A stretch of 46,250 bases of DNA from an uncultured Chlorobiaceae bacterium. GTDB taxonomy: Bacteria > Bacteroidota > Chlorobiia > Chlorobiales > Chlorobiaceae. The translations under genes and the position numbers were made by a program. The notes beneath the pieces were generated by a model. The model did not search any database. It was not told the origin of the DNA and was given only the letters and a program-made list of their open reading frames with translations. Each line of letters starts with the position of its first letter. Position 1 is the stretch's first letter. Shown in pieces: positions 1-46,250 of the stretch. The DNA is taken from contig CAIXLG010000212.1 in the NCBI GenBank assembly GCA_903920215.1, positions 1 to 46,250 on the forward strand, written 5' to 3'.

Positions 1-46
1 CTATTTTAGCTTGAGCTCTGAATGTTTTTGAAATAATTCTGGAATG

Positions 47-75
47 AAAAAAAGCGGCTGTAAAGCCGCTTTTTT
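47..75. terminator. Rho-independent (possibly bidirectional) terminator
   Basis: AAAAAAGCGGCT-gtaa-AGCCGCTTTTTT: perfect 12-bp inverted repeat with A-tract on the left and T-tract on the right. Confidence 0.85.
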
Positions 76-629
76 CATAGTCAGGTGTCCCCCATTACAC
101 CTGACCAATCTCACTGGCGTGAGATGTTTCAAAGATATACAAACAACTCCCGTGCCAAAAAACATCACCCTCCCCGTCACCCATTATATCTTATTTTAAA
201 ACAATATCTTAGCAATACATGCAACTTAAAAAGTGACAAGCCACACTGAGCGACATATTGTCTCATTTTATTACAAGCACTTATTTCCTGTATTTCAATA
301 TGGAACACTGTCTCATTATTGAGACAACACCAATTCAGCGTTGAATCAGCTCCGGAGAAGGCATGGGACGTTTCATCACTTAAAAGCCGCCAGAATCGCC
401 TGCTGTTCATTACCCTTTCATCTTTTCAAATTGAAGCCGTTTTAAAAGCTGATATGGCATTTTCATTTGGAGAATAACGAATTCTTAGCGACCGTTGCCC
501 TCACAAAAAATCTATAAACCCATCCAAAAGAGTACAATAAAAAAACAGACCTGATTTATTAAAGATATCTGAAAGTTATTGGCTATACTTGTCATAATGT
601 CAATAATATTCCCGTGGGGAGAACTGAAA

Positions 630-1907
630 ATGAAACCACCCAAAAACTTTTCGGCATTGCGAGAGCAAGCTGGCCTCTCTATTGATAAGATAGCCCATAT
701 TACAGGTTACAGTAAACGAGAGGTCTATCGCTGGGAAAAAAATGAGGTAGTTCCAAGAAAGGTTGTCTTTGACCAGCTCACAAGAATAGCCCAACCATTG
801 TCTTGCTATGGGAAAGGCTTTCCGGATTTTACCTTTATTGATCTTTTTGCCGGTATCGGTGGCATGAGAAAAGCTTTCGGGGAGCTTGGCGGAAAGTGCC
901 TTTTTACCAGTGAATGGGACAAGTTTTCCCGCCAGACCTACTTGGCGAATTTTGAGTGTGATCACGAGATTGGCGGTGATATCACAAAAATTGATGCTCA
1001 GGATATCCCTGCTCATGACATCCTCGTTGCGGGGTTTCCCTGCCAGCCGTTTTCAATCGCCGGAGTTTCAAAAAAAAATGCACTTGGCAGGCCTCACGGA
1101 TTTGCAGACAAAACACAGGGAACTCTTTTTTTCGATGTTGCGAGAATTATTGAGCACCATCGCCCAAAGGCTATTTTGTTAGAAAATGTCAAAAATCTTG
1201 AGCGACATGATAAAGGAAAGACCTTCGGGGTTATCCGGGAAACGCTGAGGGAGCTAGGGTATTATTTTGACTGGAAAATCATTGATGCAGGAAACTGGGT
1301 GCCCCAGCACCGGGAAAGGATATTCATTGTGGGGTTCCGTGAGGATTGCGGATTCAGCTTTGACCGCTTTGCCCTGCCATGCGGCAGCGAACGACCTGTA
1401 ATTGAAACTATATTGCACCCTGAGAACGGCTCGGAACCGGAGGAACCGCCGTATACCATCGGACCATCCGCAAGAATAGCTGACCGGTACACCCTGTCTG
1501 ATCATCTCTGGCAATATCTCCAGCAATATGCCGAAAAGCATAGAGCCAGAGGGAACGGTTTCGGATTTGGACTTGTGGGCCCGAATGATGTTGCCAGAAC
1601 CCTTTCTGCAAGATATTTCAAGGATGGCTCCGAGATACTGGTGAAGCAAAGCAATAAAAACCCTCGAAGACTTACACCGAGGGAGTGCTCTCGACTGATG
1701 GGATTTGACAGTCCGAACGGCAACGACTTTATTATTCCTGTTTCAGACACCCAGGCTTACCGGCAGTTCGGAAATGCCGTTGTTGTTCCTGTGGTGAGGT
1801 CGGTAGCCCAATATATGCTGGAATACATGCTGGATGGTATATCCCCTGATCAGTTGCGTTTTGAGTTTGATGCGCTGATATCAGGAAATGATGTTCATTA
1901 TGGCTGA
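630..1907 (+). CDS. dcm: DNA (cytosine-5) methyltransferase, Dcm/M.EcoRII-like, with N-terminal helix-turn-helix
   Basis: C5-MTase motifs FIDLFAGIGGMRKAF, VAGFPCQPFSIAG, ENVKNL, QHRERIFIVGF; N-terminal HTH-like LREQAGLSIDKIAHITGYSKREVYRWE; ATG at 630 preceded by GGGGAGA, better than the 579 start. Confidence 0.93.
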   Translation: MKPPKNFSALREQAGLSIDKIAHITGYSKREVYRWEKNEVVPRKVVFDQLTRIAQPLSCYGKGFPDFTFIDLFAGIGGMRKAFGELGGKCLFTSEWDKFSRQTYLANFECDHEIGGDITKIDAQDIPAHDILVAGFPCQPFSIAGVSKKNALGRPHGFADKTQGTLFFDVARIIEHHRPKAILLENVKNLERHDKGKTFGVIRETLRELGYYFDWKIIDAGNWVPQHRERIFIVGFREDCGFSFDRFALPCGSERPVIETILHPENGSEPEEPPYTIGPSARIADRYTLSDHLWQYLQQYAEKHRARGNGFGFGLVGPNDVARTLSARYFKDGSEILVKQSNKNPRRLTPRECSRLMGFDSPNGNDFIIPVSDTQAYRQFGNAVVVPVVRSVAQYMLEYMLDGISPDQLRFEFDALISGNDVHYG

Positions 1908-2361
1908 TATCGTTTCACCGTCAACAAGAAGCCGGATGATGGCGGCCATACGTTCAAAAAATACAAAGCCTGAACTGGTGATCCGGAAAGCTCTTCATGC
2001 AAGGGGATTCAGGTTCAGGCTACACACTCCCAAACTTCCCGGAAAACCGGATCTTGTTTTTCCGAAATACCGTGCGGTTATCTTTGTTCATGGATGTTTC
2101 TGGCATGGCCATCATTGCACTCTTTTCAGATGGCCAAAAACAAGAGAGGAGTTCTGGAAAGAGAAAATTGACAAAAACAGAAGCCACGACCTTGCTGTCA
2201 TGGATGAACTGGCACGACATGGCTGGAAAATTCTTCTCATATGGGAGTGTGCAATGAAGGGAAAAGGTCGAAAACCGATTAAGGACATTGTTGATACCTG
2301 TACAGAATGGCTGAAAAATAATCATTCCAATAAAGAAATAAAGGGAATCAATGAAGAATGA
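1900..2361 (+). CDS. vsr: Very short patch repair endonuclease (Vsr)
   Basis: SRMMAAIRSKNTKPEL, PGKPDLVFPKYRAVIFVHGCFWHGHHC, CAMKGKGR; overlaps the dcm 3' end. Confidence 0.93.
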   Translation: MADIVSPSTRSRMMAAIRSKNTKPELVIRKALHARGFRFRLHTPKLPGKPDLVFPKYRAVIFVHGCFWHGHHCTLFRWPKTREEFWKEKIDKNRSHDLAVMDELARHGWKILLIWECAMKGKGRKPIKDIVDTCTEWLKNNHSNKEIKGINEE

Positions 2362-3574
2362 CTTGACTGAATGGATAACCCGGGTTACCGGGTCTGATTT
2401 CGTCTATTACATCAAGCGACTCTCAGGAAATGACACCCTCGCCAACGGGACACACCAGGCAGGGCCTTATATCCCCAAGGATTTTCTTTTGACTGTTTTT
2501 CCTGCTCTCAACAATAACGCTTTACTGAATCCTGATATACGATTTAACCTGAATATTGACTCCCATGATGACATGCGCTCTATAAGGGCAATCTGGTACA
2601 ACAACAAGTTTCATGGTGGCACAAGGAATGAGACAAGACTGACCAATTTCGGAGGACAGGAATCTGCTCTTCTAAATCCTGAAAATACTGGAGCACTGAC
2701 CATTTTTGCTTTTTTGCTTGACAATAATGGAGAAGCTGCAGAATGTCATGTGTGGGTATGTAAAAATGTCCAGGAAGAAGATTATGCAGAAGAACTCTTT
2801 GGTGCAGTCGAACCGGGTAAATGGAAAATATGGTCACTTGATGAGTCAATATATGCGAGAATTAGTGCAGGAAAAGAAAAAGAGAAGGTTGACTGCTGGC
2901 TGAAACTGTCAGACATTCCTCCATCATGGATAGCAAAATTTCCAACGGGGGCTGATATCATCAGAAAAACAGTTGAACTGAGACCTGCCCGGAATCTCGA
3001 TCCGGATGCCCGGCTGATTATCCGGCGAAATTGTGAGTACGAAATGTTCCGCAGCCTTGAAGACGCGATAGAGCTTCCCTGGATAAAACAGGGTTTTGGC
3101 AGTATAGACGAGTTTATTGCAAAAGCTCAAACTGTTTTGCAGAGACGCAAGTCTCGATCAGGCCGATCACTTGAACTTCATATCAGGGAAATTTTTCTCG
3201 AAGAAAAGCTCAGGGAGGGCATGGATTTTTCCCACCAGCCTGAATCTGAACCAGGTAAAAAACCTGATTTCCTGTTTCCATCTGAACAGAATTACAAAAG
3301 CGCCGGTTTCGACACCGAAAAGCTGAGGATGCTTGCAATAAAAACCACATGCAAGGATCGGTGGCGACAGATACTGAGTGAAGCAGACCGGATCAGAACC
3401 AAGCATCTTCTCACCTTGCAGGAAGGCATTTCGGAAAACCAGTTCAGAGAAATGATAACTCAGAATGTACAGCTTGTAGTCCCCGAAAAACTCATCGGAA
3501 AATATCCCCACGCAGTGCAGCCACATCTGATGACGCTCAAAAAATTTATTTCCGAAATCAGAAGGCTGAAATAA
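2351..3574 (+). CDS. Type II restriction endonuclease, EcoRII family (C-terminal catalytic domain)
   Basis: C-terminal SLELHIREIFLEE...KKPDFLFPS...LAIKTTCKDRWRQIL...KHLLTLQEGIS matches the EcoRII-C PD-(D/E)XK domain; directly downstream of dcm/vsr. Confidence 0.88.
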   Translation: MKNDLTEWITRVTGSDFVYYIKRLSGNDTLANGTHQAGPYIPKDFLLTVFPALNNNALLNPDIRFNLNIDSHDDMRSIRAIWYNNKFHGGTRNETRLTNFGGQESALLNPENTGALTIFAFLLDNNGEAAECHVWVCKNVQEEDYAEELFGAVEPGKWKIWSLDESIYARISAGKEKEKVDCWLKLSDIPPSWIAKFPTGADIIRKTVELRPARNLDPDARLIIRRNCEYEMFRSLEDAIELPWIKQGFGSIDEFIAKAQTVLQRRKSRSGRSLELHIREIFLEEKLREGMDFSHQPESEPGKKPDFLFPSEQNYKSAGFDTEKLRMLAIKTTCKDRWRQILSEADRIRTKHLLTLQEGISENQFREMITQNVQLVVPEKLIGKYPHAVQPHLMTLKKFISEIRRLK

Positions 3575-3584
3575 TATGCTTCCT

Positions 3585-4655
3585 TTAAATTTGGAATATT
3601 GTCTCATGAAGAGCCAGCTCCGGCTCTTCATGAGTGAGACAGTGAATAGCTCCAAGTCCCCAGACAAGATCGGAACAATCAATACCAACAACGTTTCTGC
3701 CGGGAAAACATGCCTGAAGTATTTCTATGGCTATCTGATCCTGAGAACAGCGGTATGCAGGTACAAGCACAGCGGTATTGGCGATATAGAAATTTGCGTA
3801 ACTGGCGGGCAGGCGATCGCCGTTGAAACAGACCGGAGAGGGCATGGGAAGCTTCAACACTGTCAATGGATTGCCATTGAGATCAGTATAGCCCTGAAGC
3901 CTCTTGTAATTCTCCTGCAGCGCTACATAGTTCTCGTCAGAGGGATTTTCTTCGACAGCAATAACAATGGTCGTTTCATTGACAAATCGGGCCATATCGT
4001 CCACATGACCGTCAGTATCGTCGCCGGCAATGCCATCGCCAAGCCAGAGAACTTTTTCGATACCAAGATATCGCCCTAGTTCACGCTCGATATCTTCCCT
4101 TTTCAGAGAAGGATTGCGGTTGGGATTGAGAAGACAGGCCTCGCTCGTCAGGAGAAGTCCTTTTCCATTCACATCAATAGAACCTCCTTCAAGAACCATA
4201 CCGGGAGAAACAATATCCAGCTGCAGCAGCGATGCAATTCTTTCAGGAACAGCTTGATCTTCATCGAAAGGCTTATACTTTTCACCCCATGCATTGTAAT
4301 CCCAATTGACTATAATTTTCTCAACACCGCCTGCTGTGCGGCGAAAGACAAAATTCGGGCCATGATCCCTGCACCAGGCATCATTGGTAGGAATCTGGTG
4401 AAGAAAAATACGCTCCATCCGGATCTGCTGATGGCGGGAATTGCGAAGCAATGCAAATACCTCACGCTCCATCGCCTCATCAAGAACATTGATATGCACA
4501 ACCTCGGATGAACTCAGCCAGGATATAATTTCAACAAACACTGCAGGAATCGGGTCAAACTTACCCGGCCAAGTTTCAAGCCTGTGAGGCCAGGAAAGCC
4601 AGGTTGCCTTATGCAATGCCCACTCAGGAGGCATAAAATAACTACACTCTGTCAT
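3585..4655 (-). CDS. aguA: Agmatine deiminase / peptidyl-arginine deiminase family
   Basis: MPPEWALHKATWLSWPH, VLEGGSIDVNGKGLLLTSEACLLNPNRNP, GDDTDGHVDDMARFV, YANFYIANTAVLVP. Confidence 0.9.
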   Translation of the reverse strand: MTECSYFMPPEWALHKATWLSWPHRLETWPGKFDPIPAVFVEIISWLSSSEVVHINVLDEAMEREVFALLRNSRHQQIRMERIFLHQIPTNDAWCRDHGPNFVFRRTAGGVEKIIVNWDYNAWGEKYKPFDEDQAVPERIASLLQLDIVSPGMVLEGGSIDVNGKGLLLTSEACLLNPNRNPSLKREDIERELGRYLGIEKVLWLGDGIAGDDTDGHVDDMARFVNETTIVIAVEENPSDENYVALQENYKRLQGYTDLNGNPLTVLKLPMPSPVCFNGDRLPASYANFYIANTAVLVPAYRCSQDQIAIEILQACFPGRNVVGIDCSDLVWGLGAIHCLTHEEPELALHETIFQI

Positions 4656-5931
4656 AGTTCAGGGGTTTGGCAGAAATTTCTTTTATGCGAGTAACTCGCT
4701 GCAGCACTGGCGGATGTGAATAATTGAGAAAAACATAGAATGGATGAGGTGTCAAGTTCGAGAGGTTATTGCGTGACAACTTTTTCAGTGCATCGGCAAG
4801 AGCCGCTCCCCGATCAAACGTTGTGACGGCAAAATAATCAGCCTCGTACTCATGCTTTCGTGAAAGAGCCTGTATAAAAATTGAAAGGATCCACTCCACA
4901 GGGCTATACAGCAGCGAAAAAAAGATCAAGCTCCCATAGGCTGAGATATCCTGCATGAAAAACGCATCAAACAACGCACGGTTATTCATGAACAGGGATA
5001 GCAGAAAAAAAAGCACACCAAGATTTCCAAGACTGAGAATCATGTTGACGATAATGTGCTTTTTTTTGAAATGACCTATTTCATGGGCAAGGACGGCAAC
5101 AAGTTCATGGACGGGATGAGCCGTAATAAGAGTATCGAAAAGGGCAATCCTCTTGCGCTTTCCAAAGCCGGTAAAAAAAGCGTTTGCTCTGGCAGAACGC
5201 CTGGATCCATCAAGAACATAAATACCCGTAAGAGGGAAGTGCACCTTTGCGGCATAGTGCATAATGGCGCTCTTCAGTTCTCCCTCTTCAAGCGGAACAA
5301 ACTTGTTGAACAGTGGCATAATCCAGGTTGGAGCAACATACTGGAGCACCAGAGAGAAGAGGGTAATTCCACCCCAGGCCCATAACCAGGCCATCGGGCC
5401 GGTCTCTTCAAAAAACCAGAGCATCGCTCCAAGGAGAGGAGTTCCGATAAGAAGAGTAAGAAAAAATGTTTTCAGGATATCAGCAGCAAAAACTTTTGGC
5501 GTGGTTTTATTAAACCCGAATTTCTCTTCGATGACAAAGGTTTTAAAGATGCTGAAAGGAAGATCGATCAAGGATTGCATCAGCAGCAAAACACCTATAT
5601 AGAGCACCCCGGCAGCAATCGGATGCAATCCGTACCCCCTTAAAAACTGGTCAAGCAGATTAAAACCACCCAGAAACCAGAACAGAAGAAGCACAGAAAG
5701 ATCGACAGCAGCTGCAAACAATGAAAAAAAGGTTGAAAGACGCAGATAGTCCCGTGATTTGCTGTAAGCATCCTCATCATAGACGCCTATGAACTCATCG
5801 GGAAGCGGGGCTTCAGCCGCCTTGAGATTCAGCAGTTCCGAAACCAGTTTGACAAGAAAAGTAATGACCAGCGTAAAAAAAACAACGGCTCCAAAAATGT
5901 TCATAACAAGCAGGGATAATTTATAAAACAA
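4642..5931 (-). CDS. M48 family metallopeptidase, Ste24/CAAX prenyl protease type
   Basis: HEXXH motif in LVAVLAHEIGHFKKKH, multiple TM segments, EYEADYFAV. Confidence 0.9.
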   Translation of the reverse strand: MFYKLSLLVMNIFGAVVFFTLVITFLVKLVSELLNLKAAEAPLPDEFIGVYDEDAYSKSRDYLRLSTFFSLFAAAVDLSVLLLFWFLGGFNLLDQFLRGYGLHPIAAGVLYIGVLLLMQSLIDLPFSIFKTFVIEEKFGFNKTTPKVFAADILKTFFLTLLIGTPLLGAMLWFFEETGPMAWLWAWGGITLFSLVLQYVAPTWIMPLFNKFVPLEEGELKSAIMHYAAKVHFPLTGIYVLDGSRRSARANAFFTGFGKRKRIALFDTLITAHPVHELVAVLAHEIGHFKKKHIIVNMILSLGNLGVLFFLLSLFMNNRALFDAFFMQDISAYGSLIFFSLLYSPVEWILSIFIQALSRKHEYEADYFAVTTFDRGAALADALKKLSRNNLSNLTPHPFYVFLNYSHPPVLQRVTRIKEISAKPLNYDRV

Positions 5932-5965
5932 AAACGGCCAACAATCCAGGGCCGCTCATAACTCT

Positions 5966-6841
5966 TTATTCATCAAGAAAACGCTTCTGCAAATCTCCAT
6001 AGGTCTCAATACGCCGATCACGCAAAAAAGGCCAGTGCGACCTGTAATATTCTATGCGACTTCTGTCACACTCGGCAAGCAGAATAGTTTCATCGTGAAA
6101 GGAGGCTTCAGTCATGATTTGACCAAACGGATCACAGACAAAACTGTTTCCCCAGAATTCCAGTTCCTCTTCTGTTCCAACCCTGTTTGCTGCAGCAACA
6201 AAGACACCATTCGCTACAGCATGGCTCATCTGTATAGTTTTCCATGCCTCCTGCTGGGTTCGGCGCACTTCCGCGGAGTGTTCTGTGGCTGCCCAACCGA
6301 TTGCTGTGGGATAAAACAGAATTTCTGCCCCTTTAAGCGCAGTCAACCTTGCTGCCTCAGGGAACCACTGATCCCAGCAAATCAAAACGCCAATCGTGGC
6401 ATAGCGTGTTTTAAAGACCTTATAGCCAAGGTCTCCCGGGGTAAAATAAAACTTTTCGTAAAATCCGGGATCATCGGGAATATGCATTTTACGGTACTTG
6501 CCAAGAATGGCACCACCGGCATCAATAACAGCTGCAGTATTGTGATATAACCCTCTTGCCCTTGCTTCAAAAACCGGGGCAACAATCACCACCTCAAGCT
6601 CACGCGCCAGCTGCTGCATCACCTGAATTGATGGACCGGGAACCGTTTCAGCATAGTCAAACGCCTTATAATCCTCTGTCTGACAAAAATAGAGCGTCGT
6701 AAAGAGCTCCTGCAAGCAGATAATCCGCGCACCTCGAGAAGCTGCTTCCCTTATTTTTTCACAGGCTTTAAGAAGATTTTCTGCCGGATCACGCTCCGCG
6801 GAGGTTTGAACGAGCGCAATAGTAACAGTATCGGCATGCAT
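5966..6841 (-). CDS. aguB: N-carbamoylputrescine amidase / nitrilase-family carbon-nitrogen hydrolase
   Basis: LQELFTTLYFCQ, GKYRKMHIPDDPGFYEKFYFTPGDLG, VLICWDQWFPEAARL. Confidence 0.9.
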   Translation of the reverse strand: MHADTVTIALVQTSAERDPAENLLKACEKIREAASRGARIICLQELFTTLYFCQTEDYKAFDYAETVPGPSIQVMQQLARELEVVIVAPVFEARARGLYHNTAAVIDAGGAILGKYRKMHIPDDPGFYEKFYFTPGDLGYKVFKTRYATIGVLICWDQWFPEAARLTALKGAEILFYPTAIGWAATEHSAEVRRTQQEAWKTIQMSHAVANGVFVAAANRVGTEEELEFWGNSFVCDPFGQIMTEASFHDETILLAECDRSRIEYYRSHWPFLRDRRIETYGDLQKRFLDE

Positions 6842-6853
6842 AGAAGAAAGTGA

Positions 6854-8825
<1,972 letters not shown>

Positions 8826-9176
8826 TTACTGGATACTACCCTGTCCTTGAGTTTTTTCAGACCCCGAATTTTTCAGATAAATCATTCCTTCAGGATCAAC
8901 CATACCATAAAGGATAGTCATCAAATGCCCTGCGGCATCAAGCTCGTGAATTTCCACATGTATTGCATCCCGTTTCCTGACCTGGTTTCCTTCATTATCC
9001 TTGAAATAAAAAAGTGCTTTGACACCTCCATGGGGAGTGGTTCCCTCAAACTGGTAGTTACCGTCCTCAAGTTCGTCAAGAGCGCAACCTGCAGAAGAGG
9101 AGTCTATAGGACAGGATGCACATTGGGAATAAAAGCCTTCGGCTGAGTCAGCGAATTCACAAATGGGAAATTTCAT
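8826..9176 (-). CDS. Conserved hypothetical protein
   Basis: ORF with coherent composition; internal ATG at 9176 (MKFPICEFADSAEGF...) preferred over the longer ORF start. Confidence 0.6.
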   Translation of the reverse strand: MKFPICEFADSAEGFYSQCASCPIDSSSAGCALDELEDGNYQFEGTTPHGGVKALFYFKDNEGNQVRKRDAIHVEIHELDAAGHLMTILYGMVDPEGMIYLKNSGSEKTQGQGSIQ

Positions 9177-9307
9177 AATCTCTCTGTTATTTTCGTCGGG
9201 ATAAGATGCCTGCAAATATATACATTTAAAAAATATTGTTGTAGAGTTGGAAGTTTATTGATTTCTTATGTCTCGGATTTCAACAATAGAATTAAGCTCT
9301 ATATGCA

Positions 9308-10063
9308 ATGTTAGCAAAGCGGATCATACCATGTCTTGATGTTCGTAACGGACGGGTAGTAAAAGGAATAAATTTCGAAGGATTACGAGATGCCGGTTCA
9401 ATCCTTGAACAGGCACGCTTTTATAACAATGAACTGGCTGACGAACTCGTTTTTCTTGATATTTCAGCATCACTCGAATCCCGAAAAACAACACTGGAAG
9501 AGGTGCTGAAAGTTTCCGGGGAAATTTTTATTCCTCTCACTGTCGGCGGAGGAATAAACTCAGTTGAACGCGCCAGAGAGGTTTTTCTGCATGGTGCCGA
9601 CAAGGTTTCTGTCAATACTGCTGCTGTCAACGATCCGGCACTCATTACCCGCATTGCAGAAAAATATGGTTCGCAAGCCGTTGTGGTTGCCATAGACATC
9701 AAAAAAATAGGAAACGATTACCTTGTTCATACCCACTCAGGGAAAACACCGACCCGATATGAAGCACTGGAATGGGCGCATATTGTTCAGGAGCTCGGTG
9801 CAGGGGAAATCCTTTTGACCAGCATGGACAGGGATGGCACCAAAGAGGGTTACGACAACGACATTCTCAGCCGGGTATCAACCTCAGTCCATATTCCAGT
9901 CATCGCATCCGGAGGAGCCGGCAGTCTGGAACACCTCTATGAGGGCTTTACCAAAGGCCATGCAGACGCGGCTCTTGCAGCATCCATATTCCACTTCCGG
10001 CAGCACTCCATCCGTGAAGCAAAAGAATTTTTACGGGAACGGGGAATTCCCGTCCGGCTTTAA
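9308..10063 (+). CDS. hisF: Imidazole glycerol phosphate synthase subunit HisF
   Basis: [61 protein letters not shown]. Confidence 0.97.
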
Positions 10064-10077
10064 AGACCTCACCACAC

Positions 10078-10959
10078 TCACTCCGCAGGCTCTTCCTCAA
10101 GCCGCTTGCGGATACGCTGCAACTCCTTGTGATGTTCAGCCGTAGTTTCAGGATACGACAACTTCAGATCCGTCAACGTCGTCACAATAAGACTGGAAAC
10201 AATAAGACGGGCATTTTGCTTGTCGTCAGCCGGCACCACGTACCATGGCGCATTTTTGGTGCTTGTTGCACCAAGGCACTCCTCATAGGCGTGCATATAC
10301 TCCTTCCAGTATACCCTCTCTTCAACATCAGCAGCACTGAATTTCCAGTTCTTAGCCGGGGCATCTATTCTGTCCAGAAACCGTTTTCGCTGCTCCTTTT
10401 TTGAAAGGTGGAGAAAAAATTTCAAAATCCTTGTTCCGTTGCGATAGAGATGCTGTTCCATATCGACAATCGAATTGAAACGGTGCTGCCAAACTTTCCC
10501 CCCATTAATCAGCTCGTCCGGAATACCCTGTACTGAAAGTATTTCCGGATGAACGCGAACTATAAGCACCTCCTCATAATAGGAGCGGTTAAATATCCCA
10601 ATGTGGCCCCGTTCCGGTAAACAACGGTTGCTTCTCCAAAGAAAATCGTGAACAAGTTCGTGAGCCGAGGGATGCTTGAAACTGAAGACCTGGCACCCCT
10701 GGGGATTCACACCCGACATCACATGCCTGATAACCCCATCTTTTCCGGCGGCATCCATAGCCTGAAAAATCAGCAGCACGGCATACCGGTTATCTGCATA
10801 ATGAACCTGCTGCAGCTTGCTCAACTGCTCGACATGACTGGCAAGCATCTCTTTATACTCTTTTTTGGAACTGTAGACCGGATCGACAAGCGTAGGTCGT
10901 TTGCCAAGATTTACATGTTCACATGCACGAATCCGAAAAGCATCAAGGTCAAACCGCAT
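10078..10959 (-). CDS. Polyphosphate kinase 2 family (polyP:nucleotide phosphotransferase)
   Basis: [74 protein letters not shown]. Confidence 0.92.
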
Positions 10960-11222
10960 TAGCAATGAGATTGAAAATTTTACCCCGAAAACCGCTTTAG
11001 AAATCTTCCTGAAGCATAAGAATAACTGGCGGCCTTTTAAGCCAATTTTAAGTTTCGGCTTACTCTTCTTTAAGAATCATGAAGCTACCTTATGATGCTT
11101 GGGAACTTCACTTACATCAACGGTAAATATTAATTAAATTTACTGAGACTATGAAGACGGCACTCGTGAAAACCAGAGGTTCTGCGGCCAAAGAGAGCGA
11201 TAATGATTAACAGTTAAAACCT

Positions 11223-11897
11223 GTGCATATGAGACTTCTTATTATTGAAGATGAACCTGGAATAGCCGGTTTTCTCAAAGATGGACTTGAGGAGGAATAT
11301 TTTGCCGTTGATATTGCTTACGATGGCAAAAATGGACTAGATCATGCCATGACCAATGAGTATGACCTGATCATCATTGACTGGATGATTCCTGTCATAA
11401 GCGGCATAGAAGTATGCAGGCAGATACGCAAATCAGGAAGTCTGGTGCCGATAATGTTTCTGACCGCAAAAGACACCCTGGAAGACGTGCTGTTCGGTCT
11501 TGAAGCCGGGGCGAATGATTACATAAAAAAACCATTTGCCTTCGAAGAGCTGCTTGCACGAATCAGGGTACAGCTCAGAAGTAAACATCAGGGCGACGAC
11601 TCGTTACGTGCCGGTCACCTGAACATCAATCCGGGAACCCATCAGGTATTCTACGATTCCACTGAAATCACTCTCACTCCCAAGGAGTTTGCCCTTCTTG
11701 AATACCTTGTACGCAATAAAGAGAAGGTGTGTACCAGAAGCCGCATCATCGAACACGTCTGGGACATCCATTTTGATTCTGATACCTCCGTGATTGATGT
11801 CTATATCACCTTTTTGCGCAGAAAACTTGAAAATGCAGGATGCGGCAACCTGATTCAAACCATTCGGGGTGTTGGCTATATCATTCGCGAATCCTGA
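11223..11897 (+). CDS. OmpR-family response regulator
   Basis: MRLLIIEDEPGIAGFLKDGLE..., YDLIIIDWMIP, FLTAKDT, YIKKPF plus C-terminal winged helix (LTPKEFALLEYLVRN, DVYITFLRRKL, RGVGYIIRES). Confidence 0.95.
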   Translation: MHMRLLIIEDEPGIAGFLKDGLEEEYFAVDIAYDGKNGLDHAMTNEYDLIIIDWMIPVISGIEVCRQIRKSGSLVPIMFLTAKDTLEDVLFGLEAGANDYIKKPFAFEELLARIRVQLRSKHQGDDSLRAGHLNINPGTHQVFYDSTEITLTPKEFALLEYLVRNKEKVCTRSRIIEHVWDIHFDSDTSVIDVYITFLRRKLENAGCGNLIQTIRGVGYIIRES

Positions 11898-11907
11898 AGC
11901 AAAACTG

Positions 11908-13386
11908 ATGAATACAGAAGCAAAGCATGCGCACAAGAATACCTCCATCCTCTTCAAAAAATGGACGGTCATGAGTTTGCGTAACCGTATCGCCTTATAC
12001 TATACTATTGCGACAGCCTTTCTCATCGCCCTTGTCTTTGCAATACTCTACTTCATGGTTGAAAGCATCGTTTACAAGCAATTCGATGAAGAAGTCAATA
12101 ATGAGGTTGCTGAAGTTTTTGCAGATGCACACGTAACAAGTCACGATTTCACAAGTTTCGCAAGGTTTAAAAATTTTATTGATGATAAAGAGATCAATTT
12201 CAGTGCGGTCAAACATGATCAGAAAGAAGCCGCAAAAGTTGACACTGAATTTATTCAACTGGTCAACCACAAGGGAGAGGTCGTCAATAAATCAAATAAT
12301 CTTGCCCGAAACGTCCTGATATTCAAGCCCGGCGAGACAAAAACGATCTACTTCAACAGCACTATCAACAACTCAACGATTCGGCAGGGACAGCTTCCAC
12401 TTTTCAATAGTGACGGCATCATCAAAGGATATCTCATTGTTGCTGTTCCCATGAAAAAAGCAATTATTGTCCTTCACGACCTGGAAACCGTTTTTCTGTT
12501 TTCATTTCCCGCCATTATTCTTACGCTCTTTGTTCTTACCCGGTTGATTGCCGGAAAAAGTATACGCCCCATCGAAAAGGTTATTGCAACTGCTGAAAAA
12601 ATGACCCAGACAAACCTGAGTCAACGTATTGGGCTGCCCTATCATCATGATGAATTGTATCGTTTGGCGTCGACCATAAACGCCTTGCTTGACCGGATGC
12701 AGGATGCATTCCAGCGTGAAAAACAGTTTACTGCCGATGCATCACACGAACTGAAAACACCTCTTGCTGTGGTTAAAGGCACCTTGGAGGTTCTTGTCAG
12801 AAAACCGCGAGAAAAAGAACACTACGAAACCAAAATTCAGTTCTGCCTGACAGAATTAAACCGCATGGCTCAACTGATCGACCAGCTTCTTATGCTTGCC
12901 CGGTATGAAAGCAGCAAAATTAAACAGCATCGAGAGAAGGTCTCGCTCCACCTTGCCATTGAGAGTGTGACAGGACGATTGCACCCGATAGCGCTTGAAA
13001 AAGGAATCGACGTAGAGGTGAGAAGCAATGAAAAGTCGCCGGTCATTGCAGACCCTGCAATGCTTGAAGTTATCCTTGAAAATATTCTTTCAAATGCAAT
13101 CAAATATTCTCCTGCAGGATCAGGCATAACCATAACCGTAGAGCAAAAAGAGAAAAACATCATGTGCAATATTACTGATCAGGGAATAGGGATTCCTGAA
13201 GAAAAACTGCATGCTGTTTTTGAGCGGTTCTACCGCGTTGATGAGTCGAGAAACTCAGAAACAGGAGGGTTCGGACTGGGATTGTCCATAGTAAAAAGAC
13301 TTGCTGATCTGCAAAAAATCCAGGTATCGGTGATAAGTGAAAAAAACCTTGGCACTACCATTTCCCTGATATTTCCCTCCACATAA
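11908..13386 (+). CDS. Membrane sensor histidine kinase (HAMP-HisKA-HATPase)
   Basis: FTADASHELKTPLAVVKGTLEVL (H-box), ILENILSNAIKYSP (N-box), DQGIGIPEEKL, GGFGLGLSIVKRL; pairs with upstream regulator. Confidence 0.94.
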   Translation: MNTEAKHAHKNTSILFKKWTVMSLRNRIALYYTIATAFLIALVFAILYFMVESIVYKQFDEEVNNEVAEVFADAHVTSHDFTSFARFKNFIDDKEINFSAVKHDQKEAAKVDTEFIQLVNHKGEVVNKSNNLARNVLIFKPGETKTIYFNSTINNSTIRQGQLPLFNSDGIIKGYLIVAVPMKKAIIVLHDLETVFLFSFPAIILTLFVLTRLIAGKSIRPIEKVIATAEKMTQTNLSQRIGLPYHHDELYRLASTINALLDRMQDAFQREKQFTADASHELKTPLAVVKGTLEVLVRKPREKEHYETKIQFCLTELNRMAQLIDQLLMLARYESSKIKQHREKVSLHLAIESVTGRLHPIALEKGIDVEVRSNEKSPVIADPAMLEVILENILSNAIKYSPAGSGITITVEQKEKNIMCNITDQGIGIPEEKLHAVFERFYRVDESRNSETGGFGLGLSIVKRLADLQKIQVSVISEKNLGTTISLIFPST

Positions 13387-13590
13387 CTAATCGACGGCTC
13401 CAAGTCACCTTTCAACTCCCTTAAAAAACTGAATGGACTTCAGCCTGAAGGCTAATTGGCACGGAAAAAGTTGTGGCAGTTTTCATTCTTCATTCTCTCA
13501 ATGCATAACTGACCTTAGCCTTTTCTATCAAAGGTTTAAATGGTTTTTAGTATTTTAACCATAAAAAGCCAAAGAGGCAGGGTGCGACAG

Positions 13591-13639
13591 CTTCCTCAGT
13601 TCAAACAGCTCGCTGTTGCAGCTGTTTGAACTGAGGAAG
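13591..13639. repeat. Perfect 20-bp inverted repeat with 9-nt loop (intergenic hairpin)
   Basis: CTTCCTCAGTTCAAACAGCT-cgctgttgc-AGCTGTTTGAACTGAGGAAG; no T-tract follows. Confidence 0.85.
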
Positions 13640-13766
13640 GCAAGTTTATTTCATATCTTCATTCCTCTCCGTTACATGTTACTTCACATTATTCATGAAG
13701 GCCGCCAACCCGGCATGGACTGCCGGCAGCAGGCAAATATTGCGTTCATCAGGTAAATAAATACCC

Positions 13767-16067
13767 ATGCCAGAGAAGAAAAGGGGAAATAAAAATGCAA
13801 GCCTGGTAATAAACGGAGCGGCTAAGGATGTTCTCCATCGTAACCTGAGTTCCTATATTCAGCACGGTTACGCTTACTACCGTATGATTACCGATGAAGA
13901 CAACCCTGTTGATTTTATTTATGAGGAGGTGAATGAGAGTTATGCAAAACTGACAGGATTACACGACGTTATAGGCAAAAGAATGACGGAAATTCGACCT
14001 GGTCTGGCCAAGTCAAATCCTCTTTTTTTTGAGAAATATGCCAGGGTAGCAGAAACAGGAGTCCCCGACAAGTTCGAAATCTTCATTGATACCGAGAACC
14101 ACTGGTATGATATCTCCCTCTACAGTCCACAAAAAGGGTATGTCCTCTCAATGTTCGATGATATTACCAACCGCAAAAATTCTGAAGAAGCTCTGAAGAA
14201 AAGCGAAGAACGGTTCAGGCAACTTTTCGATGGTCATTCATTCATCATGTTGGTCATTGATGAGCTGGGAAACATTATTAACGCGAATCCTGCTGCGTCG
14301 GCTTTTTATGGATGGCCGGTGGAAGAGCTGTGCAAGATGCATTTAGATCAGATTACAACGAAGCCGCCTTTGGAGGTGAAAAGTGATCTGAAAAAATTCA
14401 AGACAACGCTGCTTAACACTTTTTCAATTCTCCACCGCACGGCAGATGGTTCTTTAAAAGATGTAGATGTGGTGAGCAATACCATTGAGATACAAGGTAA
14501 GGTGGTCTTTTATTGCATCATTAAAGATATTTCCGAACTTAAGCAGGCTGAGAAGCAGCTCAAAAAGCTGAGTGTTGCCGTTGAGCAAAGTCCCGCTATT
14601 GTTCTCATTACTGATCCTGATGGTAACATCGAATACGTCAACCCGATGTTTACCCAGGTTACAGGATATTCTGCCAAAGAGGCGAAAGGAGAAAACCCCC
14701 GCATCATTCAATCCGGCCTGATGGAAAAATCAGTCTATGAAGAGCTCTGGAAAACTATTCTCTCAGGAGATATATGGTATGGGGAATTGCAGAACAAAAA
14801 GAAAAACGGTGAACTCTACTGGGATCAAGCTGTTATCTCTGCTATCCGGAATAACGAGGGGGTAATTTCCAATTTTGTAGCTGTAAAGCTGGATATTACT
14901 GAACAGAAAAGAATATTGGATGAACTGATTGAGTCCAAACTAAAAACAGAAGAGAGCGACCGTTTAAAATCAGCGTTTCTGGCCAACATCAGCCATGAAA
15001 TACGCACCCCGATGAATGGCATTCTCGGCTTTGCAGAACTGCTGAAAGATCCCCATCTCACCGGAGAGGAAAAGGCTGATTTTATCGACCTTATTCAACA
15101 GAGCGGAAAGCGCATGCTTGATCTCATTAACAACCTGATTAATATTTCGCGCATAGAAGCCGGCGAGACCATTCTGCACATGGCCGCCACGCCGGTCAAT
15201 ACACTGTTACGTGATCTCTCTGCATTTTTCAGGCCTGAAATGAGCAAAAAAGGGCTGCTGTTAAACTTTCTCACACCTCTTTCCGACAGCGAAAGCATTA
15301 TTGAAACCGACAGTGGAAAGCTCATCCAGATTTTAACAAACCTTATTCAGAATGCACTGAAATTCACAAGCAAGGGAAAAATTGATTTCGGTTATAACAG
15401 AATAGACGGTACCCTTGAGTTTTATGTGATCGATACCGGTATTGGTATACCACTCGCAATGAAAACGAAGATTTTTGAACGGTTCCACCAGGTTGATAAC
15501 CCATTGACCCGAACCCAGGAAGGATCAGGCCTGGGATTGAACATTACCAAGAGCTACGTTGAAATGCTGGGAGGCACCATCAGGGTTGAATCGGCAGTAC
15601 ACCAGGGAAGCGAATTCTACTTTACCCTCCCTTATTCTCCAACCGGTCCAGCGAAATTACCGCTTTCGAGTACCGTTATGCAGCCACCAATCCTGGCTCT
15701 TCCAGCCGTAACAATTCTCATCGCCGAGGATGATATTGTTTGCAGCTTACTGCTTAAAAACAGCCTGAAAGGCAAAAACGTTACAACGTTTTGTGCCGGA
15801 AATGGAGAGGAAGCTTTAGCAATGGTTCGGCAGCATCAGGAAATCGATCTTGTTCTTATGGACATTAGAATGCCTTTGATGGATGGATACGAAGCGACCA
15901 CCCTGATTAAAAAAATTCGGCCCGACCTGCCTGTTATAGCCCAGTCAGCCTTTACATCAAAAGAGGCCAAAGAAAAAGCTACAGAGGCCGGATGCGACAG
16001 ATTCATCACCAAACCCATCAATAGAAAGGAACTGCTTGAACTGATGCAGGAGCTGCTCAACTGGTAA
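13767..16067 (+). CDS. PAS-domain hybrid histidine kinase with C-terminal receiver
   Basis: Several PAS segments; FLANISHEIRTPMNGILGFAELL, LTNLIQNALKFT, GSGLGLNITKSYVEMLGG; C-terminal ILIAEDDIVCSLLLK...DLVLMDIRMPLMDGYEAT...FITKPI. Confidence 0.93.
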   Translation: MPEKKRGNKNASLVINGAAKDVLHRNLSSYIQHGYAYYRMITDEDNPVDFIYEEVNESYAKLTGLHDVIGKRMTEIRPGLAKSNPLFFEKYARVAETGVPDKFEIFIDTENHWYDISLYSPQKGYVLSMFDDITNRKNSEEALKKSEERFRQLFDGHSFIMLVIDELGNIINANPAASAFYGWPVEELCKMHLDQITTKPPLEVKSDLKKFKTTLLNTFSILHRTADGSLKDVDVVSNTIEIQGKVVFYCIIKDISELKQAEKQLKKLSVAVEQSPAIVLITDPDGNIEYVNPMFTQVTGYSAKEAKGENPRIIQSGLMEKSVYEELWKTILSGDIWYGELQNKKKNGELYWDQAVISAIRNNEGVISNFVAVKLDITEQKRILDELIESKLKTEESDRLKSAFLANISHEIRTPMNGILGFAELLKDPHLTGEEKADFIDLIQQSGKRMLDLINNLINISRIEAGETILHMAATPVNTLLRDLSAFFRPEMSKKGLLLNFLTPLSDSESIIETDSGKLIQILTNLIQNALKFTSKGKIDFGYNRIDGTLEFYVIDTGIGIPLAMKTKIFERFHQVDNPLTRTQEGSGLGLNITKSYVEMLGGTIRVESAVHQGSEFYFTLPYSPTGPAKLPLSSTVMQPPILALPAVTILIAEDDIVCSLLLKNSLKGKNVTTFCAGNGEEALAMVRQHQEIDLVLMDIRMPLMDGYEATTLIKKIRPDLPVIAQSAFTSKEAKEKATEAGCDRFITKPINRKELLELMQELLNW

Positions 16068-16081
16068 ATTGACTCATACAA

Positions 16082-16732
16082 TTACCGGCTAATGCCAAAA
16101 AAAGTTGCTGTCGGCATGGTTTCGGGAAGAATATAAATGTAGCCGTTTGCAGTATCAAATAAAGGACTGAGCACGTTACTGTAAAACTCCTTGGTCGTAT
16201 TAACACACCCTAAGGTTACCCTGTGGTCTTTTATATTCTTTGACTGCATTCGACTTAGCCGTGATGCTTCAGATTTACCCGCAGGAACAGAGTGTATTGC
16301 CAGTCCAGCTTCAAAGTCAATCCAAAGCACCTTTCCACCCTGTAAGTCCAATCCATGTCGTAACAGAAACCTGCCCGCAGCGGTAGTACGATCTTTTAGC
16401 GGTATCTGGGAAAGCTTAAGACTTCCTGTCCCAGGGGTTGTCAAGTCGCCAACTGCAAGGCCGAGGAGAACCGCAGTAAGAGAGAGTATTCGACCGTCTT
16501 TGTCAAATACAAAAAGTTTTGCCTGTTTTTTATCAACAATTACAAATGGCATACCATGATTGTCGTTACTCTTGACCACCCAGTCTGTAACAAGAAGCAC
16601 ATCATCCGATTTTTTCTCGGATCCCAAAAAAGTACTTTTTCCTTTCTCTTCCTTTTCAACTGAGGGTGAAAATATGGTCAGACTCAGCGTAATGAGAACG
16701 AGAGAAAAAAATCTATGGCGGGAAAACTTCAT
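16082..16732 (-). CDS. L,D-transpeptidase (YkuD)-like secreted protein
   Basis: N-terminal signal-like segment; LAIHSVPAGK...KDHRVTLGCVNTTKEFY resembles the YkuD catalytic H...GC(V/I)N arrangement. Confidence 0.65.
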   Translation of the reverse strand: MKFSRHRFFSLVLITLSLTIFSPSVEKEEKGKSTFLGSEKKSDDVLLVTDWVVKSNDNHGMPFVIVDKKQAKLFVFDKDGRILSLTAVLLGLAVGDLTTPGTGSLKLSQIPLKDRTTAAGRFLLRHGLDLQGGKVLWIDFEAGLAIHSVPAGKSEASRLSRMQSKNIKDHRVTLGCVNTTKEFYSNVLSPLFDTANGYIYILPETMPTATFFGISR

Positions 16733-16824
16733 ACGACTTTTTTAAGTGCTGAGTGAAATCAGTCGGCAGTCGGCAATTGGCAGTGGGCAATTTTCTGTGA
16801 ATGCTTACTTACCGACTGAGAACT

Positions 16825-16860
16825 GATTAGTGCTGAGTACTGCGTGATTAGTGCTGAGTA
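16825..16860. repeat. 15-bp direct repeat, 21-bp period
   Basis: GATTAGTGCTGAGTA at 16825-16839 and 16846-16860. Confidence 0.8.
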
Positions 16861-16931
16861 TAAAGGATCCCTCACAGGAGTTCGGGATGAGAGTGTGTGC
16901 AGGGGAGCTGCGCTTGATAGAGCAGTGTGGT

Positions 16932-18926
16932 TCATTGTTTCAGGCGTTTGAGTGCTTCTCGGGCTTTCGGGAGCCCTTGGTCTGCTGCTAATTTATACCA
17001 TTGCCTGGCGTCTGTTTTGCTTGCTGTTACTCCTTCTCCCTTTTCAGTCATCTCGCCTAAGTAATACTGTGCATTCGGGTTGCCTTGCAGTGCTGAAAAA
17101 CGATACCATTTCATGGCTTCAACATTGTTTTTCAAGATACCAAAACCGTTAGCGTACATCCAGCCAAGATGGCACTGAGCATGGGCATTGCCCTTATCAG
17201 CTGCCAGTCGGTACCATTTGACTGCCTCCGCATTGTCTTTTTTGACACCCTCACCGTTGTAGTACATCCATCCAAGGTTGTACTCTGCGACAGCGAGCTT
17301 CAGCAAGGCTGCAAACCGGTACCATTTCACCGCTTCAACGCTGTTTTTAGTGACACCCTGACCCTGGTAGAGCATGGCCCCGTAGTTGAACTGAGCGATT
17401 GCAAGACCATTTTGTGCCGCCATCCGGTACCATTTCGCTGCTTCTGTATAGTTTTTGGGGACACCCTCTCCTTTATAGGAGGCGTTGGCAAGATTAAGCT
17501 GAGCCTGTGACAGGCCCTTGTCCGCTGCTATCCGATAGTGTTTTACTGCTTCAGTATAGCTTTGTGCAACTCCCTGGCCTTGATAGTACATCCATCCGAG
17601 GTTGTAATGACCAACTGCTAATCCTTGTGCTGCCGCCAGACGAAACCATTTTTGAGCTTCAGTATAATTTTGTTTAACTCCTTCGCCTTTGTAGTACATC
17701 AATCCAAGATTGGACTGGGCCATTGATAAGCCCTTGTCTGCAGCCTGGCGATAGTACTTTGCGGCCCTGACGTAGTCCTGTTTAACGTTAAGGCCCTGAT
17801 ATAATATTTCAGCAATGCTGAATTGAGCTTGTGGAAGACCTTTCACTGTCGCATCATAATACCACTTTAACACCTCCTTATCGTTTTGATCAAATGCCTG
17901 TGCCGGATTGTTGTAGTATCCGACATTGAAATCATAGTAAGGCTTCATTCGTCCCTGTTCGGCGGCCAGACGATACCATTTAGATGCTGTAACTATGTTA
18001 CGCTGAACCCCCCTGCCATCCTGATACAACACTCCCAAATTGAACTGGGCCCTTACAAACCCGTGCTGAGCAGCTAAACTGTACCATTTCAGAGCTTGAA
18101 CATCGCTTTGCGGGACACCCTGACCCATGGAGTACATCCATCCGAGGCTGTACTGTGCAATTGGAAGATTATGAGCCGCCGCAAGAGTGTACCAGTGAAC
18201 AGCTATCGTATCATTCTGGGGAACACCAAGACCACGTTCGTACATCGAGCCAAGATTATACTGAGCCTGTGCCATTTGCTGCGCTGCAGCCAGACGATAC
18301 CAGCGAACAGCCTCCGTATAGTTTTTTTGAACCCCCTCCCCCATCTCATACATGGCTCCGAGATTGTTCTGAGCAACTGCATAACCCTTTGCCGCCGACC
18401 GGAGATACTCCTTCAAGATATCACCGGCACTCGAGGTTATCCCATCACCCTTAAAAGAAATGATTGCATAATTTGGACGAATTGCAATATCAGTCTGCGC
18501 TGCCGCAAGCCGGTACCATTGTACTGCCAAATCAAAGTTTTGCGGGACTCCCAGACCGCGCTCGTACATTATGCCCAAATTGTATTGAGCCTTTGCAAAT
18601 CCATGCTGAGCTGCAAGACGGTACCATTTAACGGCCTCCTGACTGTTTTTAGTGACTCCCCTGCCATTGGCATACGCTTCTCCAAGATTGTTCTGACCAA
18701 GGGCAATTCCAGCCGCGGCCATAAGCCGAAACGTTTTTACAGATTCGATATCGTTATTTTTTTCCAAAACATTGTCATTCTTGATTACCCCGGAATTGAA
18801 TTGAGCCTCAACAATGCCCTGTTCTGCAGTTACACGAGGATTTTCTATGGGGATGGGTGAAATCTCAGCCCTTAGTGATGTAAAAAAAAGGAGAACTGAA
18901 ATAACGGATAACAAGAGCTTTTTCAT
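16932..18926 (-). CDS. Secreted Sel1-repeat (TPR-like) protein
   Basis: Signal peptide MKKLLLSVISVLLFFTSLRA, then many ~36-aa repeats of type AQYNLGxMYxxGxGVxxNxxxAVKWYRLAA. Confidence 0.95.
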   Translation of the reverse strand: MKKLLLSVISVLLFFTSLRAEISPIPIENPRVTAEQGIVEAQFNSGVIKNDNVLEKNNDIESVKTFRLMAAAGIALGQNNLGEAYANGRGVTKNSQEAVKWYRLAAQHGFAKAQYNLGIMYERGLGVPQNFDLAVQWYRLAAAQTDIAIRPNYAIISFKGDGITSSAGDILKEYLRSAAKGYAVAQNNLGAMYEMGEGVQKNYTEAVRWYRLAAAQQMAQAQYNLGSMYERGLGVPQNDTIAVHWYTLAAAHNLPIAQYSLGWMYSMGQGVPQSDVQALKWYSLAAQHGFVRAQFNLGVLYQDGRGVQRNIVTASKWYRLAAEQGRMKPYYDFNVGYYNNPAQAFDQNDKEVLKWYYDATVKGLPQAQFSIAEILYQGLNVKQDYVRAAKYYRQAADKGLSMAQSNLGLMYYKGEGVKQNYTEAQKWFRLAAAQGLAVGHYNLGWMYYQGQGVAQSYTEAVKHYRIAADKGLSQAQLNLANASYKGEGVPKNYTEAAKWYRMAAQNGLAIAQFNYGAMLYQGQGVTKNSVEAVKWYRFAALLKLAVAEYNLGWMYYNGEGVKKDNAEAVKWYRLAADKGNAHAQCHLGWMYANGFGILKNNVEAMKWYRFSALQGNPNAQYYLGEMTEKGEGVTASKTDARQWYKLAADQGLPKAREALKRLKQ

Positions 18927-19002
18927 GAATAATCGGCAGTTTCAAATCGATTGCACTCAAAATAAGCTGTAACCTATTTTTATTGTTGTTCATTACAGAG
19001 CA

Positions 19003-20337
19003 TTATCGCTCAAGAGCCGGACTTGTGTAGAGCGTAACAAAATTTCCCCCGTGACTCTTCGATGCTTTCATGGCATCTTCAGCATTCTTCATAAGAGTCT
19101 GTTCATTCTCACCATGATCCGGAAAAACAGCAATACCGATACTGCATGTTATATTGATAACATAACCCTCAATCTCGAAAGGCTCTTGTATGGCTTTCTT
19201 GATTTTCTCTGCAATACTGACAGCATTTGCTGTTTCAACAATCGGGGACGCCAGCACTACAAACTGATCACCGCCAATACGAGCCAGAGTATCGCTGCTT
19301 CTCTGCAGGATTCCGAGAATACGCACTGCAACCTGCTCGAGCAGCAAATCACCAATTCCATGTGAGAGTATTTCGTTAACCGCCGGGCTTTTATCAAGAT
19401 CAAATATCATCAACGCCGCTTTCGTTTTGCTCCGTCGACACAGGCCTGTGAACATGTTTATCCGCTCCGTAAGAAGACGGCGATTTGCAAGACCTTTCAA
19501 CTGCTCAGCACCATTGTTCCAGGTGATAACATCTCCCTGCGGATTGAGCATGAACATGGCGTATTCTTTGGTAGCATCCAGCAGCAGACGGAAATGTTCT
19601 TCACTCAATCGCAGTTTTTCGGTATAATCGCGCAACGCTGAAGTGCGCTCTTCAACGCGCTGATCGAGTTCGCTGTTGAGTTGCTGCAACGCCTCTGCAG
19701 CCCGCTTCCGAGCAGCGAATTCACGATTAAGCAGGATTAAGGAAAGCAACAGCAGAAGGCTTCCACCTATTCCCCCTGCTGCTATTGAGACTATCGAGTT
19801 TTGCAGGCTTGCAGAAGCGTCAGTGGTGGCCTGCTGAAGAATCCTTGTCTGGCGCTGTTTCATCGTGTCAATCAGACTAAGGCTCGTTTTCATCATGTCA
19901 TTTTCGATATTGCTCGTTATCGATGCCTTGGCGGCATCAAACCCTTTAGCTACCCTCAAATTAATGACTTGCTCCATAAGGAGGATTTTTTTCGAAACAA
20001 GCGGAACAAGCGAGGCAAGGGAGCTTTGCAGTACCGGATCGCCCGCACTCAATTGACGAAGGTCGAAGAGCTGCTGCTGTATGCCGTCAGGTGAAAGCTC
20101 GAAAAAATAGGGCTCGAGATAGTGCTCATCGCCTGTAATGACATACCCACGCTCGGTTGTTTCAAGCTCTGTAAGGCGCGTCAGGAGATGTTCCAGGCTG
20201 TTGATCGTTTTGAGCGTATGGCTGACCTGACGGTTACTCTCGATGAGTGTGCGTAAACTGAAAAAAATAAAGGTGCCTGTCCCCAGAATGATGACGACGG
20301 CCAATGCAAACGCTATTTTTGAAAGATTGCGATTCAT
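19003..20337 (-). CDS. CHASE3-like/partial PAS/degenerate GGDEF protein
   Basis: TERGYVITGDEHYLEPYF; C-terminal domain with QRSSDTLARIGGDQFVVL (GGDQF instead of GGDEF) and DLDKSPAVNE; LKGL/ANRRLL junction lacks the region between PAS and GGDEF seen in the paralog at 24287-27334. Confidence 0.85.
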   Translation of the reverse strand: MNRNLSKIAFALAVVIILGTGTFIFFSLRTLIESNRQVSHTLKTINSLEHLLTRLTELETTERGYVITGDEHYLEPYFFELSPDGIQQQLFDLRQLSAGDPVLQSSLASLVPLVSKKILLMEQVINLRVAKGFDAAKASITSNIENDMMKTSLSLIDTMKQRQTRILQQATTDASASLQNSIVSIAAGGIGGSLLLLLSLILLNREFAARKRAAEALQQLNSELDQRVEERTSALRDYTEKLRLSEEHFRLLLDATKEYAMFMLNPQGDVITWNNGAEQLKGLANRRLLTERINMFTGLCRRSKTKAALMIFDLDKSPAVNEILSHGIGDLLLEQVAVRILGILQRSSDTLARIGGDQFVVLASPIVETANAVSIAEKIKKAIQEPFEIEGYVINITCSIGIAVFPDHGENEQTLMKNAEDAMKASKSHGGNFVTLYTSPALER

Positions 20338-20450
20338 GATTTGTTTCCAGATTTATATCCGTTTTCATGGAGAATCAGTTATTCCAGAAAAAACATATAC
20401 CAAGTTTAACTATTCTTAAGCGCAATAACGATATGACGAATTAAATAGTT

Positions 20451-20481
20451 GGCAGTGGGCAGTGGGCAGTGGGCAGTTGGC
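20451..20481. repeat. Short tandem repeat, GGGCAGT heptamer, about 4 units
   Basis: ggcagtgggcagtgggcagtgggcagttggc. Confidence 0.85.
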
Positions 20482-20619
20482 TGTAATGAGAAGGGTGTCA
20501 GGGAAACGGAATTATAAGAGTTATACATGACGGGGTGGGGCGGTGCTGGGGTGAGGATAAGAGAGATCCCTCACTACGTTTCGGGATGACAAAAGGTGGA
20601 GTTTGAAATGGCGGTGGAC

Positions 20620-21792
20620 TTAACTTAAAGAGGGGTGATTTAAGGCGAAAGAAAACCTTTTTTCATCAAAAAGCCGTACGCATGCATCCACAACAGCTGG
20701 ATCATAAAGAGTGCCTCGGCCTTGCTTAATTTCCGCTAATGCGGCATCAATCCCAAGCTCAGAGCGATAAGGGCGACGCGATGCCATAGCTTCAATGACG
20801 TCAGACAATGCAATAATTCTCGACCCAAGCAAAATCTCATCACCTTTCAGTCCCTGTGGATATCCGCTTCCATCCATTCTCTCATGATGCTGCAAGATTA
20901 TAAGAGCTATCGGCCATGGAAATTTAATATTTTTGATAATGTCATAGCCAGCATCGACATGGGTTTGAATCAACTGATATTCGACCTTGCTAAGCTTGAC
21001 CGGCTTAGTCAAAATTTCAACAGGAATACTGATTTTCCCTACATCATGAATAGTTGAGGCTAACTCAATACCATGGATAGTTTCTTCCGATAAACCCAGC
21101 TCCCTTGCAATCGCTGACGCCAATTGCCCTACACGACGCATGTGACCGGCAGTATATTCATCACGGGATTCAACGGTATTGGCTATCGATTTGATTGACT
21201 CTTCAAGGCTCTGTTGCAGTTCATTAGATGCTTTTAAAGCAGCCAATGCCATTTTTTTAGCAGCAACGATCTCCTCGATCTGCTTTACTTCGGTCAGGTC
21301 GGTAGCTACCAGACAAAAAATATCACCCTTTTTACCAACATGAGCTTTACCAATCGAAATATAAATGGGAACTCGATCTCCATCTTTGGCAACTAACATC
21401 AATTCACCACGATGCTTTTCCGTCGAATCTATTTTCAAAAGTGATTCTAAGATCTTTCGATTTTCAGGATCCAACCAAGATTGAAGGTTGCAGCCAATCA
21501 CATTTTTCAGGGGAGACTTCACCATCTCCGCAAACCGCTTGTTAGAGAATAAAATAAGGCCATCAGGCATCACGGTTAGAGCGCCTTCGCTCATCTCCTC
21601 AAGCAATTTACGATAGGGTTGATCAGGATTGATCAGAGTAAAAATCTGCTCACCCGATTTACCAGATACCACCAAAGCATCAACAGCACCCTCGCGAATG
21701 GCATCCAAGGCTGCATGGGCTTCGAGCAATTCAGTGCGCAAGTCATCTACTTCTCTCTTGAGCTCTCCTTGAGATTTCAATTCTGCTTTCAT
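20620..21792 (-). CDS. PAS - HD-GYP domain phosphodiesterase-like protein
   Basis: ASTIHDVGKISIPVEILTKP, HVDAGYDIIKNIKFPWPIALIILQHHERMDGSGYPQGLKG; N-terminal PAS. Confidence 0.92.
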   Translation of the reverse strand: MKAELKSQGELKREVDDLRTELLEAHAALDAIREGAVDALVVSGKSGEQIFTLINPDQPYRKLLEEMSEGALTVMPDGLILFSNKRFAEMVKSPLKNVIGCNLQSWLDPENRKILESLLKIDSTEKHRGELMLVAKDGDRVPIYISIGKAHVGKKGDIFCLVATDLTEVKQIEEIVAAKKMALAALKASNELQQSLEESIKSIANTVESRDEYTAGHMRRVGQLASAIARELGLSEETIHGIELASTIHDVGKISIPVEILTKPVKLSKVEYQLIQTHVDAGYDIIKNIKFPWPIALIILQHHERMDGSGYPQGLKGDEILLGSRIIALSDVIEAMASRRPYRSELGIDAALAEIKQGRGTLYDPAVVDACVRLFDEKRFSFALNHPSLS

Positions 21793-21795
21793 TCG

Positions 21796-22131
21796 TTATG
21801 TAGATTTCAAATCTAACCCGACAAGGACCATCTCGGTATTTGACAGGTCGCCAATAATACGGCGAAGGGGTGGAGGAAGCTCTTTAATGAGCGTCGGTAT
21901 TGCAATGATCTGATGCCCGGCAGCCAGTTGGGGTTGCTGATATAAATCAATCACCTCTAAAACGTAGCGCCCATCAAGTTTTTCGTCGCAAATCTTCTTT
22001 ATATTTTCAATAGCCGACATCGAATGAATCGTTGTTCCAGCTACATACAACCGCAAAATCCATTTTTTAGATAACTCTGCTGCAGTTTCCTTTTTTTTAT
22101 GAACTCTTAAATCAATCGGTTTATCGGTCAT
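21796..22131 (-). CDS. kaiB: KaiB-domain circadian clock-like protein
   Basis: [79 protein letters not shown] at 22131 preceded by AGGGGG. Confidence 0.92.
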
Positions 22132-22168
22132 TTGCAACCCCCTGGAGTCAGGTCGATTATAGCCTCGT

Positions 22169-23929
22169 TCATTTCGATTTTCTTTTGCCTTGTAAAGGCG
22201 TATGTTTTGCATCAACATCACGGACTTTCCCCATTGCAGTTCGATCCTGGCTTAGCTGCACTTGAGCGGTTTTTTCCTGTGCAATTATTTTGAGATTGTT
22301 CGATTCCTCGGCTGCGAACTCGGCTCGCATAGCAGCGATCCTGGCGTCTAAAACATTACGCTTGTTTTCAAGATCAATCTGCCGAAGCTCAATTTCTTCC
22401 TGTAATTTGAGGCCTGATGCCTTTTCATGAGCCAGCATATTCAAGCGCGCTCCGCCTGTTGCAACCCCACCAGAGCCTAAATAAACATCGAATATTTCCA
22501 CACCGTGATCTGAAATCAAAAATTCCCGCACCTGGTTAGAGTGGCTCATGCCGCGTGACTTGAGAATATAGATACCACGATTTCGCTCTCCATCACTTTC
22601 AAGATCCCTCAATAAAATCCATGAATCAATGAGTGATGAAATAGTAACTGCGGAAACCTCTGATGGCAATCCACTCGTCGTTAAGCTGCCAAACATGATC
22701 GTAATGCCAAGGGATTTCATATGGTCAACAAACTTCATCAATATTCTTTTTACATCACTGAAGTTTGCAATATCTGAAAAGCTGGTAACAGGATCCATGA
22801 TGACAACTTTTGGGGCGTACTTAGCGATCACCTTTAGAGCCAGGACAAGATGCATATCCAACCCGCACTGTGTAGGGCGCCTGGATTCCATGTGAAGAAG
22901 ACCTTTCTGTACCCACTGATCGAGGTTTAACCCAACCGAGCACATATTTCTACTGATTTGATCCGGCGACTCCTCAAAGGAAAAATAGACAACACGCTCA
23001 TTGCGCCTACACGCTGCATCCGCAAAATGTGACATGAAAGTAGTCTTACCCGTACCGGACGTACCAGAAATCAAAATGACACTACCCTTGAAGAACCCTT
23101 CGCCCCCAAGCATAGTATCCAGCCTTGGAATTCCGCTGGAAACTCTGGTATTCGAAACTTGGTGCTCCAGCCTTGAAGCAGTAATAGGTATGAGAGAAAC
23201 ACCCTCACTATCAATGACGAAAGGATACTCATTGGTGCCATGAGATGAGCCTCGATACTTCACGATACGCAATCTGCGTGAGGCAACCCGATCTTCAATG
23301 CTAATGGTTAAATTAATCACACAGTCAGAAACGAACTCTTCTATACCCTGACGAGAAAGGGTATCTATGCCACCTTCGCCTGTAATTACCGCAGTAACAC
23401 CCTTATCCTTGAACCAACGAAACAGACGACGCAGTTCAGCACGCAAAACGGCTGGATTAGGCAGACTGCTAAAGAGTGATTCAATGGTATCAAGAACGAC
23501 GCGTTTGGCACCAATCGAATCAATGGCGGCACCCAATCGAATAAACAGTGCATCCAGGTTGTAGTCACCTGCTTCAACTATTTCATTTCGATCGATATAA
23601 ACAAAATCAACAACCACCTTCTTGCCAGCAATTAAACCCTTCAGGTCAAAACCGATCGAAGCGACATTGGCGATTAAATCGTTTGTCGATTCTTCAAAGG
23701 CCATGAATACGCCGGGCTCATTACATTGCTTAGCACCCCGGAGTAAAAACTCCATAGCGATCAACGTTTTTCCGGTACCTGTGCCTCCGCAAATGAGGGT
23801 GGCTCGACCCTTGGGCAGCCCACCATCGGTAATGATATCCAAGCCATCAATGCCCGTTAAGGCCTTGAGAAGTTGCGGCCTGTGCTCCGGCATAAACTTT
23901 GGTTTTTGATTTACTTTAGCTTTCGCCAT
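22169..23929 (-). CDS. kaiC: KaiC-family double RecA-like ATPase
   Basis: Two Walker A motifs ([17 protein letters not shown]), [32 protein letters not shown]-terminal coiled-coil-like tail. Confidence 0.95.
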
Positions 23930-24286
23930 GATGTATGCACGTTCATGATTTCAATCCACCAGGATGCGATACAATACCTTCCTTCACTGCTCTTAGAATA
24001 TTCCATCAATTGACTCACCGGTAGAGACGATAAATACCATTACCAAATAATTACCGGCACCCTTCGCCTATATATAAGTATATTTTTTTATACGGAATCA
24101 AAATGCTTCAATCGCCAGGATGATTGCCAGCCAGTAAAGTGCGTGCGAATTCCAATATATAAAATAAATATACACCGGAATAGGAGTATATGTTCATTCG
24201 ATTCACCATAAGCTTTCATTAGCTCTGGCTAACCCTTGAACATGTGCTGATTATCAGGCAGGGAGTGAACGTATGGAACAAACCTA

Positions 24287-27200
24287 TCAATGATAGACTG
24301 TAACGCAATTCCTGCCATGACTCTTCGAAGAGTACATGGCATCATCAGCATTCTTCATCAGCGTCAGTTCATTCTCGCCATGATCTGGAAAAACAGCGAT
24401 ACCGATACTGCATGAAATATTGATGGCATGCCCCTCAATCTCGAAAGGCACTTGTAAGACTTTCAGAATTTTCTCTGCAATGGTAACCGCATTTGCTATT
24501 GCAGCAACCTGCGGCAACAGCACAACAAACTCATCTCCACCAAGACGAGCCAGGGTATCGCTGCTTCTCTGCAGAATTCCGAGAATCCGGTTTGCGACCT
24601 GCTGAAGCAGCACATCACCAGTTCCATGGCCGAGAATATCGTTAACAGGTTTGAATTTATCCAGATCAAATATCATCAACGCGGCCATTGTTCTGCTCCG
24701 TTGACAGAGGGCAATGGTCAATTTTATCTGCTCTGAAAGAAGTCGACGGTTTGGAAGACCCGTCAAAGAGTCGTGCATTGCCAGGTTTTCAATGGCATAT
24801 TTCTGTGCTTGAAGCTCTATCCGTTCATCATCACCCATTTTTTTTGCAACAATATCCCAGGTAATATCCGCCACAATACCTACCCATTTTATATCATGCT
24901 CATCATACAGAGCCAGCTTGTTGCCGACGCCAAGAATCGCAACAACCTTATTGCCGCGCAAAACCGGAACAACCACTTCACGCGTCACCCCAGCATGACC
25001 CTCCGGCATCCCTTTGCGATCATTGACCGCAGCATAATCGTTATGGATCACTGCGTTACGCTGCCGCGCCGCATCAGCCCATACTCCGGCACCGTCGAGC
25101 GCATAGTGCCGACCATCTCCCTCAGCCTTGCACATATTCTTATTTGTGTTGGTGGACCACGCCTGAAGTGATAGTGTTATCTGATCTTCATCAACAAAAT
25201 GAAAGAAGCCGATCGAGCTTTCAGTCAGCAGTTCAGCTTTATCAAGTGCCAACTGCAGCAGATCCTCTATCGAATGACTCTCTGCCATCTCAAGAAGAGC
25301 GAGGTGCAGTTCAGTGGTAATTTCGTAATGCCTTCGTTCCGTGACATCATGAACGATGGTATAGAGAGATGATCTGCCATCAGTGACAATCGTCCGGCTA
25401 TAGACCTCTACATCACGGATACTTCCGTCAGCCCTGCGATGGCGGAACACAAAGTAGTTTTTCTCTCCTGTTCTGGTTTGCTGGATAGCAGTCTCTATCT
25501 CTTCAGGGCTCAAGGTATTGATATCCTGAATACGTTTCTGGCGGATTTCATCGATCGTCCACCTGTAAAACTCAATAGCAGAATGATTTGCATCTTGAAT
25601 AAAGCCTGTATCAGGATTGATAATGAGCATAATGGCTGAATGGCCTTCAAACATATCCTTAAAGCGCTTTTCGCTCTGCATCAGCGATGCTTCAGTTTGC
25701 TTTTGCAGCTCCGCCAAATGGAGAGTGTCTAATGCGAACGACACATCCATGCCGATCTCTTTAAGAAGATTCATCTCTTCTTCATTAAACAGATTCTTTT
25801 CAATAGCATAAAGATTAAGTAATGCAACGATCACCCCGCTCTCTCGAACAGGCACTGAAATGGCTGAGTGAAAACCACCGGCGATTGCCATATTCCGCCA
25901 GTGCAGCATAGCAGGATCAGTCTGAATGTTATTACATACAATAACGTCTCCTCTTGCAACTGCCTTACCGATCATACCATTGTTAAAGGGAGCTTCTTTA
26001 ATGTTGAACGTCTTAAAGGGGAGAATATTCTCCATTTGACTGTGCACAACTGTCGGTGTAATAACACCGGATTCACAATCAAGTACCCCGATCCAGGCCA
26101 AGCCGAATTTGCCGGACTCCACTGCAACACGGCAAATGGTCGGGAACAGTTGGTCTTTATCTTTAACGCGCACAAGAGTTTCATTAATCTGCGAAAGTGT
26201 TGCGTAAATTCTGTTGAGATAAGCAATTCTTGATTCGTTTGCATTCTGTACGGTAATATCACGAGTGACTTTGGCAAAGCCAGTCAACTGATGATGTGCA
26301 TCATAGGTCGAGGTAATCACTACATCCGCAACGAATCGCGTACCATCCTTGCGCACCCTCAAACCCTCATCTTCCACTTTTCCCTCTTCAACAGCAGTTC
26401 TTAGTAAAAGAGATGGCTTGCCTGCAGCAATATCTTCATCAGTAAAAAACCGAGAAAAGTTTTGCCCGATAATCTCTTCGGCCTTATAGCCCTTCAAATA
26501 TTCAGCACCCTTGTTCCAACTCAAAACATCACCTTTCCTGTCGAGCATATAGATGGCATAGTCCTTAACGCTTTCAACCATCAGGCGAAAACTCTCATCG
26601 ATCTTGCGCATCTCATCGACGCCCTCTTCAATACGCGAATTCAGCTCGCTATTGAGTTGATGCAGCTCTTGCTCAGCACGCTTCCGTTTGCCGGCTTCCC
26701 GTTTGACGAAAATAAAAGAAAACACCAGCAGTGAAATACCAGAGCCTAACCCTGCCACCATGGCAAAAATCGTATCCTGCAAATCTGCATATGCTTCATA
26801 AGAGCGTTGCCTGAGAAGCACACTCTCGTTGATGTGCATCTCAAGCAGCACGCGACGGATTTCAAGCATCACCGGCCTGCCGATATCGCTTGCTATCAAC
26901 TCCTTTGCTGCTTCAAACCCGTCACTCCTTCTTTTCTCAACAACGTTGTTCATACAGTCAAGCTTATTCTTGATGAGAGGATCAAGCTTGTCTAACAGTT
27001 GTTGTTGACTCGGGCTGTCAAATGTCAATCGACGCAGCTCCAGCAAGTGCGGGATAATGCCGTTTGTTGATGAGATGGCAGCAAAATACGGTTCGAGAAA
27101 CACTTCCTTGCCCATAATAACGAAACCGCGCGGACCTGATTCAGCTTCAGTCACAAGAGAAAGCGTTTCATCAAGTTTGTGTTCAACCTGAAGCGAGCGC

Positions 27201-27334
27201 TCAACCAGGGCGTTACTTTCATTGAAAGCCTGCAGATGCAGACCCATATAGACGCTGGAACCGAGAATCATTGCAAAAGCCAAAGCAAATGCAATCTTTG
27301 GAAGACGGCTTATTCTGGTTTTATGCATAAACAA
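24287..27334 (-). CDS. CHASE3-PAS-GAF-PAS-GAF-GGDEF diguanylate cyclase-like protein
   Basis: N-terminal TM/CHASE3-like (ESGPRGFVIMGKEVFLEPYF), PAS segments, GAF segments, HDSLTGLPNRRLL...QRSSDTLARLGGDEFVVLL; RSSD matches an RxxD I-site. Confidence 0.92.
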   Translation of the reverse strand: MFMHKTRISRLPKIAFALAFAMILGSSVYMGLHLQAFNESNALVERSLQVEHKLDETLSLVTEAESGPRGFVIMGKEVFLEPYFAAISSTNGIIPHLLELRRLTFDSPSQQQLLDKLDPLIKNKLDCMNNVVEKRRSDGFEAAKELIASDIGRPVMLEIRRVLLEMHINESVLLRQRSYEAYADLQDTIFAMVAGLGSGISLLVFSFIFVKREAGKRKRAEQELHQLNSELNSRIEEGVDEMRKIDESFRLMVESVKDYAIYMLDRKGDVLSWNKGAEYLKGYKAEEIIGQNFSRFFTDEDIAAGKPSLLLRTAVEEGKVEDEGLRVRKDGTRFVADVVITSTYDAHHQLTGFAKVTRDITVQNANESRIAYLNRIYATLSQINETLVRVKDKDQLFPTICRVAVESGKFGLAWIGVLDCESGVITPTVVHSQMENILPFKTFNIKEAPFNNGMIGKAVARGDVIVCNNIQTDPAMLHWRNMAIAGGFHSAISVPVRESGVIVALLNLYAIEKNLFNEEEMNLLKEIGMDVSFALDTLHLAELQKQTEASLMQSEKRFKDMFEGHSAIMLIINPDTGFIQDANHSAIEFYRWTIDEIRQKRIQDINTLSPEEIETAIQQTRTGEKNYFVFRHRRADGSIRDVEVYSRTIVTDGRSSLYTIVHDVTERRHYEITTELHLALLEMAESHSIEDLLQLALDKAELLTESSIGFFHFVDEDQITLSLQAWSTNTNKNMCKAEGDGRHYALDGAGVWADAARQRNAVIHNDYAAVNDRKGMPEGHAGVTREVVVPVLRGNKVVAILGVGNKLALYDEHDIKWVGIVADITWDIVAKKMGDDERIELQAQKYAIENLAMHDSLTGLPNRRLLSEQIKLTIALCQRSRTMAALMIFDLDKFKPVNDILGHGTGDVLLQQVANRILGILQRSSDTLARLGGDEFVVLLPQVAAIANAVTIAEKILKVLQVPFEIEGHAINISCSIGIAVFPDHGENELTLMKNADDAMYSSKSHGRNCVTVYH

Positions 27335-28010
27335 TGTTGTTTACAACCTCCAGAGAGAAACTCCTTTTTCGATTATGGCCTCTTCATCAAAATGAGTTTT
27401 AAACACGCAACATCAAAAAGCTCTATGAGATGTATCAGTTCATCTTTACCAAACACTGCAGTACTTTGTGCTGCCAGAGTGGCGTCGTCGCGTGTGGACT
27501 TTTTTTCGAGCTGATCCTGACGGGTGATGCCAGTGAGGGTCGACAACTGCCTCAATGTGCACCATGGGGGGGAGTGAACAGAGTAGAATCAACATACATG
27601 TCACGGCCATACTGGCTTTCAGGCAGCAGTGAAATGCAATGTTCGCAGGATTAATATATTAATTTTCCCGGAATTCCGGATTAATACAGATGACTGCATG
27701 CGATGAACAATGCAATGATATGCCTTGCGCTGCCATGGCTTTTTTTCATTTTCAAATGCCATTGTTCTGTTGTCGCCTTTATTTTTGGCCATGAAAATGG
27801 CGATGCCGATATTCCATCAACTATTGATGATGTGAGCTTTAATCGTGAATGGTTCTTTTATTTTTTACCGGATCTTTTCTGCTCAGGGAGTGCATTACAA
27901 TTTGACAGATTATCACTACATTTTACACGTATAAGCCACAAATATTTTAGAGATTCCATCACCAGTCAGCTGGTAATTTGTCTCCCTCCGTTAAAAGCAA
28001 GTTACCCCCA

Positions 28011-31000
28011 ATGGCAAAAAAACAGAAAAACATTAACCTTGCCGCTTCCAGTGACTTACGCTCTCTGGCTGAAGAACGTCTTCAAAAAAAACACCTTGCC
28101 ACTCAATACTCCCGTCTCAGCACTTCGCCTTCACCCGAAGAAATGCTCAGGCTTGTCCATGAACTGGAGGTTCACCAAATAGAACTTGAAATGCAGCAGG
28201 ATGAGCTGGCTCGAACCAGGATTGAGCTGGAGGATAATCTAACTCGGTACACTGAACTTTATGACTTCGCACCAGTTGGGTATTTGACTTTGGGCCATGA
28301 CGGTAATATCCAGCATGCAAACCTGACAGCCACCAAACTTCTTGGCATTGATCGCTCCTGTTTAATTGGCATGTCGTTAAGACAATTTATTGTTCCCGAG
28401 GAGTATCGGGTATTTGATAATCTACTCGAAACAGTATTCTCTAAAAAAGTGCATGGTAACTGCGATGTGAAGCTTTTGGCTACCGCTTTCCAATCAGCCA
28501 CAACTCACTCTGATCACTCTATTCGCACATTGCGCATTGAAGCCGCCATAAGTGATACCGAGAAAGCATGCTGCATTATTCTCTCGGATATTACCGTTCA
28601 GAAAGTTGCTGAAGAAGCTTTACGCAAGAGTGAGCGTAACTTTCGTTCCATAACTGAACAGATGGCAGATGAGGTATTTGTTATAAACTCCATAGGAATA
28701 TTAACCTATGTTTCTCCTGTTGTGGAAAAACTTTTCGGCTATCTGCCACATGAGGTCATTGGACACCCCTTTACCATCTACTTGATGGAAGAAGATATTC
28801 CAAAAGCATTACAAGGATTCGACAAAACCCTGCAACATAAAACTACGAACCATATCTTCGAATTCAAGTTAAAGAGAAAAGACGGTTCGCTCTTTGACGG
28901 AGAAATCCATTTGCAATATTACCAGGATCAGGATACTTCAGGATTGATCGGATTGATCCATGATGTCAGTGATCGCAAGCTGGCGAAATTAAAAGCACAG
29001 GAAATGAGTGCCCGCTTTGAGGCCACCATTGATGCGTCTCAGATTGGAACCTGGGATTGGAATGTGCAAACCGGTGAAGTGATTCTCAATAACCGTTGGT
29101 TTGAAATTGCAGGATACAGCCCCGAAGATCTTGCTCCTGTGAGCATTCAGACATGGGTTGATTTAGCTCACCCGGATGATTACAGAGATTCAATGAAGAA
29201 GGCCGAAAAGCTTTTCACTGGTGAACAGCAGTATTATGAACACGAATGCCGGATGAAACACAAAAACGGTACCTGGATCTGGATTCTTGATCGAGGCAGC
29301 ATGTTGAACCGAACGGCCGATGGTAAGCCATTGCATATGCTTGGCACACATATTGACATTACTGAACGAAAACAGGCCGAGCAGGCATTGCGTGAAAGCG
29401 AAATAAAATTTCGTTCCATTACCGAACAAATATCAGAATTGGTTTTTGTTGCAGACTCTTCGGGAATTGTAACCTATGTCTCCCCGGTTATTGAAAAATT
29501 GTCTGGCTATTTACCAGATGAAGTAATTGGCCATTCCTTCACTGAATATTTAGCTGAAGATGAAATTTCAAAAATTGTTGAAACGTTTAATGATGCCATC
29601 GCACATCAATTGAAAAATCAGGTCATCGAATTCAAGTACAGAAAAAAAATGGCAAATTCTTAGACGCAGAAGTTCATTCGCAATATTATCATGCCAACGA
29701 TTTTTCCGGAGTAATCGGTGTAATCCTTGATGTTACTGACCGTAAGCTGGCTGAGAATCAGATAAAAAAACTGGGTACTATCGTTGAGCAAAGTCCCGCT
29801 ATTGTTCTCATTACCGATCGTCTCGGCCAAATAGACTATGTCAACCCCGCATTTACACAAATCACCGGTTATACATTTGACGAGGTAAAAGGGAAAAATC
29901 CCCGCTTTCTTCAGTCAGGCCTGACACCAAAAGCACTTTATGAACAGCTTTGGCAGACAATACTCTCGGGGAATATCTGGCGTGGGGAATTTCAAAACAG
30001 AAAGAAAAACGGTGGCCTCTACTGGGAAAAAGCGGTTATCTCAGGTATTCTGAAAGAGGGAGTGATAAGCAATTTTGTTGCGGTCAAAGACGATATAACC
30101 CAACTCAAGAAGAATGAACAACTTCTTGTAGAAGGCAAGGCGAGAGTGGAAGCTGCTCTTGCAAGTATGAGCGAAGCCATCTTTATCTCTGATACCACAG
30201 GAAAATTCACTCACTTTAATGATGCTTTTGCAACATTTCACAAATTCAGGAACAAAGAGGAGTGTGCCAAGACGTTTGATGAGTATCCAAAGTTTCTCGA
30301 CGTATACCTGATCACGGGAGAACTGGTTCCCGTGGAAAATTGGGTTGTACCGAGGGCTCTCGGAGGTGAAACCGGTACAGGAGCCGAATTTAGACTGCTA
30401 CGAAAGGATACCGGCGAAACATGGTTTGGAAGCTACAATTATGCACCCATTCGCAACCAGGAAGGGCTTATTGTTGGCTCAGTAGTCACCGGTCGAGACA
30501 TTAGCGAAAGCAAAGCTGCAGAAGAAAAGATAAAGGGTTATGTAAAACAGTTGGAAACCGCAATGCAGAGCACACTCCAGGCGGTAGCAAACGTCGTGGA
30601 AGCACATGATCCCTACACCGCAGGTCATGAGCGGCGCGTTGGCATCATCTCGGCAGATATCGCCCGGGAAATGGGATGGAGCGAAGAGAAGTGTCACACT
30701 CTGCAACTCATCGGATTGGTGCACGACATTGGCAAAATGAGCATACCTGCCGAAATACTTTCCAAGCCGGGCCTCTTGTCAAGAATCGAATTTGAGCTCG
30801 TCAAAACTCATGCTGAAAACGGCTATCAAATCCTCAAGGATGTCGACTTCCCTCTGCCGATTGCACAAATCATCCGGGAGCACCACGAACGCATGGACGG
30901 CAGCGGTTATCCGCAGGGCATGAAAGGAGAGGAGACACTTCTTGAATCGCGCATACTTGCCGTAGCCGATGTGCTTGAATCCATGGCTTCTCATCGCCCT

Positions 31001-31135
31001 TACCGACCAGCATTAGGGATCGAAGCAGCCCTTAAAGAAATTGAGAGTCATCGCATGCAGCACTTCGACCCGGAAGTAGTGGATGCCATGCTCCGCCTGT
31101 TTCGCGAAAAAGGCTATCAGCTCCCGGCTTTATAG
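28011..31135 (+). CDS. Multi-PAS HD-GYP protein; reading frame split by -1 frameshift at A8 (29642-29649)
   Basis: Frame-0 ORF 28011-29663 ends in a PAS domain; the -1 frame is open from 29648 through 31135 (NGKFLDAEVHSQYYHANDFSGVIGVILDVTDRKLAENQIKKLG...HDIGKMSIPAEILSKPG...HHERMDGSGYPQGMKG). Confidence 0.85.
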
Positions 31136-31753
31136 ATCACCGACCAAAGGCTGAGAAGACCGGAGTTAATAAGACCCCCAGACACACGCATACACATAGA
31201 ATATATGTAAATTCTGAACATTCAGCTCAGAACATACCCTGCTTTTCCCCAATGTAAAGAGCTGCAATTATGAGAATTAATTGCTGGCAATGAGTTGCCT
31301 CACGCCACAATGTTAGGAGGAAGCGCTCTGATCATCAACCTTATCATCAACACCAGAATGAGAAAAAGTGTTTAACATCCAGATTGTCGCACAATTCATA
31401 CCCAACGACAGCAATGACACTGCTGAAGCAATTGCTATATAAAATTCCTGTCTAAACAAAAGAAATAAATATATATTATTTATATATCAACTTTCATGAT
31501 CAGTGCAGCTATGAAATAAAGCTAGGCAACGACTGTAACTTCATCGACTTCAAGCGGAAAAATTATGCTGACAGCCAAATGAGTACTGCAAGTTACCCTA
31601 CTGATCATCAACTGCGACAAAAAATACTACTCGCCGATATTTTGATGGGCAGACAAAATGGTACAACAAAACCGATACATTGTGGCTTTTGTGTATGTAA
31701 TCACTCAATTTGACATTCTTTTACAAAGCAGAGCTTCGGGGAATTGACCAATA

Positions 31754-31846
31754 GAGATTAAAGCTGCCAGTGGCACTCATTTTGACACTGAGGCTGTCGA
31801 ATTATTTTTGAAGGCGCTTCAGAAAGAAGCAAAGGGGGCTAAGTGA
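31754..31846 (+). pseudogene. HD-GYP C-terminal remnant
   Basis: In-frame EIKAASGTHFDTEAVELFLKALQKEAKGAK-stop, like an HD-GYP C-terminus (cf. EIESHRMQHFDPEVVDAMLRLF in the intact gene); no upstream ORF. Confidence 0.5.
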
Positions 31847-31861
31847 AATTGATCTTACAAA

Positions 31862-32327
31862 CTCATTGTCGAGATAGAACGAGCCAAGCGCTATAGCGAA
31901 ACTGTCTCCATGGTGATGCTTGATATCGATAATTTTGCACAATACAACGAGGTCAACGGCCATATTTCTGCTGATTATGTGCTTTAAAACTCTTGCCGGC
32001 ATCATCACTGCTCAATGCAGGGTTTCTGATATACCCGCAAGATTTGGAGGTGATGAATTCGCCATTCTTTTTCCAAAAACGGATTCCATGACAGTACGGG
32101 AAATAGCTGAACGCCTGCGCAAGATTGTCAATGACACACAATTTCGTACTGAAAGCGGTGTGCCGATCAGCAAGCTGACAATCAGTATCGGGACAGCTAC
32201 CTTTCCACTTGACGCAAATGACTGGAATACTCTTATTTCACATACCGATAAAGCGATGAACAGGGCCAAATCTGCCGGAAAAAACAAGGTGATTTCTTTC
32301 TTTAAACATGATGAAACTGTTTCGTAA
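31862..32327 (+). pseudogene. GGDEF-domain remnant, 5'-truncated with 1-nt frameshift
   Basis: VEIERAKRYSETVSMVMLDIDNFAQYNEVNGHISADYVL then stop TAA at 31985; next frame continues KTLAGIITAQCRVSDIPARFGGDEFAILFPKTDS...GKNKVISFF; one extra T near 31983-31985 explains the break. Confidence 0.8.
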
Positions 32328-32547
32328 TACTGTATGGCTAACCTTAAAGAAGTGTCTTGCTTCCCTTGCTCAAGCAGAAATCGCACTGTGTGGTTTGTTA
32401 TATAGTACCAATGCTTTGTCATTGGAGCTTTTGACAAAGGTCTCAGAGGGTGGATGCTTTATTGATCTCAACAGCCATTTTGATGCTAAGACTATTGTGG
32501 AAAGAGGTGTGTCAGTCTGGAGATTGTAACCATAAAATTATAATACC

Positions 32548-34395
32548 ATGTGCGGAATTGTTGGTTATATAGGGTGGCGTGAAGCTGTTCCGATACTTTT
32601 GCAGGGGTTGAAGCGGCTTGAATACCGTGGTTATGATTCAGCCGGGCTGGCTCTTTTGAATGGCGACCTCCTTTCTGTGATAAAACAGAAAGGAAGTGTG
32701 AGCGGGCTTGAAGCAGCAACCGTTACCCTCCCGGAAGAGATGCGAAATGCCACCATAGGTATTGGACATACCCGGTGGGCTACCCATGGCGAACCAAGCG
32801 ACCGTAATGCTCATCCTTTTTTGAATGCTTCTCGAGATATCGCTCTCATTCATAACGGCATTGTCGAAAACTTCTCGGTGCTGAAACGGGAGCTGCTCTC
32901 TCAGGGTTATATATTTTTAAGCGATACGGATTCCGAGGCACTGGTTCACCTGATCGACAGAATATGGAAAAGTGATTCCTCGCTTGACCTTGAATCAGCT
33001 ACCCGTAACGCGCTTCGTCATGTTGATGGAGCATACGGTATTTGTGTGATCTCTTCGCGGGAGCCTGACAAGATCATCGTTGCACGTAAGGGAAGCCCTC
33101 TGGTAATCGGTATCGGTACCGGGGAGTATTTCATTGCATCTGATGCTGCTCCGATAGTTGAGCATACCAATAAAGTGGTTTATCTCTCTGATGGTGAGCT
33201 GGCCGTTGTTACCAGGGATGGTTACACCGTAAAGTCAATTGAAAATATCGAGCAGGCAAAAATTGTAACGGAGCTTGATTATTCGCTTGATAAAATAGAG
33301 AAAGGAGGCTTTGAGCATTTCATGCTCAAGGAGATTTTTGAACAACCTGAGGTCATGAAGAATGTAATGCGGGGCCGTGTGCATCCTGAAAAAGGCTTGA
33401 TTCGACTTGGCGGGATCGAGGATTATCTCGACCGGCTGAAACAGGCAAAGCATATAGTCATCTGTGCCTGCGGCACAAGCTGGCATGCAGCGTTGATTGG
33501 AAAATATCTTATTGAGGAGTTTGCCCGTATTAGGGTAGAGGTTGATTATGCTTCAGAGTTCAGGTATCGCAATCCCATTGTCGGGGTTGATGATGTAGTA
33601 ATTCTGATTTCCCAGTCTGGAGAGACTGCTGACACTCTTGCTGCACTTCATGTAGCGAAGGAAAAAGGTGCCCTTGTGATGGGTATCTGCAATGTGGTAG
33701 GCTCCACAATAGCCCGTGAAACCATGTGCGGCATGTATACCCATGCAGGGCCTGAGATTGGTGTTGCTTCGACCAAGGCTTTTACAGCTCAGGTAGTTAT
33801 GCTTTATATGCTTGCCCTCTCGCTCGGCAAGGGTAGAACCATTTCGCACGATGAAATTGCTTTGCATCTGAGAGAACTTTCAAGCCTTCCTGAAAAAGCC
33901 TCACGCATTCTTGAACTTGACGCTCAGATAAAGGGTATTGCAGAACGCTTCAGGGATGCAAATAATGCTCTTTATCTTGGGCGGGGTTACAATTTTCCGG
34001 TTGCTCTTGAGGGGGCTCTGAAACTTAAGGAAATCTCTTACATCCATGCAGAAGGTTATCCGGCAGCTGAAATGAAGCACGGCCCGATTGCCTTGATTAA
34101 TAAGGATATGCTGATTATTTTTATCGCCACCCACGATAGTACTTACGCTAAAATTCTCAGTAATATCGAGGAAGTGCGCAGTCGAAAAGGCAGAGTTATC
34201 GCTATTGCTAATGTTGGTGACGGAGAGGTGAGTCGTCTGGCAGAAGAAGTCATTTTTATTCCTCCATCTTCAGCGCCGCTGTCACCTCTTTTAACGGTTA
34301 TTCCCCTGCAGCTCCTTGCCTGTCATATTGCCACACTCCGCGGCTGCAACGTTGACCGGCCACGAAACCTCGCAAAATCGGTGACAGTGGAATAA
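32548..34395 (+). CDS. glmS: Glutamine--fructose-6-phosphate aminotransferase (isomerizing)
   Basis: MCGIVGYIGWREAVPILLQGLKRLEYRGYDSAGLAL, GHTRWATHGEPSDRNAHPF, ACGTSWHAALIGKYLIE, C-terminal RPRNLAKSVTVE. Confidence 0.98.
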   Translation: MCGIVGYIGWREAVPILLQGLKRLEYRGYDSAGLALLNGDLLSVIKQKGSVSGLEAATVTLPEEMRNATIGIGHTRWATHGEPSDRNAHPFLNASRDIALIHNGIVENFSVLKRELLSQGYIFLSDTDSEALVHLIDRIWKSDSSLDLESATRNALRHVDGAYGICVISSREPDKIIVARKGSPLVIGIGTGEYFIASDAAPIVEHTNKVVYLSDGELAVVTRDGYTVKSIENIEQAKIVTELDYSLDKIEKGGFEHFMLKEIFEQPEVMKNVMRGRVHPEKGLIRLGGIEDYLDRLKQAKHIVICACGTSWHAALIGKYLIEEFARIRVEVDYASEFRYRNPIVGVDDVVILISQSGETADTLAALHVAKEKGALVMGICNVVGSTIARETMCGMYTHAGPEIGVASTKAFTAQVVMLYMLALSLGKGRTISHDEIALHLRELSSLPEKASRILELDAQIKGIAERFRDANNALYLGRGYNFPVALEGALKLKEISYIHAEGYPAAEMKHGPIALINKDMLIIFIATHDSTYAKILSNIEEVRSRKGRVIAIANVGDGEVSRLAEEVIFIPPSSAPLSPLLTVIPLQLLACHIATLRGCNVDRPRNLAKSVTVE

Positions 34396-34508
34396 ACCGG
34401 GGAACCACCAAATTTCCAGTCAGCTTCATATAGAATCTGATTGAATGATCATTGATTGATAGATCCATTTTAAAAACTATATTACATTTTTAATCTCACC
34501 ACGATAGC

Positions 34509-34541
34509 GTATATCATATCTTTTTTATATACATGATATAC
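34509..34541. promoter_or_regulatory. 9-bp inverted repeat upstream of Nif11-like ORF (possible operator)
   Basis: GTATATCAT-(15 nt)-ATGATATAC. Confidence 0.4.
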
Positions 34542-34609
34542 ACTATATTACTGCAATGTGTAAAGAATTTGAATAAACCACTAGCCTCCAACATTCAAAG
34601 GGATCATAC

Positions 34610-34780
34610 ATGTGTCAGGAACAAGCTAAAGCTTTCGTTGAAAAGTTAAAGCATGATAAGACGTTTAGAGAAACGGTGATCATTATCGAAGATGTAGAAG
34701 CAAAGCTGGAGTACATCAATCAAGAGGGCTACATCTTTACATCGGATGAGCTTGATGTTGCGGTGTCTTCAATCCTTTGA
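34610..34780 (+). CDS. Nif11-domain small protein (NHLP/RiPP leader-like), 56 aa
   Basis: ATG with upstream AAAGGGAT; MCQEQAKAFVEKLKHDKTFRETVIIIEDVEAKLEYINQEGYIFTSDELDVAVSSIL matches the Nif11 pattern (AFLEKLK.D..F...., A...GF.FT..EL); not in the supplied ORF track. Confidence 0.8.
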   Translation: MCQEQAKAFVEKLKHDKTFRETVIIIEDVEAKLEYINQEGYIFTSDELDVAVSSIL

Positions 34781-34805
34781 TCAAGAATCACCCAGAGTTA
34801 ACGTT

Positions 34806-36230
34806 CTATTTCCATCCGCCTCCCAAAGCCTTGTAAAGATCAATCCGGCTGGTCAGATTCTGCTGACGAACCATAATTTCGTTCTGCTGCGCCCCGTAGA
34901 GAGATCGTTGGGCATCCAGCAGGGCAAAGAAACTGTCGATGCCATAGGCGTAACGGGCTTTCAAGATTGCATAGGCCTGTTCGCTGGCTTTGACAAGCGC
35001 CTGCTGGGCATGCAACTGCTCGCTGTAGGTTGCACTGGCCGCCAACGCATCCGCAACTTCCCGAAAAGCGGTCTGGATGGTTTTTTCATATTGCGCAATG
35101 GCAATATCGCGGTTGGTTTTTGCCAGTTTGAGCTTAGAAATCAATCGCTCTCCCTGGAAAATCGGCAAGCTCACCTGAGGGGAAAAGCTCCAGACACCGC
35201 TCGATCCACCCTCAAACAGATTGGTAAGGCTGCTGCTGGCAAACCCGGCGGAACCGGTAAGGCTGATGGTCGGGAAGAAAGCTCCCCGTGCAGCACCAAT
35301 ATTGGCGTTTTCAGCTTTCAGGGCATATTCGGCCTTACGGACATCCGGACGGTCCAACAAAACAGTGGATGGAAGTGCGACGGGGAGCATTTCCATCACC
35401 TGAACAGAGCTGAGGGTTTCGGACTTGAGAAGTTCAGCATCGATTTCCTTGCCGACCAAAAGGGTAAGTGCGTTCTTATCCTTTTCAAGCTGACGTTGAT
35501 ATTGTGCACGGTTTGCCCTGGCGGTTTCAACCACAGTGGCGGCTTGTGAGACGTCGAGTTGTGACTTGGCACCCAAATCGAAGCTGCGCCTGATGAGATC
35601 GAAGGAGTCTTGCTGGGTCTTGAGCGTGTTTTCGGTCAACTGCAGCAGTTCAATATCGGCAAGATAGGTGAGATAGGCATTGGCCACCTCAGCAATTAAG
35701 CTTGTCTGGGCAGCTTTGCGACCTTCTTCCGTTGCAAGATAGAGGTTAAGGGCGCTGTTGCTGAGGCTGCGGACACGCCCGAAAAGATCCAATTCATATG
35801 CCGTGAAACCTATGCCGGAGGTATATGACGAGACAGTTTGTGAAGTACCGGAAGTGCTGGAGTTTTCCGATAATCGTTGTCGAGTTGCGCTTCCCGACGC
35901 GTTAACCGAAGGCAAAAGATCTGATCGCTGTATACGATAGGTATGGCGGGCTGCCTCAATATTGAGCGTCGCGATCCGGAGGTCGCGGTTATTGACAAGG
36001 GCCGCTTCAATAAGGCTCTGCAGCTTTGGCGACTGGAACATGCTCCGCCATCCGATATCAGCGACATGCGATTCTCCTGCAGTTTCCAATGCCGGCAGGG
36101 GTACCTTCCCCGTAAAGGTCGACCATTGTGCGGCTACAGGCGCCATGGGGCGCTGGTAGCGAGGAGCCAGTGAACAGGATGACAGCATGGTGGCTGCCAT
36201 GCAAACCGGGATCAGGAGCTTATTCGTCAT
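34806..36230 (-). CDS. RND efflux outer membrane lipoprotein (NodT/OprM family)
   Basis: Lipobox-like [89 protein letters not shown]. Confidence 0.93.
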
Positions 36231-39200
36231 GGTTTGATCCCCTATCATTTTGAGTTTCGGTCAGTTCGGTTACAGACTTGCTGGTAAAAAGGGATTGTAC
36301 CAGAATGTAAAACAACGGCACAAAAAAGATTGCCAACACCGTTCCCGACAACATCCCGCCGATGACACCGATACCGATGGCGTGCTGGCTTGCCGAGCCC
36401 GCTCCAGAGGAAAATGCGAGAGGTGTTACACCAAGAATGAAGGCCATGGAAGTCATGACAATCGGGCGCAGACGTTGCCGGGCGGCCGTCAGGGCTGCCT
36501 CCTTCAGATTCATGCCTTGTTCGTTGAGGGATTTTGCAAACTCCACGATGAGAATGGCATTTTTTGCAGTAAGGCCTACAGTGGTCAGCAAGCCCACTTT
36601 GAAGTAGACATCGTTGGAGAGACCTGCCAGGGAAGTAGCCATAACCGTGCCAAAAACACCAAGCGGCACTACCAGCATGACCGCAAGCGGCACGGTCCAG
36701 CTTTCGTAAAGGGCTGCAAGGCAAAGGAAAACAAACAGCAATGAGAACCCATAGAGGAGCAGTGTTTGCTGGCCTGCCGCACGCTCTTCGTAGGAAAGAC
36801 CTGTCCATTCGATGCCAAAGCCTTCGGGAAGCTTTAATGCCAATTGCGTCAACACAGCCATGGCATCACCTGAACTTACACCAGGAGCTGAGGCTCCCTG
36901 GATATTTACCGACGATATGCCATTGAAACGCTCCAACTTTGGCGAGCCGTAGCTCCAGCGGCCAGTGGCGAATGCCGAGAAAGGCACCATAGTACCAGTG
37001 GCGTTCCGGATGTGCCAGAGGTTGACATCTGCCGGGTTCATGCGGAATGGGGCGTCGCCCTGCATAAACACCTTCTTGATGCGGCCATCATGAATAAAAT
37101 CATTGATATAAGAGGATCCCCAGGCAGTTTGCAGTGTGGCATTAATGTCGGCAATGGAAAGGCCAAAGGCGCTGGCTTTTTCCTGGTCGACATCAATCTT
37201 GTATTGCGGCACATCTTCAAGGCCGTTGGGTCGAACGCCGTTCAGTGAAGGATTTTTTCCTGCCAGGCCCAGCAACTGATTACGGGCATTCATCAGCGCC
37301 TCATGGCCTTTTCCATTACGATCAAGAAGTTGAAAATCAAAACCGGAGGCATTGCCAAGTTCCATGACAGCGGGCGGGTAAAATGCAAAGATCATGGCGT
37401 CCTTGACGCTCGACAGGGCTCCCATGGTACGACCGGCTATGGAGGCGACATTTTGTTCCTTTTTTTTGCGCTCACCCCAGTCTTTCAGTTGGACGAACCC
37501 CATGGCGGAGTTTTGACCCTGACCGGCAAAGCTGAAGCCTGTCACGCTGAAAACGCTTTCAACGACATTTTTTTCCTCGTTGAGGAGGTACTTTTCCATC
37601 GCTTTCACGCTTTCGAGTGTCCGTTCCTTCGTTGCTCCGGATGGGGTGGAAAGCTGAACGAACATGAAGCCCTGGTCTTCTTCGGGGAGAAACGAGGTCG
37701 GGATACGCATTAATACGACACCCAGCAGTATCACAACCATCATGAATGCCGCCAGAGAGCGTTTAACATTGCCGGTCATGACGTTCGCCCCTTTGACATA
37801 ACGTTCGCGGTTGAGGTCGAACAAGGCATTGAACCAGGCAAAAAAACGGCCGAGGATACCTTTGTCGGAACGATGCCCGTTCTTGCTCATCGGCTTGAGG
37901 AGGCTGGCACAGAGGGCTGGCGTCAAAATCAGAGCAACCAGAACCGAGAGAAGCATGGCCGAGACAATAGTAATCGAGAACTGACGAAAAATCGTACCGG
38001 TGGAGCCTTTAAAAAAAGCCATTGGCACAAATACCGCGGAAAGTACAAGGGCTATTCCAATCAGCGCGCTGGAGATCTGCTCCATGGATTTTTTGGTAGC
38101 CTCCAGAGGGGAAAGGTGCTCCTCTTCCATAATGCGCTCGACGTTTTCGACCACAACAATGGCGTCATCCACCAGCAATCCGATAGCAAGCACCATGGCG
38201 AACATGCTGAGAGTATTGATAGAGAACCCAAAGGCCGACATGACTCCAAAAGTTCCCAAAAGCACGACAGGCACTGCGATCGTGGGCACCAGAGTCGCAC
38301 GGAAATTCTGTAGAAAGATGAACATCACAAAGAACACAAGAATAATAGCCTCAAACAGGGTATGAACAACTCCTTCGATGGAGGTCTTGACAAAGGGTGT
38401 CGTATCAAACGGGTAAACGATTTGAACACCTGGTGGCAACAGGGTCTTCAGCTCTTCCATCCTGGCTTTCACCAGTTCAGCGGTTTTCAGTGCATTGGCC
38501 CCGGTCGCAAGAGTGATGGCCATCCCGGCAGCTGGTTTGCCATTGAAGCGGGTTGTCATGTCATAGTTTTGCACGCCCAGCTCGATACGGGCGACATCCT
38601 TGAGGCGCACCTGGGAGCCGTCGGTATTAACCTTCAACATGATTTTTTCAAAATCTTCAACGTTTTTCAGGCGCGATTGGGCTGTAATCGTGGCATTCAG
38701 CTGTTGTCCTGGTACCGATGGGGTTCCTCCCAACTGACCGGCTGAAACGTCAGCGTTCTGGGCGCTTATTGCCGACTGCACCTCGCTCGTCGTGAGGTTG
38801 TAACTGGCAAGCTTGTAGGGATCAAGCCAGATACGCATGGAATAGGGTTGCCCGAACACCTGAATGCTCCCAACACCGGGAATACGGCTTAGCGGATCGA
38901 GTATTTTGGAGTTAAGGAAATCGTTCATGATGAATTCGTTGACGCGACCATCGGCAGAGAAAACGCCGACAACCATCAGGAATCCGGTGTCCCCCTTGGT
39001 GACTTTCAGTCCCTGCAGCTGGACTTGCTGCGGCAGGTTTGACATGATGGATTGCAGCTTGTTCTGCACCTGAACCTGGGCAATATCGGGGTTGACTTCC
39101 GGCTCGAACGTCAACGTAATACTGACATTTCCATTGGAATCACTGCCTGAGCTAAAATATCGGAGGTGGTCAAGGCCGGTAAGCGCCTGTTCAATAACTT

Positions 39201-39387
39201 GGGTTACACTGTTTTCAACCGCCTGGGCAGAAGCTCCCGGGTAGGAGGCGTTAATGTTGATGGTAGGTGCCGCAATGCGTGGATATTGTTCAACCGGAAG
39301 GGTCTGTATGGCAATGAACCCTCCCAGCATAATACAGATGGAGATCACCCACGCAAAAACTGGTCGTTCAATGAAAAATCTGGACAT
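36220..39387 (-). CDS. RND (HAE1/AcrB-type) multidrug efflux transporter
   Basis: [45 protein letters not shown]...; typical AcrB motifs and length (1055 aa). Confidence 0.96.
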
Positions 39388-39413
39388 GAGAGCGATTACT
39401 TGAATGAAAGAAA

Positions 39414-40568
39414 TTATCTGGCAGGAACGGCAGGTTGTCCAACCTCTACTGTTTTCACCTTCATGCCTGGTTGAATTTTCATAATACCTTCATAAACGAC
39501 CTTTTCACCAGCCTTGAGCCCACTCGTGACAATCCATTTGTCCCCGATAATTTCCGCAACTCCGATTGGACGCACGCTCGCCTTGCCGTCTTTACCGACA
39601 ACCCAAACTGAAACCGTGCCGTCAACATTTCGTATCACCGATTTCTGTGGAACTACAATGGCCTGATCGTCTTTCCACTGCTCCAGACGGGCATGGACAA
39701 ACATGCCGGGAAGAAGCTCGTGATCGGGATTGGGAAAAAGCACCCGGAGCAGAACCGTGCCGGTGCTCGGGTTGATCGTCACATCCGAAAACTTCAGCTT
39801 ACCGAGCTGACCAACTGTTTTGCCATCTGTCAAAAGGCGGACGGGAGCAGTTGCATTGTCGGAATCCGCACCCTTTAGAGCCTGATGACGCTTGCGCAAG
39901 AGCATCAGCTCCTCACTCGACTGGTAAACGTCCACATAGATTTGATCAAGCTGCTGTACAACCGCCAACGCTACAGACTGATTGGCATTGACCAGAGCTC
40001 CTTCCGTGACCATTGACTGCCCGATACGTCCAGAAATCGGAGACATGACTTTGGTATAGTCAAGATTGATTCTGGCAGTCGAAATTTCTGACTTGGCAAT
40101 GGCAACATCGGCCTTGGCCTGGGCAAGGCTTGCTTTTGCGTCGTCATACTCCTGTTTGCTGACCCCGCCGATTTTCACCAGCTCGGCATAACGAGCTTCC
40201 TTAGCCTGGACCGACTTCACGTTTGCCTCGGCTTTGCCAAGGCTGGAGCGGGTGCTGTTATAAGCCGACTGATACGAAGCGGGATCAATCTGATAGAGTT
40301 GCTGGCCTTGCTTGACCATACTGCCTTCCACGAAAAATCGCTTTGTAACAATGCCGCTGACCTGAGGGCGTATCTCAGCTATCCGTATGGCCGAAGTTCG
40401 CCCTGGCAGGTCTTTGGTCAATGCCACAGGCTCGGTCTTCATGGTTACAACACTAACCTCCGGCTTAAAATCAGGACCCGTGCGGTCAGCTGGCGAACCT
40501 TTAGGCCAAAGGTACCAGGCGGCAATCGCAACAACGAGTAAGCCTGCAATGATATAAGACCTTTTCAT
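39414..40568 (-). CDS. RND efflux periplasmic adaptor (AcrA family)
   Basis: [69 protein letters not shown]. Confidence 0.95.
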
Positions 40569-40576
40569 GATGGAGG

Positions 40577-41161
40577 TTATCCTTTATATGAGTTGTGGGT
40601 TGGTGCGTGACTCTCCGGCTCGCTTGCATACATCGCCCTGATACCCTCCAGAAACGAAAAACGCTCCTGGCTGCTCCAGTTGACGAGACCGAACCATTCA
40701 TGGCAATTGAATCCGATAAGGGCGAAATAGACTATGCGTGCGGCTTCAGGCTTCGCTCCGGCTTCCATGGCTTTCAGGTCATGAACGGTCCATTCCCGCA
40801 TCTTCCGCTGGAGAGAGACTTCACTCGACATAGAGGAGGATACGGCCAATGCAACTGCTCGCTCAATGTCATCTGGAGCTTGCTCCGCCCTCTTGATACG
40901 TGCAAAAAGTTCGGGATGGGGAGTTTCAGCACATTCCCGGACAAGCATGTCGATACGCTCTTTGTCCCGTTGAAACTGGCGGTCGATAAGTGCCTCAAGA
41001 AGGGCGGTCTTGGATTTATAGTCATACACAACCCGGGATTTGCTGATTCCGGCCTCCTGGGCCACGGCGTCAATAGATAAGCGTGATACCCCTAGCTTGA
41101 CGACAACGCGCTCAATTGCATCCAGAATTTCGTGAGTGCAGACTTTCTTGGTTCTGGCCAT
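40577..41161 (-). CDS. TetR-family transcriptional regulator
   Basis: N-terminal HTH: EILDAIERVVVKLGVSRLSIDAVAQEAGISKSRVVYDYKSKTALLEALID; upstream of efflux operon; start MARTKK at 41161. Confidence 0.88.
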   Translation of the reverse strand: MARTKKVCTHEILDAIERVVVKLGVSRLSIDAVAQEAGISKSRVVYDYKSKTALLEALIDRQFQRDKERIDMLVRECAETPHPELFARIKRAEQAPDDIERAVALAVSSSMSSEVSLQRKMREWTVHDLKAMEAGAKPEAARIVYFALIGFNCHEWFGLVNWSSQERFSFLEGIRAMYASEPESHAPTHNSYKG

Positions 41162-41390
41162 GATACTGTCCCCTTGAATGGTTGGCATTAATTTAAACAC
41201 GATCGTTCTTTTATGCAATTTATTTTCAAAATGTTTGCAGGGATAATGAAAATAAAAGAGAGGAACTGGAATCAGAGGTGGGAAAACTGAAGCTGATGGC
41301 CATGCGGCTAAGGAAAATCGCCAGAAAATGGGCGTATCTGAATGATTCAGGGGGGCTGCTGATTTTAGAACGAAACGTTCTCTTATTCAG

Positions 41391-41771
41391 TCATTTCCTG
41401 TATCCCAAACCTGAGAAGGATGCTATCAACGTTCCATCTTCATCTTTTATTTCGACTTTATACCCGCTAATCTTTTTACTTTTACTTTCCTCTCTTGCTT
41501 CAGCCCTGATGTATGTTCCTGCAGGTGCTTTGAAATAAGATATAGACGCATTTATTCCTACTGTGGTGCTTCCATCAGCATTACTCGCTATAGCAAACGC
41601 ATAATCGGCAAGTGTAAATATTGCGCCACCCTGAACAATATTGATACCGTTCTTATGCTTGTCCTTAATTTTCATTTCAACCAATGCGTACCCCGGAGAA
41701 GCGTCAACTATCTCAATACCCAGCAACTGTGCAAACCTGTCGTTTTTCACATTTTTCAGAATGTCTTCCAT
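41391..41771 (-). CDS. Hotdog-fold thioesterase (PaaI-like)
   Basis: FAQLLGIEIVDASPGYALVEMKIKDKHKNGINIVQGGAIFTLADYAFAIASN. Confidence 0.88.
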   Translation of the reverse strand: MEDILKNVKNDRFAQLLGIEIVDASPGYALVEMKIKDKHKNGINIVQGGAIFTLADYAFAIASNADGSTTVGINASISYFKAPAGTYIRAEAREESKSKKISGYKVEIKDEDGTLIASFSGLGYRK

Positions 41772-42185
41772 CTGTATTCCTGATAAGAATTATTGCCTGC
41801 GCCAGTTTAACCAGCAATATATAATAAAATAAGGTCTTCATCCGCCAGAGCCAGGTGCTGTGCAAAGGGACCCACTTTTGCAAATAACTGAATGGGTTCG
41901 TTTTGTAAATTTTAAACTGACGCCTCAGATCGGCACGCCCTTGCACTGCCTGGTTAACTGATTGGCTGCTCGCCTGATAATAAAAAAGCCCCATGAGCAC
42001 TATCCTTTTCAGGCAGACCCATGAGGTTTTCAATATGTACAGCCAAGGCCCTTCTTTCTTCTCCACTGCTGACTGCCAACTCATCCCTTCCCTCCCGAAA
42101 CTGTACGTTAAAAATACCGTCCCCAAGTTCTGGCACTGTGGAAAATGAATATGTTGGTGGTGGCGAAACGGGACTGTATATTATG

Positions 42186-42200
42186 GCGATACGGTATCGC
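42186..42200. promoter_or_regulatory. 7-bp palindrome upstream of ATPase gene
   Basis: GCGATAC-g-GTATCGC. Confidence 0.3.
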
Positions 42201-42261
42201 AGGGTTTGGCGGTATGGCAGTGTAGCTATAGATGCTAAAAAAAAGCAAGAACGGAACAAAA

Positions 42262-43536
42262 ATGCCAAAATACCAAAGACGGGTGGTAGATGACGAGCTC
42301 GACGAACTAATGCCCACGCTCCCTGCCATCGCACTGGAGGGGCCAAAGGGGGTCGGAAAGACAGCTACTGCGGAGGGGCGGTGCCGCACAGTATTCCGCT
42401 TTGATGAACCAGCCCAGCGTGCCATCGCTGAAGCGGACCTGGCACTGGTCTTAACCCAAGAACCACCGCTGCTTATTGATGAGTGGCAGCGAGTGCCTTC
42501 TGTCTGGGATGCCGTGCGGCGGACTGTTGACCGCGATCAAGTGCCTGGCCGTTTTCTGCTGACCGGCTCTGCCGGTCCGGTTACTCCTCCGACCCACTCG
42601 GGAGCCGGGCGGATCGTTACCCTGAGAATGAGGCCCATGTCGCTTGTGGAACGGGGTGTAGGTATGCCAAGCGTCAGCCTGAATCGACTCCTCATGGGGG
42701 GCAGGCCTGATGTTGCCGGCAAGACCGATGTGACCCTGTCGGATTATGTTCGCGAAATCGTCCACTCCGGCTTTCCAGGCATACGACCATTAGCCGGGCG
42801 GGCGCTTCGCTTACAACTGGACGGCTACCTGTGCCGCATTATCGATACCGACTTCCCTGAACAGGGATACATGGTGCGGCGGCCCGAGGTATTGCGGCGC
42901 TGGCTTGCTGCCTATGCTGCTGCTACTGCTACGACGGCTTCGTTCGAAACTATCCGTGATGCAGCGTCCGGAGGGCAGGGTGAAAAGCCCTCGAAGACAA
43001 CGACACAACCTTACCGGGAGATCCTTGAACGGCTTTGGATCGTCGACCCTGTTCCGGCATGGCTACCGTCCCGGAACCGTTTGAATCGACTCGCCCAACC
43101 GCCTAAGCACCATCTGGCCGATCCAGCACTTGCTGTGCGAATGCTCGGACTTGATACGGGCGCCCTGTTAGCTGGTGAAAACTCAAAGCTGCCGATTCCA
43201 CGCGATGGTTCCCTGCTGGGACACCTGTTCGAGTCGTTGGTTACGCTTGGCATCAGAACCTTTGCTCAGGCAGCCGAAGCTCAAGTCCGGCACCTGCGCC
43301 TTCATGGTGGACGCCAAGAAGTCGATCTGATTGTAGAACGCGGAGATCAACGTGTGATTGCCATCGAGGTTAAACTGAGTAGCACCGTGGATGATGGCGA
43401 TGTTCGACATCTTATGTGGCTGCGCGAGCAGATCGGCGATGATTTGCTGGACTCGATTGTGATTCATACCGGACCGCAGGCATATCGCCGCCCGGACGGG
43501 ATTGCCGTTATCCCGGCAGCATTGCTTGGACCATGA
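42262..43536 (+). CDS. AAA ATPase with DUF4143 domain
   Basis: Walker A ALEGPKGVGKTATA; PPLLIDEWQRVPSVWDAVRRTVD; C-terminal LRLHGGRQEVDLIVERGDQRVIAIEVKLSSTVDDGDVRHLMWL. Confidence 0.88.
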   Translation: MPKYQRRVVDDELDELMPTLPAIALEGPKGVGKTATAEGRCRTVFRFDEPAQRAIAEADLALVLTQEPPLLIDEWQRVPSVWDAVRRTVDRDQVPGRFLLTGSAGPVTPPTHSGAGRIVTLRMRPMSLVERGVGMPSVSLNRLLMGGRPDVAGKTDVTLSDYVREIVHSGFPGIRPLAGRALRLQLDGYLCRIIDTDFPEQGYMVRRPEVLRRWLAAYAAATATTASFETIRDAASGGQGEKPSKTTTQPYREILERLWIVDPVPAWLPSRNRLNRLAQPPKHHLADPALAVRMLGLDTGALLAGENSKLPIPRDGSLLGHLFESLVTLGIRTFAQAAEAQVRHLRLHGGRQEVDLIVERGDQRVIAIEVKLSSTVDDGDVRHLMWLREQIGDDLLDSIVIHTGPQAYRRPDGIAVIPAALLGP

Positions 43537-43613
43537 ATTCCAACGATACTTGCTCTTGATCGTCGTGTAATTGATGCCCGTTGTCACTCTCCTTGAACTC
43601 AAAGTCTAAGGGG

Positions 43614-43925
43614 ACATCCTATATTGATGGAAACGAACGATTAGCGCGCCTCGTCATGAACGCAGAGTTGTCTATTGTCAATGCATGCAGAATGATTGTG
43701 CCAACGCTCTTCAGAGAGGAATATCTGGATTGCCTGCGCGTACTCACACGGCAGGGGAAACTTGAGCCGTTCATTTCCGCCATGCAGAAAATCCAGCAAT
43801 GGACAGCCGCATTCGACTACACCGATCTGGATCGGGTGATTGAGCAGATGAAAGCCTGCAATGCATTCGAAAAATCCCGCAGGCAATACCAACTGCTCAA
43901 CCTTTCTGACTTGGCAGGTTCTTAA
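43614..43925 (+). pseudogene. Fic C-terminal fragment (duplicate of downstream Fic 3' end)
   Basis: IDGNERLARLVMNAELSIVNACRMIVPTLFREEYLDCLRVL... nearly identical to the Fic C-terminus at 45241-45553; 1-nt deletion in the HPF region and GNG to GNE. Confidence 0.88.
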
Positions 43926-43961
43926 TAACACATAGGCTCACGGGGCTCATCATGGGCATGA
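43614..43961 (+). repeat. 348-bp direct repeat, copy 1 (partner 45241-45588)
   Basis: acatcc...gattagcgcgcctcgtcatgaacgcagagttgtct... to ...ggctcacggggctcatcatgggcatga; few substitutions versus copy 2. Confidence 0.88.
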
Positions 43962-44053
43962 TACGTTTGACATTTCTCAATGATTTATTTAAGTTAATAT
44001 TTGCGACAGAAATCGTATTTTAAGATAAATAACGCGACATATCGACTAAATTC

Positions 44054-45553
44054 ATGAAGCCATCGCTAAAAAACACGACAACCGATGATTCACTGATCCT
44101 GTACGCCGAACTCAATGATGCTGAGATAAGAGCTGCACAACGGCGATTGAAAACCGGCAGGTTAAAGCGTATTGTCCCTGGCATTCTCAGCGCCAGCCCT
44201 GAAAAAGAGTGGCCAGCAATTATTGCGTTGCAAAGAATGAGAGTCCTCGCCGCTCTTTTTACTGGTGCAGTTATTGGCTATAGAAGTGCCTTCAGAGGCG
44301 GCACGCCCGTCGACGGGGTAATGCACCTCAGCTACAACTACAACAGAATCGTCGAGTTACCGGGTTTAAAAGTGGTTTTGGTCAAGGGTACCGGAAAAAC
44401 TGCTGGCGACCTGCCAATGTCAGGGCGAGACCTTTATTTTCCCTCTCAAGCCCGCATGCTGATGGAAAACCTAACCCCGAGTCGTGGAGCGATCAGAAAA
44501 TCCGTTGGGCGAGTTGCCGTCGAAGAAAGGCTGGTCAGTATTTATGAATCAAGAGGTCCAGACACTCTCAACCGCATCAGGGAAGAAGCTCGCGATATTG
44601 CTGCTCACCTGGGGTTTGAAAGGGAGTTTCAGGTTTTGAATGAACTCATCGGAAGCATTCTCGGAACAAAAAGTGCGCAACTCGCTACGGCTGCAGGACA
44701 AGCATTGGCCGCAGGGATACCTTTTGACGCCGGGCGTATAGCCCTTTTTGAAAAGTTGGCCGCTACATTGCGTGCAATGCCTCTGACACAAAAAGCATCA
44801 CATGCTACAACCGAAAGAGCGCGCATCAACTTTGCTTTCCTGGAGTCCTATTTCAGCAACTTCATCGAAGGGACGGAATTTAATGTTTCTGAAGCACGGC
44901 AAATTGTACTTGAGGGAAAAATTATCGAACAACGCCCGAAAGACTCACACGACATCCTCGGTGTCTTCAGGCAAGCCATCAATCCCGGGTGGTCAAACCA
45001 ATCCATGACAATAGGTGAAGGCGTATTGCACCAATTGCAGCAGCGCCATCTGGATCTCATGAAAGAACGACCGGAGTCAGCTCCTGGTGATTTTAAAGAC
45101 CGGGAAAATTTTGCAGGGAACACCACGTTTGTCTCACCGAGAAATGTACGCGGAACTCTGATTGAGGGAAGCAAGCTCTTGCCGTCAGTTCATCCTGGAA
45201 TGGCCAGGGCATTGCTGGCGATGTTTATAGTCTCGGAAGTACATCCCTTTATTGATGGAAACGGACGATTAGCTCGCCTCGTCATGAACGCAGAGTTGTC
45301 TGTTGTCAATGCATGCAGAATGATTGTGCCAACGCTCTTCAGAGAGGAATATCTGGATTGCCTGCGCGTACTCACACGGCAGGGGAAACTTGAGCCGTTC
45401 ATTTCCGCCATGCAAAAAATCCAGCAATGGACCGCCGCATTCGACTACACCGATCTGGACCGGGTGATTGAGCAGATGAAAGCCTGCAATGCATTCGAAA
45501 AATCCCGCAGGCAATACCAACTGCTCAACCTTTCCGACTTGACCGGTTCTTAA
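44054..45553 (+). CDS. Fic-domain protein with N-terminal AbiEi-like region (candidate class II Fic)
   Basis: Fic motif HPFIDGNGRLARL; SxxxEG inhibitory motif (SNFIEG) upstream; N-terminal RLKRIVPGIL...VLAALFTGAVIGYRSAFRGG...LPGLKVVLVKG resembles AbiEi antitoxin family. Confidence 0.88.
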   Translation: MKPSLKNTTTDDSLILYAELNDAEIRAAQRRLKTGRLKRIVPGILSASPEKEWPAIIALQRMRVLAALFTGAVIGYRSAFRGGTPVDGVMHLSYNYNRIVELPGLKVVLVKGTGKTAGDLPMSGRDLYFPSQARMLMENLTPSRGAIRKSVGRVAVEERLVSIYESRGPDTLNRIREEARDIAAHLGFEREFQVLNELIGSILGTKSAQLATAAGQALAAGIPFDAGRIALFEKLAATLRAMPLTQKASHATTERARINFAFLESYFSNFIEGTEFNVSEARQIVLEGKIIEQRPKDSHDILGVFRQAINPGWSNQSMTIGEGVLHQLQQRHLDLMKERPESAPGDFKDRENFAGNTTFVSPRNVRGTLIEGSKLLPSVHPGMARALLAMFIVSEVHPFIDGNGRLARLVMNAELSVVNACRMIVPTLFREEYLDCLRVLTRQGKLEPFISAMQKIQQWTAAFDYTDLDRVIEQMKACNAFEKSRRQYQLLNLSDLTGS

Positions 45554-45588
45554 TACACACAGGCTCACGGGGCTCATCATGGGCATGA
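45241..45588 (+). repeat. 348-bp direct repeat, copy 2 (inside Fic 3' end and beyond stop)
   Basis: see 43614-43961. Confidence 0.88.
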
Positions 45589-45719
45589 ACATGCTCAATG
45601 AAGCTGTTAGTGATCATTCTTTAGATGGAGTGTAGCAGTACGGTAAAGCAACACAATTCGTTACTATACTCAATTGATTCATTGGAAGGATCGCAATTGT
45701 CATGAGCAGAAGCAACGCT

Positions 45720-45856
45720 TTATCAATCAAACAAAAAATTTTAACATTCGGCGCTCTATACTCATTGAGCATGGAGACGAGTACTCCCTGCGTCAAAGGC
45801 ACACCAGCCAGTGAGCTGAGCTTCGTTTCGAGTTGCATGAGGTCATTATTTTGCAT
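45720..45856 (-). pseudogene. N-terminal fragment of an AbiEi-like antitoxin / DUF6088-like protein
   Basis: MQNNDLMQLETKLSSLAGVPLTQGVLVSMLNEYRAPNVKIFCLIDK resembles N-termini of AbiEi-type antitoxins; similarity stops after LIDK. Confidence 0.45.
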
Positions 45857-45892
45857 AGATAATCGACTGATATTCGATTATCTATGCAAAAT
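45848..45892. promoter_or_regulatory. Perfect 19-bp inverted repeat, 7-nt spacer
   Basis: ATTTTGCATAGATAATCGA-ctgatat-TCGATTATCTATGCAAAAT. Confidence 0.85.
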
Positions 45893-45998
45893 CTGGTTTT
45901 CCTGGTACAAAAAAACAAGCCAAAGAGTGAATAGACCTAACCTCTTCCCGTGTCTTGTTCAAGAGCAGACGCCTGAGCGACGCCCCAATATTTTTGAG

Positions 45999-46115
45999 TC
46001 AAAGGTCCTCCAGTAAATAGGCAATTTCTTGTGGAGACGGCAGTTGACCTTGCAGCGCTCCAGTATAGCCAGGTTGTGGCTCCAGCTGATTTCTCGCACC
46101 AGTGGTGCGACCTAA
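45999..46115 (-). pseudogene. DUF1016/YhcG (PDDEXK nuclease family) remnant with internal deletion
   Basis: Minus strand VAPLVREISWSHNLAILERCK, then shifted frame GQLPSPQEIAYLLEDL-stop; resembles the N-terminal conserved block and C-terminal tail of DUF1016 proteins. Confidence 0.45.
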
Positions 46116-46250
46116 TTTCCCGAGCATTTTATAACTTGGATTTGAGCAGTATCTGAATTTCAAGCTTCAACAGCATTTATTGATAACAGGATACTCTTTT
46201 TATATTTTATAATTACTCCTAAAATCTAAATATACATCAAAATAACGTTA

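Follow-up and report, generated by a model that had tools for sequence, protein, structure and literature searches.

A coreless Nif11 gene beside a second glmS

The window analysed here is a stretch of 46,250 nucleotides, contig C212 of a Chlorobiaceae genome (G000) that spans 3.04 Mb and is 99.7% complete. An ORF on its plus strand, opening with ATG, encodes a 56-aa protein, MCQEQAKAFVEKLKHDKTFRETVIIIEDVEAKLEYINQEGYIFTSDELDVAVSSIL (Table 1). A sequence-only reading had proposed a Nif11-like gene with a plausible ribosome-binding site at this spot, between glmS and an RND efflux operon; the ORF and its quoted sequence proved exact, a Shine–Dalgarno-like element precedes the ATG, and matches to TIGR01135 and TIGR01845 bore out the identity of both neighbours.

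The hexamers of a possible promoter upstream are identical in the orthologous locus of genome G061 and read TTGATG/TATATT in that of G033; this candidate is conserved in look, yet shuffle expectation was not exceeded. A hairpin that would hide the ribosome-binding site, seen by eye as the inverted repeat TTTGAAT/ATTCAAA, was also rejected, the leader folding worse than its shuffles (z about +1.7 to +2.1). The 5′ leader of the ORF is unfolded, and an Rfam search for an element at the nif11 locus returned none.

Table 1 Features of the window and of related loci (G, C and L numbers are our handles for genomes, contigs and loci; positions without a handle are those of the window)
Feature	Position	Strand	Basis or remark
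Type II restriction–modification cassette	579–3574		Cytosine methyltransferase, Vsr nicking endonuclease, type II restriction enzyme
Second glmS copy, 5′ neighbour	32548–34395	+	TIGR01135, 796 bits
Possible sigma-70-type promoter	34456–34483	+	TTGATA-N16-TATATT, 10/12 matches
Shine–Dalgarno-like element	34597–34603	+	AAAGGGA, 6 nt 5′ of ATG; AAAGGGG in G061 and G033 orthologues
Coreless Nif11 protein gene, 56 aa	34610–34780	+	Pfam Nif11; TIGR03798 positions 1–50/68; purifying selection
RND operon and TetR-like gene	34793–41380		Between nif11 and thioesterase gene in G000 and G061
RND outer-membrane channel gene, convergent 3′ neighbour	34806–36248	−	TIGR01845
Thioesterase gene	41391–41771		Directly 3′ of nif11 in G033 and G071
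DUF4143 ATPase gene, then Fic-family gene	42232–45553		PADLOC SoFic
Fic gene of G033	L145 10579–12078		2 kb from nif11; 95.5% identical to window Fic gene
Other glmS of G000	C22:25290–25783		81% identical to window glmS over the stretch compared
Nif11-like stretch, probably a degraded gene	L152 (G071:C46:3341–3469)	−	Resembles a coreless copy; no visible start codon
Metallophos–NACHT–FGE-sulfatase protein (STAND), 1168 aa	L072 6282–9788 (G038:C18)		Convergent with coreless Nif11, about 0.1 kb away
Long degenerate tandem repeats	L080 1600–6750 (G000:C18 island)		Periods 40–244 bp
Long degenerate tandem repeat	L071 5296–5779		Period 42 bp; island with coreless Nif11
Core-bearing Nif11 precursor, 88 aa, and radical SAM/SPASM gene	L081 6471–8171 (G000:C228)		Convergent; GGNLLWCSELGLCAHHKATMCQVP tail; also in G061
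73-aa Nif11 ending FERWxWEAKLLADWL	L175, L176, L177		About 5.2–5.9 kb in each

The protein stops short of the leader model

The Nif11 assignment held in the profile searches that had been suggested for it. Residues 1–48 match positions 1–48 of the 48-position Pfam profile PF07862 (E = 7.5e-11, 42.6 bits, curated cut-off 23.8), and TIGR03798 matches at 1.3e-10 (41.4 bits, curated cut-off 32.3) over profile positions 1–50 of 68 only. The view that the whole length fits a Nif11 or NHLP leader pattern fared less well: the match ends at position 50–51, the missing positions 51–68 are the C-terminal ELSDEELxxVxGG cleavage motif, and the NHLP model TIGR03793 was absent from the NCBIfam matches up to E = 1. 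The remark that no core peptide follows was correct, the protein stopping about 8 residues past the domain, where TIGR03798 proteins carry a variable C-terminal core. Two further marks of that family are missing, as no maturation enzyme adjoins the gene or lies elsewhere on the contig and no match to PF03412, the C39 leader-peptidase exporter domain, was found in G000. The published family has a leader of 69 residues and a suffix of about 23 (PMC2887384, Table 3), so even the entire 56-aa chain falls short of an ordinary leader.

Purifying selection in changing neighbourhoods

Conservation in related genomes, whose absence would have counted against the sequence-only reading, was found. Orthologues of the window gene are present in G061, G033 and G071 (93%, about 80% and 82% identity, respectively), pairwise dN/dS among the four is 0.08–0.18, and substitutions at codon positions 1/2/3 number 4/5/17 against G033 (P = 0.0008) and 5/5/19 against G071 (P = 0.0004). 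Because orthologues in three genomes combine low dN/dS with substitutions biased to third positions, the ORF is no chance match, and judged by these patterns of change it is under strong purifying selection. In the comparison with G071, where the flanks differ, blastn similarity spans the ORF and ends at the ORF ends; DNA similarity among unlinked coreless copies is likewise usually confined to the ORF. A frameshifted precursor was ruled out, since the four orthologues and many paralogues share nearly the same end point.

These data also bear on a decayed RiPP precursor, in which the core was lost through truncation and the leader is now drifting. Such an origin would suit the homology to leaders, the absence of maturation genes nearby and the precursor label that NCBIfam would give the 56-aa protein, but it is contradicted by the dN/dS values, by a near-identical end point in 20 distinct proteins and by the multiplication of copies described below; we consider it very unlikely.

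The order glmS–nif11–RND is retained in G061, and the corresponding orders are glmS–nif11–thioesterase in G033 and GGDEF–nif11–thioesterase in G071, the RND operon being absent from that place in both. We rejected a functional link to the RND operon because only G000 and G061 have it separating nif11 from the thioesterase gene. A link to glmS was rejected as well: the order of the second glmS and nif11 is shared by three genomes (G000, G061 and G033) and absent in G071, and a gene like the second glmS in G038 (contig C12) has no adjoining Nif11. Most relatives show only the C22-type glmS.

A coreless lineage within one Chlorobiaceae subgroup

Profile searches recovered 21 coreless genes, encoding 20 distinct proteins of 53–63 aa, in 9 of 86 Chlorobiaceae genomes (four in G071; three each in G061 and G080; two each in G000, G033, G038, G066 and G073; one in G072). 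All of these proteins lack the ELSDEELxxVxGG motif and a core. Other Nif11 proteins sampled in the family are nearly all 68–109 aa long and mostly GG-tailed. In a domain-only tree of 91 sequences a single branch sets the coreless proteins apart from the others, requiring one label change; with 50 columns the tree is of low resolution, and a single origin of the coreless form is weakly supported (50/0 with all 20 sequences, 94/87 with 19 of them). Chromosomal and island copies are intermixed in it. All nine coreless-bearing genomes are among the 11 closest to the window glmS in the family (hypergeometric P about 1e-10), and the lineage is thus confined to one subgroup; 24 genomes from outside the family but within its order and phylum gave no match. 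On sequence grounds, coreless Nif11 is a distinct, selected, GG-less subfamily of the known domain family.

Coreless Nif11 without the usual RiPP machinery

Genome-wide searches placed no RiPP enzyme on the contig, in line with the earlier observation for the window, and the proposed hunt for lanthipeptide and cyclodehydratase genes returned neither LanC-like/LanM nor YcaO genes, nor any C39 protein gene, in G000. Three radical SAM/SPASM genes were found in that genome (on C172, C220 and C228). Paralogues, which had also been suggested as a check, exist elsewhere in it: a second coreless copy on C18 and two core-bearing Nif11 genes, one on C101 (85 aa) and one on C228 (88 aa) adjoining a radical SAM/SPASM gene. 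Across the nine coreless-bearing genomes, LanC occurs in none, YcaO in one and C39 in three, and the Nif11-specific maturase TIGR04064 exceeds its cut-off in none. Radical SAM/SPASM enzymes are present in every genome with a coreless copy, and coreless Nif11 may be linked to RiPPs through one of them. In G080 (98% complete) all three Nif11 genes are coreless, and the genome has no core-bearing Nif11 gene, LanC, YcaO or C39. As the survey showed, a genome can carry coreless Nif11 while having no LanM, YcaO, C39 or core-bearing Nif11 precursor of its own.

Three roles had been offered for the ORF. An orphan precursor is disfavoured, the coreless form being a selected lineage of its own. As a trans-acting leader or decoy, free Nif11 would bind a RiPP maturase such as the radical SAM/SPASM enzyme of C228 and activate or tune modification of a core-bearing precursor; the host does carry two core-bearing Nif11 genes, one of them beside such an enzyme. 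The coreless domain, however, is only about 31–33% identical to the host core-bearing leaders, and TIGR04064 is missing above cut-off from all nine genomes. This role looks unlikely because the Nif11 proteins of G080 are all coreless and the host lacks LanC/LanM, YcaO and C39, and we hold it to be doubtful. The data fit neither a precursor nor a trans-leader that is required in general. They favour the last of the three roles, a Nif11 protein that stands alone and serves some other purpose, even though the 56-aa protein passes the NCBI cut-off for RiPP precursors. We are highly confident that the window protein is real and conserved and is no classical precursor.

Copies in mobile and defence islands

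Coreless copies are scattered: they adjoin the second glmS, PAS and GGDEF sensor genes, and trpB, Sel1-repeat and sbcCD-like genes (names read from sequence), and no neighbour gene is consistent across them. The second copy of G000, on C18, lies in an island with an integrase, ERF, RNase T, Sipho_Gp157 and a RusA-like protein (just below cut-off) that also carries ArdA, Mrr, an Eco57I-type methylase and an SNF2/PLD helicase. Related arrangements surround copies in G080, G038 and, in part, G066, and a copy in G073 is flanked by TrbI and ArdA. The 86 genomes yielded just two ArdA genes, both of them about 0.5 kb from a coreless Nif11 gene; the naive chance of such placement is about 1e-6, with two cases whose orientations differ, making the association a lead rather than a demonstration. 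A protein related to the Metallophos–NACHT–FGE-sulfatase protein of G038 (Table 1) adjoins the second G038 copy, and one lies 4.4 kb from the G066 copy. A phage origin was rejected, as phage records and viral contigs gave no match and PHROGs matched 1 of 18 members, at 0.0068. No plasmid match to the coreless form was found, the sole plasmid match being a core-bearing precursor.

These surroundings raise the possibility that coreless Nif11 is a mobile-element accessory protein that opposes host defence, for instance with ArdA against restriction, and that the chromosomal copies are domesticated. The C18 island, with its Mrr and Eco57I-type genes, and its relatives would fit, as would the copies beside TrbI and ArdA or a STAND protein, the proximity of both ArdA genes and the mixing of chromosomal and island copies in the tree. 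Set against this are the small number and differing orientations of the ArdA pairs, the lack of phage, viral or coreless plasmid matches, and the ordinary chromosomal neighbourhoods, common to several genomes, in which most copies sit, the window copy included; we regard this account as rather unlikely. A free-standing Nif11 recruited into the conflict between mobile elements and defence, travelling with ArdA islands and docking a defence or anti-defence protein, is in our estimate an unlikely variant.

A candidate docking module

AlphaFold2, run on the single sequence, gave four helices (mean pLDDT 80, pTM 0.55), and in this model the 56-mer would fold as a small helical bundle; a Foldseek search for a structural analogue gave no match with E <= 0.001. 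A long, structured NHLP-family RiPP leader is reported to dock its enzyme through protein–protein surfaces (PMC12455567). By analogy, the window protein, which is one Nif11 domain alone from a lineage without cleavage segment or core, selected in one Chlorobium group, is predicted to dock a cytoplasmic client through such contacts while delivering no core to an enzyme. It would act as a free adaptor or regulatory mini-domain, predicted to be made from its own transcript, and may have spread within and between genomes partly through integrative or conjugative islands. We see the chances as evenly balanced that a free-standing helical Nif11 domain serves as an adaptor or docking module for one cellular client.

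A different cellular role would be that of an unprocessed signalling or metabolic regulator of photosynthetic diazotrophs, a small protein of nitrogen stress. TIGR03798 has been reported solely from nitrogen-fixing, mostly photosynthetic bacteria (PMC2887384), and in one Prochlorococcus island four of five nif11-domain genes are responsive to nitrogen stress, as relayed by a paper citing the original (PMC2784084). Several coreless copies adjoin PAS/GGDEF sensor genes, but these genomes abound in such genes, giving a high base rate, and nif genes were not noticed among the annotated neighbours of coreless copies. We think this role improbable and retain the adaptor reading.

Comparison with known Nif11 forms

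Nif11 proteins were reported to have no known function (PMC2887384), and the coreless lineage offers a clean case for what the domain does alone. Automatic annotation would label its members RiPP precursors because the TIGR03798 cut-off is passed; miners of natural products should not count these genes as biosynthetic clusters.

Compared with PF07862, the window protein is a full-length match (48/48) that adds only about 8 residues. With TIGR03798 (N11P; prochlorosin-type leaders) it shares positions 1–50 and a score above cut-off; it lacks positions 51–68 and the core, totals 56 aa against 69 plus about 23, and resides in a genome without LanM, YcaO or C39. The C101 and C228 proteins of the same host have the same domain but match to position 68 and carry GG and a core, at the low identity to the window protein given above. 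The radical SAM/SPASM enzyme on C228 falls far short of the cut-offs of all the named maturase models listed, and with its precursor is likely to form an uncharacterised RiPP pair.

The 73-aa Nif11 proteins of other Chlorobiaceae that end in FERWxWEAKLLADWL are also GG-less; unlike the coreless lineage, they form a separate tree clade with a conserved tail of their own. Their recurring neighbours include a membrane protein of roughly 157 aa that may resemble BchF. The sole convincing solved relative found was chain A of PDB 9zn4, a 'Nif11 domain-containing protein' (profile E = 2.5e-4, positions 1–50) that, at 77 aa, is longer than the 56-aa window protein.
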